Shown here: in pieces, positions 1 to 64,000 of the stretch
Position numbering within the stretch: position 1 is the stretch's first letter
Layout of the letters: each line of letters begins with the position of its first letter
Origin: Mesorhizobium sp. 131-2-1
GTDB lineage: Bacteria > Pseudomonadota > Alphaproteobacteria > Rhizobiales > Rhizobiaceae
Reading direction: 5' to 3'
Assembly (NCBI RefSeq): GCF_016756535.1
Contig: NZ_AP023247.1
Coordinates: 4,650,501-4,714,500 of the forward strand
Length of the DNA: 64,000 nt
The notes under the pieces: model-generated
Told to the model about the DNA's origin: nothing
What the model saw: the letters and a program-made list of their open reading frames with translations, nothing else
The model's database searches: none
Program-made: the position numbers and the translations under genes

Positions 1-1
1 A

Positions 2-49
2 AGGTTCCTGCTGCGCAAGGCCGAGGTGGAGAAGCGCAAGGCCGGGTAA
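2..49 (+). CDS. C-terminal end of an upstream gene (partial)
   Basis: The window opens inside an open frame that reads 15 codons (RFLLRKAEVEKRKAG) and stops at TAA. The residues are charged and helical. Too little is left to name the protein; it is listed because it is open to the window edge and is followed by non-coding sequence up to the next gene. Confidence 0.4.
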   Translation, partial: RFLLRKAEVEKRKAG

Positions 50-142
50 AGATTCGGCTCTGCGTTGATTTCCGCCACGCAAAAGCCGCCAATTCGGGCG
101 AAGGCTGCCGGGGCTATTGATCGCTAATCTGGGGGCTAAATC

Positions 143-1036
143 ATGCGATTGGTCTGGACGCTTCTCTTCGTGCTTGCGGGCAGCGCGGCACTCGCTGCCT
201 CACCGGAGGACGACTATATCGCCGCGCGTGACAAGGCGATTGCCGACATCGCCGCGCAGCAAAGCGCGAACGCTCCCGTCGAAACGCTCGATGCGGTCGG
301 CGCGAAGGCGCTGGCCGATCTCGAAAAGCGTCTTTCCGCCCTTCTCGGCCCGCTGGCGGTTGAGGGTTTTCCGGCAACCGGCACGATCAATCTCCAAAGC
401 CTGAGCGACTCCGACATCGGATTCGGCATGCTCGACGGGCTGAGATACGCTACGAGCGACGACGGCCCGAGCCTTGTCGCGACCACGCGCGGGCTTGCCG
501 AACGCTGGCTGCAGTCCAGGGCCGACGAGACCGACGAAAACCTCAAGCTGCCCGCCGGCATCGACGAGGCGCTGAAGCTCGACGCCTTCTACACCCAGGC
601 CATCGGCGCCGACGCAGCCTTCGTGAAGACGCTCGACTTTGCACTGAAGAAGCCTGGAGGCGCCGACATGGCGATCGCGCGGCTCGGCGGCTGGACTCAG
701 GACGTCGGGCCGATCTACGACCAGCAGGTCATCGTCACGCTGGTCAAGGGCGATCGCGTCCTGATCGCCGAGGCAGCCGCTGCGCCCGCCGTTCCGAAGA
801 TCGCGGCCTGCGATGCGCTTTGGACCGCGGCCGACGCCGCCGCCCAGAAATTCCAGGAGGCCTACCAGGCTTCGGAACTCAAGGACGAAAAATCCTACGA
901 TGCGGCCAATGTCGCCTGGGAAAAAGGCGACGCCGACTACCGCGCCTGCATGGGCGAGCGCCTGCCGGGCGACGCGGCGTTCCCGGCGCTGCTTGCCCAG
1001 GCGCAGCAGCTTGCAGACCAGATGGCGGGAAAGTAG
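143..1036 (+). CDS. secreted protein of unknown function
   Basis: A 297-residue protein beginning with a clear Sec signal peptide (MRLVWTLLFVLAGSAALAA, cleavage probably after ALA near residue 19). The mature part is acidic and helix-rich, with two cysteines near the C-terminus (one in IAACDALW, one in YRACMGE) that could form a disulphide. The first ATG after a GGGGG-rich ribosome binding site was taken as start. I do not recognise a family. It is probably periplasmic. It stands alone upstream of a signalling protein on the same strand, with about 120 bases between them. Confidence 0.75.
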   Translation: MRLVWTLLFVLAGSAALAASPEDDYIAARDKAIADIAAQQSANAPVETLDAVGAKALADLEKRLSALLGPLAVEGFPATGTINLQSLSDSDIGFGMLDGLRYATSDDGPSLVATTRGLAERWLQSRADETDENLKLPAGIDEALKLDAFYTQAIGADAAFVKTLDFALKKPGGADMAIARLGGWTQDVGPIYDQQVIVTLVKGDRVLIAEAAAAPAVPKIAACDALWTAADAAAQKFQEAYQASELKDEKSYDAANVAWEKGDADYRACMGERLPGDAAFPALLAQAQQLADQMAGK

Positions 1037-1157
1037 GCGCTGAGAGGCGCCTGCCCTGGCGCTTCCATCCCCGCGGCAATCGGCCCGATGCTGAAACTTC
1101 TGGCCAGCCTGGAAGTCTAAATTTAAGCACTTTCTACTAGGTTCGACCGACTGACTA

Positions 1158-3812
1158 TTGTCCAGGAAGGGCATTCGGGTCGAATTGGCCAAAACGGATT
1201 CCAGCGTCGGCCGCATCAGGCAGGCCGTTTTTTCCACCGCCAACGTGCCGGCGGCGATAGCCTTTGTCGTGCTTCTGATCTGCGCCATTTTTGCCGACCA
1301 GCAGAACAGAAAAGTCTCCGATCAACTGGTGCGCGCCGATGTCCTGGCCAAGGTCAACATTATCCGCGCCAAGCTCGAGGGCAACATAAACGGCAATCTC
1401 CAGCTCACGCAAGGCCTGGTGTCGGCCATCGTCACCGAGCCCTATTTGGGCCAGCAGAGATTTGCCTTGCTTGCCGGCAATCTGTTCGAGCAGAAGTCGC
1501 AGTTGCGCAACATCGCTGGCGCGCCGGACCTCGTCATCTCGCTGATGTACCCGATGAAAGGCAACGAGAAGGCGATCGGGCTCGACTACCGCAAGAACGA
1601 AGCGCAACGCGCGGCTGCGCTTCGGGCGCGCGACCGGCATGAACTGGTGTTCGCCGGCCCGGTCGACCTGGCGCAAGGCGGGCGCGGCTTCATAGGCCGC
1701 ATCCCGGTCTTCGTGCCGACGGCGGGCGGCGGCGACCGCTTCTGGGGCATCGTCTCGGCTGTGGTCGATGTCGACCGGCTCTACGCGGCGAGCGGCCTCA
1801 CCGATCCCGGCATCGACATCGATGTCGCGCTGACCGGCAAGGATGCACTGGGCGACGGCGGCGAACGCTTCTTCGGCGGCGGCAATGTCATCGCCGGCAA
1901 CCCGGTGACGGCCGAGGTGGCGCTGCCCTCGGGCTCGTGGCGGATTTCGGCCATTCCCAAGGGCGGTTGGCCAGCGGCGCCGAAGAATGAGCTGACCTTG
2001 CAGGCACTCATGGCGCTCGCCGGCGTGCTGGTGGTGCTGCCGATCCTGGTGGCCGGACGGCTGTTCGGCGAAAGGCAGAAGAACTATGCCGAGTTGAGAC
2101 GTCTGTCCGGGCGGCTGGAGCTGGCGCTGGAGGCTTCAGGCATCGGCGTGTGGGAGCATGATCTCGCCAGCAACGAACTGGTGTGGGACGAGCGCGTCAA
2201 CGAGATCTACGGCCTGCCCGCCGACGGCAAGCCGCGTGGCTACGATGACTGGGCAGGGACGATCCACCCCGACGATATCGAGCGTGCGCGGCAGGATTTC
2301 GACCAGGCCGCGGCGACAAAGGGCCTCTACTCCTCGCAGTACCGCCTCGTCCACCATGACGGCACGATCCGCCATGTCCGCACGCGCGCGACGTTCTTCC
2401 AGGACACCGGCGGCACGCCGAAGATGATCGGCGCCGAATGGGACGTGACCAGCGACGTGCTGCTCAACGAGAACCTCGTGCGTGAGCGGCAGCTGTCGGA
2501 ATCGAAGAACGCCGAGCTAGAGGCCGCCAGTGCCCGCATCGAGCATGTGGCGCTGCACGATTCGCTGACCGGCCTGCCCAATCGCCGCTATCTCGATGAG
2601 ATGCTGGCCGAAAGCGGTGAAGCCGGCCGGCGCACGGCGCTGCTGCATCTCGACCTCGACCGCTTCAAGCAGATCAATGACACGCTCGGCCACGCAGCGG
2701 GCGATGCCATGCTGATGCATGCCTCGAAGGTCATCAAGGCCAACGCAGAGCCTGCCGACTTTGTCGCGCGCATCGGCGGCGACGAGTTCGTGGTGGTGAG
2801 CCATGCGGATGGCAACGACAAGCTTGCAGAACTCGCCAGCCGCATCATCGAGGAGATGCGCCAGCCGGTGAACTACCAGGGCCACCAGTGCCGGTTCGGC
2901 GTCAGCATCGGCATTGCCGCCAATGATGGCGTCGACGCCAGGCAATTGCTCGTCAATGCCGATCTCGCGCTGTACCGGGCGAAGAGCCATGGCCGCAATC
3001 GCTACGAGTTCTTCAACGAGGAGCTGCAGAGCGAGATCGTCCGGACCAAGCAGATCGCCGATGAAATCCTGGGCGGGCTGGAGCGGAACGAATTCATCGC
3101 TTACTACCAGCCGCAGTTCGACGCCAGGACGCTCGAGATCGTCGGCGTCGAAGCGTTGTCTCGCTGGAAGCATCCGCGCCGCGGCATCCTCGCGCCTGCC
3201 GCCTATCTCAAGGTGGCCGAAGAGCTCAACGTCGTGGCGCTGATCGACCGCACCACCCTCAAGCAGGCGCTGGAGAATTTCGAGCGCTGGTCGCATCTCA
3301 ACATTCCGCGCGTTTCGGTCAACGTCTCGGCCAGGCGTCTTGAGGACCGGGACCTGATCAAGGGTTTGCGCAAGCTCGCCATCAAGCAAGGGACCGTGTC
3401 GTTCGAGCTGGTGGAGTCGATCTTCCTCGACGAGAACGACGACTTCGTTTCCTGGAATATCGAGCAGATCAAGGAACTCGGCATCGACATCGAGATCGAC
3501 GATTTCGGCACCGGCTACGCCTCGATCGTCAGCCTGCTCAAGCTGCAGCCGCGCCGGCTGAAGATCGACCGCCAGCTGATCACGCCGATCACCGGCTCAA
3601 CGGCGCAGCGGCGGCTGGTGTCGTCAATCATCGAGATCGGCAAGTCGCTCGGGATTGAAGTGGTGGCCGAAGGCGTCGAAACGATGGATCACGCGCGCAT
3701 CCTCAAGGAATTGGGTTGCGACATCCTGCAGGGCTACGCCTTCGGCACTCCGATGGACGCCAAGACCTTCAAGGCCTTCGCCCAGTCGCGCAAGTGGCTC
3801 CAGGCGGGGTAG
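1158..3812 (+). CDS. membrane-bound CHASE-PAS-GGDEF-EAL cyclic-di-GMP enzyme
   Basis: An 884-residue protein that should make and/or break cyclic-di-GMP. A membrane segment at about 29-47 and another at about 281-303 bracket a periplasmic region that looks like a CHASE sensor. A PAS domain follows (about 310-435), then GGDEF (intact GGDEF near residue 540) and EAL (EAL motif near 665, also the metal-site DDFGTGY motif and a conserved EGVE near the end). Both active sites look complete, so either activity is possible and the balance cannot be read from sequence. The start is a TTG at 1158; a later in-frame start is possible because the first residues are not conserved. Confidence 0.9.
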   Translation: MSRKGIRVELAKTDSSVGRIRQAVFSTANVPAAIAFVVLLICAIFADQQNRKVSDQLVRADVLAKVNIIRAKLEGNINGNLQLTQGLVSAIVTEPYLGQQRFALLAGNLFEQKSQLRNIAGAPDLVISLMYPMKGNEKAIGLDYRKNEAQRAAALRARDRHELVFAGPVDLAQGGRGFIGRIPVFVPTAGGGDRFWGIVSAVVDVDRLYAASGLTDPGIDIDVALTGKDALGDGGERFFGGGNVIAGNPVTAEVALPSGSWRISAIPKGGWPAAPKNELTLQALMALAGVLVVLPILVAGRLFGERQKNYAELRRLSGRLELALEASGIGVWEHDLASNELVWDERVNEIYGLPADGKPRGYDDWAGTIHPDDIERARQDFDQAAATKGLYSSQYRLVHHDGTIRHVRTRATFFQDTGGTPKMIGAEWDVTSDVLLNENLVRERQLSESKNAELEAASARIEHVALHDSLTGLPNRRYLDEMLAESGEAGRRTALLHLDLDRFKQINDTLGHAAGDAMLMHASKVIKANAEPADFVARIGGDEFVVVSHADGNDKLAELASRIIEEMRQPVNYQGHQCRFGVSIGIAANDGVDARQLLVNADLALYRAKSHGRNRYEFFNEELQSEIVRTKQIADEILGGLERNEFIAYYQPQFDARTLEIVGVEALSRWKHPRRGILAPAAYLKVAEELNVVALIDRTTLKQALENFERWSHLNIPRVSVNVSARRLEDRDLIKGLRKLAIKQGTVSFELVESIFLDENDDFVSWNIEQIKELGIDIEIDDFGTGYASIVSLLKLQPRRLKIDRQLITPITGSTAQRRLVSSIIEIGKSLGIEVVAEGVETMDHARILKELGCDILQGYAFGTPMDAKTFKAFAQSRKWLQAG

Positions 3813-3906
3813 CGGCTAGGCGCCCTACCCCCGCAGCCCACGGCGGCTATGCGCCGCATGTCGGTCATTACCGGCGTTGGCTGGAGTCGGACACGTACCG
3901 CACCTA

Positions 3907-4797
3907 TCAGCTGCCCCGATGACGCAGAACGTCCACCAGGACGGATAGCGCAGGTGACGTGTGACGCCGGCTTGGGTAATACAGGTGATAGCCCGGGAAG
4001 TACGGGCACCATTCCTCCAGCACCCGGATGAGCCGCCCCTCCGCAATGTGGGGCAGCACCTGATCCTCAGGCATATAGGCGACTCCCAGCCCGTCCAGCG
4101 CTGAACTCAGCCGCATGCCAAGATTGTTGAAGATCAGCTGACCGTCGCCCCGCACCTTTACCTCGCGGCCGTCCTTCTCGAGACCCCACGGAAACAGCCC
4201 GCCGTAAGTCGGCAGCCGCATGTTGATGCATTTGTGCGCGGTAAGGTCCTGCGGGGTTTGTGGGGCCGGGAAGCGCTTGAAATATTCCGGCGAACCAACC
4301 ACGGCCATGCGGATGTCGGGCCCTATGCGGACAGCCACCATGTCCTTCGCCACCTGCTCACCCATGCGGACGCCGGCGTCGTAACCTTCGGCGACAATAT
4401 CAGTCAGGCCGTAGTCGACGATGATCTCAACCTGGACGTCCGGATAGTCCGGCAGGAACCGTTTGAGTGCGGGCTGCAGAACGGCAATCGCCGGGTGCTC
4501 ACCGGCGGTGATGCGGACCCTTCCGGCCGGTTTTTCGCGTAGCTCGTTCAAAGTGGCCAGTTCGGCCTCGATCTCCTCGAACCTTGGGATCAACGTGCGC
4601 AAAAGGCGATCACCGGCTTCGGTTGGTGCCACACTGCGCGTGGTCCGAGTGAGAAGTCTAAGTCCGACCCGCTCCTCAAGATTGCGGACGGTCTGACTGA
4701 GCGCCGAGGGTGATACCCCCAGCTTGGCTGCCGCGCGCGTGAAGCTCCGTTCCCGGGCGACAGTCGCGAATGCGGCAAGATCGTTGAAGTTCTGCAT
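3907..4797 (-). CDS. LysR-family transcriptional regulator
   Basis: A 296-residue LysR-type regulator: an N-terminal winged helix-turn-helix (residues about 3-60, with AAAKLGVSPSALSQTVRNLE) and a periplasmic-binding-fold effector domain (about 90-290). The start at MQNFNDLAAF was chosen over an upstream ATG because LysR proteins begin a few residues before the helix-turn-helix. The gene is divergent from the aldo/keto reductase at 4905 with about 107 bases between, the usual arrangement for a LysR protein that controls its neighbour. Its effector is unknown. Confidence 0.9.
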   Translation of the reverse strand: MQNFNDLAAFATVARERSFTRAAAKLGVSPSALSQTVRNLEERVGLRLLTRTTRSVAPTEAGDRLLRTLIPRFEEIEAELATLNELREKPAGRVRITAGEHPAIAVLQPALKRFLPDYPDVQVEIIVDYGLTDIVAEGYDAGVRMGEQVAKDMVAVRIGPDIRMAVVGSPEYFKRFPAPQTPQDLTAHKCINMRLPTYGGLFPWGLEKDGREVKVRGDGQLIFNNLGMRLSSALDGLGVAYMPEDQVLPHIAEGRLIRVLEEWCPYFPGYHLYYPSRRHTSPALSVLVDVLRHRGS

Positions 4798-4904
4798 GGC
4801 GTATTTGTTAGTCCAGCCAACAGGATCATGCGGATTGTAGCAGGTTATCGCATGATGCCGCATCCCCTATCTTCTTCGCAGCATCAGCGGAAGGAAGAGC
4901 AAGC

Positions 4905-7094
<2,190 letters not shown>

Positions 7095-7108
7095 TTGGGA
7101 TCTGCACC

Positions 7109-7699
7109 GTGAACGATACGCAAAAGCCTACCAGCCGGGAGTTCCTCATGTCATCCCTATTGCTGCCGCTCGCGGCCGGAAGTGCGTTGGTCACGCAGGT
7201 CGAAGCCGCACCCCGCTTGGATGGCAAGGCGCTCGTGGCGTTCTTTTCGCGAAGCGGCAACACTCGTGTCATCGCCGGGCAACTCAGCCGAGCACTGCCG
7301 GCCGATCTCTTCGAGATCGAGTTGGCGATACCTTATCCGGCCGATTACTTCGAGACCGTCGAGCAGGCGAGGCAGGAGCGCGATCGCGGTGATCGGCCGC
7401 CGCTCAAGGCGCAGCTTGCGAGCACCGCATCCTATACGACGGTGTTTCTGGGGTTCCCCATCTGGGGTGAAACCGCACCGCCCGTAATCCGCTCCTTCCT
7501 GGCGGTCAGCGACCTCGCGGGCAAGACCATCATTCCGTTTATCACGCATGGCGGCTTCGGTCTCGGCAACAGCCAGGCCGTTCTGGCCAGCCACGCCCCT
7601 CAGGCGCGCCTGATGGAAGGGTTCTCGATGCAGGCGCCGCAAGAGCGCCAGACCATCGAGCGTGTCGCCGGGTGGCTGGAGACGCTAAAGGTCAAGTAG
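7109..7699 (+). CDS. flavodoxin-like protein with N-terminal signal-like segment
   Basis: About 196 residues. After an N-terminal hydrophobic stretch (LLLPLAAGSALV, preceded by SREFL, a weak Tat-like pattern) comes a flavodoxin fold with the FMN phosphate loop FFSRSGNTRVIAG and the GFPIWGETAP flavin-side loop. Such proteins act as single-electron carriers or quinone reductases. Two starts are possible: TTG at 7091, which overlaps the stop of the reductase before it, or GTG at 7109; the latter sits at a fair distance from GGGA. It ends the LysR/aldo-keto reductase group and may supply electrons to its exported partner. Confidence 0.8.
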   Translation: MNDTQKPTSREFLMSSLLLPLAAGSALVTQVEAAPRLDGKALVAFFSRSGNTRVIAGQLSRALPADLFEIELAIPYPADYFETVEQARQERDRGDRPPLKAQLASTASYTTVFLGFPIWGETAPPVIRSFLAVSDLAGKTIIPFITHGGFGLGNSQAVLASHAPQARLMEGFSMQAPQERQTIERVAGWLETLKVK

Positions 7700-8018
7700 T
7701 AAGCGAGCGTCAGAGTCTTTGATCAGCGCATCGTCGGTTCGTCCCGAGCCAAAGCCGCTATCCGTCGGAGCACTGCGAAGGTCCCCGAGTTGGGTCAGGC
7801 AGCGACGTCGGCGCGCAAGCAGCTCCCGTCTGCCCTTGCGCGGACAAGCTCGATATCGCTGACAAGCTTGGCACGCCGCTCTTGCGCCGTTCGCCAGCAA
7901 TGGCCGCGCGGAAAATGCGGACCGCAAAATCGCATGGCAGAAGAAAACCAGGTAGGTTGTCGGGAGCCGCGCCGGTCGTTCGTCCTCTGGATGCAAAGCG
8001 CGATACCGGAGCCCTTCA
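7700..8018. other. non-coding stretch, nothing recognised
   Basis: About 320 bases between the flavodoxin-like gene and the GST gene. No open frame here has family resemblance, and no hairpin followed by a T-run stands out. It may carry the promoter of the GST gene. Confidence 0.4.
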
Positions 8019-8669
8019 ATGACCCCCACAATCACAGCCTTCGAACAGTCGCCGGACCGCGGCAGCGGACAGGCACGCGACATGCGTGTTCGCTGGGCGC
8101 TCGAAGAAGTGGGCCAACCCTACGATGTTCGCCTTGTCTCGTTCAGCCAGATGAAGGAACCCGCGCATCGCGCGCTTCATCCCTTCGGGCAGATTCCGAC
8201 CTATGAGGAAGGCGATCTCGCCTTGTTCGAGTCGGGAGCGATCGTGTTCCATATCGCGGAGCGCCACGCGGGCCTGCTGCCAGACGATGCGAACGCCCGG
8301 GCGCGCGCCATCACCTGGATGTTTGCCGCGCTCAGCACGCTGGAGCCGCCGATTCTCGAGCTGCAAAACGCCGTAGTGCTCGAGCGCGGCGAGAGCTGGC
8401 ACTCGCAGCGCCTGCCCATGGTCGAGGATCGCATCCGTGACCGGCTCGGCGCGCTTTCCGATCGCCTTGCCGATGCCGACTGGCTCGATGGTGCGTTCAG
8501 CGCCGGTGACCTGATGATGGTGGGTGTGCTGCGCAGGTTGCACAGATCGGGTCTGCTGAACGAATATCCGAACCTCGCCGCCTATGTCGCCCGTGGCGAA
8601 GCGCGGCCGGCCTTCAAGCGTGCCTTCGACGCTCAATTGGCGGTTTTCACCGCCGCATCGGCCGGCTGA
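8019..8669 (+). CDS. glutathione S-transferase family protein
   Basis: A 216-residue protein with an N-terminal thioredoxin-like domain (about 5-85, including the cis-proline motif FGQIPTYEEGDLALFESGAI) and an all-helical C-terminal domain (about 92-205). The Glu-Ser pair (ESGAI) is the glutathione-binding signature. It likely conjugates or isomerises a small electrophile in the cytoplasm. It stands alone, upstream of and convergent with the ABC-F gene. Confidence 0.88.
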   Translation: MTPTITAFEQSPDRGSGQARDMRVRWALEEVGQPYDVRLVSFSQMKEPAHRALHPFGQIPTYEEGDLALFESGAIVFHIAERHAGLLPDDANARARAITWMFAALSTLEPPILELQNAVVLERGESWHSQRLPMVEDRIRDRLGALSDRLADADWLDGAFSAGDLMMVGVLRRLHRSGLLNEYPNLAAYVARGEARPAFKRAFDAQLAVFTAASAG

Positions 8670-8696
8670 GGGCCGCTTCGGGTCATAGCGGTCTCT

Positions 8697-10319
8697 CTAA
8701 CCCCGCAGGCCCGGCGCCTCCTGGCCCGTCCGCTCGACATATTCCGTATAGCCGCCGCCATAGGTGTGGACGCCGTCGGGCGTCAGTTCGAGCACGCGAT
8801 TGGAAAGCGCGGCCAGGAAATGGCGGTCGTGCGAGACGAAAAGCATCGTGCCTTCGTACTGTGAAAGCGCGTTGATCAGCATCTCCTTGGTCGCCATGTC
8901 CAGATGGTTGGTCGGCTCGTCGAGCACCAACAGGTTCGGCGGGTCGAACAGCATCAGCGCCATCACCAGCCGCGCCTTCTCGCCGCCAGACAGCACGCGG
9001 CATTTCTTCTCGATCTCGTCGCCGGAAAAGCCGAAGCAGCCGGCAAGCGCGCGTAGCGGCGCCTGGCCGGCCTGCGGGAAATTGTCTTCCAGCGTCTGGA
9101 ACACGGTGCGCTCGCCCTCCAGCAGCTCCATGGCGTGCTGAGCGAAATAGCCCATCTTGACGCTCGGACCGCGCGCCACCGTGCCCTGGTCGGGCTCGGA
9201 AGCGCCGGCGACCAGTTTCAGGAGCGTCGACTTGCCGGCGCCGTTGATGCCCATGACGCACCAGCGCTCGCGCCGGCGCACCTGGAAGTCGAGGCCTGAA
9301 TAGATGGCGCGGCTGCCGTAGGATTTGTGGATCCCCTTCAGCGTCGCCACGTCCTCGCCGCAGCGCGGCGCCGGCTGGAACTCGAAGTTCACGACCTGGC
9401 GGCGCTTCGGCGGCTCGACGCGGTCGATCTTGTCGAGCTTCTTCACCCGGCTCTGCACTTGTGCCGCGTGTGAAGCGCGCGCCTTGAAGCGCTCGATGAA
9501 GGCGATCTCCTTCGCCAGCATTGCCTGCTGGCGCTCGAACTGCGCCTGCAGCTGCTTGTCGGCCAGCGCCCGCTGCTCCTGGTAGAATTCGTAGTTGCCG
9601 GAGTAGGAGGTGAGCGAACCGGCGTCGATCTCGACGATCTTGGTGACGATGCGGTTCATGAACTCGCGGTCGTGCGAGGTCATCAGCAGCGCGCCGTCAT
9701 AATTCTTGAGGAATTGCTCCAGCCAGATCAGGCTTTCGAGGTCGAGATGGTTGCTCGGCTCGTCGAGCAGCATGACATCGGGCCGCATCAACAGGATGCG
9801 GGCGAGCGCGACGCGCATCTTCCAGCCGCCGGAGAGTTTGGCGACGTCGCCGTCCATCATCTCCTGCGAGAAGCCGAGGCCGTCCAGCACCTCGCGTGCC
9901 CGGCCGTCGAGCGCATAGCCGTCGAGCTCCTCGAAGCGGTGCTGCAATTCGCCGTAGCGCTCGATGATGGCGTCCATCTCGTCGGCGCGATCGGGGTCGC
10001 CCATGGCGTGCTCCAGCTCGCGCATCTCTGCGGCAACCGCGCTCACCGGTCCTGCACCCTCCATCACCTCGGCGACGGCGCTCATGCCTTCCATGTCGCC
10101 GACGTCCTGGCTGAAATAGCCGATGGTGACGCCGCGATCGACCTGGACCTGCCCTTCGTCCGGCTGCTCCTGCCCGGTGATCATGCGGAACAACGTCGTC
10201 TTGCCGGCGCCGTTCGGACCGACGAGGCCGACCTTCTCGCCCTTCTGCAAGGCGGCCGAGGCCTCGATGAAGACGATCTGTCGGCCGTTCTGCTTGCCGA
10301 TATTTTCAAGACGGATCAT
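8697..10319 (-). CDS. ABC-F family ATPase (ribosome-associated type)
   Basis: A 540-residue protein with two ABC ATPase domains and no membrane segments. Walker A motifs are GPNGAGKTT and GINGAGKST, signatures LSGGWKMRVALAR and LSGGEKARLVMAL, and Walker B regions LLDEPSNHLDLES and LVLDEPTNHLDMA. A charged linker (about 240-310) separates the domains. This is the ABC-F architecture of proteins that act on the ribosome, not in transport; subgroup uncertain. The start at MIRLENIG was chosen because the ATPase domain begins there, although the frame stays open further upstream. Confidence 0.93.
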   Translation of the reverse strand: MIRLENIGKQNGRQIVFIEASAALQKGEKVGLVGPNGAGKTTLFRMITGQEQPDEGQVQVDRGVTIGYFSQDVGDMEGMSAVAEVMEGAGPVSAVAAEMRELEHAMGDPDRADEMDAIIERYGELQHRFEELDGYALDGRAREVLDGLGFSQEMMDGDVAKLSGGWKMRVALARILLMRPDVMLLDEPSNHLDLESLIWLEQFLKNYDGALLMTSHDREFMNRIVTKIVEIDAGSLTSYSGNYEFYQEQRALADKQLQAQFERQQAMLAKEIAFIERFKARASHAAQVQSRVKKLDKIDRVEPPKRRQVVNFEFQPAPRCGEDVATLKGIHKSYGSRAIYSGLDFQVRRRERWCVMGINGAGKSTLLKLVAGASEPDQGTVARGPSVKMGYFAQHAMELLEGERTVFQTLEDNFPQAGQAPLRALAGCFGFSGDEIEKKCRVLSGGEKARLVMALMLFDPPNLLVLDEPTNHLDMATKEMLINALSQYEGTMLFVSHDRHFLAALSNRVLELTPDGVHTYGGGYTEYVERTGQEAPGLRG

Positions 10320-10541
10320 GGGGAGGTCCGGGTAACTGCGCTGATGTGGCGGGATTTGTCCCGAGCGCTTACCCGAATGAAGCTGCCGGGGGAAGAGGCA
10401 GAAGCGCCGCAGATGGTGGCGAGGCCCCGCGCAGGAAAACAAGAATCCGCGGATTGTCGAAATCCGCCCTCGCGGAACGACATTGGCGCGGCGGCCTGCC
10501 TGGCAGCCGACCGGCAACACCAACAGGACAGGAACAAGACG

Positions 10542-10856
10542 ATGGCCAAGATGCTCGTGATCTACAAAACCCCGGCCGATCCGGAGGCATTCGACCGGCA
10601 CTATTTCGAGGTTCACGTGCCGCTGGCCAAGAAGCTTCCCGGCCTGCGGCGCTACGACATCAGCAGGCGGCCCATCATCAAGCGCTCGGCGGGCGAGATG
10701 CCGTATCTGGTGGGGACGCTGTATTTCGACAGCCTCGCCGATATGCAGAGCGCATTTGCAACCGAAATCGGCATCGCCTGCGCCGCTGACCGGCGGATAC
10801 TCGCGCCAGGAGACGACGACCTGACGATGCTGCTGTTCGACGTCGATGAAGTGTAA
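10542..10856 (+). CDS. EthD-domain small protein
   Basis: A 104-residue ferredoxin-like-fold protein of the EthD/dimeric alpha-beta barrel type. It has an FDRHYFEVHVPLAKKLPGLRRYD stretch typical of the family (His-Val-Pro-Leu is the usual conserved patch) and a LYFDSLADMQSAFA helix. ACAGGA provides a ribosome binding site ahead of the ATG. Family members bind or break down small organic molecules, often as accessory proteins; its own role is unknown. It is divergent from the ABC-F gene with about 220 bases between. Confidence 0.8.
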   Translation: MAKMLVIYKTPADPEAFDRHYFEVHVPLAKKLPGLRRYDISRRPIIKRSAGEMPYLVGTLYFDSLADMQSAFATEIGIACAADRRILAPGDDDLTMLLFDVDEV

Positions 10857-10908
10857 GCCTTCGCCGGTCTCCGAGCGGAACGAAGGAGCAGCACCGAAGC
10901 GGAGGACG

Positions 10909-11652
10909 TTACTTCGCGTCGTGGAAGATGATCCCCACCGTATGCCGCCGGCCGGAGCGCAGGCGGCTGACGCCGTGGCGCAGGTTGACGCGATAGTGGC
11001 CCTTGGTGCCCTGCACCGGCCGATTGTGCACGGCGAAGATCACCGCGTCGCCTCGCCTCAGCGGCACCACCTCGGCGCGGCTCTGCATACGCGGGCGCTG
11101 CTCGGTGAGCACGAATTCGCCACCGGTGAAATCCTCGCCGGGTTCGGACAAGAGGATCGCCACCTGCAGCGGAAAGGCGAGCGCGCCGTAGAGGTCCTGA
11201 TGCAGGCAGTTGAAGTCGCCGGGGCCGTATTGCAGGAGCAACGGCGTTGGCTTCGTCTGCCCCTCGGCGTGGCAGCGCTTGAGGAAGGCGGCGTGGTCAG
11301 CGGGATAGCGCAGCGCCACACCCATCTTCTCGTTCCAGTCGTTGGCGACGCCGGCAAGCCGCGGATAGAGCGCGGTGCGCAGGCCTTCGATCAGATCGGG
11401 GAGCGAATAGCGGAAATAGCGGTACTCGCCCTTGCCGAAACCATGGCGCGCCATCACCACATGGCTGCGGAAATGTTCTTCGTGCGGATAGAGCGCGGCG
11501 ATTTCGGCGCATTCGTCGGGGGTGAGAAGGTTTTCCATGACGGCGCAGCCATGGGCGTTCAGCTCGGCGGTCAGAGCGCGCCAGTCTTGGTCGGCGACGC
11601 GTGCTTCGGCCGAGCGCGCCGCGCGTTTGGCGCTTATGGAATGGACGGTCAT
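10909..11652 (-). CDS. 2-oxoglutarate/Fe(II) oxygenase (PKHD-type)
   Basis: A 247-residue protein with a C-terminal double-stranded beta-helix. The metal motif can be read as HQDLYG (His-x-Asp) with the distal His in HYRVNLRHGVSRL, followed by an arginine-rich stretch (RLRSGRRHT) that supplies the 2-oxoglutarate-binding Arg. The start is the ATG at 11652; the frame continues upstream through a repeat-bearing intergenic region. The substrate may be a protein proline or a small molecule. The gene may be co-transcribed from upstream or have its own promoter. Confidence 0.83.
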   Translation of the reverse strand: MTVHSISAKRAARSAEARVADQDWRALTAELNAHGCAVMENLLTPDECAEIAALYPHEEHFRSHVVMARHGFGKGEYRYFRYSLPDLIEGLRTALYPRLAGVANDWNEKMGVALRYPADHAAFLKRCHAEGQTKPTPLLLQYGPGDFNCLHQDLYGALAFPLQVAILLSEPGEDFTGGEFVLTEQRPRMQSRAEVVPLRRGDAVIFAVHNRPVQGTKGHYRVNLRHGVSRLRSGRRHTVGIIFHDAK

Positions 11653-11748
11653 GGGCCTGGCCTCCTGTCGCTTGCCTGCCATGAAGATGGGGCGGACGGA
11701 GGGTGGGAGCCACCCGATTCGTGCGGAGGCGCGGCGGTGAAGCTGCCA

Positions 11749-11796
11749 ATCTCCCCCCCTTGCGGGGGAGATGGCCGGCAGGCCAGAGGGGGGGTG
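11749..11796 (+). repeat. GC-rich intergenic palindrome, copy 1
   Basis: The element starts AATCTCCCC, contains a hairpin built on CTCCCCC/GGGGGAG around TTGC, then a second short palindrome GCCGGC, and ends in a run of G. A second copy lies about 80 bases downstream in the opposite direction, and a third, partial copy is at 25656. It resembles the mobile short palindromic elements scattered between rhizobial genes. Confidence 0.7.
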
Positions 11797-11877
11797 CGAA
11801 GGAATGCCGGCTTTGCCCAATTCCCAATCGCAAGCCGGTTGAAGACGGTAGCTGCAGACTGACAGGCTGGCGGGACA

Positions 11878-11926
11878 GCACCCCCCTCTGCCCTGCCGGG
11901 CATCTCCCCCGCAAGGGGGGAGATCG
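11878..11926 (-). repeat. GC-rich intergenic palindrome, copy 2 (inverted)
   Basis: This is the reverse complement of the element at 11749, with a few differences. Together the two form a long inverted repeat around an 80-base unique core, which could fold into one large hairpin in the transcript between the AhpD-like and oxygenase genes. Confidence 0.7.
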
Positions 11927-11950
11927 GCTCTCCGCCGGCCTCGCAAACCT

Positions 11951-12478
11951 TCAACCCTTGCGCCGATACTTCTCCAGCTCCGGATCGAGATCCACCCTGA
12001 CCGCATTGGTGAACACACACGTCGCCAGCATGATGCCGGCGAAGGCGACGAGGTCGACCAAGAGCGTATCGTCGTAGCGCGCCTTGAGCGCGGCCCAGAT
12101 ATCATCCGGAACAGCATTGGCATCGGCGGCGACCACCTTGCCGAAGGCGACAAGCAGTGTCTCGTCGGCGGTCGGCTCGATCGCCTCGGGATCGAGGCCG
12201 GAATCGATCAGGGCGCGGCGGAAGAAGGTGATCGGTATTTCGGCGCGCATCGTCTCGGCGATCGCCGTCGAGAACAGCCAGATGGCGCGGTCGTCGAGCG
12301 CGGGTTTGAGCAGGTCGCGCAGCGTGAACCATTCGGCATAGATGCGGTGGGCGGCCGGCGAATGCAGCAGGATGCGCTTCATGTTGGTCATGCGGCCGCG
12401 CAGGCTGAGCTCCCTGTCGTGCTCGGCGCGGATTTCTTCGGATGCCGTCGCGTAGTCGATTGGCTGGATCATGGCCAT
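11951..12478 (-). CDS. AhpD-like / carboxymuconolactone decarboxylase-fold protein
   Basis: A 175-residue all-helical protein of the CMD/AhpD type: an early helix with RMTNMKRILLHSPAAHRIYAEW, the common opening of this fold, then EWFTLRDLLKPALDDRAIWLFSTAIAE. The usual CxxC redox pair of AhpD is absent (the helix reads AETMRAE), so a peroxidase role is unlikely. GAGGGG precedes the start. The gene begins 13 bases after the OsmC-like gene, so the two are probably an operon; OsmC- and AhpD-type proteins are often associated in organic peroxide defence. Confidence 0.7.
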   Translation of the reverse strand: MAMIQPIDYATASEEIRAEHDRELSLRGRMTNMKRILLHSPAAHRIYAEWFTLRDLLKPALDDRAIWLFSTAIAETMRAEIPITFFRRALIDSGLDPEAIEPTADETLLVAFGKVVAADANAVPDDIWAALKARYDDTLLVDLVAFAGIMLATCVFTNAVRVDLDPELEKYRRKG

Positions 12479-12491
12479 GGGAATGGACCCC

Positions 12492-12914
12492 TCACCCAAG
12501 CGTCGTGTGCAGTTCGGGCGCGGCGCGCAGCGTGTTGGAGACGGTGCAGATCGCCTCGGCATCCTCGACGATGCGCTGCTTGGTCGCCGTGTCGAGATCG
12601 CCGGAAATATCGAGCCTGATGTTGAAGCGGGCGACGCGGGACGGCTCGTCGGCCGCCTTCTCGCCGCCGACCTCGGCGCGCACCTCGCCGAGCCGGGCGG
12701 CGACGCCAAGGCGCGTGGCGGCGATGCGGGCACTCAGCACCATGCAGGCGGCGAGCGAGGCGTAGAGCAGGTCGAGCGGGTTGAAGCCCGGCGCGCTTAC
12801 GCTGGTGACGACATCGACCGCGCCGCCGGTCGGCGTTGTGACGACCGGCAGGCCGCCGGGTTGCAGGACGGCCAGCGCGCCGGTGACGCGGGTTCTGATC
12901 TTCAGCTCGCTCAT
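12492..12914 (-). CDS. OsmC/Ohr-family protein
   Basis: A 140-residue OsmC-fold protein. The N-terminal strands are followed by GFNPLDLLYASLAACMVLSARIAA, the central helix carrying one redox cysteine, and a second cysteine lies in AEAICTVSNTL, so both thiols of the OsmC/Ohr active site are present. These proteins reduce organic hydroperoxides. The start MSELKIRT was chosen over an upstream ATG because AAAGGGA precedes it at a good distance. It is first in a likely two-gene operon with the AhpD-like gene. Confidence 0.85.
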   Translation of the reverse strand: MSELKIRTRVTGALAVLQPGGLPVVTTPTGGAVDVVTSVSAPGFNPLDLLYASLAACMVLSARIAATRLGVAARLGEVRAEVGGEKAADEPSRVARFNIRLDISGDLDTATKQRIVEDAEAICTVSNTLRAAPELHTTLG

Positions 12915-13097
12915 CGCAGAATCCCTTTCGGTCGGCGGCCCGTCAAAAATCAGGGGCGCAGCCACAGTGGCGCGCGCCCTGGCCCGCTATATGGTACGCT
13001 TAGGGCCGACGCAGCAACATCGACTGATGTCTCGGATTTCACTACGCTGTACTGCCTCCTGCATTGTCCTGTTGCTGCACTGTTTCGAGGTTCGGCA

Positions 13098-13766
13098 ATG
13101 AAGCGCAGTCTCGTTTTCGCTTTGATTGCAGGCATTGCCGGCGTTGGCCTGCTCGGCGGCGGCGCACTTTTGACTGGTCGGTCCGCGGTTTCGCCGGACG
13201 CAATCCAGTCGTCGGTTATCCGCACCCCCGCATTGATCGACAGCGCCTGGAAGCTGCCGGTGGCTGCTACTTTCACCACTGCCCTTGACTGGCAATCGAA
13301 CAGCTCACGATGTGGGCCGGCAAGCCTCGCAAATACATTCCGCTCGATCGGCGAAGAGGAGACGACCGAAGCCGAAGTCCTCGAGGGCACAGGCAAATGC
13401 TGGACAGGCTTTTGCATTATCGGGCTGACGTTGGACGAGGTTGCCGAGGTCGCTCGAACGAAGACCACGCGGAAAGTCTCGGTGTTGCGGAACCTGAGCG
13501 CCGACGAGTTCCGCGAGCACTTGAGGCGTGCCAACGATCCGAGCCGCCGCTACATCATCAACTTTACACGCGAGAAGATTTTCGGCGCCGGCAGCGGCCA
13601 TTTTTCCCCGATCGGAGGATATCTGGAGGCCGAAGACATGGTTTTCGTCCTCGATGTAAACGAGCGCTACAAGCCGTGGCTGATCGAGCGCGAGCGTCTG
13701 TTCTCGGCCATGGACACTATCGACAGCGATGGCGACAAAAAGCGAGGCTTGCTGCTGATCGAGTAG
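13098..13766 (+). CDS. phytochelatin-synthase-like papain-fold protein
   Basis: A 222-residue protein with an N-terminal hydrophobic signal or anchor (LVFALIAGIAGVGLLGGGALL). The catalytic triad of phytochelatin synthase can be read: Cys in SRCGPASLANTF, His in SGHFSPIGGYL and Asp in VLDVNERYKPWL. Short bacterial homologues mostly hydrolyse glutathione to gamma-Glu-Cys and do not polymerise it, since they lack the C-terminal domain. The signal suggests action in the periplasm. A decayed copy of this gene's tail sits at 23054. The A+T content is higher than in the surrounding genes. Confidence 0.85.
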   Translation: MKRSLVFALIAGIAGVGLLGGGALLTGRSAVSPDAIQSSVIRTPALIDSAWKLPVAATFTTALDWQSNSSRCGPASLANTFRSIGEEETTEAEVLEGTGKCWTGFCIIGLTLDEVAEVARTKTTRKVSVLRNLSADEFREHLRRANDPSRRYIINFTREKIFGAGSGHFSPIGGYLEAEDMVFVLDVNERYKPWLIERERLFSAMDTIDSDGDKKRGLLLIE

Positions 13767-13846
13767 ATCGGGTCGCGCGCTGCTCCGCCCAGAAATCGAC
13801 GAGCTTTTGCCGCGCTAGATCCAACCGAGGTCGATCGACGATGGCC

Positions 13847-14296
13847 TCAAAGATGATGCCAGATGACCTTCAGCGGTGAACCGATTGCCTGCTCGACCCT
13901 GCCCAGCTGGTCGGCAGCAAGTGATGTCTCGCCTGGATTGAAAACCGTGAGCGCGCAGCTGCCGAACGCGGCAGGCCAGACATAGCGCAGATCGTTGAGC
14001 GAAGTGGGCCTGTGGCAGCAAGGCGTCACGGCCGCAAGGTCTTCAAAGCCCGATACAGCCGCCCGGTCCATCGCCTCGCCCCACCAGTCCTCGAGGTCAC
14101 TGCCACACAGGGGGCAGTTGATGCTTTCCGTGTTCGCGCCGGCGTCGAAGAATGTCACCCCTTCTTCGAATTCGACCCCGATATGTTCGGCCCGTGGAAA
14201 CAAACCTCGCACGATCGTCACCGCATCCCTGGCTGCCGCCTCGCCGGGGCGCCAGTGCGGATCATACGAAACCAACCGCAGGTAGTTGTCGGACAT
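13847..14296 (-). CDS. hypothetical protein with two cysteine pairs
   Basis: About 149 residues from MSDNYLRL, taken because homologous small proteins begin near this point and the upstream ATG adds an unrelated proline-rich stretch. It contains CPLCG and, about 35 residues later, TPCCH, which together could bind zinc. Otherwise it is acidic with several tryptophans (DWWGEAMD). No family recognised. It is convergent with the phytochelatin-synthase-like gene. Confidence 0.65.
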   Translation of the reverse strand: MSDNYLRLVSYDPHWRPGEAAARDAVTIVRGLFPRAEHIGVEFEEGVTFFDAGANTESINCPLCGSDLEDWWGEAMDRAAVSGFEDLAAVTPCCHRPTSLNDLRYVWPAAFGSCALTVFNPGETSLAADQLGRVEQAIGSPLKVIWHHL

Positions 14297-14356
14297 ACTC
14301 CTTCCTGGCGCAGGATGGGTGTTCAATGCAAGGTGCTGGACCGGATTCCAGACTAT

Positions 14357-15847
14357 CTATTTCAGGCTCCGCAGCAGATGCTTCTGGACCTTGCCCGATG
14401 CTGTGCGCGGCAGGATCTCCACGGGGAAGAATTCCTTGGGCACCTTGTAACGGGCGATGCGCGCGGCGCAGTGGCTGGCGAGTGAGCCCGGGTCGAGCGC
14501 GCGACCCGGCTGCATCACCACGAAGGCGCGGCCGACCTCGCCCCAGCGCTCGTCGGCGACACCGATCACCGCCACCTCGGCGATATCAGGATGGGCGAGC
14601 AGCGCCATCTCGACTTCGGCCGGGAAGACGTTCTCGCCGCCGGAGATGAACATGTCCTTGCGGCGGTCGACCAAAGTGACAAAGCCGTCTTCGTCGCGCC
14701 GCGCCAAGTCGCCGGTGCGAAACCAGCCGTCCGCGCTGAAGGCGCGCGCCGTCTCGTCCACCCGGTTCCAATAGCCCGGCGTGATATTGGGGCCGGCGAG
14801 CCACATCTCGCCCGTCTCGCCCGGTGCGGCATCATTGCTGGCGTCATCGACGATGCGCAGTGAGACCATCGGCGCCGGCAGGCCGGCCGAGCCCGCCTTG
14901 CCGGTGATGCGCTCGACCTCCAGCGGCATGCCGAGCACGGTGCCGGCTTCCGTCATGCCGAAACCGTCGACCATCGGCACGCCCTGCGCCAGCCACCATA
15001 GGATGTCCGCTGCGGGATTCGGCGCGCCGCCGGTGAAGAGTGCGACAAGCGAGGTCCAGCGCGCGGGCGCAAAGCCGGCATGCTCGCGCAGCATCCTCGC
15101 CATCTGCGGCACGCAGAAATAGTGGGTGACGCCGAGCGCCGGGTCGGCCAGCCGGCGGTTGGTGACACCGGGGTCGAAGCCGGCGGAGACCAGCACCGTG
15201 CCGCCCTTGAGCAGCACCGGACGCAGGTTGGTGATCAGGCCGATGACATGGAACATCGGCGCGTCGCAGAGGAAGACGCTGTCATGGCCGACGCGGCCGA
15301 TGACGCCGAAATTGACCGCGGTGGCGAAAGCGTTGGCCTCGGTGACGATGACGCCCTTCGGTTGGCCCGATGTGCCCGAGGTGTAGAGGATGATCGACGG
15401 CCGGTCGGCTTCCGGCAAAGGGCGGCGCGGCGCCGGCGCGGCCTCCTCTACCGCCGCCGCGAAGCGCGAGACCTCGAGCGGCGCGCAGTCAGGCGGCGCC
15501 ATGTCGAGCGCGGTGTCGTGGACCAGAAGCACGGGACCGCAGTCGGCCAGGATCGCCTGGCGCTCAGGCGCGGCCAGCCGCCAGTTGACCGGCACGAAGA
15601 TGGCGCCGAGGCGCGTCGCCGCCTGCTGCAGGATAACGAGGTCGGCGCTGTTGCGGGCCAGCGTGGCGATCCGCTGCCCTTGCTTTATGCCATGGTTGCT
15701 TTCAAGCACCGCGACCGCGCGCTGGATGGCGTCGTCGAGCGCCGCATAGGTCCAGCGCCGCCCGGACGCCAGGTCGACGCAAGCGAGGCGGTCCGGCTGC
15801 GCCCTGGCGTGCAGGGCAACGGGGTCCGGTGTCGTCCAGGCCGGCAT
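14357..15847 (-). CDS. hydroxycinnamate (feruloyl/coumaroyl) CoA ligase
   Basis: A 496-residue member of the AMP-forming acyl-CoA synthetase family. The AMP-binding motif is YTSGTSGQPKG; GFGMTEAGT, WFRTGDLARRDEDGF and the C-terminal catalytic Lys in KVPKEFFPVEILPRTASGKV are intact. The neighbouring hydratase/lyase points to ferulate, p-coumarate or caffeate as substrates, converted to CoA thioesters in the cytoplasm. It is second in a two-gene operon, 79 bases after the lyase. Substrate choice is inferred from context; a medium-chain fatty acid ligase is the alternative. Confidence 0.8.
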   Translation of the reverse strand: MPAWTTPDPVALHARAQPDRLACVDLASGRRWTYAALDDAIQRAVAVLESNHGIKQGQRIATLARNSADLVILQQAATRLGAIFVPVNWRLAAPERQAILADCGPVLLVHDTALDMAPPDCAPLEVSRFAAAVEEAAPAPRRPLPEADRPSIILYTSGTSGQPKGVIVTEANAFATAVNFGVIGRVGHDSVFLCDAPMFHVIGLITNLRPVLLKGGTVLVSAGFDPGVTNRRLADPALGVTHYFCVPQMARMLREHAGFAPARWTSLVALFTGGAPNPAADILWWLAQGVPMVDGFGMTEAGTVLGMPLEVERITGKAGSAGLPAPMVSLRIVDDASNDAAPGETGEMWLAGPNITPGYWNRVDETARAFSADGWFRTGDLARRDEDGFVTLVDRRKDMFISGGENVFPAEVEMALLAHPDIAEVAVIGVADERWGEVGRAFVVMQPGRALDPGSLASHCAARIARYKVPKEFFPVEILPRTASGKVQKHLLRSLK

Positions 15848-15926
15848 TGCGATCTCCTCCCGTGTCACGCGCCGTATCTGTTGCCTGCGGCATCAATGCC
15901 GGCAGGGCGTCAGGTCACCGCCCGGA

Positions 15927-16751
15927 TCATCTCGCCTTGTCGTAGGCGGCGAGGCCGGGCTTGTAGCTCTTTTCGTCGATGAACTGGCGGATGCCTTCCT
16001 TGCGGCCTTCATTGTCGAAGGAATTCGCCGCCTCCTGCGCCCGCACCAGATAGTCCTCGGCATTGTCGTAGGTCATCTCGGCGACACGGCGGATGGCATC
16101 CTTGGTGGCCTTGAGCGCGACCGGGTTCTTCTTCAGGAGGATTTCTGCCACCTCGGCGACGCGCGCCTTCAAGCCACTGAGCGGCACGCTTTCATTGACC
16201 AGCTTCCAGGCCGCCGCCTTGCGGCCGTCGATCAACTCACCGGTCAGCGCGTGATACATGGCGTCACGCATCGACAGCAGATCGACCACCACCTTGGTGG
16301 CGCCGCCGCCGGGCAGGATGCCCCAGTTGATCTCGGAGAGCGCGAACTGCGCCTCGTCGGCGGCGAAGGCGAGATCGCAGGCAAACAGCGGGCCATAACC
16401 GCCGCCAAAGCACCAGCCATTGACCATCGCGATGGTCGGCACGCGGTACCAGCGCAGCCGCCGCCACCAGCCGTAAGCCTCGCCCTGGGCCTTGCGCACG
16501 GCGCCCAGGCCCTTCGCCTCGGTCTCGCGGAAATATTCCTTGAGGTCCATACCCGCCGACCAGGCGGCGCCCTCGCCCGAGAGCACGAGAACGCCGACAT
16601 CGTCGCGGAATTCGAGCTCGTCGAGCACCTGCATCATGCGCCGGTTGAGCGCCGGGCTCATCGAATTGCGCTTGGCCGGCCGGTTGAAGCGCACCCAGGC
16701 GATGCCGTCCTCGACATCGAAGGCGACGGTGTCTTCGGTTTCTCCTGCCAT
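15927..16751 (-). CDS. p-hydroxycinnamoyl-CoA hydratase/lyase
   Basis: A 274-residue crotonase-fold enzyme that hydrates feruloyl- or coumaroyl-CoA and cleaves it to acetyl-CoA plus vanillin or 4-hydroxybenzaldehyde. It closely follows the Pseudomonas enzyme: MDLKEYFRE, VNGWCFGGGYGPL (oxyanion hole), LSEINWGILPGG with the catalytic Glu, AEDYL, and a SYKPGL tail. GGAGGAG precedes the ATG by eight bases. It is the first gene of the operon, directly downstream of two dyad operators, and divergent from a MarR gene. Confidence 0.9.
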   Translation of the reverse strand: MAGETEDTVAFDVEDGIAWVRFNRPAKRNSMSPALNRRMMQVLDELEFRDDVGVLVLSGEGAAWSAGMDLKEYFRETEAKGLGAVRKAQGEAYGWWRRLRWYRVPTIAMVNGWCFGGGYGPLFACDLAFAADEAQFALSEINWGILPGGGATKVVVDLLSMRDAMYHALTGELIDGRKAAAWKLVNESVPLSGLKARVAEVAEILLKKNPVALKATKDAIRRVAEMTYDNAEDYLVRAQEAANSFDNEGRKEGIRQFIDEKSYKPGLAAYDKAR

Positions 16752-16771
16752 GGGTCAACTCCTCCGAGATA

Positions 16772-16786
16772 GCTATGCTGCATAGC
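16772..16786. promoter_or_regulatory. MarR-type dyad operator 1
   Basis: GCTATG-CTG-CATAGC, a perfect 6-3-6 inverted repeat between the lyase start and the MarR start, about 20 bases upstream of the lyase ATG. MarR repressors of hydroxycinnamate operons bind such sites and leave when the CoA thioester is present. That this MarR binds here is inferred from position. Confidence 0.75.
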
Positions 16787-16796
16787 GTTTACCTTT

Positions 16797-16811
16797 GCTA
16801 TGTCGCATAAT
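16797..16811. promoter_or_regulatory. MarR-type dyad operator 2
   Basis: GCTATG-TCG-CATAAT, a near-perfect repeat of operator 1. The centres are 25 bases apart, so the two sites lie close to the same face of the helix. The pair covers the start regions of both divergent genes, allowing joint repression. Confidence 0.7.
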
Positions 16812-16855
16812 ATTTTTACCTTGACAAGGGGCCGGATCGCGGCAATCGATCGGGC

Positions 16856-17308
16856 ATGGACGAAACCAGCAATGACCTCGACGAGGACGCGCTCGACGCG
16901 CAGATCGGCTATAACCTCCGACGCGCCTCGGCGCTGGCACTCAACGATTTCGCCGTCGAGATGGCGGAGGCGTCGTTGCGTCCCGTCACCTATGCCATGC
17001 TGGCGCTGATCGACGAGCGGCCGGGCATCCGCGCCGCCGAGCTCTGCCGGCTGCTCGGCATGAAGAGCGCCAACATGGCGCCGCTGCTCGCCGAACTGGA
17101 GGAGCGCGGCCTGATCGAGCGCGACGACCATGCCGAGGACAGGCGCGTGCAGGAGCTCAGCCTGACCGAGGCGGCCAGAGACGCGATGCCGGCTTGGCGG
17201 CGGCAGGTGCGCCGGCACGAGGACCGCTTCCTGCACCGGCTGACAAGCAAGGAACGGGCGACGCTGCTGCGGCTGCTGCGGTTGATCTGGGTGGACGAGC
17301 AAGGCTGA
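16856..17308 (+). CDS. MarR-family regulator of the hydroxycinnamate operon
   Basis: A 150-residue MarR protein: dimerisation helices at both ends and a winged helix in the middle (AAELCRLLGMKSANMAPLLAELEERGLIERDD, then the wing with AEDRRVQELSLTE). Divergent from the hydratase/lyase with about 100 bases between, containing two matching dyads. Such regulators respond to feruloyl- or coumaroyl-CoA. A TTGACA box at 16821 followed by AATCGA suggests a promoter so close to the ATG that the transcript may have little or no leader. Confidence 0.88.
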   Translation: MDETSNDLDEDALDAQIGYNLRRASALALNDFAVEMAEASLRPVTYAMLALIDERPGIRAAELCRLLGMKSANMAPLLAELEERGLIERDDHAEDRRVQELSLTEAARDAMPAWRRQVRRHEDRFLHRLTSKERATLLRLLRLIWVDEQG

Positions 17309-17554
17309 AGGCGCCGGCTGGAAGGCGACGGTCCTGCTGAAAGCCTGAAAAAACAATCCGATGGCGGCATATTCTGCCTAATCGATTCAGGCTGCGTGCC
17401 GCATCGCAGGGGGCCGGGACATTACCGCATGGATCCCGCTGAGACGACCTCACCGCTGGTGTCTGGCGGGGCGCCAAGGCAGCGCGATCTCACCCATATT
17501 AGCGATTCCTAAACCGCGGTGCGCTAAGTCTTGCCGATTGACGGGGGCCGCGGA

Positions 17555-19990
17555 ATGAACGCCTTCAGGCGACTGGCCGGATTTGTTCTGATCCTGTTGA
17601 CCGGTGTGGTGGCGCTGGCCGCGCTGCACATCGACGCCCAGCGGAATTTCGCGCTGGCAAAGGAACGCTACCTCGAGAATTCCCATGCGGCATCCCAGGC
17701 GACCGCCAAGACCGTCGAAGATGCGTTGCACGCCATCTACGAGAACGTGCGGACGCTGACCTACCTGCCAAGCGTGCGAAACCTTGACCGCCATGGCACG
17801 AACCTTGGCGACGAGGGCCGCGCCACGATCCAGCAGATCTACAACAACCTGGCCAACAACGTTTCCATTTCCGAGGTCTATTTCCTGCCGCTGGATTTCG
17901 ACCCCGACCGTTTCGACGCGGTGACGGGCAAGCTGGAGGAGCCGATCCTCCAGTTCGACCAGCTGATCGTGAATGCCAGGGCGCGATCGGACGCGGCGGG
18001 ATCGCCAAAGCAGGCAAAGCTCGATGACAGCGCGCTGGCGCGCCCGGCCGAGGAGGTCGAAACCTACGAATACCATGAGCTCGCCAAGCAGCTTGCCTGG
18101 CTTAAGGCCAACTATCCGAATTCGAGCAACATCGAGGGGCTCAACGTGCCGATCATCGGCACCAAGGAACTGATCACCTGCGACAACACGGACTTCTTCC
18201 ACAGCGGCGACGACGCAGACCGATCGGGCTTCATCCTTTCTGTTCCCGTCTTTGCGGCCGACGGCAACCTGCGCGGCTCGGTTTCAGCGATCATGCTCAC
18301 CTCGGCGCTCAGGAAGCTTGTGCCCAGCACCGACTATGTCATCGTCAATGCGGGCTACGATTTCGAATCCGACCAGCATCGACTTTCGACCTCGCTGGCA
18401 GCCGACACACGGTCGTTCACCGCGCCCGATCCGAAGTTGGTCTACTCGGAAGTGATCCCGCTTTCCCTCAACGATCCGAAAAGCGCGTGGCGGCTCTGGG
18501 TTGGTTTTCCGAACAGCAGGTTCGAGGGCAATGTCGACGTCCGGTCGGTTCGCGAGTTCGAACGGGCTGGCTACGCCGCGACCGTCATCGTCACCTTGCT
18601 GGCGCTGGTGTGCTGGCATGCGATCGGGCGTACGATGTCGATGCAGGCGGACGCCGCCGAGACCCTGGAGCGGCGGGTGGAGGAACGTACCGCCGAGATC
18701 CAGCACCTTGCCACGCACGACATTCTCACCGGCCTGCCCAATCGCGGTCTACTCGCCGAGACCATGGACGAGGCCTTGAAGAGCCTCAGAGACAGCGAGA
18801 AACTGGCGGTCCACTGCGTCGATCTCGACCGATTCAAGCCGGTGAACGACACGCTCGGCCATCCGATCGGAGATGAGCTTCTTGGCGCCGTGGCGAAGCG
18901 CCTCATTCAACAAGCCAGCGAAACCGCCATGGTGGCAAGGGTGGGCGGCGACGAATTCATCATCCTCCAGCTTCTGCTCGATGGCGACGAGCAGGCAGGC
19001 GCGCTGGCCAGCCGGGTCATTCACGCACTGTCCGACGAATTCCAGATCCAGGGCCATACCATCAACATCGGCGGCAGTATCGGCATCGCAGTCTTTCCAG
19101 ATGACGGCGATAGCTCGGAAATCCTCATCCGCAATGCCGACCTCGCTTTGTACAAGGCCAAGATGGAAGGCCGCGGCACGTGCCGGTCATTCGAGCCCGG
19201 AATGGATGCGCGACTGCAGGAGCGTCGGCTGATTGAGGCCGAGCTGGCTCTGGCAGTGGCAAACGATCAGTTCGTGCTGCACTATCAACCGCTGCACGAA
19301 GCAAAGACGTCGAACCTCACTGGCTTCGAAGCCCTTGTGCGATGGAACCATCCGCGCCTTGGCCTGCTTGCGCCGTCGGAATTCATCCAGCTTTCCGAGG
19401 AGACCGGGGTCATCGACACGCTCGGCGACTGGATCCTGCGGCAGGCCTGCGCCGATGCGGCGAAGTGGCCCCTGCCCGTTAAGGTCGCCGTCAACCTCTC
19501 GCCCGCGCAGTTCAAGCAGCAGTCACTGCCGCTTCAGGTCGCATCGGCACTTGCAGCGTCGGGTCTCATGCCGTCGCGCCTGGAGCTCGAGATCACCGAG
19601 TCGGTGCTCCTGGCCCACAACGAGCACACCATCCAGACGCTCCACAGCCTGCGTGATCTCGGCATCAGCATCGCCATGGACGATTTCGGCACCGGGTATT
19701 CCTCATTGAGCTATCTGCGGTCGTTCCCATTCAACCGCATCAAGATCGATCGCAGCTTCGTCAGCCTGATGTGCGAGAGCAGCGAAAGCCGGGCCATCGT
19801 CAAGGCCGTCGCCGAGCTCGGCACCACACTCGGCATGACCACGACCGCCGAGGGTGTCGAGACCGAAGACCAGTATCGCCTGGTCAGGGAGAACGGCTGC
19901 ACCGACGTCCAGGGTTGGCTCTTCGGCCGGCCAATGCCGGCATCCCAGCTCTACGCGCTTTTCGAACAACCTGGCGCTTTGACGGCCTAG
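17555..19990 (+). CDS. membrane-bound GGDEF-EAL cyclic-di-GMP enzyme
   Basis: An 811-residue protein. A membrane segment near 7-25 and another near 341-359 enclose a long periplasmic sensor, probably Cache-like. GGDEF follows (intact GGDEF near residue 464) and then EAL (FEALVRWNHP near 590, DDFGTGYSS near 710). Both active sites appear complete, so the net direction of cyclic-di-GMP turnover is uncertain. ATG at 17555 was preferred to a TTG 24 bases upstream because GGGGG lies at a suitable distance. It is unrelated in its sensor to the GGDEF-EAL protein at 1158. Confidence 0.9.
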   Translation: MNAFRRLAGFVLILLTGVVALAALHIDAQRNFALAKERYLENSHAASQATAKTVEDALHAIYENVRTLTYLPSVRNLDRHGTNLGDEGRATIQQIYNNLANNVSISEVYFLPLDFDPDRFDAVTGKLEEPILQFDQLIVNARARSDAAGSPKQAKLDDSALARPAEEVETYEYHELAKQLAWLKANYPNSSNIEGLNVPIIGTKELITCDNTDFFHSGDDADRSGFILSVPVFAADGNLRGSVSAIMLTSALRKLVPSTDYVIVNAGYDFESDQHRLSTSLAADTRSFTAPDPKLVYSEVIPLSLNDPKSAWRLWVGFPNSRFEGNVDVRSVREFERAGYAATVIVTLLALVCWHAIGRTMSMQADAAETLERRVEERTAEIQHLATHDILTGLPNRGLLAETMDEALKSLRDSEKLAVHCVDLDRFKPVNDTLGHPIGDELLGAVAKRLIQQASETAMVARVGGDEFIILQLLLDGDEQAGALASRVIHALSDEFQIQGHTINIGGSIGIAVFPDDGDSSEILIRNADLALYKAKMEGRGTCRSFEPGMDARLQERRLIEAELALAVANDQFVLHYQPLHEAKTSNLTGFEALVRWNHPRLGLLAPSEFIQLSEETGVIDTLGDWILRQACADAAKWPLPVKVAVNLSPAQFKQQSLPLQVASALAASGLMPSRLELEITESVLLAHNEHTIQTLHSLRDLGISIAMDDFGTGYSSLSYLRSFPFNRIKIDRSFVSLMCESSESRAIVKAVAELGTTLGMTTTAEGVETEDQYRLVRENGCTDVQGWLFGRPMPASQLYALFEQPGALTA

Positions 19991-20019
19991 GCGAAGCGAG
20001 CCTTTCCGACGCGCAACGG

Positions 20020-20043
20020 AAAGGCCTGCTTGGGCAGGCCTTT
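20020..20043. terminator. bidirectional terminator hairpin
   Basis: AAAGGCCTGC-TTGG-GCAGGCCTTT, a perfect ten-base stem with a four-base loop and A/T tails on both sides. It lies between the convergent GGDEF-EAL and phosphoesterase genes and should stop both. Confidence 0.85.
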
Positions 20044-20061
20044 CGCCGGAGCTTCGACTGC

Positions 20062-21594
20062 TCAGCGCGTCAGATCGAGCGCGGCGGAGAGATCGCCCAT
20101 CGGCGGCTGGTCGTTGTTGCGCAGCGCCTTGTCACGGGCGACGATGCCCGGCAGCACCGGCAGGTCGTAGCGTGCCGTGATGAAGCGCAGGATAGAGGTC
20201 GTATCGTATTGCGTGTGGTCGACGGTGCCCATCCTCGCATAGGGCGAGATGATGAAGGCGGGGATGCGATTGCCCGGACCCCAGCGGTCGGCCTTCGGCG
20301 GCGCGACATGATCCCAGAAGCCGCCATTCTCGTCATAGGTGACGACAACCAGCATGTGCGGCCATTGTGGGCTCTTCTCCAGATGCGACACGATATCGGC
20401 CAGATGCTTGTCGCCGCTGGTGACGTCGGCATAGCCGCCATGCTCGTTGAGATTGCCCTGCGGCTTGTAGAAGCTCACCGAGGGCAGCTTGCCTTCGTCG
20501 ATCGCCTTGATGAATTCCACACCGTCGAGGCCGCCGTCCTTCAGATGCTCCGCGCGCGCGGGCGTGCCTGGCGCGTAGGCCGCGAAATAGTTGAACGGCT
20601 GGTGGTGGAATTGGAAGTTCGGCACCGGCGTGGCGTTCTTGCCGTCGAGCGCCGCCTGCCAGGCGCCGGAATACCAGGCCCAGGAGATGCCCTTCAGCGA
20701 CAGCAGGTCGCCGATGGTGATCTCGTGCTGCGGCGGCAGCGTGGTGGGCGCCGCCGGATCGGCGAGCGCCTTGTCGCCGCCCTCGGCCGGCTTGTTGGCG
20801 CTCGGCTGGTAAGGCGGCTGCATGGTGTTGACGGCATAGAAGTCCGGCGTGATGGCGCCGTCATTGACGAATTTCGGCGCGCCGCCGAGCGCGGAGGGTG
20901 GTGAATTGTCGGCCGCCTTCAGCGTCACGCCGTCGGGCTCGACGACCGCGATCTGGCCCTTCACCGGGCTGGTATCGGCATGCGGATAGACCGGCACGCA
21001 GGCGCAGGCGAGCATGATGTGGTTGAGGAAGGAGCCGCCGAAGGCGCCCTGGAAGAAATTGTCGGCGAGCACGTATTTTTTGCCCACCGCCCACATCGGC
21101 AGCGCCGAGCCGTCATAGTGACCCATGACGAGGGAGCCGGAATCGGCCCAGGCAACGAACTTGTCGTTCCGGCCGGCGTCGATCTGCATCTGCTCCTGGT
21201 AGAAGCGGTGCCAGAGGTCGCGGGTGATGACGCCGGTGTTCTCATTGAAGCCCTTGGGATCGTCGATGGCGAAGCTGGCATTGGCGAGATGCGCGGTCTC
21301 GGCCTCCGTCACCGCCGGCGTCACGCCCTTGCCGGTCAGGCCGCCCCAGGCCGGCGGCAGTTCGGTGAGCGGCTTGCCATCGCGGTCAAGCTGGCGCGCC
21401 TGGTCGGCCGAGACATTGGCGAGGCCATTGGCGCCAGGGAAGCCGCCATAGAGATTATCGAAGCTGCGGTTCTCGGCATAGATGACGACGACGGTGTCGA
21501 TCTTGTCGTAGCCGGCGGGGGCCGCCTGCGCGGCGGCGGCGAGCGATACCAGGGCCGTGGAGGCCAGGCAGAGCGAGGAGAAAGACCTAGTCAT
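20062..21594 (-). CDS. secreted AcpA-type phosphoesterase (phospholipase C/acid phosphatase)
   Basis: A 510-residue protein with a signal peptide (LCLASTALVSLAAAAQA) and the phosphoesterase fold shared by phospholipase C and Francisella AcpA. The metal-site opening VVVIYAENRSFDNLYGGFPG and the later GNLNEHGGYADVTSGDKHL, TYDENGGFWDHVAPP and IPAFIISPYA blocks are all present. It likely removes phosphate from phospholipid head groups or other esters in the periplasm. It is divergent from the peroxidase at 21796; an inverted repeat between them resembles a Pho box. Confidence 0.87.
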   Translation of the reverse strand: MTRSFSSLCLASTALVSLAAAAQAAPAGYDKIDTVVVIYAENRSFDNLYGGFPGANGLANVSADQARQLDRDGKPLTELPPAWGGLTGKGVTPAVTEAETAHLANASFAIDDPKGFNENTGVITRDLWHRFYQEQMQIDAGRNDKFVAWADSGSLVMGHYDGSALPMWAVGKKYVLADNFFQGAFGGSFLNHIMLACACVPVYPHADTSPVKGQIAVVEPDGVTLKAADNSPPSALGGAPKFVNDGAITPDFYAVNTMQPPYQPSANKPAEGGDKALADPAAPTTLPPQHEITIGDLLSLKGISWAWYSGAWQAALDGKNATPVPNFQFHHQPFNYFAAYAPGTPARAEHLKDGGLDGVEFIKAIDEGKLPSVSFYKPQGNLNEHGGYADVTSGDKHLADIVSHLEKSPQWPHMLVVVTYDENGGFWDHVAPPKADRWGPGNRIPAFIISPYARMGTVDHTQYDTTSILRFITARYDLPVLPGIVARDKALRNNDQPPMGDLSAALDLTR

Positions 21595-21678
21595 GGGATG
21601 GTGCCTCGTGGCTTGGGGAATGGCTGGAGGGCGGCAATCGACGAACAAACAGGCGTGGAAGCAGCTACTGCGATGCCC

Positions 21679-21694
21679 TGTCACTTTTGTGACA
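21679..21694. promoter_or_regulatory. palindrome between phosphoesterase and peroxidase (possible Pho box)
   Basis: TGTCAC-TTTT-GTGACA is a perfect 6-4-6 inverted repeat about 85 bases upstream of the phosphoesterase. Read towards that gene it also matches the 11-base-spaced direct repeat of a PhoB site with one mismatch in the second half. Either reading gives a regulator site; PhoB would suit a phosphatase. Confidence 0.5.
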
Positions 21695-21795
21695 TTTTTC
21701 GCCACCGCGAACACGGTTGCGTGAGCACCGAGACCGGTCATCAATCCGTTGCACTGGGCACCTAGTTGCCGGGTGGGAAAACCGGACCGCGCCCC

Positions 21796-23055
21796 ATGAC
21801 GAGACGATGGAAAAGCCTGGCTATCGCGATCGCCACGGCGTCGATTTCCGGCTTCGCCGCGCCCGCGAACACGGCGGGCAGCACCCATCCCGGTCCGCTG
21901 TCGCGCGCGGGGGCCTATGCGCGGGCGCAGGCGCTGACTGCGCTCGGCCGCAAAATGTTCCTCGATCCGTCGCTGTCGGCCTCGGGCAGGCAGGCCTGCT
22001 CCTCCTGCCATGATCCCAACCACGCCTTCGGTCCGGTCTCGGCCGCGCCCGTCGAAATAGGCGGACCCAACCTCGACCGCCCGGGCCTGCGCGCCGTCCC
22101 GTCGCTGCGCTACCTGCAGGCGGCGCCCGCCTTCAGCGAGCACTTTTATGATTCCGAGGATGAGGGCGACGAGAGCGTCGACAACGGCCCGACCGGCGGG
22201 CTGACCTGGGACGGCCGCGCCGATCGCGGCCAGGAGCAGGCGAAGATCCCCCTGCTCTCGCCTTTCGAAATGGCCAACAAGGATGAGAGCGCTGTGGCCG
22301 CCGCCCTGAGCAAGGCCGCGTATGCGCAGGAGTTCAAAGCGGCGTTCGGCGACGACGTGTTCGAACGGCCGGATGCTGCCTTCGACGCCGCGGTCGAGGC
22401 GCTCGGCACCTTCGAGCAGAGCAGCGCCGACTTCTACCCCTATTCCAGCCGCTACGACGCCTTCCTCGCCGGCAAGGCGACGCTTACGACCCAAGAGCTG
22501 CGCGGCCGCGCCCTGTTCGAGGACGAGACCAAGGGCAATTGCGCAAGCTGTCACTTGGGCGAGCCCTCCAACAATGGCGAGCCGCCCCAATTCACCGATT
22601 ACGGCCTGATCGCCGTCGGCGTGCCGCGCAACCCGGCGATCCCGGCCAATGCCGATCCGGCCTATGTCGACCTTGGCATGTGCGGTCCGCTACGCACCGA
22701 CTTCAAGGGTCGGTCCGAATATTGCGGCCTGTTCAAAACGCCGACGCTGCGCAATGTGGCGCTGCGGAAGAGCTTCTTCCACAATGGCTATTTCCACACG
22801 CTGCGCGATGCGGTTGCCTTCTACGTCAGCCGCGACAGCGATCCCGGCCGCTGGTATCCGAAGAAGGCCGACGGCACGGTCGATAAATTCGACGACCTGC
22901 CAAAGGCTTATTGGGGAAACCTCAACACGGACCCGCCTTTCAACGGCAGGAAGCCGGGCGACAGGCCGGCGCTGACCGACGCTGAGATCGACGACATCGT
23001 CGCCTTCTTGGGCACGCTGACCGATGCGGACCAGCGAGGCGCCCCGGCCCATTGA
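21796..23055 (+). CDS. di-haem cytochrome c peroxidase family protein
   Basis: A 419-residue periplasmic protein with a signal peptide (LAIAIATASISGFAAPANTA) and two c-type haem sites, CSSCH near residue 68 and CASCH near 249. The family (CcpA/MauG) reduces hydrogen peroxide or oxidises protein residues using haem electrons. The later block TPTLRNVALRKSFFHNGYFHTL is the usual region near the second haem. The start at MTRRWKS was chosen because the signal begins there. The gene ends exactly where a decayed phytochelatin-synthase-like fragment starts. Confidence 0.88.
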   Translation: MTRRWKSLAIAIATASISGFAAPANTAGSTHPGPLSRAGAYARAQALTALGRKMFLDPSLSASGRQACSSCHDPNHAFGPVSAAPVEIGGPNLDRPGLRAVPSLRYLQAAPAFSEHFYDSEDEGDESVDNGPTGGLTWDGRADRGQEQAKIPLLSPFEMANKDESAVAAALSKAAYAQEFKAAFGDDVFERPDAAFDAAVEALGTFEQSSADFYPYSSRYDAFLAGKATLTTQELRGRALFEDETKGNCASCHLGEPSNNGEPPQFTDYGLIAVGVPRNPAIPANADPAYVDLGMCGPLRTDFKGRSEYCGLFKTPTLRNVALRKSFFHNGYFHTLRDAVAFYVSRDSDPGRWYPKKADGTVDKFDDLPKAYWGNLNTDPPFNGRKPGDRPALTDAEIDDIVAFLGTLTDADQRGAPAH

Positions 23056-23185
23056 GGCGGAGGACGTCCTTGACGTCAATCAGCGACACAAACCCTGGCT
23101 GATCGGGCGCGAGCGCCTGTTTTCGGCCATGGACACGGTCGATTCAGATGGCGACAGGCAGCGCGGTTTGCTGCCGATCGAGTGA
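23054..23185 (+). pseudogene. decayed C-terminal fragment of a phytochelatin-synthase-like gene
   Basis: From 23054 the sequence reads EAEDVLDVNQRHKPWLIG, then RERLFSAMDTVDSDGD, and ends LLPIE and TGA. This matches the last 40-odd residues of the protein at 13098 almost position by position, with a three-residue gap after EAED. DNA identity is also high. The upstream catalytic part is missing, and the fragment has no start of its own. It abuts the stop codon of the peroxidase, so it is a remnant joined there by deletion. Confidence 0.85.
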
Positions 23186-23358
23186 CGACGGATGCGATGC
23201 CCGGGCGCCTATCCAGGCATCTGCCCGATCTCGATGCCGAAAAGTTCAAAGGCGAAGGCTGGGCTTTAATATGAGATGTTGCTAATATGTTGACTTGCTC
23301 ACATGACTACAGCACGCCCGCTGCTACAGTGGGTGCTCTTCGCATGATGGGGTCTCAA

Positions 23359-23643
23359 ATGCGGTTCGTTGCAGTGCAGGAGCCGCCTGATACTTGGGCG
23401 GTGTTTGACACGAGGATTGACGAGCCTGCGGACTACGCTGGCTGCGTGCTTGCTGGTTTGACATTGCGTGAAGCCCAGTGGTTCGCGGCCGTAGCCAATG
23501 TTGGAACCTCAGGGCGGGGACGCAAACCCTTGGGCGTCGGCACCGGGTTGAGCTGGCGCCGGTCACCGGGGCCGTTTGAGGCAGACCTCGCCGGAGCAAT
23601 CCAGATTCGGGCAGTCGTGCCGGGGTCGCATCCTGGCCGGTAA
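23359..23643 (+). CDS. small hypothetical protein
   Basis: A 94-residue open frame from MRFVAVQEPPDTWAVFD. The first half looks like a real protein (alternating strands, then LTLREAQWFAAVAN, a helix), while the C-terminal half is rich in Gly/Arg and may be less constrained. Alternative ATGs lie at 23344 and 23347. I recognise no family. It stands alone between the decayed fragment and the RibD-fold gene. Confidence 0.4.
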   Translation: MRFVAVQEPPDTWAVFDTRIDEPADYAGCVLAGLTLREAQWFAAVANVGTSGRGRKPLGVGTGLSWRRSPGPFEADLAGAIQIRAVVPGSHPGR

Positions 23644-23747
23644 AGCGGAACGCAGACAATTCCCCGTCCCGCAGGAAAAGCCCAAGCGAACAAGCAGTTG
23701 AGAGGGCGCACTGCGAGACCGATTCAGGAGCACGCCTTGAGTGCCCC

Positions 23748-24335
23748 TCACACGGCCGGCGCGTAGCGGCTCACCACCATGCCGCTGGCATAGGCTTTCG
23801 AACCGATGAGCTTCAGCCTGGAGAAGCCGCCCCGGCCGAAGATGCGGCGGCCGGCGCCCAGCACCGCCGGATTGATGAACAGCTGGAATTCGTCGACCAG
23901 CCCGGCGGCAATCAGCGCCGAGGCGAAGCCGGCGCCGCCGAAGACGGCGATGTTGCCGCCCTCGCCCGCCCTCAGCCTAGTGACCTCGCGCGGCAGGTCG
24001 CCGCTTGCGACGGTCGTGCGCTCCCATCGCGTGGCCTTCAGCCTGTCGCTCAGCACCACCTTCTGCGCTTCGACGATGCGCTGGGCAAAGGCATAGAAGC
24101 GGTCCTTCGGGAATTTCGTCGCCGCCTTGCCCCAGTGGTTCAGATAGCCCTCCTCCGCCATCTTGCGGCTGAGCAGGATGGTGTCGATGTTTTCGAAGAC
24201 GGCGTTGAAGTCCTGCTTCAGCTCGTCGTCCCAAGCACTGTCGTCGCCCCACTCCCAGAGCTGCCAGAGATGGTCGTCCTCGGCACCGACGAAGCCGTCG
24301 ACCGACATCTGCATTTGCAGGATGAGTTTCTTCAT
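23748..24335 (-). CDS. dihydrofolate-reductase-fold (RibD C-terminal) protein
   Basis: A 195-residue protein of the RibD C-terminal/DHFR-like group: opening MKKLILQMQMSVDGFVGAED, ILLSRKMAEEGYLNHW, and the NADP-binding FGGAGFASALIAAGLVDEFQL near the C-terminus. These are NADPH-dependent reductases of unknown substrate, often found as stand-alone genes beside a regulator. It is divergent from an HxlR gene with about 100 bases between, so HxlR control is likely. Confidence 0.87.
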   Translation of the reverse strand: MKKLILQMQMSVDGFVGAEDDHLWQLWEWGDDSAWDDELKQDFNAVFENIDTILLSRKMAEEGYLNHWGKAATKFPKDRFYAFAQRIVEAQKVVLSDRLKATRWERTTVASGDLPREVTRLRAGEGGNIAVFGGAGFASALIAAGLVDEFQLFINPAVLGAGRRIFGRGGFSRLKLIGSKAYASGMVVSRYAPAV

Positions 24336-24372
24336 CTCCCGTCCCTCGTCGTGCTTCCAATCAATTTACTTT

Positions 24373-24433
24373 TGGAACCATTTGACGCACGAAGGCAATG
24401 GTGTCAATGGTAAAGTGATTTAAAAATGGAACC
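24373..24433. promoter_or_regulatory. direct TGGAACC repeats in the HxlR/RibD intergenic region
   Basis: TGGAACC occurs at 24373 and again at 24427, with AATGG-type half-sites between (AATGGTGTCAATGGT). One copy sits near each of the two divergent starts. These could be HxlR binding sites; the motif is not a published one known to me. Confidence 0.4.
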
Positions 24434-24439
24434 GTAGTT

Positions 24440-24856
24440 ATGTCGACCAGGGAACGGTCCGGCTGCCCGATCAGCCTGTCGCTCGAGCTGCTTGGCGACC
24501 GCTGGACGCTGCTCATCATCCGCGACCTGGTCTTCGCCGGGAAAAGGCATTTTCGCGAATTCCTGCAGTCGGACGAAGGCATCTCGTCGCGAACGCTCGC
24601 CGAGCGGCTGCAGACGCTGCAGGAGGAAGGCATCCTCACCCGCAGCGACGACCCGACCCACAGGCTGAAGGCGATCTACCGGCTGACCGAAGCCGGCATC
24701 CACCTTCTGCCGGTCCTGGCGACGCTCGGCGCCTGGGGCAGTAAATATCGCAAGGCCGACGATGACCTTGCTCAGATTGCCACTGAGCTGGCGGACGGCG
24801 GCGAGCCGGCTCTGGCGCGGGTAAAGGAGAGGCTGAGACAGGAATATTTGGGTTAG
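24440..24856 (+). CDS. HxlR-family transcriptional regulator
   Basis: A 138-residue winged-helix protein. CPISLSLELLGDRWTLLIIRDL carries the conserved N-terminal cysteine of the family, and SSRTLAERLQTLQEEGILTR is the recognition region. HxlR proteins often sense thiol-reactive or quinone stress through that Cys. It is divergent from the RibD-fold reductase, probably its target. Confidence 0.9.
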   Translation: MSTRERSGCPISLSLELLGDRWTLLIIRDLVFAGKRHFREFLQSDEGISSRTLAERLQTLQEEGILTRSDDPTHRLKAIYRLTEAGIHLLPVLATLGAWGSKYRKADDDLAQIATELADGGEPALARVKERLRQEYLG

Positions 24857-24930
24857 GCGCGGCGACGCAAATCGCCCACACTGACGCTATACGCCTGTGC
24901 GTCAGACTCAACTCGAACGGGATCGCCGCC

Positions 24931-25656
24931 ATGATCGTCCAGGCCTGCATCAACGGCGCCCGACCCGCCGACTTTCACGCCGCCCTGCCGCTTGACCCGG
25001 ACGCCATGGCGCGCGACGGCGCTGCTTCAACTGCGTCCGGCGCCGCCGAGCTGCATGTCCATGCGCGCGGCGCCGACGGGCAGGAAAGCCTGACGCCCGA
25101 AGCGGTGGACCGCACGGTGGCGACGCTGCGGCGCGCCTGTCCGGGCACGCTGATCGGTGTGTCGACCGGCGCCTGGATCGAAAAGGACGACCTGCGCACG
25201 CTGGTCGCCATCGCCGGCTGGGGAGAGCTGCCGGACTATGCCTCGGTCAATCTCAGCGAGACGGCCGCGCCTGTCGTGATGGAAAGCCTGCGCCAGCGCG
25301 GCATCGGCATCGAGGCGGGCCTGGCTTCCATCGCCGACGCCGAACGGCTGGTGGCGCTCGACCATGGCGGACGCGTGCTGCGCGTCCTGGTCGAGATTTC
25401 CGAACAGACGCTCGACGAGGCCTTCGCCGTTGCCGACGGCATCGAAGCGGTGCTGGCGCGAGCCGGCATCCGCCGCTCGATCCTGCTGCATGGCGAGAAC
25501 GCGACGGTGTGGCCCTTCGTCGAGCGGGCGGCAGCGCGGAAGTTTTCCACCCGTGTCGGGCTGGAGGACGGCAAGCACCTGCCGGACGGCAGCATTGCGG
25601 CGGGCAATCCGGCGCTGGTGGCAGCGGCGGTGCGGATTTATCGCGGCGTGAGGTGA
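24931..25656 (+). CDS. BKACE-family (beta-keto acid cleavage) enzyme
   Basis: A 241-residue TIM-barrel protein of the BKACE (DUF849) family, which condenses a beta-keto acid with acetyl-CoA. The metal-binding His-x-His is seen in AAELHVHARG, and the C-terminal GLEDGKHLPDG matches the usual end of the barrel, with Glu for metal binding near it. It is shorter than most members (which run to about 270-310 residues), mainly through trimmed loops. The start ATG follows GGGATCG. It stands alone, so no pathway can be inferred. Confidence 0.8.
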   Translation: MIVQACINGARPADFHAALPLDPDAMARDGAASTASGAAELHVHARGADGQESLTPEAVDRTVATLRRACPGTLIGVSTGAWIEKDDLRTLVAIAGWGELPDYASVNLSETAAPVVMESLRQRGIGIEAGLASIADAERLVALDHGGRVLRVLVEISEQTLDEAFAVADGIEAVLARAGIRRSILLHGENATVWPFVERAAARKFSTRVGLEDGKHLPDGSIAAGNPALVAAAVRIYRGVR

Positions 25657-25681
25657 ATCTCCCCACTTGCGGGGGAGATCA
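25656..25681 (+). repeat. GC-rich intergenic palindrome, copy 3 (partial)
   Basis: AATCTCCCC-ACTTGC-GGGGGAGAT, the first hairpin of the element found at 11749 and 11878, here without the second half. It starts at the stop codon of the BKACE gene and may act as its terminator. Confidence 0.6.
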
Positions 25682-25713
25682 GCCGTTTAGATCTCGCTGC
25701 CCTCAACTCAGCG

Positions 25714-26115
25714 TCAGCCGAATTTCGTCAGAGGCTCGGCGCGAATTTCGACCCACTCGCAGCGCCGGCTGTCGTGGTAGAAGGACTGGAACGGCGGCGG
25801 GAAGGACGGGTCGGCGAAGGCGCCGACGGGAATCGCGATCACGCCGGGCTGGGTGTCGATGCGGTAGTGGACGGTGGTGCCGCAATCCGGGCAGAAGCTG
25901 TAGCTGACGCGGCCGCCCTGCTCGCCGACGCGCGTGAATTGTGCCGCTCGCCCGTGGATCGCCACGTCACCTTCCTTGAACCGGCCATTGTAGCTGAAGG
26001 CACTGCCGGTGCGCCGCTTGCAGGCCAGGCAATGGCATACGGAAATGCGCACGATCTCGCCCGAGCAGACGGCCGAAAGCTGGCCGCAAGAGCATTCCGC
26101 GCGACGGGTGACCAT
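25714..26115 (-). CDS. GFA-family zinc protein
   Basis: A 133-residue protein of the glutathione-dependent formaldehyde-activating (GFA/CENP-V) family. Zinc ligands are seen as ECSCGQ, VCHCLACKRRTGS and FCPDCGTTVHYR. Most such proteins have no proven formaldehyde role and bind or open glutathione adducts. A second, distinct GFA gene lies at 27746. Confidence 0.88.
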   Translation of the reverse strand: MVTRRAECSCGQLSAVCSGEIVRISVCHCLACKRRTGSAFSYNGRFKEGDVAIHGRAAQFTRVGEQGGRVSYSFCPDCGTTVHYRIDTQPGVIAIPVGAFADPSFPPPFQSFYHDSRRCEWVEIRAEPLTKFG

Positions 26116-26240
26116 GACCGGCTCCTTTCAGCTCCGCCCGGGCTCGTCCGGGTCAGCGCAGATCGGCACCTTATTGAGTTCGGAAGCGCGGCGGAAGGAT
26201 ACTCTCGCCTGTCACGGGAGCGCTGCGGCTTGGTAGTGGG

Positions 26241-26501
26241 TCAGTTTGAAACTTGTCTCACCTGAACGTGGTTCAAGAGTGAGACAACATATCGTTCCAT
26301 CTCAAGCCTGCGAGCGGTATTCAAAATGCTTCTCCACGTATCTTGCGGATCAACGCCGGACGCGATCATGGCCGGCGCGTTGTGAAATGAGTCTGCAAGC
26401 ATACGTGCTTTGGGTAGATCATCGGTCGCGCGAATTTCGACGAGAACGATACCCAGAATCCTCAGGATATTTTCGTTCGTGATGGGTTGAGGATCAATCA
26501 A
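26241..26501 (-). CDS. small hypothetical protein, AT-richer than surroundings
   Basis: An 86-residue mostly helical protein from a TTG start behind AAGG. Sequence such as NENILRILGIVLVEIRATDDLPKARMLADSFHNAP looks like a real folded product. The region is clearly richer in A+T than its neighbours, suggesting recent arrival. No family recognised. Confidence 0.55.
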   Translation of the reverse strand: MIDPQPITNENILRILGIVLVEIRATDDLPKARMLADSFHNAPAMIASGVDPQDTWRSILNTARRLEMERYVVSLLNHVQVRQVSN

Positions 26502-26581
26502 TTGAGACGCCTTTTTTTCTGTTCGGGCCTCGAACCGCTGGCTTCTCAGCTTCCGTTGCCTCGATAAAATGACGGCCCTTG

Positions 26582-27574
26582 TCAGGCGCGCCAGGCCGCC
26601 AGATCCGCCAGGATTTGTGCCTTCACCGCGGGGTCGGCATAGCTCGCCCTGACCGATGTCGCGGCGAGATCGCGGATGGTTTCGCCATCCCAGCCGAAAG
26701 CCTCGGCGCAGGCGTCATAGGACGCCTCCAGCGTGGTGTCGAGCAGCGCCGGATCATCGGTGTTGATCGAGACGGGAACGCCGGCCTTACGCAAGGCGTC
26801 GATCGGGTGTTCGGCGATCGACCGGTAGAGGCCGAGAGTGACGTTGGAGACCGGGCAGACGCCAAGCGGGATCTGCCTTTCAGCCAGCAGGTCGACAAGG
26901 TCCGGCATCTCAATCGCCCGCACGCCGTGGTCGATGCGGTCGGCGCCAAGCAGTTCGATCGCGTCGCGCACGCCCTCCGGACCGCTCGACTCGCCGGCAT
27001 GGACGGTCCGCCGCAGGCCCGCCGCGCCAGCACGACGGAACGCCTCGGCAAAGCGCGGACCGGTCCGGCCGGCGGCGGCTTCGTTGCCGTCGATCGACAG
27101 CGCAACCACGCGCGGATGCCTGAGCCCGCTCAACAGTTCCACCAGCTCGATCGCTTCTTCCGCCGACTGGCTGCGCAGCAGGCTGACGCAAAGCCCGACC
27201 GGCGGGTGCCCATCCTGCTCTGCCGCCGCGAAGCCGGCGTCGAACGCGTCGATCATGCCCGGGATGTTGTTGTGCCAGTGCGGCCAGTGGGTCGGGTTGA
27301 CGATGACGTCGGCATAGCGCACGCCACTCCTGGCCATGCGCTGGGCGAACTTGTAGGCCGTGGTCGCCAGCTGCTCGCGCGTGCGGAACGTGCCGCACAG
27401 CCAGTCGAGCATCTCGAGGAAACTCTTCAGGTCATGCGCCTCGAACAGCCTGTCGCGCGGCGCGCGCAGCGGAATGCCGGACTCCTCGCAGTTGCGGATC
27501 ACGTCATCGGCCTCGAAACAGCCCTCGACGTGGATGTGCACCTCGGCTTTCGGCAAAGCGATGTAGTCGGTCAA
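26582..27574 (-). CDS. adenosine deaminase family enzyme
   Basis: A 330-residue TIM-barrel deaminase. Motifs: HIHVEG (metal His-x-His), HAGE (third His plus catalytic Glu), DRIDHGVRA and SINTDDPAL (catalytic Asp). It should deaminate adenosine or a related aminopurine in the cytoplasm. The TTG at 27574 was chosen because GGGAG precedes it and the conserved ALPKAEVHIH starts soon after; the upstream ATG adds unrelated residues. It is flanked by two GFA genes, with no clear operon. Confidence 0.87.
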   Translation of the reverse strand: MTDYIALPKAEVHIHVEGCFEADDVIRNCEESGIPLRAPRDRLFEAHDLKSFLEMLDWLCGTFRTREQLATTAYKFAQRMARSGVRYADVIVNPTHWPHWHNNIPGMIDAFDAGFAAAEQDGHPPVGLCVSLLRSQSAEEAIELVELLSGLRHPRVVALSIDGNEAAAGRTGPRFAEAFRRAGAAGLRRTVHAGESSGPEGVRDAIELLGADRIDHGVRAIEMPDLVDLLAERQIPLGVCPVSNVTLGLYRSIAEHPIDALRKAGVPVSINTDDPALLDTTLEASYDACAEAFGWDGETIRDLAATSVRASYADPAVKAQILADLAAWRA

Positions 27575-27745
27575 GAGACGTCTCCCGTGTTCGCTCGCCG
27601 CAATAGAGCACGAAAAGGCCCGAACCACGCTTCAAGAAACGATTGAAACAATTGTGCGAGGCGCCCGGCAATCGGGCGGGCAATTGCCGTGACGGTGCCC
27701 TTCGTTGTAGCCATTGCGACCGCTTGACTTTGAAGGAGACATGGC

Positions 27746-28138
27746 ATGGACCCAATCACCGGCGGCTGCCTGTGCGGCAACGTCCGCATTGTGGCGTCAG
27801 GTGCCCCGTATCGGGTCGGCATCTGCCACTGCCTCGACTGCCGCAAGCATCACGGAGCGCTCTTTTATGCCGCCGCTGTGTTCCCGCAGGAGGCGGTGAC
27901 GATCGAGGGCGAGACACGCGACTACGCCGGGCGGTATTTCTGTCCGCGTTGCGGCTCGTCCGTCTTCGCGCGCACCGGAGACGAGATCGAAGTTCACCTG
28001 GGCTCCCTGGATGCCCCTGACCAGCTTGTGCCGACCTACGAGCTCTGGACCGTCCGTCGCGAGTCCTGGTTGCCGCCGTTTCCGCTCGCCAGACGCTACG
28101 AGCGCGATCGCGACGCCGCAGGCCGTAACGAAGGTTAG
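27746..28138 (+). CDS. GFA-family zinc protein
   Basis: A 130-residue GFA/CENP-V-type protein. Zinc ligands are in GGCLCGNVR, CHCLDCRKHHGA and FCPRCGSSVF. It is only moderately similar to the GFA protein at 25714, so the pair is not a recent duplication. AAGGAG precedes the ATG. Function is open for this subfamily. Confidence 0.88.
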   Translation: MDPITGGCLCGNVRIVASGAPYRVGICHCLDCRKHHGALFYAAAVFPQEAVTIEGETRDYAGRYFCPRCGSSVFARTGDEIEVHLGSLDAPDQLVPTYELWTVRRESWLPPFPLARRYERDRDAAGRNEG

Positions 28139-28169
28139 GCCACGCCGTTCTGGCGGTCACGCCGGTGCC

Positions 28170-29678
28170 TCAGTCCGGAAGGCCGGCCTTGCGGAAGCCG
28201 TCGACGAAATGTTCGAGCGTCGCCGTGTCGCGGAACGGCTCGGTCGCAACCCAGTGGCTGGTGGTGAAATGCGGATTGGCGATGAGGAACATCTCGACCT
28301 CCGCACGCGCCTCGTCGAGCCGGCCAAGCTGGGCAAGGCTTGCCGCCAGGAAACGGCGCGAGCTTGTGCGATAGGTCTCTTCCTTGCGCAGCGTCTCGAC
28401 AGCGGCTTCGTAGTCGTTTGCCGCATATTGCGCCGCGCCGAGCAGCAGATAGTACCAGCTTGCTGGAAACGGGTTCAGTCGAAACGCCTTGCGGATGTAC
28501 TCAAGACCCTCCTTCACCCGCCCGGCCAGGACCGTAATGTCGGACAAGGTCGCCCAGGCGTCGGCCTCATTCGGGTCGAGCTCGAAGGTCTTGGCGAATT
28601 CCGTATCCGCCTCGTCGAAACGGCGCTCGTAGGCCAGCAGGTTGGCGAGCACCCAGCGGCAGCCGGCATCGTTGGGATCGATCGCCACGGCCTTGCGCGC
28701 CAGTTCCAGGGCGAGGCCGCGGTTGGGTTCGATGGGTTCGCCCCAATGCACCCATTGCATCCAGTGGTTCATGGCAAGCCAGCGATGGGCCTCGGCGTAG
28801 TCTGGATCGAGCGACACAGCGCGCGTCAGCATCAGATGCGCCTCCCGCGCCGTCTGCGGCGACCCCTCGATCAGCTTTCGCGCCTGCACACATAGATCGT
28901 AGGCCTCGATGTTGCTGGGCCGATTGCGCGGCGGCGGCGCGCGCAGCCGGCCGAGCAGCGCCTCGACGATCTTGGCCGTCACCTCGTCCTGAACGGCAAA
29001 GATATCCTCCAGGCTGCGATCGAAGCGTTCCGCCCACAGATGCTCGCCACTCATCGCGTCGACCAGTTGCGCGTTGATGCGCACGCGTCCGGCGGCGCGC
29101 CTAGCGCTGCCCTCCAGCAGGTAACGCACGCCAAGGTCCTCGGCGATCTCGCGCACATCCATCGCCTTGCCCTTGTAAGCAAAGGTCGAGTTGCGCGCGA
29201 TGACGAACAGGCCGGCATTCCGGGACAGGTCGGTGATGAGGTCTTCGGTCAAGCCATCGGCGAAGGAGTCCTGCTCGGGGTCATTGCTGAAATTGACGAA
29301 GGGCAGCACGGCGATCGACGGTTTGTCGGGCAGCGGCAAGGGTTTGCGCCTGGTCTCGTCGAGCTGTTCGATGGCCCCGGCGAAGCGGTAGCCGACGCGC
29401 GGCACCGTGGAGATCCATTCACCGCCGTCCGCGGCCGGACCGAGCAGCTTCCTGAGCTGCGCGATCTGGACGGTGAGGTTGCCTTCCTCGACGGCCGTGC
29501 CCGGCCACGCCGCATCCATCAACTCGGCCTTGGCCAGGATCTCGCCCGGCCGCCCGGCGAGCGCCGCAAGCAGCTTCAGCCCCCGGTAGCCGACGGCAAC
29601 AGGATCGTCGTTCCGAAGGAGCGTTCCCGCACCCGGATCGAGCACGAACGGACCAAAGGCAAAGCGCGATCCCTGCAT
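28170..29678 (-). CDS. CadC-like winged-helix regulator with TolB-like and TPR domains
   Basis: A 502-residue protein. Residues about 1-97 form an OmpR/CadC-type winged helix (AELMDAAWPGTAVEEGNLTVQIAQLRKLL, VPRVGYRF). Then comes a TolB-like domain (SIAVLPFVNFSNDPEQDSFADGLTEDL), and from about 260 to the end TPR repeats (AEAHRWLAMNHW, ADAWATLSDITVLAGRVKEGLEY). No membrane segment is seen, so it should be cytosolic. Proteins like this are common in rhizobia, mostly of unknown target; some are annotated as adenylate-cyclase-related although no cyclase domain is present. Confidence 0.85.
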   Translation of the reverse strand: MQGSRFAFGPFVLDPGAGTLLRNDDPVAVGYRGLKLLAALAGRPGEILAKAELMDAAWPGTAVEEGNLTVQIAQLRKLLGPAADGGEWISTVPRVGYRFAGAIEQLDETRRKPLPLPDKPSIAVLPFVNFSNDPEQDSFADGLTEDLITDLSRNAGLFVIARNSTFAYKGKAMDVREIAEDLGVRYLLEGSARRAAGRVRINAQLVDAMSGEHLWAERFDRSLEDIFAVQDEVTAKIVEALLGRLRAPPPRNRPSNIEAYDLCVQARKLIEGSPQTAREAHLMLTRAVSLDPDYAEAHRWLAMNHWMQWVHWGEPIEPNRGLALELARKAVAIDPNDAGCRWVLANLLAYERRFDEADTEFAKTFELDPNEADAWATLSDITVLAGRVKEGLEYIRKAFRLNPFPASWYYLLLGAAQYAANDYEAAVETLRKEETYRTSSRRFLAASLAQLGRLDEARAEVEMFLIANPHFTTSHWVATEPFRDTATLEHFVDGFRKAGLPD

Positions 29679-29819
29679 GGGCTGATCTATAGCCGATTTG
29701 GAAGTTTTGAGAACTATTTGGGACGGCTTAATTACGCCGCTGCCGGCATCCTGCAGAATTCAACCTCATTCAGGTCGAGGCCCCCAGATCGCATGGGCCT
29801 CAAACTAAAGGAGGTTGCA

Positions 29820-30050
29820 ATGAACAATAGTTTTGCATCGATGCAGCATCGGGCAGCGCCGGTCGGGTGGGCACCGCTGCGGCGCCTGGCGACCCTGCGA
29901 AGCATGATCGCGGCATTCCGCGAGCAAGCCCGCTTTCGCTGGGATCTCAAGCGGATTTCGGAGACCAATCCGCACCTGATCGACGATATCGGTCTGACGA
30001 GACGGCAGGTCGAGGAAGAGATCGCCAAGCTGCCCTTCTGGCAACGATAA
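29820..30050 (+). CDS. DUF1127 small protein
   Basis: A 76-residue protein. The C-terminal block DLKRISETNPHLIDDIGLTRRQVEEEIAKLPFW is the DUF1127 signature. Small DUF1127 proteins of Alphaproteobacteria are basic and have been tied to RNA turnover and to phosphate or nitrogen metabolism in some species. A strong AAAGGAGG sits seven bases before the ATG. It stands alone, divergent from the CadC-like gene. Confidence 0.88.
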   Translation: MNNSFASMQHRAAPVGWAPLRRLATLRSMIAAFREQARFRWDLKRISETNPHLIDDIGLTRRQVEEEIAKLPFWQR

Positions 30051-30081
30051 GGCGAACCCAGTTGGCCCTGGCGCTCCACAC

Positions 30082-31140
30082 TCACTGCGTGTCGGCGTGC
30101 GCCCGCAGCTCCGCTCGCTTCTCGTCCGACACCACCGCCAGGTCGAGCACCTTCTGCAACTCGGCGGCGTGGCGGAAGGACGGCTCGGGCTGGACGCCAC
30201 TCTTCACCGCCTCGACGAAGCGCTGGTAGTTGGTCGGCACGGTGCCGGCGTCGAGCACCTCCCATTTCGCGGTCTCGGCATTCGCGCCGACACAGGCCTT
30301 GAGCAGCGAACCTTCGAGATTGTGCACCACCTCGATGCCGCCCTTGTCGCCATAGATGCGCAGCCTGAGCTCGTTGAGATGGCCGGTCGCCCAGCGGCTG
30401 GCATGCACCACGCCAAAGGCACCATTGGAGAAATCCAGCGTCATGGCGAAGCTGTCGTTGGCGTCGAGCCCGTATTCGCCGATGCGGTTGCCCGGCGCCT
30501 TGTCGAAGGCGCGCAGGCGGCAGAACACATGGTCGATGTCGAGCGCTGCGCCGTAGCTGGCGAAATCGAGAATGTGGATGCCGACATCGCCGAGCACGCC
30601 GTTCGAGCCATGGCCGCGCGACAGCCGCCAGAGCCATTTCGGATCGGTGCGCCAGTCGCCCCAGAATTTCGACACCAGCCAACTCTGCAGGTAGGAGGCC
30701 TCGACATGGCGAACCGCGCCGATCTCGCCGGCCTGCACCATGGCGCGCGCCTTCTGCAAAGGCGCGACGTTGCGGTAGGTGAGGTTCACCATGTTGACGA
30801 TGCCGGCTGCCTCCGCCGCATCCGCCATCTCGCTCGCCTTGCCGAAATTCTCGGCCAGCGGCTTCTCGCACAGCACCGGCTTGCCGGCGGCAATCAGCGC
30901 CATGGTGGTTGGATGGTGGATGCGGTCCGGCGTGACGTTGGCGACGGCATCGAATTCACCCCATTTCAGCGCCTCCTCCAGCGTGGTGAAGCGGTTGGGG
31001 ATCTTGAAACTGTCGGCGAATTCGCTGACGCGGGCCGGATCGACATCGACGGCGCCGACAATGTCGACGCCCTCGATGGCGCTGAAGCGGCGGGCATGCT
31101 CCTGCGCCATCCAGCCGGTACCGAGTATCAAAAGCCGCAT
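30082..31140 (-). CDS. Gfo/Idh/MocA dehydrogenase (ThuB-like)
   Basis: A 352-residue NAD(P)-dependent sugar dehydrogenase. Rossmann motif at the start (ILGTGWMAQEHARRFS), then the signature CEKPLAENFG. Residues about 130-330 are the alpha/beta sheet domain. It is downstream of a ThuA gene on the same strand; in Sinorhizobium, ThuA with a MocA-type ThuB oxidises trehalose-type disaccharides to keto sugars. That role is inferred from the pairing, since no disaccharide transporter is here. Confidence 0.86.
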   Translation of the reverse strand: MRLLILGTGWMAQEHARRFSAIEGVDIVGAVDVDPARVSEFADSFKIPNRFTTLEEALKWGEFDAVANVTPDRIHHPTTMALIAAGKPVLCEKPLAENFGKASEMADAAEAAGIVNMVNLTYRNVAPLQKARAMVQAGEIGAVRHVEASYLQSWLVSKFWGDWRTDPKWLWRLSRGHGSNGVLGDVGIHILDFASYGAALDIDHVFCRLRAFDKAPGNRIGEYGLDANDSFAMTLDFSNGAFGVVHASRWATGHLNELRLRIYGDKGGIEVVHNLEGSLLKACVGANAETAKWEVLDAGTVPTNYQRFVEAVKSGVQPEPSFRHAAELQKVLDLAVVSDEKRAELRAHADTQ

Positions 31141-31251
31141 TGTGCTCCTCCGGGCGAATTGGTTCGATTCAAAGACTGGGTGAATTTGCTCTAAGCGTTA
31201 TCGCTACGCAATTCCAGACGGAAAACCGCTGCGCTCTTTTCCGGGAACGTT

Positions 31252-32037
31252 TTAGCGGAAGCCGGCCTCGCCATCAGCGTGCAGCTTGCCGCCGCGCTCG
31301 ACGATCGGCTCCAGCGCCTTGTCGACCGGCACGTTCGGGGCATCGTGGATGGCGCGCTTCGCGCCTTGCGGGTTATGCGCCCATTTCACCGCGTTGCGCA
31401 GCACCTTCTGCACTGTGGCGTCGTGATAGGTCGGATAGGTCTCGTGGCCCGGCCTGAAATAGAAGATGTTGCCGGCGCCGCGCCTATAGGTCAGCCCCGA
31501 GCGGAACACCTCGCCGCCCTGGAACCAGGAGATGAACACCGTTTCCAGCGGCTCCGGCACGGCGAACTGCTCGCCATACATCTCCTCGTTCTCGAGCTCG
31601 AAAAACTCGCCGAGGCCCTCGGCGATCGGATGGCTGGCGCTGGTCACCCAGAGCCGCTCGCGCTCGCCGGCCTCGCGCCACTTCAGGGTGCAGGGCGTGC
31701 CCATCAGCCGCTTGAAGATCTTCGAGAAATGGCCGGAATGGAGAACGATCAGCCCCATCCCCTCCCAGACGCGGCGCGCCACCCGCTCGACCACTTCGTC
31801 GGCGACGGCGCCATGATCCTTGTGGCCCCACCAGACCAGCACGTCGGTCTCGGCAAGGCGGGCCTCGGGCAGGCCGTGCTCGGGCTGCTCCAGCGTCGCG
31901 GTCGAGGCGGAAATGCCGGGGTCGGTCTTCAGCGCGTTGGCAATCGTGGTGTGCATCCCTTCGGGATAGATCGATGCGACCACCTCATTGGTGCGCTCAT
32001 GGATATTCTCACCCCAGACGACAGCGCGTATTGTCAT
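31252..32037 (-). CDS. ThuA-like protein
   Basis: A 261-residue member of the ThuA family (class I glutamine-amidotransferase-like fold, no glutaminase cysteine). Blocks [47 protein letters not shown] and [18 protein letters not shown] match the family. It is involved in sugar oxidation, partner of the MocA-type protein downstream (111-base gap). A LacI-type operator lies about 70 bases upstream of the ATG. Confidence 0.88.
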
Positions 32038-32103
32038 GACATCCTCGTGGTGAAACCGGAGCCGACCCGCCCCTGGCCCATACATAGAGCCTTCGGCCGG
32101 CAT

Positions 32104-32117
32104 TGAAAGCGCTTTTC
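32104..32117. promoter_or_regulatory. LacI-type operator upstream of thuA-like gene
   Basis: TGAAAGCGCTTTTC, a palindrome with a central CG step typical of LacI-family sites. It lies 67 bases upstream of the ThuA-like start. No LacI gene is present in this window, so the regulator must be encoded elsewhere. Confidence 0.65.
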
Positions 32118-32275
32118 GAAGTGGTTGCGAATGGACGACGAATTCGCGGAGGCCCTCGCCAGCGAATGCGCCGACCCGAAAGCATCCTTTGCCAACAACG
32201 ACATAGGCCCATGTGCTGCCACCCTGAATCAACGCTGCTGGGCAACCCTTTGGCAAACGTCGCGCCTCGGCTACA

Positions 32276-33040
32276 ATGGCCGCCATGCGCGAGGCACTGC
32301 TTGGGGTCGCGATCTTTGTCTGCCTGGCCGGGGCTTCGCTCACCAGCCTGCTGATCCATGGCCGGTTTCCGCCCCATCACCGCCAGGACGATACCAGCGC
32401 GATCGTGCGGCTCGCCGCCAATCTGTTCGTGGTGATGACCTCGCTGGTGCTCGGCCTGATGATCAACTCGGCCAAGAACACATTCGAGTCCATCGACCAC
32501 AACGTCCATGCCTATGCGACGGAGCTAATCCTGCTCGACAGGTCGCTCAGGCAATACGGCCCCGAGACGCAGGCCGCGCGCCAACCGCTGATCGCCTATG
32601 TGCAGCGCGTCGTCGACGCCACCTCGCCCAGCCAGAAAACCCCGATCGTCGCAAACAGGCTGTCGGAGCTTTTGCTCAACAATGTCGGCGACCAGCTGCG
32701 GGCGCTGACGCCGCCCGATGACGAACACATCGCCATGCTGCAGGAAGCCCGCCAGCAGCTGCAGAAGGTGATCGAATCGCGCTGGGTGCTGGCCGAACAG
32801 TCGGAGGGCGCCATCCCCGGAGCGCTGATCGCGCTCCTGGTCGCCTGGCTGATGCTGATCTTCGCCAGCTTCGGCTTCAGGGCGCCCTGCAACGCCACCG
32901 TGGTCAGCACCTTCATCGTTTCGGCGGCGCTGGTCGCCGCCGCGCTCTATCTGATCATGGACATGGACATACCCTTCTCCGGCCCGATCCAGATCTCGCC
33001 AGCGCCGCTCGAAAGGGCGCTGGCGGAACTGAAGCAGTAA
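32276..33040 (+). CDS. DUF4239-type membrane protein
   Basis: A 254-residue membrane protein with segments near 5-25, 45-62, 180-198 and 208-228, and a long soluble middle (about 65-178). This architecture matches DUF4239 (bestrophin-like) proteins, whose role is unknown. Two ATGs, three codons apart, could both serve as start. It lies between the ThuA promoter region and the glycosyltransferase, whose stop codon is only a few bases away. Confidence 0.8.
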
Positions 33041-33042
33041 GG

Positions 33043-34290
33043 TCACGAGCCGCGCTGGTTCAAGTCGTCGAGCAAGCGCCTGGCGGCCACCGCCGCTCCG
33101 TCGCCCCGGATGGTGCCGGCGAGCGCGGCCGCACGGCTGCGGGTTTCCGGCGCAAGCGCCGTCGCAAGGGCCGCCGACAATGTCGCCACGGTCGGTTTCG
33201 GCCCGTCATGCGCCGCCCCGATGCCAAGCTCGGCGACGCGGCCGGCCCAATAGGGCTGGTCGCCGATCTGCGGCACGACCACCTGCGGCGCCCCTGCCCG
33301 GGCGGCTGTGATCGTGGTGCCCGCGCCGCCGTGATGCATGACGGCGGCAACGCGGCCAAACAGCGCCTGCTGGTTGAGGTCGCCGACGGCGAAGCAATCG
33401 TCCCGCTCGTCGATCGGCTCAAGCCCGGCCCAGCCATGTGCAATCACCGTGCGCAGACCCTTGGCACGGATCGCCTCGATGGCCACGCGGCCGGCCTCCC
33501 TGGAGACCGCTATGCTGCCAAAGCCGACATAGACAGGCGGCGGGCCGGCTTCGAGGAAGGCTTCCAGTCCCTCCGGGAGCGGCCGTTCGTCCGGCAGTAT
33601 CCAGGCGCCGGTCTGCACGGCGTCGATCAGGTCCGAGGCCAGCCACGGCCCAAGCGTCGGGTCGCAGGCGAGCAGGACAGGATTGCCGTAGACATAGTCG
33701 CGGACATTCGCTACCGGCGGCAATCCGAGCGAGGCGCGGTGGCGGTTGATGGCACCGCCGAACAGCGCGTTCTTGGTCCGGATATCCGTCTCCCACAGCA
33801 GCCGGTTATCGGTCACCCCGGCTGGAAGCGGATGGCTTGGATATTCATGCGGCCGGTTGTGCGCCGAGGGCAGCCAGATAGGACAGAAGGTGCCAAGCAG
33901 ATAGCGCATGCCCCGTTGCTCAGCGACCACGCGTGCCGCGGCACAGGAAGGAAACAGGCCTAACGCCACCACCGCATTGCATCCTTCGGCGGCCGGCATG
34001 AGCGCATCGTACTGCCTGGCGACGATCTCGGCCGCCTGGCCGGAGATGAGCGCGGCCAGCCCCTCGGGCGACGCCGAAGATCGGCGCCGCACCATCTCCT
34101 TCGCCCATTCGCGCACCGGTGCGAAGGCCGGCACCAGCGGCACGCCGGCGCGGGCGCACAGCGCGGCGAATTCCTCATCGCCGGGGATACTCACCCGCAC
34201 CTCGGCACCAAGCGCCTGCAGCCGCGCGCCGAGCGCCACCACCGGTTCGACATCGCCACGCGAACCGTAAGTCGACAGCAAAATCCGCAT
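33043..34290 (-). CDS. GT1-type glycosyltransferase
   Basis: A 415-residue UDP-glycosyltransferase-like protein of the GT-B fold. N-terminal acceptor domain starts MRILLSTYGSRGDVEPVVALG; the C-terminal donor domain has VYVGFGSIA, the diagnostic HHGGAGTTITAARAGAPQVVVP and a following GDQPYWAGRVAELGIG. Relatives glycosylate sterols, macrolides or carotenoids. The acceptor cannot be inferred. The gene stands alone. Confidence 0.88.
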   Translation of the reverse strand: MRILLSTYGSRGDVEPVVALGARLQALGAEVRVSIPGDEEFAALCARAGVPLVPAFAPVREWAKEMVRRRSSASPEGLAALISGQAAEIVARQYDALMPAAEGCNAVVALGLFPSCAAARVVAEQRGMRYLLGTFCPIWLPSAHNRPHEYPSHPLPAGVTDNRLLWETDIRTKNALFGGAINRHRASLGLPPVANVRDYVYGNPVLLACDPTLGPWLASDLIDAVQTGAWILPDERPLPEGLEAFLEAGPPPVYVGFGSIAVSREAGRVAIEAIRAKGLRTVIAHGWAGLEPIDERDDCFAVGDLNQQALFGRVAAVMHHGGAGTTITAARAGAPQVVVPQIGDQPYWAGRVAELGIGAAHDGPKPTVATLSAALATALAPETRSRAAALAGTIRGDGAAVAARRLLDDLNQRGS

Positions 34291-34561
34291 TCAGGAACTC
34301 CCTTTCCCTAAAATCCAGGTCGAGGGCAGCGTTCATACGCCATGGCCGGGGTCTTGCCGCAAGTCCCGGGTGCGCCATATATGCATTACGAGAGGGGGCG
34401 GTTCCCCCTCTTCGGTTCATCTCAGCTTAGATCCTGGAAACTCGACGCTCATGTCGTGGGCGTCTTGCCTTCGGCGACGCAATGGGCAGCCATCGCCACG
34501 CTCGGAACTGACATGATCCGCTCCAAGTCGAGTGCAAACGGTGCCAGCAAGCTGAAAGTCC

Positions 34562-36166
34562 TTAGCCGTCCCGCCCTTCCTGGGCGACCTGGACCAGCGG
34601 CTTCGACATGCGCGGCACCACCACCAGGCGCTTGATCTTGCCTTTCTTGTAGGCGGCGAGAAAGCGGGCATAGTCCTTGAAGACGACGCAACCATTGGAT
34701 TCGGCGCGGCCGCCACGCAGCATGTAGGTGTGGGCAAGCAGGCCGTCGCGGCCAAACTTGTTCTTGCCGCTGGTCGGCGTCAGCCGGATCGCCTCGACGC
34801 CATGGAAGCGCGATTCACGCATCGACAGATTGTAGGTGTCGGGCGGCGTCGGGCCGACATTCTTCTTGTTGACGAAGCGGGGCTGGTCGACCATCGAGCC
34901 CAGCCCGGAATGAGCCTCAAGCTTGGAGCCGTCGGGCATATAGACGGTCCTGGCCGCGATGTCGTAGACGGCGACGCCATTGCCGACGCTCGGCCTGCCG
35001 GTGAACAGGTTGCCGAAGACGCCACCCGCGCCGCGTTCAGGCATGTCCGGCTTGGCGTAGGCCAGCATTTCCGCGTCCTGGGGCTTCGACCGCTTGCCCG
35101 GCTTGGCCGGCTTGCCCTGGCTGGCTTGCACGCCCGGCAGGGCCGGCACCGCCGCTTGCTCCGAGCTGCGCAGCGACAGGGCCGGCACCTTGCCGGACTG
35201 CACGTCCGCAGCCTTGGCAGACTGGGTCTTGCCGGTCCTCGAAGCCTCCGCCTTAGGGGCCTGCTCCTGTGACGCCTCGGTGCTTGGTGCCCTGGAGGTC
35301 TGAGCTTTTGGCGATTGATCCGGCTGCTCGATCTGCGCCCGTGGCCGGTAGGCCGGCAACGGAATTTCATTCGGCATCTCGTCCTGCGGCGGCAGCGAGG
35401 CGAGCTGGACTTCGGCCTGTTGAGATTCCTGTTGCGCGCCGGGCACGGCCAGCGCCACCGACGGCGGCGGCGCCAGCATGTCGGCCTCAGGCATTGCATT
35501 GGCCAGCGCGAGGGCCAGGCGCGACGAGCGTTCGATCTCCGCCACCGGGGGGCCGAAGCGCACCGAAGCCGGGCCCTGCTCGTCGGGCAGGCGGACCGGC
35601 TCGGCGAAGCGGGCATCGGCCGGCAGGCTGGCCAGAAGGAACGGCTTGTCCTGTGCGCGGGCGAAGGCATCCGCGAGCTTTCGCGGCGACAGCTTTGTCC
35701 TGGCGACGACGCTGTCGAAGCGATCAACGGGGGCTGCAAGCGCCACGGTTTGCGGCACGGCCGTCCTCGGCGCGACGCTGTCGGGCCTGGCGGGCACAAG
35801 CCGCGCCGTCTTGCCGTCATGGGAGAAATTCGCGGCCTGGCGCACGCAGCCGGCATCGCAACGGCCTAGCAGCGCCTGCCGGTGCGAGGCGCCCGCCGGG
35901 AGCGGCAGCGTCCAGGAATTGGCGAGCGCGCGGCGCGGATCGGCAAGCGCGATGCTTCCCGGAGCAAGCAGGCTCCGCGGTAGTCCGTTGGAAGCGGCGG
36001 TGAGCGAGGTGCCCATCGAATAGAGGCCCGCCATGGTCGCCACGGACCAAACGGCAAGCGCGGCGCCGACAGCAGGCACCACAACCCAACGACGACCACC
36101 AGATTTCTTCGAAGCTACCCCTTCTTCAGGAGCGTCACCCCGGTTCTTCAAACGCAAAAACGCCAT
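34562..36166 (-). CDS. DUF2778 L,D-transpeptidase-like protein
   Basis: A 534-residue protein. An N-terminal membrane anchor (about 30-52) is followed by a long Ala/Pro/Lys-rich low-complexity region (about 90-380) and a C-terminal DUF2778 domain (about 395-520). This domain is shared with the Tlde1 peptidoglycan-acting toxins; the active-site pattern HTYMLRGGRAESNGCVVF, with His and Cys, is intact. It probably cross-links or trims peptidoglycan in the periplasm. Length is unusual because of the linker. MAFLRLKN was taken as start; ATG at 36187 is possible. Confidence 0.82.
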   Translation of the reverse strand: MAFLRLKNRGDAPEEGVASKKSGGRRWVVVPAVGAALAVWSVATMAGLYSMGTSLTAASNGLPRSLLAPGSIALADPRRALANSWTLPLPAGASHRQALLGRCDAGCVRQAANFSHDGKTARLVPARPDSVAPRTAVPQTVALAAPVDRFDSVVARTKLSPRKLADAFARAQDKPFLLASLPADARFAEPVRLPDEQGPASVRFGPPVAEIERSSRLALALANAMPEADMLAPPPSVALAVPGAQQESQQAEVQLASLPPQDEMPNEIPLPAYRPRAQIEQPDQSPKAQTSRAPSTEASQEQAPKAEASRTGKTQSAKAADVQSGKVPALSLRSSEQAAVPALPGVQASQGKPAKPGKRSKPQDAEMLAYAKPDMPERGAGGVFGNLFTGRPSVGNGVAVYDIAARTVYMPDGSKLEAHSGLGSMVDQPRFVNKKNVGPTPPDTYNLSMRESRFHGVEAIRLTPTSGKNKFGRDGLLAHTYMLRGGRAESNGCVVFKDYARFLAAYKKGKIKRLVVVPRMSKPLVQVAQEGRDG

Positions 36167-36623
36167 ACGACCACTCTCAATCGGCATGCCGGTTCGCGGA
36201 CCTGGCACCCGTCACGATCACAGTTCGCCTGGTGCCCCCTGCACCTTCACGCGTCTGTTGCCGATTGATTCAAAAGATGGACAAAGATGGTTAACCAATC
36301 CCTCCACCAATCGCCGATACGGCGACGGTCCATACGAAAAAAGAGCCCTCCATGGTCTGCGCCACGGTAAAAATGCTCTCCCTCACCCGCTTTGCTGCCC
36401 GTTTTTCCGGCCTCTGTCAAGAAACCGTGAACATTGGAACCGCAACGCCTTCAGCCGGCTAGAGGTGGATTAGGGTTAAAATGCGACCGCACGCCAGGTG
36501 CTGAAATGCGCGGTTGGAATGCTCTGGACCAGCCAGCATGGGTGACCGCCCTTCGCAAGATTGGGGCAATAGCCCCCAAAAAAGCCGGTCCGGCCGGTCC
36601 ATTCCTGCCCGGCGCGACTCCCC
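36167..36623. other. long intergenic region before the copper operon
   Basis: About 460 bases between divergent genes. No convincing open frame. It should hold the promoter of the DUF2778 gene; the copper-responsive promoter of the oxidase lies just past its end. Confidence 0.4.
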
Positions 36624-36654
36624 TTGACCTTCCAGCAACTGGAACCCTTAGCGT
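36624..36654 (+). promoter_or_regulatory. CueR-type (MerR-family) copper promoter
   Basis: TTGACC at 36624 and TAGCGT at 36649 are separated by 19 bases, the stretched spacing of MerR-family promoters. The spacer carries TTCCAG-CAA-CTGGAA, matching the CueR operator core. It lies 46 bases upstream of the multicopper oxidase ATG. CueR itself is not in the window. Confidence 0.8.
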
Positions 36655-36699
36655 GACGGAATCCGGCGGCGGACTTCCCTCACTATCCAGGAGCAAAAC

Positions 36700-38211
36700 A
36701 TGCATCGACGCGGTTTTCTGGCGGCAGGCCTGGCGACGGTTCTGGCGAGCCCGCGCGCGCTGGCGCAGATGAAAAACATGGACTCCATGCCCGGCATGGA
36801 CATGGGTGGCCATGCCGGACACGACATGGGCGCGATGGCGCAAGGCGCCGTCACCCTGCCCGAAGGCCAGCCGTTGCGCGGCCTGCCTCTGCTCGCCAAC
36901 GAGGCCGGCCAGCCCGGCCTGTTCAAGGCCCGGCTGACGGCGGAACCGGCCGTCGCGCGGTTCGCCGAAGGGCAAGACACGCCGATCCTCGCCTATAACG
37001 GCACGAGTCCCGGCCCACTGATCGAGGCCTTCGAAGGCGACCGCGTCGAGATTACCTTCGCCAACCGCATCGAAGGCGAGGCAAGCACCATCCACTGGCA
37101 CGGCATGCCGGTGCCGGCCGACCAGGACGGCAATCCGATGGACCCGGTGGCGGCGGGCACCGACCGCGTTTACGCCTTCGAGCTGCCGGAAGGCTCGGCC
37201 GGCACCTATTGGTACCACCCGCATCCGCACGGCAGGACGGCCGAGCAGGTCTATCGCGGCCTGGCCGGCGCCTTCGTCGTCAAGGCCAAGGCCGATCCCG
37301 TTCCGGCCGAATATGGCGACACGGTGCTGGTGTTCACCGACCTCAGGCTCGCCGCCGACGGCTCGATGCCCGCCAGCAACATGAACGACCTGATGAACGG
37401 CCGCGTCGGCGACCATGTGCTGGTCAACGGCCAGAAGAACCCCCGGCTCGCCGTGGCCAAGGCCGCGAAACGGCGCCTGCGCCTCTACAATGCCACCAAT
37501 GCGCGCTTCCTGAAGCTCGCCTTCGACGGCGCGCCGATGACCATCATCGGCTCGGATGGCGGGCTGCTGGCGGCGCCGGTGGCGGCCGACGAGATCCTGC
37601 TCAGCCCGGGCGAGCGCATCGAGCTGGTCGTCGCCTTCGACAGGCCAGGCCCCGTCACCTTGTACACGCTCGACTACGATCGCGGCTGGATGGGACCTGG
37701 CCGCCCCGCCGATGCGGGGCTGACGCTGCTGACCGTCGACGTCTCCGAAGACGCGGGAGAAGCGATGCCGCCGCTGCCGGCACGGCTGCGGCCGCTCGCG
37801 CCCCTTCCCGCGCCCGCGCTCTCTCGGCGCCTCGTCCTCACCGAGACCATGGCGATGAACGCCACCAGCATGGAGATGGGCTTCCTGATCAACGGCAAGG
37901 CCTTCGACATGGCGCGCGTCGACATCGTCGGCAAGGCCGGCGAGACCGAGCTCTGGGAGATCGTCAACCAGGCCGACATGGACCATCCCTTCCATGTCCA
38001 CGGCACGCAATTCCAGGTGATCGAGCACGAGCGCGACGGCAAGGTCTCGAAGCCGCCCTTCCTTGCCTGGAGGGACACGGTCAACGTGGCGCGCGGCGAG
38101 ACGGTGCGGCTGCTGCTGCGCCAGGAGCGGCCGGGACAGCGCATGTATCACTGCCACATCCTCGAGCACGAGCAGCTCGGCATGATGGGCGTGCTCGACG
38201 TCACGGCATGA
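36700..38211 (+). CDS. periplasmic multicopper oxidase (CueO/CopA-like)
   Basis: A 503-residue Tat-exported (HRRGFLAAG) multicopper oxidase. A Met/His-rich stretch (MDSMPGMDMGGHAGHDMGAM) after the signal could bind copper(I). The copper-site His clusters read STIHWHG, YWYHPHPHG, HPFHVHG and MYHCHILEHEQLGM, complete for T1/T2/T3 copper. It likely oxidises Cu(I) in the periplasm. A CueR-type promoter precedes it, and the cytochrome c' gene overlaps its stop (ATGA), so the two are co-translated. Confidence 0.93.
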   Translation: MHRRGFLAAGLATVLASPRALAQMKNMDSMPGMDMGGHAGHDMGAMAQGAVTLPEGQPLRGLPLLANEAGQPGLFKARLTAEPAVARFAEGQDTPILAYNGTSPGPLIEAFEGDRVEITFANRIEGEASTIHWHGMPVPADQDGNPMDPVAAGTDRVYAFELPEGSAGTYWYHPHPHGRTAEQVYRGLAGAFVVKAKADPVPAEYGDTVLVFTDLRLAADGSMPASNMNDLMNGRVGDHVLVNGQKNPRLAVAKAAKRRLRLYNATNARFLKLAFDGAPMTIIGSDGGLLAAPVAADEILLSPGERIELVVAFDRPGPVTLYTLDYDRGWMGPGRPADAGLTLLTVDVSEDAGEAMPPLPARLRPLAPLPAPALSRRLVLTETMAMNATSMEMGFLINGKAFDMARVDIVGKAGETELWEIVNQADMDHPFHVHGTQFQVIEHERDGKVSKPPFLAWRDTVNVARGETVRLLLRQERPGQRMYHCHILEHEQLGMMGVLDVTA

Positions 38212-38774
38212 GGGCCGGCATCGCTTCCGGGGCGGTGATGCTGGCGCTCGCCGGCTCGCTGGTGCTCTCTTCGCCGCTGGCCGCCGCCTCGGGCGATGCG
38301 ATCGTGGCCACCCGCCAGGCCTCGATGAAGGCTATGGCGGCAGCGGCGAAGACCATCGCCGAGATGTTCGACGGCAAGCGTCCCTACGAAGCTGCCGGCT
38401 TCAAGGCGGCGGCCGAGGCGCTGCGCGCCCGCACCGGCCCTGCCCTGATCGGCGAATTCCCGCAGGGCACGCTTGGCGCGCCTTCCGGCGCCAGGGCGGA
38501 GATCGACCAAGCGCGGCCGGAATTCGAGGCGCTCGCCCGTCACATCGGCGGGCTCGCCTCGGCACTCGCCGCCAAGGCCGAAAAGGCGCCGGTCGAGATC
38601 ACCGGCGACATGCGCATGGGCGCCATACTGCCGATGGATGGCGGCAGCCTGCTCGGCAAGCGGCCGAATGCCGTGCAGCCTGATCCGGCCACACTGCCGG
38701 CGGAACATCTCCTGCATATGATCCTACAGGACTGTTCGAGCTGCCATTCGAAATTCCGGCAGAAGGTGGAGTGA
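38208..38774 (+). CDS. cytochrome c' family protein
   Basis: A 188-residue exported (MRAGIASGAVMLALAGSLVLS) four-helix cytochrome with a C-terminal haem site CSSCHSKFRQK, characteristic of cytochrome c'/c556. The length exceeds the usual 130-150 residues through extra loops. It overlaps the oxidase stop by four bases and likely exchanges electrons with it, although an NO-binding role is possible for this family. Confidence 0.88.
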   Translation: MRAGIASGAVMLALAGSLVLSSPLAAASGDAIVATRQASMKAMAAAAKTIAEMFDGKRPYEAAGFKAAAEALRARTGPALIGEFPQGTLGAPSGARAEIDQARPEFEALARHIGGLASALAAKAEKAPVEITGDMRMGAILPMDGGSLLGKRPNAVQPDPATLPAEHLLHMILQDCSSCHSKFRQKVE

Positions 38775-38830
38775 GCACGGCCTTCCGTCGCGGTGTTTGC
38801 TAAAAATTAACTTGTTGAGCAGACGCTAAT

Positions 38831-38980
38831 ATGATGACCAAGAGCCTCAACAACGCCACCCCCAGCTCTCCGATCCACGAGGTCAAGCCTTCGCTGGCCG
38901 GCAAGGTGGCGCCGGCGCTGTTTCCGCTGGTCGTCGTGGCGCTCGGCTATCTCGTCGGCCGGCAGTTCTTCGGATTCTGA
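38831..38980 (+). CDS. 49-residue membrane peptide
   Basis: A 50-codon frame from ATG (MMTKSLNNATPSSPIHEVKP) to TGA. The second half is one hydrophobic segment (ALFPLVVVALGYLVGRQFFGF). It lies 56 bases after the cytochrome c' gene on the same strand, behind TTGTTGAG..., and may be the last gene of the copper operon. No family known. Its size made it easy to miss. Confidence 0.5.
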   Translation: MMTKSLNNATPSSPIHEVKPSLAGKVAPALFPLVVVALGYLVGRQFFGF

Positions 38981-39471
38981 ACGCGGAAACGCCGGGACCG
39001 CGCCTTGGCGTCGGGATTCGATCTTTCCGTTTCATCGACGCTCCTGCCCGAGAACGTCTCATCGCTTCATGGAAACGCTGAACCGCTCCATCTCTTCGTT
39101 TTGAGGCAATTCCGGCCGGGGACAACGCCGGGCACGCCGTCGAGGACTGAGGAGAATCAAGGCCGTACACGTTGGTCCTAGGCCCTAGGTCGCTATTGCC
39201 CTCGTATTAGCATGAGCGCATGTTCAGACAAGCCGGCGAGGTCGCAGAAGCCGGTCAGGCCCGGCGGCCAACCCATACATCACCCCCCCTCGGCGGCCGG
39301 GCCACCTAACTTCCGAAGATGAGATGAAAGTACGCACCAGGGCGCCGACGAGCTGCGCCGGCAAGGCGGTGGACGCCTTCCTGTGCCTGCGGGCCAGAGG
39401 GGACCGCGAAGGATCGCTACTGAAGCGATGATGACGCCCCGGCGATCGGTTGAGGCGAGAGAAGCTTCCGC
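38981..39471. other. non-coding stretch downstream of the RiPP-type precursor
   Basis: About 490 bases with no convincing frame on either strand. A short CCTAGG-CCCTAGG repeat lies at about 39178. No radical-SAM, cyclase or protease gene is here. Decayed sequence is possible. Confidence 0.4.
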
Positions 39472-39558
39472 TCAGGGAGCCTTCGAGGAAACGCCCGCGG
39501 CAAGCGCTCCAAGCTTTCCGGCTTTGAGCAGTGTCGGCTTTGCGTAGGTCTTCTTCAC
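39472..39558 (-). CDS. orphan RiPP-type precursor peptide (lasso-leader-like)
   Basis: A 28-residue peptide from a GTG start, too short for usual gene calling. The leader KKTYAKPTLLKAGKLG carries the Y-x-x-P-x-L element with Gly a few residues later, as in lasso-peptide leaders bound by RRE proteins; rhizobial genomes contain many like it without nearby enzymes. The rest (ALAAGVSSKAP) has no Asp or Glu at positions a lasso ring needs, so it is not a standard lasso core. AAGGAGGG lies five bases before the GTG, and a TTGACA/GAGAAT promoter with 17-base spacing lies upstream. No maturation gene is within the window. Confidence 0.75.
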   Translation of the reverse strand: MKKTYAKPTLLKAGKLGALAAGVSSKAP

Positions 39559-39584
39559 GGAATCCCTCCTTGAGCGGAAGCCCG

Positions 39585-39613
39585 ATTCTCCGCTGCTTCG
39601 CCGGTTCTGTCAA
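39585..39613 (-). promoter_or_regulatory. promoter of the RiPP-type precursor
   Basis: Read on the minus strand: consensus TTGACA (39613-39608), 17 bases, then GAGAAT (39590-39585). Transcription would start about 20 bases ahead of the GTG, and the leader contains AAGGAGGG (39571-39564). Few other genes here have so complete a promoter. Confidence 0.6.
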
Positions 39614-39762
39614 CGCGCCGGGGTTGAGCAGCCCGAGACGGCCCTCAGTTCACGCCCAATCGCGTCGGCTGGTTCCACATACTCCGCCTGGTTGTGGCTG
39701 AGCCCGTCACGGCATGGCACGAAGATCATCGCGGCGAGCGCCGCTGGCGGCACGTTACTCGC
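39610..39762 (-). pseudogene. C-terminal remnant of an M20-type amidohydrolase
   Basis: The frame reads NVPPAALAAMIFVPCRDGLS then HNQAEYVEPADAIGREL. MIFVPCRDGLSHN-AE is the diagnostic C-terminus of N-carbamoyl-amino-acid hydrolases/allantoate amidohydrolases of the M20 family. Everything upstream of it is missing. The remnant ends inside the precursor's promoter, so the precursor gene lies in the scar of a deleted gene. Confidence 0.75.
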
Positions 39763-39830
39763 CGGCGGCGCCTGGCACTGGCGCTTTCGTGGAAAATGCG
39801 GGATCAATCGACAGCCGGGAAACGCTGCCG

Positions 39831-40535
39831 ATGTGCAACCTCTACAACATCACGACCAGCCAGGAGGCGATCCGCCAGTGGACGCGCACCCTGCGCGATA
39901 TTCTGGGCAACCTCGAACCCTCGATCGACATCTATCCCAACCAGTTCGGCCCGGTGGTGCGCAACGCCGCCGACGGCGCGCGCGAGCTTGCCAGTCTGCG
40001 CTGGGGCATGCCGACGCCGGCGGAGCGCATGCGCGGCAATGCCGATCCCGGCACCACCAACATCCGCAATCCGCAATATGGCCACTGGATGCCTTACCTC
40101 GGCATCGAGAACCGCTGCGTTGTGCCGGTGACGAGCTTCGCCGAGCCCTCGCCGACGCCAGGCGACAAGGACCCCGAAACCGGCGTCCAGAAGAATTTCT
40201 GGTTTGCGCTCGGCGAAGAGCGGCCGCTGTTCTTCTTCGCCGGCCTGTGGACGCAATGGCAGGGCGTGCGCAAGGTCAAGGAAGGTCCGGGCGACCACCA
40301 GCTCTACGGCTTCCTGACCACAAGGCCCAACGCACTGATCGCACCGATCCACGAGAAGGCGATGCCGGTGATCCTGACCACGCCGGAAGAGACCGAGACA
40401 TGGCTCACCGCGCCGTGGTCGGACGCGAAGAAGCTGCAGCGCCCTGCCCCGGACGACGCGCTGGTGATCGTCGAAAAGCCGGCGACGCAGATCAAGTTTC
40501 CCGCCGAGCCGCCGGCGCAGGGGTCGTTGTTTTAG
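39831..40535 (+). CDS. SRAP/HMCES-type DNA-protein crosslink protein (YedK family)
   Basis: A 234-residue SRAP protein that links covalently to abasic sites in single-stranded DNA. The N-terminal MCNLYNIT puts the reactive Cys at position 2 once Met is removed, so this start must be right although the frame is open upstream. Other family residues: NIRNPQYGHW, VPVTSFAEP, FFFAGLWTQW and HEKAMPVIL (catalytic His). Confidence 0.9.
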   Translation: MCNLYNITTSQEAIRQWTRTLRDILGNLEPSIDIYPNQFGPVVRNAADGARELASLRWGMPTPAERMRGNADPGTTNIRNPQYGHWMPYLGIENRCVVPVTSFAEPSPTPGDKDPETGVQKNFWFALGEERPLFFFAGLWTQWQGVRKVKEGPGDHQLYGFLTTRPNALIAPIHEKAMPVILTTPEETETWLTAPWSDAKKLQRPAPDDALVIVEKPATQIKFPAEPPAQGSLF

Positions 40536-40637
40536 ACGGCTCAAGGAAGGAACGAGCCATTAGCGCCAAGTCGAGACACTGGCGCTGGACGTAGCGAACG
40601 TGCGATCGGTGCTAGAATTAGGCATCTTGGGGGGTCG

Positions 40638-41456
40638 ATGAACGATACCGACTATGTGCTGGGGCATGCCGAGGCCGAACTGCACCGCCTCAGTACCCAG
40701 GCGCGGTTGATCGATCCGATCACGCGTCGCTTTCTGGAAGCCGCCGGGATCGCAAAAGGTATGCGTATCCTCGATATCGGCAGCGGGGCTGGCGATGTCG
40801 CCTTTCTCTGCAGCGAACTCGTTGGGCCGACTGGAGAGGTTGTAGGTACTGACCTTGCCCTTGCAGCCGTCGAACGGGGTGAACTACGCGCCAGGAATGC
40901 CGAGTCAGGCAGAATCTCCTTTAGACACGGCGATCCGGCTGAACTGAACTTTGACGAACCATTCGATGCGATAGTTGGTCGCTACGTTCTGCAATTCATG
41001 CCCGATCCAGCACAGTCGCTCCGACAGATCGTCCGTCATTTGCGGCCCGGTGGGGTCGTCGTGTTCCACGAACTTGATTGGGATGGCGCTCGTTCGTCGC
41101 CCCCGTCGCCAACATACGACCAGGTATGCAGGTGGCTCAGCCGTACAATCGAGGGTGCGGGAGCGCAGGTGCGCCTCGGTGCGCGACTTGCCTCTCTATT
41201 TGAAGATGCTGGTTTGCCCTCGCCGATCCTGAGGTTGGAGGCGGTCATCTCGTCAGGACCACGCGCAGTTGACGTTGTGCACCTTGTGACCGATCTCGTG
41301 GAGACACAATTGCCGACCATGGAGAGGCTAGGGATCGTGGCAGCTTCGCAGGTCGAGCCCTTCGCACTCGCTGACCGTATCCTTTCGGAGGTCGGTACCG
41401 GCGGCACGTTGATGGGGAGATCGGAGATAGGTGCCTGGACCACCAAGCTGGAGTGA
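40638..41456 (+). CDS. class I SAM-dependent methyltransferase
   Basis: A 272-residue protein. SAM-binding motif I is ILDIGSGAGDVAFLC, acidic loop DLALAAVERG, and motif IV region FDAIVGRYVLQFMPDPAQSLRQIVRHLRPGG. The C-terminal 100 residues vary and would bind the substrate, which is unknown. GGGGGG precedes the ATG. Codon use is somewhat less GC-rich than neighbours. Confidence 0.87.
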   Translation: MNDTDYVLGHAEAELHRLSTQARLIDPITRRFLEAAGIAKGMRILDIGSGAGDVAFLCSELVGPTGEVVGTDLALAAVERGELRARNAESGRISFRHGDPAELNFDEPFDAIVGRYVLQFMPDPAQSLRQIVRHLRPGGVVVFHELDWDGARSSPPSPTYDQVCRWLSRTIEGAGAQVRLGARLASLFEDAGLPSPILRLEAVISSGPRAVDVVHLVTDLVETQLPTMERLGIVAASQVEPFALADRILSEVGTGGTLMGRSEIGAWTTKLE

Positions 41457-41548
41457 ACGCACGCGTCTCGCGATGACCGCTCTCCAAACGCCTTCCTTCA
41501 TGCGACGCTCGCAACTGAACGACGGCAAAGGGTCGAAAGCCGCCTTCC

Positions 41549-41869
41549 CTACTGCTCGTCCTTCCACACCACCCGCCGCACCGTCCTTATTTCGGCAAGC
41601 CGCCTCACCCGGATGCCCTGCCTTTCCCGCGCAGTCGGGCTCTGCGTCTCGGCGTGCATGAACTCGTTCTTGCCGCAGCGCTCGCAGCGCATCTTGCTGC
41701 CGACGAGGTCAGGTTCGATGTCGCCGAAAATCTTCTGCAGGTCGTCGGGCTGATACCAGCGCTTGACGTTGCAGAGGCCGCAGCGGACGAGCACGAGCTG
41801 CCCGATCTCATGGGCATTGCTGAGCCGTCGTCCGCCGCCGCGCTTTCGTCTTCCGTCAGTATCAGGCAT
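41549..41869 (-). CDS. zinc-ribbon hypothetical protein
   Basis: A 106-residue basic protein with one four-cysteine zinc ribbon (VRCGLCNVKRWY ... MRCERCGKNEFM), in which the two Cys pairs are about 35 residues apart, flanked by Arg-rich ends. Such proteins may bind nucleic acid. It is divergent from the two small paralogues at 41970 and 42143, separated by about 100 AT-rich bases that contain TTGACA. No family named. Confidence 0.65.
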   Translation of the reverse strand: MPDTDGRRKRGGGRRLSNAHEIGQLVLVRCGLCNVKRWYQPDDLQKIFGDIEPDLVGSKMRCERCGKNEFMHAETQSPTARERQGIRVRRLAEIRTVRRVVWKDEQ

Positions 41870-41969
41870 GCCTAATAATAGGAACGCATTCCTCTTCCGG
41901 TCAATTCGTCCTTGACATTTTTGTTCCCTTTTTGTTCACTCACCAAGTGACACATCAGGAGGTGCCGGG

Positions 41970-42146
41970 ATGGACCAGATCGTGACGCTGGACAGCCGCC
42001 AGGAGGCGGCGCTTCAGGCCGTGGCCGACAAGTTCATCGCGCTCCACAAGGGCGATGCGGTGAAGGCGCTGAAGGAGATGATCGTGCTCAACGGCGACCT
42101 TCAGGAGCGGCTGGATGCACTGCAGGCTTCAAGGAGGCGGCAATGA
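41970..42146 (+). CDS. small helical protein A (paralogue of next gene)
   Basis: A 58-residue helical, charged protein (LDSRQEAALQAVADKFIALH ... NGDLQERLDALQ). AGGAGG lies upstream at a good distance. Its stop overlaps the next gene's ATG (ATGA). Aligning it with that gene shows the same pattern (LD-x-x-x-x-A-x-LQA-x-A-x-K-x-IA), so the two arose by duplication. A decayed third copy of its middle part lies at 43121. Confidence 0.65.
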   Translation: MDQIVTLDSRQEAALQAVADKFIALHKGDAVKALKEMIVLNGDLQERLDALQASRRRQ

Positions 42147-42352
42147 GCATCCTGCATCTTGATGCCGAAGCGCAGGCGGAATTGCAGGCCGAAGCTGAGA
42201 AGCTGATCGCCCGCTATGCGAGCCCGCTGGAAACGGTGAAGGCGCTGATGGCCTATAATTGCGAGTTGGAGACGCAGATCCTCGCACTTGCCCACCGCCA
42301 CCCGGAGCTGGTGTCGGTGAGCTATGACGATACGCCGGCGGTGATAGGCTGA
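42143..42352 (+). CDS. small helical protein B (paralogue of previous gene)
   Basis: A 69-residue helical protein (LDAEAQAELQAEAEKLIARY ... NCELETQILALAHRH) overlapping the previous gene by four bases. The two could form a heterodimer, as neighbouring small paralogues often do. Family unknown. Confidence 0.65.
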   Translation: MSILHLDAEAQAELQAEAEKLIARYASPLETVKALMAYNCELETQILALAHRHPELVSVSYDDTPAVIG

Positions 42353-42356
42353 GCGC

Positions 42357-42537
42357 CGTTGGCGCTGCTGCGCGGTTGCCCCCGTCGTCGCGCCGACGAA
42401 TGCCTAGCGTCAGGCGGCCCGCAGACCTTCCTTGGGACCGTCTCGTAGACACCACGAGCCCAGTCGACGCGCGCCTTGTCCATCGCCGGCTCGCGCCAGC
42501 GGGCGTGGACGTTCATGACGAAATACGAAGTGAGCAA
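42357..42537 (-). pseudogene. decayed C-terminal copy of the BBE flavin oxidase gene
   Basis: The DNA matches the end of the gene at 43309 in two blocks: the 3' end plus downstream flank (42357-42437) and a more 5' block coding FVMNVHARWREPAMDKA (to 42537). About 160 bases between the blocks are deleted and the rest of the gene is missing. Identity to the intact copy is high, so the duplication is fairly recent. Confidence 0.85.
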
Positions 42538-42546
42538 TGGTGGCGG

Positions 42547-43026
42547 CTAGTTCACGCGCCAGAGGAAATACGGCCAGTCCGGCGTGTCGAAGGTCAGGGC
42601 TGTCCAGCGCGGCGACTGCATCGCCCGGTCGCTGACCACCACGCCGCCCGGTGCCATCAACCCGTCGATCAGCGCCGCCAGCCAGCCTGCCTGGGCAGCG
42701 TCACGGGCGCGGTCCTCGCTGCCGAAATCGGCATGGGCCAGGGCTGCGGGCGCGCGGCCGGACAAGGCGGACAGCGTTTCGCGGAAATCGCCCAGCACCA
42801 GGTCGGCGCCGGCCGGCGCTGCATCGGCCGGGGCGTGCAGGTCGCGGTCGAAGGCGATGATCCGGCGCTCCGGGAACAGCTTGCGCAAATGGCTGTAGGT
42901 TCGGCCCTTGCCCAGGCCGATCTCCAGCACCGGGCCCGGCAGGCCCCGGATCTCCTCCGCCGCCCGCTCCAGCGCCCGGCGCTGGGTGGTGAGGCGAGCG
43001 ATCATGTGGTCGAGGCGGCTGTCCAT
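42547..43026 (-). CDS. class I SAM-dependent methyltransferase (short)
   Basis: A 159-residue methyltransferase. SAM motif I is VLEIGLGKGRTYSHLRKLF; motif II has IIAFDRDLHAP; a C-terminal GGVVVSDRAM ends the core. The start MDSRLDHM was chosen as the first ATG close to the fold; an upstream ATG would add a segment that overlaps a decayed gene copy. It lies between the two copies of a duplicated segment. Confidence 0.8.
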   Translation of the reverse strand: MDSRLDHMIARLTTQRRALERAAEEIRGLPGPVLEIGLGKGRTYSHLRKLFPERRIIAFDRDLHAPADAAPAGADLVLGDFRETLSALSGRAPAALAHADFGSEDRARDAAQAGWLAALIDGLMAPGGVVVSDRAMQSPRWTALTFDTPDWPYFLWRVN

Positions 43027-43120
43027 GGGCGGCTCCGGGCAGACTCGAGGGTGTCGGGGGCCGTCACTGTAGGTTCGGCCGGGAACGCCGTCGATCCCGA
43101 AAGCGGCAACCAGGCCGATG

Positions 43121-43180
43121 GCGCTGAAGGAGAGATCTTGCTCAACGGACATTTGCAGGAGCGGCCGGATGCGCTCGACG
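43121..43180 (+). pseudogene. decayed copy of small gene A
   Basis: About 60 bases align with the middle of the gene at 41970 (GCGCTGAAGGAGA, then GCTCAACGG, CAGGAGCGG). One base is missing in the GAGATGATC part, breaking the frame, and the start is lost. It lies just ahead of the intact flavin oxidase as small gene A lies ahead of the decayed one, showing that the whole segment was duplicated in tandem. Confidence 0.7.
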
Positions 43181-43308
43181 CGCCGCGTAAGCCCATGCGG
43201 CAAGAGCTTTGCCGGAAGCAGTGTCGGGGCCTTGTCGCGCCGTCAACTTGCAGTCCGTCGGCGCTGCTGCGCGGTTGGCCGCGTCGTCGCGCCGACGGAT
43301 GACTGGCC

Positions 43309-44748
43309 TCAGGCGGCCCGCAGACCTTCCTTCGGACGCAGGTTCTGGTTCATGCGGAACAGGTTTTGCGGGTCATAGCGCTGCTTGATCTCCAGCAGCC
43401 GGCGATAGTTGCCGCCATAGGCCGCTTCGACCCGGTCGACCTCGTCCTCCGGCATGAAGTTCACATAGGCCGTGCCGGCGGCAAAGGGCTTGGCTGCTTC
43501 GTAGATGCCGCGAGCCCAGTCGATGCAGGCCTTGTCCATTGCCGGCTCGCGCCAGCGGGCGTGGACGTTCATGACGAAATGCGAACTGCGCTGCGGAAAT
43601 GCCGTTGCATCTGCCTTGACGCGACCGGCCGCCCCGCCGACATGGCCGAAGAATATCTCGCATTCGGGACCCGGAAGCTTCGCAATCGCCGCCGTGGTGA
43701 TCGCGACCGCGCCATCTGAAAGCTCGGTGAAGTCATGGCTCTTCCAGTAGTTGCGGGCGCCTGGCGCAAGCAGCGGGTCGAAGGCCTGCTGCCAGCCGGT
43801 GAACGGATTGGGCCCGACGACATCGGCGATCGGCGAGCCGATGGCGCGGAGTTTCCGCGTCGCCTTCTCGCCGGCCTCGATGTCGCCGCAATAGCACATG
43901 GCCAGCACCAGCACCTCCTTGCCGTGCCATTCGGCCGGCAGGAAAGGCAGCGGTGGCGCCTGCCGCATGACCACCCAGCAGGTCAGTTCGTCGGGCGCAT
44001 CTTCCAGCGCCTCGCGATATTCCCGCAGCACTTTCCCGGCATCGGCGAAGGGATGGACGACAAGCCCCGACAGCACCTGCGGCCCGAACTCATGGAGCTG
44101 GAACTCGAACGCCGTGACGACGCCGAAATTGCCGCCGCCGCCGCGCAGCGCCCAGAACAGGTCGGGATTTTCGCTCTGGCTGGCGCGTAGCAGCTTGCCG
44201 TCGGCGGTGACCACGTCGGCGGAAACGAGATTGTCGATGCTCAACCCAAATTTGCGGGTGATCCAGCCAAAGCCGCCGCCCAGGGTCAGGCCAGCAATAC
44301 CGGTGGTCGAGTTGATGCCGGTCGGCACCGCCAGTCCAAAGGCTTGTGTTTCCCTGTCGACATCGGCAAGCGTGGCGCCGGGTCCGACCCATGCCCGCCG
44401 TGCCCGGACATCGACCCGCACCGACTTCATCATCGACAGATCGATCATCAGGCCACCGTCGCAGACGGCGCTGCCAGCGATGTTGTGGCCGCCGCCGCGC
44501 ACGGAGACGAGAAGTCTGTTTTCCCTGGCGAAATTCACGGCCGTTACGACGTCGGATGCGCCGACGCAGCAGACAATCAGCCCTGGCCGCCGATCGACCA
44601 TCGCATTCCAGATGCTGCGCGCGCCATCGTAGGCGGCGTCGCCTTCGCGCAGCACCGTGCCGCGTATCTGTGCCGAAAGTGCTTCGAGGGCGGCGGCACC
44701 GAGCGTCGTCTTGCCGCCTTCAAGGGTAGTGAAGCTCATGGCATTCAT
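43309..44748 (-). CDS. BBE-type FAD-linked oxidase
   Basis: A 479-residue flavoprotein oxidase of the FAD-binding-4/berberine-bridge family. The likely covalent FAD His lies in SVRGGGHNIAG; GLTLGGGFGWITRKFGL and the C-terminal BBE domain (RRLLEIKQRYDPQNLFRMNQNL) are intact. The second covalent cysteine of bicovalent members is not evident. It oxidises sugars, alcohols or alkaloid-like compounds; substrate unknown. A decayed second copy lies at 42357. Confidence 0.88.
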   Translation of the reverse strand: MNAMSFTTLEGGKTTLGAAALEALSAQIRGTVLREGDAAYDGARSIWNAMVDRRPGLIVCCVGASDVVTAVNFARENRLLVSVRGGGHNIAGSAVCDGGLMIDLSMMKSVRVDVRARRAWVGPGATLADVDRETQAFGLAVPTGINSTTGIAGLTLGGGFGWITRKFGLSIDNLVSADVVTADGKLLRASQSENPDLFWALRGGGGNFGVVTAFEFQLHEFGPQVLSGLVVHPFADAGKVLREYREALEDAPDELTCWVVMRQAPPLPFLPAEWHGKEVLVLAMCYCGDIEAGEKATRKLRAIGSPIADVVGPNPFTGWQQAFDPLLAPGARNYWKSHDFTELSDGAVAITTAAIAKLPGPECEIFFGHVGGAAGRVKADATAFPQRSSHFVMNVHARWREPAMDKACIDWARGIYEAAKPFAAGTAYVNFMPEDEVDRVEAAYGGNYRRLLEIKQRYDPQNLFRMNQNLRPKEGLRAA

Positions 44749-44879
44749 GATTTCCTCCCGATCTTGTGGACGAGCCCCCCTTTCTGTTTTTAGTGTGCTC
44801 TTATGTTAGCAATCACGCAAGTTAAGGCGGGCGCCGACGCCCGCCATTTGCGTTCCTGTGTGCCGGCCGAAGCGCCGCC

Positions 44880-45812
44880 TTACGCCGCCTCGCGCTTCAA
44901 CGCCTGCGCCATGCAGTGGATGCCGCCGCCGGTCTTGGAGATCTCGCTCATGTCGACGGCCGCGACCTCGAAGCCCCGCGCCCTCAACTGGCCGATCAGC
45001 GTCTGGCTCGAGGTCGGCGCGATCACCCTGTCCTTGCCGAGCGACATGAAGTTGCAGCCGAGCGCCATCGTGTCCTGGAAGGGCACGTCGATGATCTCGT
45101 GGCCCTTGCCTTTCAGCCAGTCGACGATGCCGGGCTCGGTGCAGGCGAGGCAGACCGCTGTGAGTTTTTCGGCAATCGGCACGACCATCAGGTCGATATG
45201 GACATAGTATTCGTCGATGAAGGCGATGCGGGTCTCCCAGCCTTCCTTGTCGAACCAGGCCTGCACCTGGCGGGCGCCCTCCTCCTGGGTGCGTGCGCCG
45301 CCGCAGCCGATCAGGACCACGCCGTCCTCGATGACGTTGAAGTCGCCGCCCTCGAAGGTGCCGGCGGTGACCATGTCGTAGATCGGGATGCCGAGCTTTT
45401 CATAGGTGCGGATGGCGGCATAGTTCTCGCCGCGCCGCCACCAATTGGCCATGGCGGTGATGATGGCGCCGTAAGGGGTCATGACGCTGGAGTCGCGCGA
45501 ATAGACCTGCATGGGCAGTTCCGGCGTCGGCTCGTGCCAGTGGATGTTGACGCCGAAATGCTCGTAGGCCGCGACCAGGTCCTTATGCTGCGCCTGGGCG
45601 ATCTGGACGTTGCAGGGCGCCTCGCGCAGATGTTTTCTCGACAGCGAGCTGGTCGACAGATGGCGCAGGAAATTCGGCGAGCCGAGCAGAACGTCGGTCA
45701 AGACATCGGTCTCGTTGGCGAAGCCCCAGGCGGTCAGCGGCTCGGTGCCGCCGGCCGGGTTGCGGCGCTGCAACGAGAACGGTTCGGCGACGATGCGGTC
45801 ATGGACGGTCAT
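44880..45812 (-). CDS. amidinotransferase/dimethylarginine hydrolase family protein
   Basis: A 310-residue member of the guanidino-group-modifying enzyme family (arginine deiminase, DDAH, amidinotransferase). Conserved points: MQVYSRDSSVMTPYGAII, GTFEGGDFNVIEDGVVLIG, DEYYVHIDLMVVPI (catalytic His) and the active Cys in GGGIHCMAQAL. It should cleave or transfer the amidino group of arginine or a derivative. It is on the same strand as, and 31 bases after, the M20 hydrolase. The start is the ATG of MTVHDRI. Confidence 0.85.
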   Translation of the reverse strand: MTVHDRIVAEPFSLQRRNPAGGTEPLTAWGFANETDVLTDVLLGSPNFLRHLSTSSLSRKHLREAPCNVQIAQAQHKDLVAAYEHFGVNIHWHEPTPELPMQVYSRDSSVMTPYGAIITAMANWWRRGENYAAIRTYEKLGIPIYDMVTAGTFEGGDFNVIEDGVVLIGCGGARTQEEGARQVQAWFDKEGWETRIAFIDEYYVHIDLMVVPIAEKLTAVCLACTEPGIVDWLKGKGHEIIDVPFQDTMALGCNFMSLGKDRVIAPTSSQTLIGQLRARGFEVAAVDMSEISKTGGGIHCMAQALKREAA

Positions 45813-45843
45813 GGGGTTCTCCTCGAACTGAAAGAGTTGCGTG

Positions 45844-47436
45844 TCATGCGGTGGAAGCGGCCGGGATCCACCAGTCGCGCCCTCGCGCGGTGGTGACATA
45901 TTCCGGCCAGCGGAAGTTGATCGGCGGTTCGTAGTCGCAGAGCGGCGCGGTCCAGTTCGAGCCTCCGACACCGCCGCCGGTGCGGGCAACGAACTCGTCC
46001 ATGGCGGCGTCGCGTGCGGCCTTGTCCTCGAGCAGGCGGAGCGCCGTCAGCGCGACCGTCTTCGAAGCGCAGGTCACCATCGGATCGATGGTGGCGGCAA
46101 TGCCGCCGAGCGCATTCATCACCCAGGCCGGATAGGCCTGGCCGTTCGCGGAACGCAGCGCCGGACGGGCGACATAGAAGCGTGCGGTCGGCGCGTGCCA
46201 GCTCATGTCGGTGTAGTCGTCCGAGGTCGAATTGGTTTGCGACGGCGGCAGGTGGCGGCGCAGGATCGCCTCTGCCTCCTGTGGCGAAACCAGCCGCTCC
46301 AGCTCGTCGATGAACGGGTTCTCCGTCGCCTTGCCGCCGGCATTGACCTGGATCTCGCGCGCGATGGCTCTCGCCGCCTCGTCCCAGCGCGGCGGCCCGA
46401 CGGTCGAAAGCGCCTGATACGTGATGTCGGCCATGGCGTGATTGGCAAGGCCCGGTCGCGACTTCGAGACCCAGTGGCGCTCAAAACGGCAGCCGCTGAT
46501 CGCAGCGGCGGCCGCCGCATTGCGGTCGAGCACCGCGGTAACCTGCTCGGCCATGGCAATGGTAGGCACGCGGATCATGTACTGGATCTCGGCCATGCCC
46601 GCCGGCAGATTGTCGGCCGTCGCCTGGCCGGCCGTCAGGATCGCCTCGCTGATCGACCAGCCGCCCTGATGCGGCAGCATGGAATCGCGCAACGCCTTGG
46701 AGGCCATGTACATCGTCATCAGCGCGTCGTTGGCGCCCGGCGCGCGGACCGCAGAATGCGCCTGCGGGATCGGCGCGCCATCGCTTGCGCGAACCCAGTT
46801 TTCGGGCTCGTCGCAAATGAAGCGGTAGATCATCGCGTAAGCGGCGCCGCAATGCGTGTCCCAGCGCGCCGTGTTGCAGAGCGGCAGCATGTAGAAGGGA
46901 TGGAAGGAGATCATGCCGGCAAGGCCGTCATAATAGCCCCTTGCGGCATGGATCGGCTTCGAACCCCTCACCTTTTCCGCCGGTTCGCCGGTAAAGCGCA
47001 GCGTGCCCTGAATGCCGTGGCGCTGCATCGCCGCCTTTGCGGCGAGCAGCCCGCCGAGGCTGACGATGCCCAGCCCTGAATGCGGATCGGTATGGCCGCC
47101 GGCCTCGAAGCCGAGGCCCGGGCGCGGCCGCTTCACCGTGGCGGCATCCTGGCAGTTGCCGGGCACGGCGTCGTATTCGGCATACATGCCGACGGTCGGG
47201 CCGGCGCCGTTCGTCCAGTGAGCACAAAAGGCGGTCGGCATGCCGGCCGAGCCTTCCTCGACCGAAAAGCCTTCCTGTCTCAGCCGTTCGACATACCAGG
47301 CGGCCGACTGGTACTCGCGCCAGGCGGTCTCGCCGAAGTCGAAGATGGTCCGCGTCCATGCCGACAGCGACGGCTGGATGTCGTCGAGGCAGGCAACCGC
47401 GGTCGCTTGCGCCGATGTCGTCAGCGGTTTCTCCAT
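45844..47436 (-). CDS. M20-family amidohydrolase (AbgB-like)
   Basis: A 530-residue metal-dependent amidohydrolase. It has the M20 elements GMYAEYDAVPG, the zinc region FEAGGHTDPHSGLG, TGEPAEKVRGSKP and a dimerisation lid domain; AbgA/AbgB-type enzymes cleave an amide between an acyl group and an amino acid. MEKPLTTS was taken as start. It is divergent from a LysR gene and precedes the amidinotransferase-family gene in an operon, so its product may be an arginine-type amino acid. Confidence 0.86.
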   Translation of the reverse strand: MEKPLTTSAQATAVACLDDIQPSLSAWTRTIFDFGETAWREYQSAAWYVERLRQEGFSVEEGSAGMPTAFCAHWTNGAGPTVGMYAEYDAVPGNCQDAATVKRPRPGLGFEAGGHTDPHSGLGIVSLGGLLAAKAAMQRHGIQGTLRFTGEPAEKVRGSKPIHAARGYYDGLAGMISFHPFYMLPLCNTARWDTHCGAAYAMIYRFICDEPENWVRASDGAPIPQAHSAVRAPGANDALMTMYMASKALRDSMLPHQGGWSISEAILTAGQATADNLPAGMAEIQYMIRVPTIAMAEQVTAVLDRNAAAAAAISGCRFERHWVSKSRPGLANHAMADITYQALSTVGPPRWDEAARAIAREIQVNAGGKATENPFIDELERLVSPQEAEAILRRHLPPSQTNSTSDDYTDMSWHAPTARFYVARPALRSANGQAYPAWVMNALGGIAATIDPMVTCASKTVALTALRLLEDKAARDAAMDEFVARTGGGVGGSNWTAPLCDYEPPINFRWPEYVTTARGRDWWIPAASTA

Positions 47437-47518
47437 GGCCAGAAGAAAGCAGTGAAGCGGCTTTTCAAAAAGTGATATGTTTTCCCGGTTCGTGCAAATT
47501 CGGTTCACCTGAGGTCCC

Positions 47519-48415
47519 TTGCGCATACCTTCCACCCAGGCGCTTCGCGCCCTCGACAGCTTCGCCCGTCATGGCAGCGTCTGGCGCGCCGCCGACGAAC
47601 TTCACCTCACTCGCAGCGCCGTCTCGCATCAGCTCCGCCTGCTCGAACGCGACCTCGGCTTCGACCTGCTGGAGCGCATCGGCAAGGGCGTCGCGCTCAC
47701 CCCGCGCGGCCAGCGCTACGCCAGCGACGTGCGCAAGGCGCTGACCGTTCTGGGCGACGCGGTGGGTCGCAATGCCGGCACCGGCGTCGGCGGCTCATTC
47801 GCCGTCTCCTGCACGCCGGGCTTCGCCTCGCTGTTCCTTTGCACCCATATCGGCGAGTTCCGGCAGATGTATCCGGACGTCGCGCTGCACATCCTGACGC
47901 CGAGGCGCCTCGACGACGTCAGCAATCCAGACGCCGATGCCTTCATCGCTTTCGGCGTCGGCAACTGGCCAAACCGCGCGGCCGAGCTTTTGTGCGAGAT
48001 CTCGTTCACGCCGCTCTGCAGCCCGACGCTGCTCAACAAGGTCGGCGGCTTTTCCAAGCCCGCCGACGTGCTGCGCGCCAACCTCCTGCATCTCGGCGAC
48101 ACCGAGGACTGGGCGCGCTGGCTGGCGCTCTCCAAGGTGGAAAATCCGGATACCGAGGGCGGCATCTTCTTTTCCGACATGAACCTCGTCTTCTCGGCGG
48201 CGATCGCCGGCCAGGGCATCGCCATGGGCGACGAGCTGACCAGCCGCAAGGCGCTGAACGAGGGCCGCCTGGTGCGACCCTTCGACATCGCGATCAAATC
48301 GCCGCGTTCGTATTTCCTGGTATCGGAACACGCCAAGGCGAGCCACCCGGTGCTGCAGGCGTTCGGCGGGTGGTTGCGGTCGAAGCTTTCGGAGAACCGG
48401 GTCGGGCCGTATTGA
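47519..48415 (+). CDS. LysR-family regulator (GcvA-like)
   Basis: A 298-residue LysR protein from TTG at 47519. The winged helix is RALDSFARHGSVWRAADELHLTRSAVSHQLRLLERDLGF; the effector domain fills the rest. It lies between a divergent two-gene degradation operon and a four-gene ABC importer on its own strand, so it may control both. The inducer is probably the transported compound. Confidence 0.9.
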   Translation: MRIPSTQALRALDSFARHGSVWRAADELHLTRSAVSHQLRLLERDLGFDLLERIGKGVALTPRGQRYASDVRKALTVLGDAVGRNAGTGVGGSFAVSCTPGFASLFLCTHIGEFRQMYPDVALHILTPRRLDDVSNPDADAFIAFGVGNWPNRAAELLCEISFTPLCSPTLLNKVGGFSKPADVLRANLLHLGDTEDWARWLALSKVENPDTEGGIFFSDMNLVFSAAIAGQGIAMGDELTSRKALNEGRLVRPFDIAIKSPRSYFLVSEHAKASHPVLQAFGGWLRSKLSENRVGPY

Positions 48416-48571
48416 AGCGATACGGCGGACGCGTGTGCGACGCAGCGCCGACCTTTCCGCCCAAACCCGCCCAGACGTGAATCAAATTTGCCGATCAGGC
48501 GAAAACTATTCGGTTGCGGTGAGCCATCGCCGTGCCCTACGATTTCACCCAGCCACCAAGGAAGAGGCAGG

Positions 48572-49666
48572 ATGCAGCAACCCGGCCGGGCCGCAGAGAT
48601 CAAGGCGAACGGGATCGGCAAGAGCTTCGGCTCGTTCCGTGCGCTGGACAATCTGACGCTCGATATCGGCCGCGGCGAGTTCCTGACGCTGCTCGGGCCG
48701 TCGGGCTCCGGTAAGACGACCTTCCTGATGATCCTCGCCGGTTTCGTGCAGCCGACTGAAGGGCGCCTGTTCAGCGATGGCGTCGACATCACCGATCGGC
48801 CGGCCGAACAGCGCGCCGCCGGCATGGTGTTCCAGGGCTATGCGCTGTTCCCGCATATGAGCGTCGAGCAGAACATCGCCTTCCCGCTCAAGGTGCGCAA
48901 GAAACCGGCCGCCGAGATCAAGCGCCGCGTCGCCGAGATGGTCGAGCGCGTCGGGCTGAAGGGCCACGAGACGAAATTGCCGGCGCAGCTTTCCGGCGGC
49001 CAGCAGCAGCGCGTGGCGCTGGCCCGGGCGCTGGTGTTCGAGCCGGGCGTGCTTCTGCTCGACGAGCCGTTCTCGGCGCTGGACAAGAGCCTGCGTGGCC
49101 AGATGCAGGCCGAGATGAAGCGGCTGCACCAGGAGACAGGCACCACCTTCGTCTTCGTCACCCACGACCAGAGCGAGGCGCTGGCGCTGTCGTCGCGCGT
49201 CGCCATCTTCAACCATGGCAAGCTGTTGCAGGTCGGCAGGCCGGACGAGGTCTACGACCGGCCGGCCAACCGCTTCGTCGCCGAATTCCTGGGCGAGATA
49301 AACATGCTGCCGGTGAAGGGCGTGACGCCCGCCGACAACGGCGCAGTCGGCCTTTGCGAAGACCGCGCTGTCAGCATGCGCTGCAAGGCCGAGGCGGTCA
49401 AAGGCGACGCCATCCTGGCGATCCGCCCCGAGCACATGTCGATCGCGCGCGAGGCGGCAGTGGGCGAGAACGGCATCGCCGCGACGGCGATCGCCTCCAC
49501 CTACCTGGGTGCCGCGACCAGGCTCGATCTCACGACGCGGCAAGGCTCGAAGGTCACGGTTTCGGTGCCGAACGAAGTAGCGGCCGCGGCGCTCAGCAAG
49601 GGCAATTCCGTCTGGCTGACCTGGCCAGCCGAAAAAGGTTTCCTCCTTCCGGACGGAGGGCAATGA
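48572..49666 (+). CDS. polyamine-type ABC importer, ATPase (PotA-like)
   Basis: A 364-residue ATPase. Walker A GPSGSGKTT, Q-loop FQGYALFPHMSV, signature LSGGQQQRVALARAL, Walker B VLLLDEPFSALD and His switch THDQ are complete; the C-terminal TOBE domain (about 280-355) is regulatory. It powers the permeases at 50868 and 51706. Start ATG follows AAGGAAGAGG. Importers of this type take up polyamines, or other cationic compounds in rhizobia. Confidence 0.92.
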   Translation: MQQPGRAAEIKANGIGKSFGSFRALDNLTLDIGRGEFLTLLGPSGSGKTTFLMILAGFVQPTEGRLFSDGVDITDRPAEQRAAGMVFQGYALFPHMSVEQNIAFPLKVRKKPAAEIKRRVAEMVERVGLKGHETKLPAQLSGGQQQRVALARALVFEPGVLLLDEPFSALDKSLRGQMQAEMKRLHQETGTTFVFVTHDQSEALALSSRVAIFNHGKLLQVGRPDEVYDRPANRFVAEFLGEINMLPVKGVTPADNGAVGLCEDRAVSMRCKAEAVKGDAILAIRPEHMSIAREAAVGENGIAATAIASTYLGAATRLDLTTRQGSKVTVSVPNEVAAAALSKGNSVWLTWPAEKGFLLPDGGQ

Positions 49667-49732
49667 GCGCCGCTGCGGCCTGACCTCGCCGCACCGGTTT
49701 TTGGAATATCAACGACAACAAGGGGAACTGAC

Positions 49733-50845
49733 ATGACCGATACCAAGAAACACGCAATGGAATCGCTTGCCGCCAGGGCAAGAAGTGGCGAGATCTCGCG
49801 CCGGCAGTTCGCGCAGCTCGCCGGGCTGGTGCTTGCCGGCACGCCGATGCTCATGCGCTCGACCGGCGCCTTCGCCGCGGCGAAGGAGCTGGTGCTGGTG
49901 AACTGGGGCGGCGACGCCATCACCGCCTATGACGCCGCCTACGGCCAGGCCTTCACCAAGGACACCGGCATCACCGTCAAGATGGACGGCTCGGGCCCGA
50001 CCGAAGGCGCGATCGCGGCGCAGTTCAAGAGCGGCGCGCCGACCTGGGACCTCGTCGACGTCGATCCGTTCTCGGCGATCACGCTCGGCGCGCAAGGGAT
50101 GCTCGAGCCGATCGACTACACGGTCGTCGACAAGAAGAAGATGCGCGAGGGTTTCGGCTGGGAATATGCCGCCTCGACCTATTTCTTCTCCTACGTGATC
50201 GCCTACGATTCCGAGAAATACGGCAAGGACGCCCCGACCGGCATGGCCGATTTCTTCGACGTGAAGAAATTCCCGGGCAAGCGCTCGCTCTACAAATGGG
50301 GCGTGTCGAGCTGGGAGGCGGCACTTCTGGCCGACGGTATCGCGCCGGCCTCGCTCTACCCGCTCGATCTGAAGCGCGCGCATGACAAGATCGCCGCCTT
50401 CAAGGAGAACGTCGTCGCCTATTGGGGCGGCGGCGCCGAGAGCCAGAGCGTGCTGCTCAACGGCGAGGCCTCGATGGCGATCGTCTGGTCGACGCGCGCC
50501 TCGCTGATCGAGCAGGACTCCGGCGGCAAGATCAAGTTCATCTGGGACCAGGGCCTGATCTCGCCCGGCGCGCTTGCCGTGCTCAAGAACAACCCCGGCG
50601 GCAAGGACGCGGCGATGAAGTTCATCGCCAGCGCGCAGGACCCGCAAAAGCAGCTGGTGATGTTCGACAAGCTCGGCCAGGGCCCGGCCAATCCGGCCGC
50701 CGACGCACTGATCCCCGCTGACAAGAAGCGCATCAACCCGGTCGACCCCGAGAACATGAAGAAGCAGATCGCGCTCGACATGGAGTGGTACGCCAAGAAC
50801 TACGGCGCCGCGCTCGACGAATACACCAAGATCATCTCCGCCTGA
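49733..50845 (+). CDS. polyamine-type ABC importer, solute-binding protein (PotD-like)
   Basis: A 370-residue exported protein. The N-terminus has a Tat signal (SRRQFAQLAGLVLAG, cleavage near AFAAAKE), then a two-lobed binding fold (VLVNWGGDAITAYDAAYGQAF, GAPTWDLVDVDPF). It delivers the substrate to the permeases. Its gene order (ATPase, binding protein, permease, permease) is the usual Pot arrangement. Confidence 0.92.
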   Translation: MTDTKKHAMESLAARARSGEISRRQFAQLAGLVLAGTPMLMRSTGAFAAAKELVLVNWGGDAITAYDAAYGQAFTKDTGITVKMDGSGPTEGAIAAQFKSGAPTWDLVDVDPFSAITLGAQGMLEPIDYTVVDKKKMREGFGWEYAASTYFFSYVIAYDSEKYGKDAPTGMADFFDVKKFPGKRSLYKWGVSSWEAALLADGIAPASLYPLDLKRAHDKIAAFKENVVAYWGGGAESQSVLLNGEASMAIVWSTRASLIEQDSGGKIKFIWDQGLISPGALAVLKNNPGGKDAAMKFIASAQDPQKQLVMFDKLGQGPANPAADALIPADKKRINPVDPENMKKQIALDMEWYAKNYGAALDEYTKIISA

Positions 50846-50867
50846 CCGGCGGAGACGATCATCTGAC

Positions 50868-51701
50868 ATGAGAGGCACCCTCTCCGACAGGACGGGCGCG
50901 GCGCTGTTGATGGCGCCGCTGCTCCTGTTCCTGATCCTTGCCTATGCCTGGCCCTTCCTCGGCGTGGTGAAGTGGAGCTTCACCTTGCCGACGCCGGGGC
51001 TCGGGCAATATGGCGCCTTGGCCACCGACCCGCTGGTGCAGTCGGTGTTCATCCGCACGCTGCGCATTGCGCTCATCGTCACGCTGGTGTCGGTGACGGC
51101 CGCCTACGCGATCACCGTGGTGTGGGTGCGCGGCAGCCCGGTGCAGCGCGTGCTTGCCGAATTCTGCATCCTGGTGCCGTTCTGGATCTCGGTGCTGACG
51201 CGCGCCTTCGGCTGGGTGGCGCTGCTCTCCAACCGCGGCCTGATCAACACCTGGCTGCAATCGATCGGCTTCATCTCCGAGCCGCTGGCGCTGGTGCGCA
51301 ACGAATTCGGCGTGATCATCGGCATGACGCATTTCCTCATCCCCTTCGCGGTGTTTCCGTTGGCGTCGGCCATGCGCAGCCTCGACGAGCGCGTGCTGCT
51401 CGCGGCGCGCGGGCTGGGCTCCAGCCGCATGCGCACCTTCTGGACGGTGTTCGTTCCGATGACACGCTCCGGCATCATCGGCTCGGCGATGATCGTCTTC
51501 GTCTTCTCGCTGGGCTTCTTCGTCACGCCGGCAATCCTTGGCGGCGGCCGCAGCGTGATGATCGCCGAGCTGATCTATCTCAGGATCTTCCAGAGCCCGG
51601 ACTGGGGGCTGGGCGCGGCGATCAGCGTCGTGCTGGTGATCTTCGTCGGCGCGCTGATGGCGCTGCTCTTCCGCTACGTCAAACCGAAGCAGCTGGTGTA
51701 G
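50868..51701 (+). CDS. polyamine-type ABC importer, permease 1 (PotB-like)
   Basis: A 277-residue inner-membrane protein with six predicted segments and the cytoplasmic coupling loop containing LLAARGLGSSRMRTFWTVFVP, the EAA loop of BPD permeases. It starts 22 bases after the binding-protein gene and ends four bases before permease 2. Confidence 0.92.
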   Translation: MRGTLSDRTGAALLMAPLLLFLILAYAWPFLGVVKWSFTLPTPGLGQYGALATDPLVQSVFIRTLRIALIVTLVSVTAAYAITVVWVRGSPVQRVLAEFCILVPFWISVLTRAFGWVALLSNRGLINTWLQSIGFISEPLALVRNEFGVIIGMTHFLIPFAVFPLASAMRSLDERVLLAARGLGSSRMRTFWTVFVPMTRSGIIGSAMIVFVFSLGFFVTPAILGGGRSVMIAELIYLRIFQSPDWGLGAAISVVLVIFVGALMALLFRYVKPKQLV

Positions 51702-51705
51702 CGCG

Positions 51706-52512
51706 ATGCCGACCTATCGTCCCGGTCCCGTCTCGCTGATCCTCGCCGTGCTGGTGGCGCTGTTCCTGCTTCTGCCGCTGCTGGCCGTCATCCCGGTGTC
51801 GCTGACGCCGAGCAGGATGCTGGCAATGCCGTCGGGCGAGCTGTCGCTGCGCCACTACCGGGCGCTCTACGAGGACCCGCGCTGGATCGATGCCATCCTG
51901 CTGTCGATCCGGATCGGCGTCGTCAGCAGCGCAATCTCCACCATGCTGGCGCTTTGCTTCAGCCTTGGGATCTGGATGTTCCAGCCGCGCTTCACCGCTG
52001 CCCTTGTCGGCTTCGTGCTATTGCCGATGGTGGTGCCGCCGGTGGTCTCGGCGATCACGCTCTACTTCCTGCTGACCTCGATCTCGGGGATGAGCTCGTT
52101 CTTCGGCTACGACACTTGGCTCGGCGTCGCCATGGCGCATTCGGTGATGACAGTGCCCTTCGCCACGGTGCTGATCCTGGTCTCGCTCAGCCAGCTCGAC
52201 CGCCGCATCGACCTTGCCGCGCGCGGCCTCGGCGCCAGCGTCTGGGAGCGCGCCACGCGCATCATCATGCCCAACATCAAGTTCGGCATCGTCACCGCCG
52301 CCCTGCTCTCCTTCGTGCTCTCCTGGGAAGAGATCGGCGTGACTTTGTTCATCACCTCGGTCAACGCCATCACGCTACCCCGCCTGATGTGGATGGGCCT
52401 GCGCGACAACATCGATCCGGCGATCGCCGCGCTGTCGGTGATCCTGATCATCATCACTGTGCTGGTGCTTGCGGTGAGGAGCATAGTAACCAGGCAGCGC
52501 GGGGCGCACTAG
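51706..52512 (+). CDS. polyamine-type ABC importer, permease 2 (PotC-like)
   Basis: A 268-residue inner-membrane protein with six segments; its EAA loop reads DLAARGLGASVWERATRIIMP. The gene follows permease 1 directly. It is the last gene of the importer; the SDR follows after about 120 bases. Confidence 0.92.
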   Translation: MPTYRPGPVSLILAVLVALFLLLPLLAVIPVSLTPSRMLAMPSGELSLRHYRALYEDPRWIDAILLSIRIGVVSSAISTMLALCFSLGIWMFQPRFTAALVGFVLLPMVVPPVVSAITLYFLLTSISGMSSFFGYDTWLGVAMAHSVMTVPFATVLILVSLSQLDRRIDLAARGLGASVWERATRIIMPNIKFGIVTAALLSFVLSWEEIGVTLFITSVNAITLPRLMWMGLRDNIDPAIAALSVILIIITVLVLAVRSIVTRQRGAH

Positions 52513-52640
52513 ACCTCAGCGAGACGTGGCCAACCTGATCAAATCGTCAGGCCATCTGACGCGAGGCGCCCATCTGGTCTGCTCGACTTCACTCACCAAG
52601 CGGCGCTTAGTACACAAGACACTGGCGTTTCATGGAGGTG

Positions 52641-53363
52641 ATGGTGTCGGTGACTTACGACTTTGCCGGCCGAACAGCCATCGTCACAGGTGGCGCTCGC
52701 GGTATCGGTCGAGCGATAGCAGGCAAGCTTGCGTTGAGTGGAGCGGACGTTTGGATCTGGGATATCGAGCCTGTCGAGCTTGAAGGCACACGCTCTCTGT
52801 CGGTGGACGTGACGAAACGCGATAGCATCATGCAAGCGCTGACACTCATGGGCGCAAGCGAAATCGACATTCTCGTGAACAATGCGGGGTGGCTAGGCAG
52901 CTATAAGCCGTTCGAGGAATTCGAACCGGCGGAATGGCAGCGAATCCTGCAGGTCAACCTGCTTGGCACGTTCGAAGTTACGCATCGGGTGCTGCCGCTT
53001 ATGCGACGATCGGGCAAGGGTCGTATCGTCAACATGGGATCCCTTGCCGGTAAAGAGGGACTGCCCAGCCTTGCGGCCTATTCCGCAGCGAGCGCCGGTG
53101 TCATCGCCTTCACCAAAGCGCTGTCGCGGGAGGTCAGCGATACCGATATTCGCGTCAACTGCATCGCTCCGGGTCCGATCGATACCCGCCTTATCCGGGA
53201 CCTCGGCAATGAGACCGTCGACTCAATGATATCGGCAAGTCCGCTGAAGCGGCTTGGCGATCCGAACGAGGTAGCGGCGCTGGTGGTATGGCTTTGCTCG
53301 GATGCCTGCGCGTTCAACACCGGCGCTGTTTTCGATATGTCCGGCGGCCGGGCCCGATACTAG
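52641..53363 (+). CDS. SDR-family oxidoreductase with altered YxxxK motif
   Basis: A 240-residue short-chain dehydrogenase/reductase. The NAD(P) motif TGGARGIG, NNAG and catalytic Ser (NMGSLAG) are normal, and Tyr is present, but the YxxxK box reads YSAASAG, so the lysine position is Ser. Most SDRs need that Lys; some sugar-acid members may use other residues. The start is uncertain among ATG 52632, ATG 52641 and GTG 52650, because GGAGGT at 52635 lies between. It may belong to the importer operon. Confidence 0.85.
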   Translation: MVSVTYDFAGRTAIVTGGARGIGRAIAGKLALSGADVWIWDIEPVELEGTRSLSVDVTKRDSIMQALTLMGASEIDILVNNAGWLGSYKPFEEFEPAEWQRILQVNLLGTFEVTHRVLPLMRRSGKGRIVNMGSLAGKEGLPSLAAYSAASAGVIAFTKALSREVSDTDIRVNCIAPGPIDTRLIRDLGNETVDSMISASPLKRLGDPNEVAALVVWLCSDACAFNTGAVFDMSGGRARY

Positions 53364-53741
53364 CAGAGATAGTTTTCTTGTGGCTGAGCCGGACGGCCAC
53401 CGTTGCCAATCCTGCCTGGCCGTGCGCAGCATTATCTCCAGACGCCACGCGGCGCGAGGGCGCCATGCCCGTCTGGCGACTTTCCATCTAGGCCAAAAGG
53501 CAAGGAGGCCCGCCGGTTAGCGAGCCTCCTTAGGCTCTGTGGGATTTGAACCTTCATGTGATCCGGGGGTATGGATCGGGAAGCAGCCTAGCCGATATGG
53601 CTCCGCCGCACGATTTACAAATTCGTAAGCTTCGGCGGAGGGAACCGTCAGACACAGCTTCGAGCACCGGCCTGGAAGGCCGGTGCTCTGCTCGCAGATC
53701 GCAAGGCTGCCCGGCGCGGCGGGGGCGCCAGGCTACCTGTT
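53364..53741. other. intergenic region between convergent SDR and ArsR genes
   Basis: About 380 bases without a convincing frame. A strong hairpin lies at 53502. A stretch near 53535-53555 recalls a tRNA T-arm in the minus direction but has no matching acceptor stem. Confidence 0.4.
53502..53531. terminator. AAGGAGGC/GCCTCCTT hairpin
   Basis: AAGGAGGC, a 14-base loop, then GCCTCCTT. It is a perfect eight-base stem between the convergent SDR and ArsR genes. The following T-run is weak, but position favours a terminator. Confidence 0.55.
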
Positions 53742-54113
53742 TCAGGCCGCCTGCGGCCGGCGCTGCCTTTCGGCGACATACTGCCGGTGCTGACCAGCGA
53801 GCGGGCGCTCCGTCGCCAGCAGGCCATCGAGCAAGGCGAGCAGCTCGCGCGCCGCGGTCGACTTGCAGGAATAGTAGACCATCTGCCGGTCGCGGCGGGT
53901 TTCGACCAGGCCAAACCTGCGCAGCTTCGCAAGATGCTGCGACAGGGCAGACTGGCTGAGATCGACCTTCTCGGCGAGAGTGCCCACCGAGAGTTCGCCC
54001 GCAGCCAGATAGTTCATGATCAAAAGCCGCTTCCCGTTGCCCATCACGGTCAGAAACGCTGCCGCGGTTTCGGCGTTGGAAGTGAGTTCCTTCGAGACCA
54101 TCGATTTCCCCAT
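53742..54113 (-). CDS. ArsR-family transcriptional regulator
   Basis: A 123-residue winged-helix regulator (LIMNYLAAGELSVGTLAEKVDLSQSALSQHLAKLRRFGLVETRR, then DRQMVYYSCKS). Only one Cys in the wing region is seen, so it lacks the CxC metal site of ArsR and more likely resembles redox- or sulphide-sensing relatives. It stands alone; target unknown. Confidence 0.88.
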   Translation of the reverse strand: MGKSMVSKELTSNAETAAAFLTVMGNGKRLLIMNYLAAGELSVGTLAEKVDLSQSALSQHLAKLRRFGLVETRRDRQMVYYSCKSTAARELLALLDGLLATERPLAGQHRQYVAERQRRPQAA

Positions 54114-54525
54114 GCTTCGTGCTCTTCCGAAGCCACGGGGGCAATGGCATCAGACATCCAGAGCGTTACCTGAGCCAACCATCCCGACGAAGTCGGAACT
54201 GTGCTCTGCTTCTTGTATTGACCATGATCCTTCTCGAAAAACCGGTTGCCACCATTCGGGATCATGGCCGGGACGTCCTGCGCGCCTTGGAAAGCGGCGC
54301 AAGCCGGCGCAGATTCGCAGACTTCCGAACCAGCGCTACCAAGAAGTACCAGCACGGCGCTCTTTCAGCAAGAATATAACGATTTCTTGCGCCGCATTTG
54401 CGGCGCCCCGCCCGTTTCAAGGCGGCCGCGCGAAGGCCGCAGGAGCGGCCAAGGCGACCTCACGCCCTATTGAGACGGGCAATGAAACCCGACGGCCCTT
54501 TCTGCGTTTTAGCTGGTTGAAGGCA
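54114..54525. other. intergenic region, possible short frame
   Basis: About 410 bases between ArsR and DUF982 genes. A 51-codon plus-strand frame begins at 54223 (ATG ATC CTT CTC) but has no ribosome binding site or family likeness. Otherwise nothing recognised. Confidence 0.3.
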
Positions 54526-54786
54526 ATGAGGGTTCCCGACATGACCCAGGGATGGTTTTCGAGGCCGGTCACGGTTTCGGTGGGTGTCGCGGGCGCGATC
54601 AGGCACATTTCCAGCGCACAGCAGGCGGCAGAACTGCTGGCGGGCCAATGGCGCGACGCCGGCAGCGCGCTGCACGGTTCGGCGCTGCGCGCCTGCCGCA
54701 GGGCGATGAGCGGCGAGGTCTCGGCCGATGCGGCCAGGGACGCCTTCATCGGCGCCGCGCGTGAGGCGCATGTGCTGGTGGAGTAG
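54526..54786 (+). CDS. DUF982 small protein
   Basis: An 86-residue protein of the DUF982 family, found almost only in Rhizobiales: WFSRPVTVSVGVAGAIRHISSAQQAAELLAGQW and a C-terminal AARDAFIGAAREAHVLVE. The function is unknown. ATG at 54541 is an alternative start, with GAGGG in front of it. Confidence 0.82.
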   Translation: MRVPDMTQGWFSRPVTVSVGVAGAIRHISSAQQAAELLAGQWRDAGSALHGSALRACRRAMSGEVSADAARDAFIGAAREAHVLVE

Positions 54787-54859
54787 CGGCGCGTTTCGAG
54801 CGGCGGCGCGGTCGTGCAACGGCTCCGTGCGTCTTGGCCGGCGGTCATTCCAGTCGAAT

Positions 54860-54936
54860 TGGCGATCCCGGCAGGATTCGAACCTGCGACCATCGGCTTA
54901 GAAGGCCGGTGCTCTATCCAGCTGAGCTACGGGACC
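54860..54936 (-). tRNA. tRNA-Arg (anticodon UCU)
   Basis: A 77-base cloverleaf on the minus strand. The acceptor stem pairs GGTCCCG with CGGGATC; D-arm GCTCAGCTGGATAGAGC; anticodon loop CTTCTAA gives UCU, reading AGA/AGG; T-arm GCAGGTTCGAATCCTGC is perfect; CCA is encoded. Confidence 0.95.
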
Positions 54937-54991
54937 GCTGGCCGGCCGTGCCGGCTGATGCTTCGCGAAGGACGCCGTCCGGCTTGCCGGC

Positions 54992-55297
54992 TCAGTGCGT
55001 CCAGGGCGTCCTGCGGTCATAGCGGAAATTCTCCGCGTAGGAAATCTGCCGGCGCTTGGGCTCCTTCGGCTCCTCGACGCGGAAGGCGAGGCCTTCCTTC
55101 TCGGCATAGGCCACCGCCTCTTCCCTGGTGTCGAAGGTCAGCCTGATCTGGCTCAGCATGTCGCCAGAGGTGGTGTAGCCCATCAGCGGGTCGATCTTCT
55201 TGCGCTGCGCGGGATCGAATTCCAGCACCCAGCGACCAGTCTTGGCCTTGCCCGATTGCATCGCGGTTTTGGCTGGGCTGAAAATGCGCGCGGACAT
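54992..55297 (-). CDS. ETC complex I subunit (NDUFS4-like)
   Basis: A 101-residue protein of the NDUFS4/18 kDa accessory subunit family of NADH:ubiquinone oxidoreductase, found in Alphaproteobacteria and mitochondria. The core reads KTGRWVLEFDPAQRKKIDPLMGYTTSGDM, DTREEAVAYAEKEGLAF and the C-terminal SYAENFRYDRRTPWTH. ATG at 55297 with ACGAGG in front is preferred over GTG two codons earlier. It is located far from the nuo operon, as is usual. Confidence 0.92.
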   Translation of the reverse strand: MSARIFSPAKTAMQSGKAKTGRWVLEFDPAQRKKIDPLMGYTTSGDMLSQIRLTFDTREEAVAYAEKEGLAFRVEEPKEPKRRQISYAENFRYDRRTPWTH

Positions 55298-55448
55298 GTC
55301 CACCTCGTTGCTCCCCGGAGCAGCGCTCCAGGCGTTTGTACCGGCGCCCGCCCTCGAAAAACCCTATTCAGGTTCTCCCGGTCGCGCGCCCACCCCGTCA
55401 TTACTGTGCAATGACGCCGGCGGCAAGGCGGGTCTGCAACGGACCGCG

Positions 55449-55560
55449 CGACGACTGGCAATCGCGCGGGCGACGATTGGCAATCGCGCGGACGACGATT
55501 GGCAATCGCGTCTGCGACGTTTTGCAAAACGCGCCTGCGACGTTTTGCAAACGCGCTTGG
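55449..55560. repeat. five tandem 22-23 bp palindromic units
   Basis: Units begin at 55449, 55471, 55493, 55515 and 55538. Each starts CGACG and ends with CGCG or a close match. Units 1-3 have the core GAYTGGCAATC, units 4-5 the core GTTTTGCAAA(A)C; unit 4 contains a perfect 14-base palindrome CGTTTTGCAAAACG. Spacing of two helical turns puts all centres on the same face. The array sits just upstream of the flavin monooxygenase. Confidence 0.85.
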
Positions 55561-55584
55561 TTGGCGCGAGACTGGAGGCGGCAT

Positions 55585-55620
55585 ATGTCGGATACACTGG
55601 TGTGCCACTCACGGCTATGA
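55585..55620 (+). CDS. 11-codon leader frame coupled to the monooxygenase
   Basis: ATG at 55585 follows GGAGGCG closely, then 11 codons (MSDTLVCHSRL) and TGA that overlaps the monooxygenase ATG (ATGA). The only good ribosome binding site in the region belongs to this frame and the large gene has none, so translation of the monooxygenase may depend on it. Confidence 0.45.
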   Translation: MSDTLVCHSRL

Positions 55621-56792
55621 CAATGACGGATATGGTAGCGGAAACCTTGCTGGCCGACCCGGGGACTTTCGACGGCGCGATCGTGATTGGCGCCGGCGCC
55701 GCCGGGCTCGCCGTTGCCCAGGCGCTCGCCGCGGCCGGCGTGCCGACACAGGTGCTGGAGCGGGAGAACAGGCTGGCCGAGCCCTGGCACAGGCGGCACG
55801 AGAACCTGCATCTCAACACCCACCGCGATCTTTCCGCGCTGCCAGGTGTCGCCTATCCCGCCGGCACGCCGGCGTTTCCGCACCGCACCACGGTGATCAG
55901 CCACCTCAATGAATTCGCCGAAATGCATCGGGTGCCGGTCGAATTCGGCATCGCCGTAGAAGAGGTGAGCTTCAACGGCGAGCACTGGACGGTCAGGACC
56001 AGCGCCGGGTCGCGGCGCGTGCGCCATGTCGTGATCGCCACCGGCCGCGACCGGCAGCCGTTCATTCCCGCCTGGAAAGGCATGAAGGACTTTGCCGGGC
56101 GCATCGTCCATTCGGCGGATTTCGGCGCGGCGAAGGACTATGAGGACAAGAAGGTGCTGGTTGTCGGCGCCGGCAATTCGGGCTTCGACGCGCTCAATCA
56201 CCTTTCCGGCGCGAAGACCGGACAGATGTGGCTGGCGGCCCGCAACGGCCCCTCGCTCTTGCCCAAGCGCATCGGTCAGATCGCCGTGCACCGCTTTTCG
56301 CCCTTCATGGCGCGGCTGCCCGTGCGGCTGGCGGACTGGGCGATGGCGCTGACCCAACGCCTTGTCTTCGGCGACCTCAGCAAATTCGGCCTGCCGCGCG
56401 CGCTCTCGGGCGGCGCCAGCCGCCTCGGCTCCGACTATACGGCGATCGCCTCCGACGACGGCGCCGTTGATGCCATCAAGGCCGGCAGGGTCATCGTGGT
56501 GCCGCAGATCAGGGAATTCACCCGCGACGGCGTCATTCTGGATGACGGCCGGACCATCACGCCCGACATCGTGATCGCGGCAACCGGCTACCGCACCGGG
56601 CTGGAGCCGATGCTCGGCCTGCTCGGCGTGCTCGACGGCAAGGGCGTGCCGCTGTTCAACGGCGCCGACAGCGATCCGAAGCTGCCGGGCCTGTGGTTCA
56701 CCGGCATGCGGCCGAGCATCCGCGGCTGCTTTGCCAATGCCCGCATCCAGGGCGCCGCGATCGCCCGCGAGATCGCCGGACAGCGACGCTAA
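55617..56792 (+). CDS. flavin-containing monooxygenase (NAD(P)/FAD)
   Basis: A 391-residue flavoprotein. FAD motif VIGAGAAGLAVAQAL near the start; NADP motif VVGAGNSGFDALNHLSG near residue 185; C-terminal IVIAATGYRTG is the FMO ATG-type signature. It is similar to YUCCA/Trk-type monooxygenases. Substrate unknown. Three close ATGs (55617, 55623, 55632) could be the start. A repeat array and a short leader frame precede it. Confidence 0.87.
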   Translation: MTMTDMVAETLLADPGTFDGAIVIGAGAAGLAVAQALAAAGVPTQVLERENRLAEPWHRRHENLHLNTHRDLSALPGVAYPAGTPAFPHRTTVISHLNEFAEMHRVPVEFGIAVEEVSFNGEHWTVRTSAGSRRVRHVVIATGRDRQPFIPAWKGMKDFAGRIVHSADFGAAKDYEDKKVLVVGAGNSGFDALNHLSGAKTGQMWLAARNGPSLLPKRIGQIAVHRFSPFMARLPVRLADWAMALTQRLVFGDLSKFGLPRALSGGASRLGSDYTAIASDDGAVDAIKAGRVIVVPQIREFTRDGVILDDGRTITPDIVIAATGYRTGLEPMLGLLGVLDGKGVPLFNGADSDPKLPGLWFTGMRPSIRGCFANARIQGAAIAREIAGQRR

Positions 56793-56886
56793 GCGGCTGC
56801 AGGACGCAGCGATCCTTCTTCGTCTTCGCTTTTTTCTTTTCGTGGGTTGCCTTCGTGGGCCTGGAACCCTATACGCCGCGAGGCCT

Positions 56887-56963
56887 CGGAGTGTAGCGCA
56901 GCCTGGTAGCGCACCTGATTTGGGATCAGGGGGTCGCAGGTTCGAGTCCTGCCACTCCGACCA
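56887..56963 (+). tRNA. tRNA-Pro (anticodon UGG)
   Basis: A 77-base cloverleaf. CGGAGTG pairs with CACTCCG; anticodon loop TTTGGGA gives UGG; T-arm GCAGGTTCGAGTCCTGC; CCA is encoded. Confidence 0.95.
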
Positions 56964-57047
56964 TTCCAGCTTGTGGCCGGAGCACGGGCGTCGTTTGCAA
57001 ACCCGGCAAGCCAATCCGCCTCGATCCGGACCAGAAAGGCCCCAGCC

Positions 57048-57773
57048 ATGGCCGCGGTTGTCGTGGCGATCCTCGACCGTGACGACTGGTCCGAGAATAC
57101 CGACGTCATCGTGTTGGTCGACACCTTCAGGCGACGCCTGACCTGGGTGCCGCGCGATCTCTGGTCGCCCATGATAGGCGATCGCATCAATAAAGCCTTC
57201 GCGAACGGCGGCGGCGCCCTGCTGCTCAAGGCGTTGGCGGAACTCGGCTTTCGGGCCGGCAGCGTGCTCTGCCTCAGGCGCGCGGCAAGCGAGGCCGCAC
57301 TCGCCGGCGTCTCCGTCACCGTGCCGGTCAGCGAGCCGCTCGACTTCTGGTATCCGCTCAGCCCAACCGGCCGCACCGAGGATGGCAGGATCGAAGTGTC
57401 GTTCCGGCCGCCGCGCGAGCTGTTGTCCGGCGTGCGTCTGCACCAATGGATCGGCGCGCGCACCATGGTCAACGGCCCCGGCACGGACATCCAACGCCTG
57501 CGGCGGCAGCAGCTGCTGCTTCACGCATTGATCGCCCAGGGCTTCGATTTCGCAAGCGCGCTCAAGAATCCCGATCTGGTGCGGATCACCGGGCCGGATC
57601 CCTTGCCCGCGCTGAGCCGCGTGAGGGGAAACTGGCGCATGCAGGTGTTCGACCGAGTCGACGACGCCACGATCGACGGCAAGATGGTCCTGGTGCCGAA
57701 AAGGCCCAAGCCATGGTGGCGGCGAACGCTGCGCCGGCTGCGGCAGAAATTGAGGCGGAAGCAGGGTTCCTGA
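57048..57773 (+). CDS. LCP (LytR-CpsA-Psr)-like protein without membrane anchor
   Basis: A 241-residue protein. Its first half follows the LCP domain: NTDVIVLVDTFRRRLTWVPRDLW (cf. DT-x-MLVS...IPRDL) then DRINKAFANGGGALLLKAL. LCP proteins transfer polymers to cell walls, mainly in Gram-positives, and are anchored in the membrane. Here there is no signal or membrane segment, and the C-terminus is very basic (RPKPWWRRTLRRLRQKLRRK). It may do another job. It stands alone beside tRNA-Pro. Confidence 0.6.
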   Translation: MAAVVVAILDRDDWSENTDVIVLVDTFRRRLTWVPRDLWSPMIGDRINKAFANGGGALLLKALAELGFRAGSVLCLRRAASEAALAGVSVTVPVSEPLDFWYPLSPTGRTEDGRIEVSFRPPRELLSGVRLHQWIGARTMVNGPGTDIQRLRRQQLLLHALIAQGFDFASALKNPDLVRITGPDPLPALSRVRGNWRMQVFDRVDDATIDGKMVLVPKRPKPWWRRTLRRLRQKLRRKQGS

Positions 57774-57953
57774 CGCGCTCCTGGGCGACGACCATGCGCT
57801 GAATCTGACGGGCAAGCTCGCCGGGCGAGAACCCCAACCGCCTTGCACCCGGCGAGCCTACAACCCGACCTGGAACGCGATCGGGACCGGGGTCAGCCGG
57901 CACATTGGACGGTGCAAGATGGGTGCCAGCGGCTTGGTCCCGTATTGGGACAG

Positions 57954-58376
57954 CTACGCCGCACTTTCCCAAGGATTGACGACTGGTATGCCTGCCGCAT
58001 GAAAGGCCGACGTGTCGCGCGAAGCGACGTGGAAGCCCCTTGCGGCGGCGATCGCCGCTATGTAGCCATCGGGTACGGGAAACCCCTTGCCAGCGGTTCT
58101 GGCCGTTGCGGCAAGGCCGGCATACTGACGCGCTGCTTGTGCATCGAATGCCAGAACGCGCTGATCGAACACTGCGTATATGCCGGCAAAGGCCTCAGCC
58201 AGGACGTTCCTGCGGCGGCCCGCTGGCATCACCTCGATACCGAACAGCACCTCAGCAAGCGTGACGCTGGAAATATACAATGTTTCAGCAACCTGATCGT
58301 CCAGCCATGCCAGCACCGCCGGATGGGGTTCCGGCCTCATCACCTCCGAAACGACATTGGTGTCCAGGAGGATCAT
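57954..58376 (-). CDS. VapC-type PIN toxin
   Basis: A 140-residue PIN-domain ribonuclease. The acidic residues can be read in ILLDTNVVSE, LAEVLFGIE, PVPDGYIAAIA and VASRDTSAF. Such toxins cut tRNA or rRNA. The gene overlaps the antitoxin by four bases (ATGA). The pair sits beside hdaA. Confidence 0.92.
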   Translation of the reverse strand: MILLDTNVVSEVMRPEPHPAVLAWLDDQVAETLYISSVTLAEVLFGIEVMPAGRRRNVLAEAFAGIYAVFDQRVLAFDAQAARQYAGLAATARTAGKGFPVPDGYIAAIAAARGFHVASRDTSAFHAAGIPVVNPWESAA

Positions 58377-58627
58377 TCGAACCTCAGAGGCTCGGCCGGG
58401 CCTTTATCGCGGGCCTGCTCCAGGGCATCGACATCCTCGTCCTTCACGCCGGCGCGGCGGGCGATTTCGGACACCAAAGAGCCCAACCTCACACGCCCTT
58501 CCGGGCGCACGGCGTTCTCGAGTATGGCCCTGATTTCCGCCTCGGTGCTGCGACCATGCAAGGCGGCGCGCACGCGCAAAGCGCGGTGGGTTTCTTCCGG
58601 CAGATTTCGAATGGTCACCGCTGTCAT
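58373..58627 (-). CDS. FitA/VapB-type ribbon-helix-helix antitoxin
   Basis: An 84-residue protein. MTAVTIRNLPEETHRALRVRAALHGRSTEAEIRAIL is an Arc/FitA-like ribbon-helix-helix DNA-binding domain; the C-terminus binds the toxin. It overlaps vapC. A dyad operator upstream would allow autorepression. Confidence 0.9.
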   Translation of the reverse strand: MTAVTIRNLPEETHRALRVRAALHGRSTEAEIRAILENAVRPEGRVRLGSLVSEIARRAGVKDEDVDALEQARDKGPAEPLRFE

Positions 58628-58655
58628 TGGTATCACTCCGATATCAATGACTGAA

Positions 58656-58685
58656 ATGATATCATATTTCGGCGGATGATGTCAT
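58656..58685. promoter_or_regulatory. toxin-antitoxin operator
   Basis: ATGATATCAT (58656-58665) is a perfect ten-base palindrome, and ATGATGTCAT (58676-58685) is nearly the same, centred 20 bases away. Both lie upstream of the antitoxin start and suit ribbon-helix-helix dimers. Confidence 0.65.
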
Positions 58686-58710
58686 CCTTTTGACGACGAA
58701 AAGGGCCAGC

Positions 58711-59415
58711 CTAAATCTCGAACTCGCCCTGCCCTTCGTCCATGGCGCTGACGGTCTCGGCGGCGAGCGCCCGGGTGATCGGCGTCTTGCGCTCCAGCGC
58801 CGCGCGGTCGAGGCGCTCGACGACGCGCATGGCTGTGGCCAGCGAGCGCTCGATGCGCCTGACCAGATATTGCACGACATGCGGCTCGACCTCGACCTGG
58901 CGGTCGGCGAAGAGTTTTGTGATGACGCCGGCGAGCAGAAGGTCGTCAGGCTCGTGGATCTCGACGGTCGCGGCCGCCTTCAGCCGCGAGATGAGGTCGG
59001 GCAACGCGACGCCCCAGGCCGAGGGAAAGCGCCTGGCCGTCAGCAGCAGGGTTGAGCCGGCGCCACGCACGGCGTTGATGAGGTGGAAAAGGCCCGCCTC
59101 GTCGACCGGGTGCTTGTCGACATCGTCGATCAGGACAGGCTTGTCGCCGAGATCGGCGATGCACTCTTCGATACGTCCGGCATCCACCCTTAGCGCGCCA
59201 GCGCGGGCCTGCCAGATCGAGGCCAGGTGCGTCTTGCCCGAGCCGGCAGGACCCGCCAGCACCACGACCGCCGACGGCCAGTCGGGCCAGCGATCGACCA
59301 GCGCCACCGCCTGGGCGTTGGTCGAAGACACCACGAGCTCGTCACGCGAATAGCCGGTGCCGTGGCCGAGATCGAGCGGCAGCTGGCGCGGCGGGTCGGT
59401 TCTGTCAGCGGCCAT
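58711..59415 (-). CDS. hdaA: HdaA-type DnaA-related AAA+ regulator
   Basis: A 234-residue DnaA-like ATPase that inactivates DnaA after initiation (RIDA) together with the beta clamp. The clamp-binding motif QLPLDLGH is at the N-terminus; Walker A is GPAGSGKTH, Walker B VLIDDVD. A short C-terminal helical domain follows. It is seven bases downstream of the PerM gene. The usual ppk gene does not follow; a toxin-antitoxin pair lies there. Confidence 0.88.
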   Translation of the reverse strand: MAADRTDPPRQLPLDLGHGTGYSRDELVVSSTNAQAVALVDRWPDWPSAVVVLAGPAGSGKTHLASIWQARAGALRVDAGRIEECIADLGDKPVLIDDVDKHPVDEAGLFHLINAVRGAGSTLLLTARRFPSAWGVALPDLISRLKAAATVEIHEPDDLLLAGVITKLFADRQVEVEPHVVQYLVRRIERSLATAMRVVERLDRAALERKTPITRALAAETVSAMDEGQGEFEI

Positions 59416-59421
59416 GGCGCT

Positions 59422-60630
59422 TCAGCCGCGCGGCTTGGCGCCCCGGCGGCGGTCGGCCGGCAGCGGCGGAGCGGGCTCGGTGACGTGGCCCTTGTAGAGC
59501 GGCGATTCGAGATAGCGGGCGATGGCGAAGCGCACCAGCACGGCGACGGCGGCCGAGGCCGGCACGGCGATCAGCAGCCCGACGAAGCCGAACAGCGCGC
59601 CGAAGGCGAACAGCGCGAACATCAGCCAGACCGGATGAAGGCCAACGCTCTTTCCCACCAGCCTCGGCTGCAGGATGTTGCCCTCGATGAACTGGCCGAC
59701 GAAGAACACGCAGGCCACCGCCAGCACCATGGTCCAGTCCGGCCAGAACTGGACGAAGGCGACGCCGACGGCGAGCACCAGCCCGGTCAGCGAGCCGACA
59801 TAGGGGATGAAGGAGATCAGCCCGGCGAAGAGGCCGATCAGGATCGCGAAGTTGAGGCCGGTCAGCGTGAGGCCCGTGGCATACATGGCGCCGAGCACCA
59901 GGCAGAGCGTACCCTGGCCGCGCACGAAGCCGGCGGTCGCGGTGTTGATGTCGCGCGCGATCGCCCGCACCGTCTCGACATAGTCGCGCGGCACCCAGCT
60001 GTCGACCTCGGCCACCATGCGGTCCCAGTCGAGCAGCATGTAGAAGGCGACGACCGGTGTCACCACGAACAGGCTGACCACCGAGACCAGCGCCACGCCG
60101 GAGCTCCAGATCGAGGTGAAGACGGTGGTGAGCAGGCCGAAGCCGGAGGTGAGCAGCGAGTTCAGCCCGTCGCGCAGGCTGGCGGCATTGACGCCGAATC
60201 TCTGTTCCAGCCATTGCGGATCGAAGCTGGTGATCAGCGCCTGCAGGCGGGTGAGATATTCCGGCAGCTTGCCGGCGAAATCGGCCATTTGCGTCGCCAG
60301 CACAGGGACCAGGATGACGAAGGCCAGCACCAGGACGACGATGAAGGCGATCAGGATGACCACCGTCGCCATCAGCCTGGAGAGGCCGAGACGCTGCAGC
60401 CGGTCGGCGACCGGATCGAGGAAATAGGCGAGCACCATGCCGGCGACGAAGGGCAGAAGGATGCTGGAGAAGACATACAGGAACAGCGCCAGGAACACGG
60501 CCGTGCCCAGCCAGAAGAAGATCTGGCGGCGGAACGCCAGGGACGCGGCCTCGCCAGCCGCCGCTGCCTCGGCGGCCGCTTCGATGGATCCTTGGTCAGG
60601 TGCCCGGTGTGGAGCCTTCGCCATAGCCAC
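59422..60630 (-). CDS. AI-2E/PerM-family membrane transporter
   Basis: A 402-residue protein with about eight membrane segments. FVAGMVLAYFLDPVADRL near the start and GLFAGLISFIPYVGSLTGLVLAVGVAFVQF later are the signature of AI-2 exporter/PerM proteins. The transported molecule is unknown; some members move AI-2, others are Na+/H+ antiporters. Its start overlaps the end of the preceding CDP-alcohol transferase. Confidence 0.9.
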   Translation of the reverse strand: MAMAKAPHRAPDQGSIEAAAEAAAAGEAASLAFRRQIFFWLGTAVFLALFLYVFSSILLPFVAGMVLAYFLDPVADRLQRLGLSRLMATVVILIAFIVVLVLAFVILVPVLATQMADFAGKLPEYLTRLQALITSFDPQWLEQRFGVNAASLRDGLNSLLTSGFGLLTTVFTSIWSSGVALVSVVSLFVVTPVVAFYMLLDWDRMVAEVDSWVPRDYVETVRAIARDINTATAGFVRGQGTLCLVLGAMYATGLTLTGLNFAILIGLFAGLISFIPYVGSLTGLVLAVGVAFVQFWPDWTMVLAVACVFFVGQFIEGNILQPRLVGKSVGLHPVWLMFALFAFGALFGFVGLLIAVPASAAVAVLVRFAIARYLESPLYKGHVTEPAPPLPADRRRGAKPRG

Positions 60631-61153
60631 TCATATGCCTCAGCCAGGCCACGAGATAGGCCGCGGCCGAAGCTACGGTCAAGACCCCGGACAGCACTAT
60701 GAGCGCGGGCCTGAGCGGATCAAGGTGGAGCGAAAACGCCAGTTCACCCAGCACCACCGCCGCCAGCACGATCTGGATTGCGGTGTTGGCCTTCGACACA
60801 TAGAGCGGCTTCACCTCGACCGGATGCGCCATCACTGTCGACAAAAGCACCGCGCAAACGATCAGCGCGTCGCGCGAGACCATGGTGACGACCAGCCACA
60901 GCGGCAATTGCCCGATGAAGCCCATGACCACGAACACCGAGACCAGCAGGAGCTTGTCGGCCATCGGGTCGAGATAGGCGCCGAGCTTCGAAAACTGGTT
61001 GTAGCGGCGGGCGATGAAGCCGTCGACGCCGTCGGAGACGCCGGCGACGAGGAAGCCGGCGAAGGCCCAGTCCCAACGCGCCTGTAGCATCGCCAGCACC
61101 ACGGCAGGCACCAGCAGCAGGCGCATGATCGTGATCATGTTGGGGATGGTCAA
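60596..61153 (-). CDS. CDP-alcohol phosphatidyltransferase
   Basis: A 185-residue membrane enzyme that links CDP-diacylglycerol to an alcohol. The catalytic motif (DGVDGFIARRYN ... GAYLDPMADKLL) is complete. The start is probably TTG at 61153 (TIPNMITIMRLLLVP opens this family), though an ATG at 61230 exists. Likely PgsA-like; pgsA itself is typically elsewhere, so the substrate is uncertain. First gene of the operon with PerM and HdaA. Confidence 0.85.
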   Translation of the reverse strand: MTIPNMITIMRLLLVPAVVLAMLQARWDWAFAGFLVAGVSDGVDGFIARRYNQFSKLGAYLDPMADKLLLVSVFVVMGFIGQLPLWLVVTMVSRDALIVCAVLLSTVMAHPVEVKPLYVSKANTAIQIVLAAVVLGELAFSLHLDPLRPALIVLSGVLTVASAAAYLVAWLRHMSGYGEGSTPGT

Positions 61154-61405
61154 CAGTATGCCCCGTCGCGTCTTGTCTAGAGATAGATGATGGAGATGGC
61201 GGGTGGGCGCAAGCACTACGCTCCTCATTCTCTGACGTTGGCGATTGGCGAAAGCTGCGATGCGGGCCAATCTCCCCTTCAGGGAGAACACCAGAATGTC
61301 GTATTTGTCGGGGGCAAAACCGCTGCACCGCCGCGTCATCCTTGCTCCCCGAAACCATTCATGCGAAGAGCCCGCAAGCAAAGTGGAAACAGCGACGAGC
61401 CGGAC

Positions 61406-62485
61406 ATGACCAAGCGCGATACAGCCGAGCGCAAGAACGGGCTCACCTATGCAGAGGTGGGTGTCGACATCGATGCCGGCAACCTGATGGTCGAGAAGAT
61501 CAAGCCCTTGGTGCGCGCGACGCGTCGGCCGGGCGCCGATGGCGAAATCGGTGGCTTCGGCGGGCTGTTCGACCTCAAGGCCGCCGGGTTCACCGATCCG
61601 GTGCTGGTTGCCGCCAATGACGGCGTTGGCACCAAGCTGAAGATCGCGATCGACGCCGGCAAACACGACACGATAGGCATCGACCTGGTCGCCATGTGCG
61701 TCAACGATATCGTCGTGCAGGGCGCCGAGCCGCTGTTCTTCCTCGACTATTTCGCCACCGGCAAGCTCGATCCGGACCAGGGGGCGTCGATCGTCGGCGG
61801 CATCGCCGAGGGCTGCCGCCAGGCCGGCTGCGCGCTGATCGGCGGCGAGACGGCCGAAATGCCCGGCATGTATCACGGCAAGGACTATGATCTCGCGGGC
61901 TTTGCCGTTGGCGCCGCCGAACGCGGCCAGTTGCTCCCCACCGACGACATCGTCGAGGGCGACGTGCTGCTCGGCCTCGCTTCCTCCGGCCTGCATTCCA
62001 ACGGCTTTTCGCTGGTGCGCCGCATCGTGGCTAGCAGCGGCCTTGCCTGGAGCGACCCGGCGCCATTCAACGACGAGGCCACGCTTGCCGAGGCGCTGCT
62101 CGAGCCGACGCGCATCTATGTGAAGTCGATCCTGAAAGCCATCCGCAACACGCATGGCATCAAGGCGCTCGCCCACATCACCGGCGGCGGCTTCCCGGAA
62201 AACATTCCGCGCGTTTTGCCCAAGGATTTTTCCGCCGAACTCGACCTCAACGCCATCGACGTGCCGCCGGTGTTTTCCTGGCTGGCCAAGACCGGCGGTG
62301 TCGCGCCGGAAGAGATGATGCGCACTTTCAACTGCGGCATCGGCATGATCCTGGCGGTGGCCTCCGGCCAGGCGGCGCAGGTGGCGGCCGTGCTGCAGGA
62401 GGCCGGCGAGACGGTGACGCCGATCGGCCGCATCGTGCCGCGTCGCGACGCCGGCGTCATCTATCGGGGCTCGATCGGCCTATGA
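61406..62485 (+). CDS. purM: phosphoribosylformylglycinamidine cyclo-ligase
   Basis: A 359-residue PurM (AIR synthase), fifth step of purine synthesis. Key blocks: [101 protein letters not shown] was chosen as start because conserved sequence begins soon after. It is divergent from the CDP-alcohol transferase and overlaps purN by four bases. Confidence 0.95.
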
Positions 62486-63189
62486 GCAGGAAACGCACGG
62501 TCGTCTTGATTTCGGGGCGCGGCTCCAACATGACGGCGCTGATCGCGGCGGCGAGCGACCCGGCCTATCCGGCCGAGATCGTCGGCGTCATCTCCGACCG
62601 CGCGAACGCCGCGGGCCTTGCCATCGCCGCCGCGCGCGGCATCCCCACCAAGGTGATCCAGCGCTCGGACTATGGCAGCAAGGAAGCGCATGACGGCGCG
62701 ATCGACGCGGCCCTTGCCGGCTTCGGCGCCGAGATCGTCGCGCTGGCCGGCTACATGCGCATACTGGGCGCCCGCTTCGTCGAGAAATGGCTGGGACGGA
62801 TGGTCAACATCCACCCTGCCCTCCTGCCCGCCTTCAAGGGGCTGGACACGCATGCGCGGGCCCTGCGCGCCGGCGTTCGCATCCATGGTTGCTCGGTGCA
62901 TTTCGTCACGCTCGACATGGATGACGGCCCGATAATCGCCCAGGCCGCCGTGCCGGTCATGGTCGGCGACAATGAGGACACGCTGGCCGCCCGCGTGCTC
63001 AAGGCCGAGCACCGGCTCTATTCGCTGGCGCTGGGGCTGGTCGCCGAAGGCAAGGCGCGCATGGAGAACGGCCACACCGTGCTTGCCCATTTCGCCGACG
63101 ACGCCGAGAACGGTACCTCGGTGGTGATGGCGCCCGACCCGCTGCGCGAGGAGCGTGACCTCGAGCAGCTGGCGCGCATCACGCCTTGA
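62482..63189 (+). CDS. purN: phosphoribosylglycinamide formyltransferase
   Basis: A 235-residue PurN. The phosphate loop [41 protein letters not shown] and [16 protein letters not shown] contain the Asn-His-Asp catalytic set. The C-terminal 25 residues extend beyond E. coli PurN. It overlaps purM (ATGA), so the two are co-translated. Confidence 0.95.
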
Positions 63190-63204
63190 GGGATTGAGGG
63201 TGGC

Positions 63205-63720
63205 ATGGCGACAAGACAGCTCCTCGTCCTGCGCCACGCCAAGTCGAGCTGGGACGATCCAAAACTCGCCGATTTCGACCGGCCGCTCGGCCCGCGCGGG
63301 CTGAAGACGGCGCCGCTGATGGGGCGTGAGCTTGCCCGGCGCGGCTGGCTGCCGGACCTCGCCCTGGTTTCACCGGCATTGCGCACCCGCGACACCTGGC
63401 GGCTGGTCGCAGCGGAACTGCCGAAGAGCGTGACGACCGATTTTGCCTTGGCGCTCTACGCGGCCGCAGCGGCGGACATTCTCGCCAAAGTGCGGCAGGC
63501 AAAGGCCGGCAGTCTGCTGGTGCTCGGCCACAATCCCGGACTGGAAGATTTCGCCCGGCGCCTCGCGGGCCCAGGATCGGATGCCGGCGCGCTGCAAAAG
63601 CTCGAGGAAAAATTCCCGACGGCAGCGCTTGCCCGTTTTGATGTTGACGGGGATTGGGCGCATCTCGGCTTCGGCGGCGCGCGGCTGACGCATTGCCTGT
63701 GGCCGAAGGATCAGAAGTAG
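63205..63720 (+). CDS. SixA-type histidine phosphatase
   Basis: A 171-residue phosphatase of the histidine-acid superfamily. The catalytic RH motif LRHAKSSWDD is at the start, and LVLGHNPGLED contains the second His. SixA removes phosphate from His in phosphorelays. It begins 15 bases after purN, so is probably in the same operon. Confidence 0.9.
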   Translation: MATRQLLVLRHAKSSWDDPKLADFDRPLGPRGLKTAPLMGRELARRGWLPDLALVSPALRTRDTWRLVAAELPKSVTTDFALALYAAAAADILAKVRQAKAGSLLVLGHNPGLEDFARRLAGPGSDAGALQKLEEKFPTAALARFDVDGDWAHLGFGGARLTHCLWPKDQK

Positions 63721-63785
63721 CGGCGCTTTGATTGCGAAAGGTCGGCGGGACGAGCCCGCCGCCTTGCTCCGAATGTCCCGTGAAT

Positions 63786-64000
63786 TCAATTCCCCCAGAT
63801 GCCCTGCCCCGATTCCGGCGGGAAGGATTGAGTGGTGGCCGGGTCGGTCACGGTCATCATGTCAACGCCCGCGTGCTTCGTCATGGTCTGCTTGCGGATC
63901 GAGGCGGTGAAGGCGTGGTCGACCTTGGCAGCCCGCTGGCTGGCGTTGTTCGAGCCGTAATGGTCGCTGCCGGCAAAGGCGCTGCTGGTAGCAACGAGCA
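63786..64000 (-). CDS. secreted small DUF680-like protein (5' end outside window)
   Basis: About 71 codons on the minus strand, open at the window edge. It begins in the end of a signal peptide (LVATSSAFA), then GSDHYGSNNASQRAAKVDHA, and ends SGQGIWGN. Small exported proteins of this pattern (DUF680) are abundant in Mesorhizobium and of unknown function. Convergent with sixA. Confidence 0.65.
   Translation of the reverse strand, partial: LVATSSAFAGSDHYGSNNASQRAAKVDHAFTASIRKQTMTKHAGVDMMTVTDPATTQSFPPESGQGIWGN

Follow-up and report, generated by a model that had tools for sequence, protein, structure and literature searches.

The 64,000-nucleotide stretch of Mesorhizobium sp. 131-2-1 DNA analyzed here (the window; C1:4650501-4714500 in a genome of two contigs and 7.1 Mb) contains a frame of 28 codons that the first-pass annotation had read as an orphan precursor of the RiPP type. 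The locus raises the questions of whether so small a frame is a gene, which enzymes would mature its product, and into what kind of molecule. The host is a root-associated bacterium.

A conserved gene with its own expression signals

Read on the minus strand from 39613 to 39472, the locus presents in order TTGACA-17-GAGAAT, AAGGAGGG, five bases, GTG, and 28 codons encoding MKKTYAKPTLLKAGKLGALAAGVSSKAP (Table 1). Frame, start codon, ribosome binding site, and promoter elements are as the first-pass annotation had described them. The promoter does lie upstream of the gene, but the distance of about 20 bases given for it needs correction, as the -10 element ends 26 bases before the start codon. 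The promoter alone is weak evidence, because three promoter-like sites were seen in the 4 kb around the gene versus 0.5 expected from shuffles; it is conservation that carries the case.

Table 1 Features of the peptide locus (positions within the window)
Feature	Position	Strand	Remarks
Precursor peptide gene	39472..39558	-	28 codons, GTG start, TGA stop at 39474-39472
Promoter TTGACA-17-GAGAAT	39585..39613	-	sigma-70-type
Shine-Dalgarno AAGGAGGG	39564..39571	-	five bases 5' of GTG
Putative leader, residues 1-21 (MKKTYAKPTLLKAGKLGALAA)	39496..39558	-	cut placed by the Tyr(-17) rule in excerpts of PMC10368454
YAKPTL (YxxPxL motif), residues 5-10	39529..39546	-	expected RRE binder; Y, P, and L invariant in 46 family members, picked partly by this motif
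Putative core GVSSKAP, residues 22-28	39475..39495	-	aligned Ser-Lys, residues 25-26, in 9/9 orthologues
Ser25 codon, predicted phosphorylation site, core position 4	39484..39486	-	Ser in 9/9 orthologues
Inverted repeat, 5' arm	39566..39581	-	overlaps Shine-Dalgarno
Inverted repeat, 3' arm	39464..39479	-	overlaps stop codon
C-terminal remnant of amidohydrolase-like gene	39610..39807	-	longer frame upstream of the G018 orthologue

A profile of three orthologues had matches in 20 of 146 Mesorhizobium genomes at E<=1e-7, and nine of these, the window's genome among them, carry the KAGKL...SK type. The DNA next to all eight other orthologues of this type matches the window's neighbourhood. Genomes G388 and G414 share with the window a gene that we take to be of SRAP type together with its flanks (79-93 % identity), G018 shares the amidohydrolase end (70 %), and G083, G429, G406, G401, and G008 share the window gene at 44.9-46.3 kb (88-91 %). 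Conservation in close relatives, on which the first-pass annotation had made its reading depend, was found for frame, Shine-Dalgarno, and promoter across the nine genomes: TTGACA is kept in all of them, GAGGAG or AAGGAG stands as Shine-Dalgarno in all, and the start codon is GTG in eight and ATG in one. In the reading frame of the gene, pN/pS averages 0.36 over the nine orthologues, as against 1.63 and 1.12 in the two other frames; third codon positions account for 417 of the 773 pairwise differences. By these comparisons the peptide gene is under purifying selection in the nine Mesorhizobium genomes, and we regard it as virtually certain that the 28-codon frame is a real gene of a family of scattered precursors.

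The adjoining gene has fared differently. In G018 (L095 7183-8427), an amidohydrolase-like frame of 414 codons ends at the peptide-gene promoter, while in the window this gene, presumably of the hyuC type, is reduced to its C-terminal end (39610-39807, no match in a Pfam search) and the peptide gene beside it is intact. Two further features of the surroundings were seen. Positions 39385-39425 are part of a dispersed repeat with about 79-93 % identity and many sites in Mesorhizobium genomes, and a fragment (FVMNVHARWREPAMDKA) of a gene presumed to be FAD-oxidase-like occurs twice, at 42322-42537 (-) and 43309-44748 (-), which looks like a partial duplication.

An inverted repeat of 16 nt, 15 of them complementary, to which the first-pass annotation made no reference, spans the peptide gene with one arm over the Shine-Dalgarno and the other over the stop codon; repeats of at least 14 arose in 0 of 200 shuffles. 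It is absent from all eight other orthologues, which rules out a conserved regulatory hairpin. A dispersed element was ruled out likewise: outside the two arms, every match to the arm sequence had two mismatches, and a control pattern gave more such matches. We also ruled out a structured RNA: Rfam matches in the window are two tRNAs only, and the regional fold is no better than that of shuffles (z 0.10). The repeat could partly hide the Shine-Dalgarno and so lower translation. Since the hairpin over Shine-Dalgarno and stop is confined to the window's genome, expression of this copy may be lower than that of the orthologues or be under other control.

This lineage-specific hairpin, the decay of the neighbouring gene, and an alanine at position -2 of the leader (see below) would all fit a degenerating relic of a former precursor in the window's lineage. 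However, frame, promoter, and Shine-Dalgarno are intact beside the decayed neighbour, the eight orthologues likewise have no Thr at -2, and pN/pS over the nine orthologues is low; we consider a relic quite improbable.

A family of scattered precursors

The gene is not an orphan, as it had been called, but one member of a large family that tracks a single maturation operon. A family profile, built from 46 aligned members that were picked partly by the YxxPxL motif, has 11 matches in the window's genome, the window gene included: four lie in tandem at C1:4459765-4460379, and single matches occur at C1:4615799, 3680314, 1475902, 1373975, and 232414 and in a frame at 236.5 kb. The earlier description as a RiPP-type precursor with a lasso-type YxxPxL leader was borne out, the motif reading YAKPTL. 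Within Mesorhizobium, 67 of 99 genomes have 3-20 family matches each, which are counts of profile matches, part of them inspected as peptides. Short frames of this kind, for which the first-pass annotation had proposed a search in Rhizobiales, occurred in six of the 122 genera sampled.

Precursors of the family are 27-48 aa long, mostly scattered through the genome, and have the leader consensus MKKTYEKPxLxKKGKLSAVTA. For tabulation, 59 of 78 candidate frames were kept after 19 misfits to the leader motif had been dropped before counting, and one of the 59 was entered with an added start Met. These peptides came from searches seeded with the same family, so their shared features do not describe an unbiased sample. 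TTGACA stands within 75 nt upstream of 40 of the 59 members, whereas in 500 shuffled sets this number averaged 1.4 and never exceeded 5; small frames with their own TTGACA promoter are therefore common in the family.

By eye, two near-operon precursors resemble the window type, KAGRLSGITAANGNS at C1:232414 and KAGKLSSLVAGGASKAL in G083 (L181), 1.3 kb from the kinase of that genome. The frame at C1:236.5 kb (L013 13510-13600, minus strand) lies directly upstream of the RRE gene and has an ATT start or is a broken copy; no ATG, GTG, or TTG was found close by, and it was dropped as a model precursor. In G256, a frame about 1.4 kb away from the RRE-B2-kinase operon (L140 2856-3251, minus strand) joins a YxKPxL-type leader to a Peptidase_S74 (endosialidase chaperone) domain.

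A probable maturation operon encoded far from the peptide

RRE-containing maturation genes of the window's genome are located at C1:234.7-236.4 kb. The first-pass annotation had proposed a search for RRE-containing cyclases in the same genome; the RRE genes are there, the cyclase is missing from this operon, and a true lasso cluster lies apart from it. An HprK-like kinase gene adjoins the genes for RRE and B2 peptidase in all 12 loci compared, and no match to the genome's lasso cyclase was found at E<=0.01 in these 12 loci of 8-19 kb. A gene for an NTP_transf_5 nucleotidyltransferase was present near the operon in all six loci scanned (window's genome, L138, L139, L140, L149, L150). At C1:233.6-234.7 kb (L013 10577-11695, plus strand), a formyltransferase-domain protein (PF00551) is encoded next to the kinase operon and the NTP_transf_5 gene.

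The predicted kinase is assigned by an HprK/PEPCK fold and a P-loop with Asp-Asp; its scores against the HprK models of NCBIfam and Pfam fall far short of the cut-offs. Of five AlphaFold models, a single one was confident (mean pLDDT 84.7), and the other four had values of 50-57. Named relatives of the kinase, among the matches listed, are nearly all from Mesorhizobium, with up to 90 % identity in M. abyssinicae. A kinase pattern scan of named genomes gave at least 588 matches; among the matches listed nine were confirmed, and three of these nine were weak and from outside Rhizobiales.

Distribution links peptides and operon. In the same 99 Mesorhizobium genomes, the kinase was found in 67, the peptides in 68, and B2 in 77. 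The 67 kinase-positive genomes coincide with the peptide-positive ones, the one extra being G096 with a single match at 7.7e-5. At order level (297 Rhizobiales genomes, 122 genera), the kinase occurs in 13 genomes of seven genera and the peptides in 11 genomes of six; peptides were found in 11 of 13 kinase-positive versus 0 of 284 kinase-negative genomes, the profile search giving no peptide match in kinase-positive G174 and G255. As the genus-level counts ignore kinship within Mesorhizobium, the occurrence in six genera carries more weight. In each of the five peptide-positive genomes outside Mesorhizobium (G141, G337, G228, G256, G373), a precursor match lies no more than about 2.6 kb from the kinase. 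All peptide matches in G256 and G373 are weak (best E 0.001-0.002) and draw support from this adjacency. Some of the peptide-positive genomes outside Mesorhizobium also have distant precursors, with ten matches on four contigs in G337. The suggestion that the peptide may be matured by enzymes encoded elsewhere in the genome thus gains support from this co-occurrence, and the window peptide is very probably matured in trans by the RRE-B2-HprK operon.

Kinase operon or lasso cluster

The window's genome also has a complete lasso cluster at about C1:261-264 kb (L025 4171-7282), with a precursor of core GGSGTTALD..., RRE, B2, and cyclase. The cluster is about 26 kb from the cyclase-free operon, and its cyclase about 27 kb. 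Two B2 genes are roughly 25-33 kb apart in many Mesorhizobium genomes. The window peptide could be a lasso precursor served by the RRE, B2, and cyclase of this cluster, as its leader is of the lasso type and the cluster's cyclase is a strong match to NF033535 (782 bits against a cut-off of 525). The putative core GVSSKAP, however, has only seven residues and neither Asp nor Glu, which agrees with the absence of a ring-closing acid noticed in the first-pass annotation. Asp or Glu at core positions 7-9 occurs in 4 of the 59 family peptides, and together with Gly, Ala, Ser, or Cys at core position 1 in two.

Genomes in which the two systems are separated bear on this question. B2 without the kinase occurs in ten genomes (G016, G020, G035, G046, G060, G065, G074, G082, G096, G098), and a lasso-cyclase-like gene lies within the same 15-16 kb in all 11 B2 loci of these ten. 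Seven of them share the lasso cluster of the window's genome (78-80 % identity in the cyclase), and G016, G020 (two loci), and G098 have other lasso clusters (cyclase 29-31 % identical). Family peptides were absent from nine of these ten lasso-cluster, kinase-negative genomes. Conversely, G040, G068 (79 % complete), and G069 have a single B2, located beside the kinase, and all three have peptides. It is therefore the kinase operon, and not the lasso cluster, whose distribution the peptides share. On the grounds of core composition, an operon lacking the cyclase, and genome distribution, we rejected the lasso precursor reading, which we hold to be extremely improbable.

Kinase-negative G020 has two further lasso-type clusters of another kind (L185 and L184), and a precursor-like frame of one lasso cluster in this genome (RTVPVKRVYEKPTLTPLGHMAQVTQ...) has a YEKPTL leader like that of the phosphopeptide family.

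Predicted leader removal and core phosphorylation

In excerpts of PMC10368454, YxxPxL spans positions -17 to -12 in Bsf-type clusters. The cut in the window peptide is put after Ala21 because its Tyr is placed at -17. In the 59 family peptides, residue -1 is Ala in 58 and residue -2 is Thr in 41, Val in 12, Ala in five, and Ile in one. The window peptide has the YxxPxL element of lasso precursors and departs from the family at -2, where it carries Ala20 instead of Thr; all nine orthologues, the window peptide included, have Ala or Val. Ile, Val, and Ala at -2 are known or predicted exceptions to Thr according to the same excerpts.

Every tabulated core contains Ser, in 58/58 of the Mesorhizobium set and in 21/21 from five other genera, the latter being those frames out of 27 that were judged leader-bearing, with six unrelated-looking frames left out. 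Compared to shuffling within cores, Ser at core position 5 is enriched in both sets (36/58 with 8.9 expected, and 14/21 with 2.5 expected). Among cores less than 50 % alike, Ser is present in 34/34 and stands at core position 5 in 18 versus 5.3 expected. The window core has Ser at positions 3-4 and not at the commoner 5. In the orthologues, Ser-Lys aligns to core positions 4-5 and the first three core residues are variable; the G008 orthologue has Ser-Lys one position earlier and one leader residue missing.

We propose that a sigma-70-type promoter of its own drives synthesis of the 28-residue precursor; conservation supports the gene, and the transcript is presumed. The YxxPxL leader would, by homology, be bound by a stand-alone PqqD-like RRE, whose gene is about 4.5 Mb distant on the contig, and the HprK-like kinase of the same operon would phosphorylate Ser25. 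The lasso-type B2 cysteine peptidase would then cut after Ala21 and remove residues 1-21, leaving linear phosphorylated GVSSKAP as the end product; the NTP_transf_5 nucleotidyltransferase encoded next to the operon may add a further group. In excerpts of PMC10368454, BsfK phosphorylates core Ser3, and B1 speeds this phosphorylation and aids leader removal by B2. With no lasso cyclase in the operon and no Asp or Glu in the core, no ring is expected to form. The hydroxyl residue and the kinase gene are both conserved and a cyclase is missing, which together point to a linear phosphopeptide. As judged from sequence, it is reasonably likely that Ser is phosphorylated and the product linear.

Alternatively, the peptide might act unmodified, binding the RRE as a YxxPxL decoy or regulator and tuning the operon without giving a product of its own. 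The very short core, the missing Thr at -2, and the 3-20 family matches per genome are compatible with such a role. A pure decoy needs no conserved core, though, and core Ser is present in all 79 tabulated family members, with Ser-Lys invariant in 9/9 orthologues while much of the core varies; we think this role unlikely. It is similarly doubtful that the operon matures the peptide in trans mainly by a modification other than phosphorylation, such as nucleotidyl or glycosyl transfer by NTP_transf_5, with another role for the kinase. This proposal would fit the NTP_transf_5 gene seen close to the operon in all six loci scanned, and excerpts of PMC13381572 leave the final LPP product likewise unsettled, but HprK-like kinases of two studied relatives phosphorylate a core Ser (excerpts of PMC10368454 and PMC13381572).

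The presence of the peptides tracks the enzyme set almost genome for genome, so that they are probably trimmed and phosphorylated and do not become lassos. Trimming and phosphorylation thus remain our preferred reading: we consider the window peptide, with good probability, a satellite precursor of a trans-acting Mesorhizobium RiPP system, phosphorylated on Ser25, cut after Ala21, and yielding a linear product. A role of this product as a secreted signal or as a surface- or polysaccharide-linked peptide is a guess.

Relation to known systems

One maturation machinery serving many precursors encoded away from it has a precedent in the prochlorosin-type RiPP systems. Prochlorosins are lanthipeptides, and their enzymes and leader are unrelated to those of the family studied here. 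Leader residues 2-14 match DUF5972 (PF19397) with 16.8 bits, below the cut-off of 22.6; the Pfam entry gives its function as unknown, and sub-cut-off matches in 10 of 14 control genomes make it useless as a search handle. Full-text searches of one open-access library found no paper on DUF5972 and none combining "RiPP precursor" with Mesorhizobium, and apart from the LPP and Bsf papers nothing in that library was recognised as the same system.

The LPPs of Bacillota, as described in excerpts of PMC13381572, share with the present family a Y-type [Y/W]xxP leader, a stand-alone RRE, and a core set of HprK-like kinase and NTP transferase without cyclase, although the kinase here scores below the HprK cut-offs. 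In LPPs a Ser near the core N-terminus (Ser3) is phosphorylated; the present cores have Ser as well, with phosphorylation predicted. LPPs use an archaeal-type signal peptidase, whereas B2 is encoded in the operon here, and LPP precursors are 35-200 aa long with one to three per cluster, whereas ours have 27-48 aa and are mostly scattered. The LPP leader YxxPxVLxHQxIxFETxxS differs from the consensus MKKTYEKPxLxKKGKLSAVTA, and LPPs are called restricted to Bacillota in those excerpts, while the present family occurs in Rhizobiales. With a B2 peptidase and mostly scattered precursors, the present system is in our view a variant beside the LPPs.

The Bsf system of Bradymonas (excerpts of PMC10368454) likewise has RRE B1, B2, kinase, nucleotidyltransferase, and YxxPxL, and the Ala at -2 of the window peptide is among the residues reported or predicted for the Bsf type. 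Bsf, however, has a cyclase, a transporter, a Gly1-Asp8 ring, and an in-cluster precursor, in contrast to the operon without cyclase and the core without ring acid described here. The system would work like an LPP or a ringless Bsf peptide and by the features tested belongs to neither.

Implications

We lean towards a broader proposal, at somewhat better than even chance: one RRE-B2-HprK(-NTP transferase) operon would, in Mesorhizobium and in a few further genera of Rhizobiales, mature a set of mostly scattered, often separately promoted precursors of 27-48 residues (3-20 in Mesorhizobium) into short, linear, Ser-phosphorylated peptides. Outside Bacillota, this would be a branch of lasso biosynthesis that dispenses with the cyclase. 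An apparent orphan peptide thereby becomes a testable enzyme-substrate system. If the proposal is true, phosphopeptide RiPPs made without a cyclase also occur beyond Bacillota, substrate sets are defined by leaders rather than gene clusters, and genome-mining tools that search only beside enzymes miss most precursors. Because the same genome also has a true lasso cluster, whose leader is of the Y type, it offers a natural test of how substrates are kept apart by two RREs. The scattered and separately promoted copies suggest that different peptides can be made under different conditions in these plant-associated bacteria.
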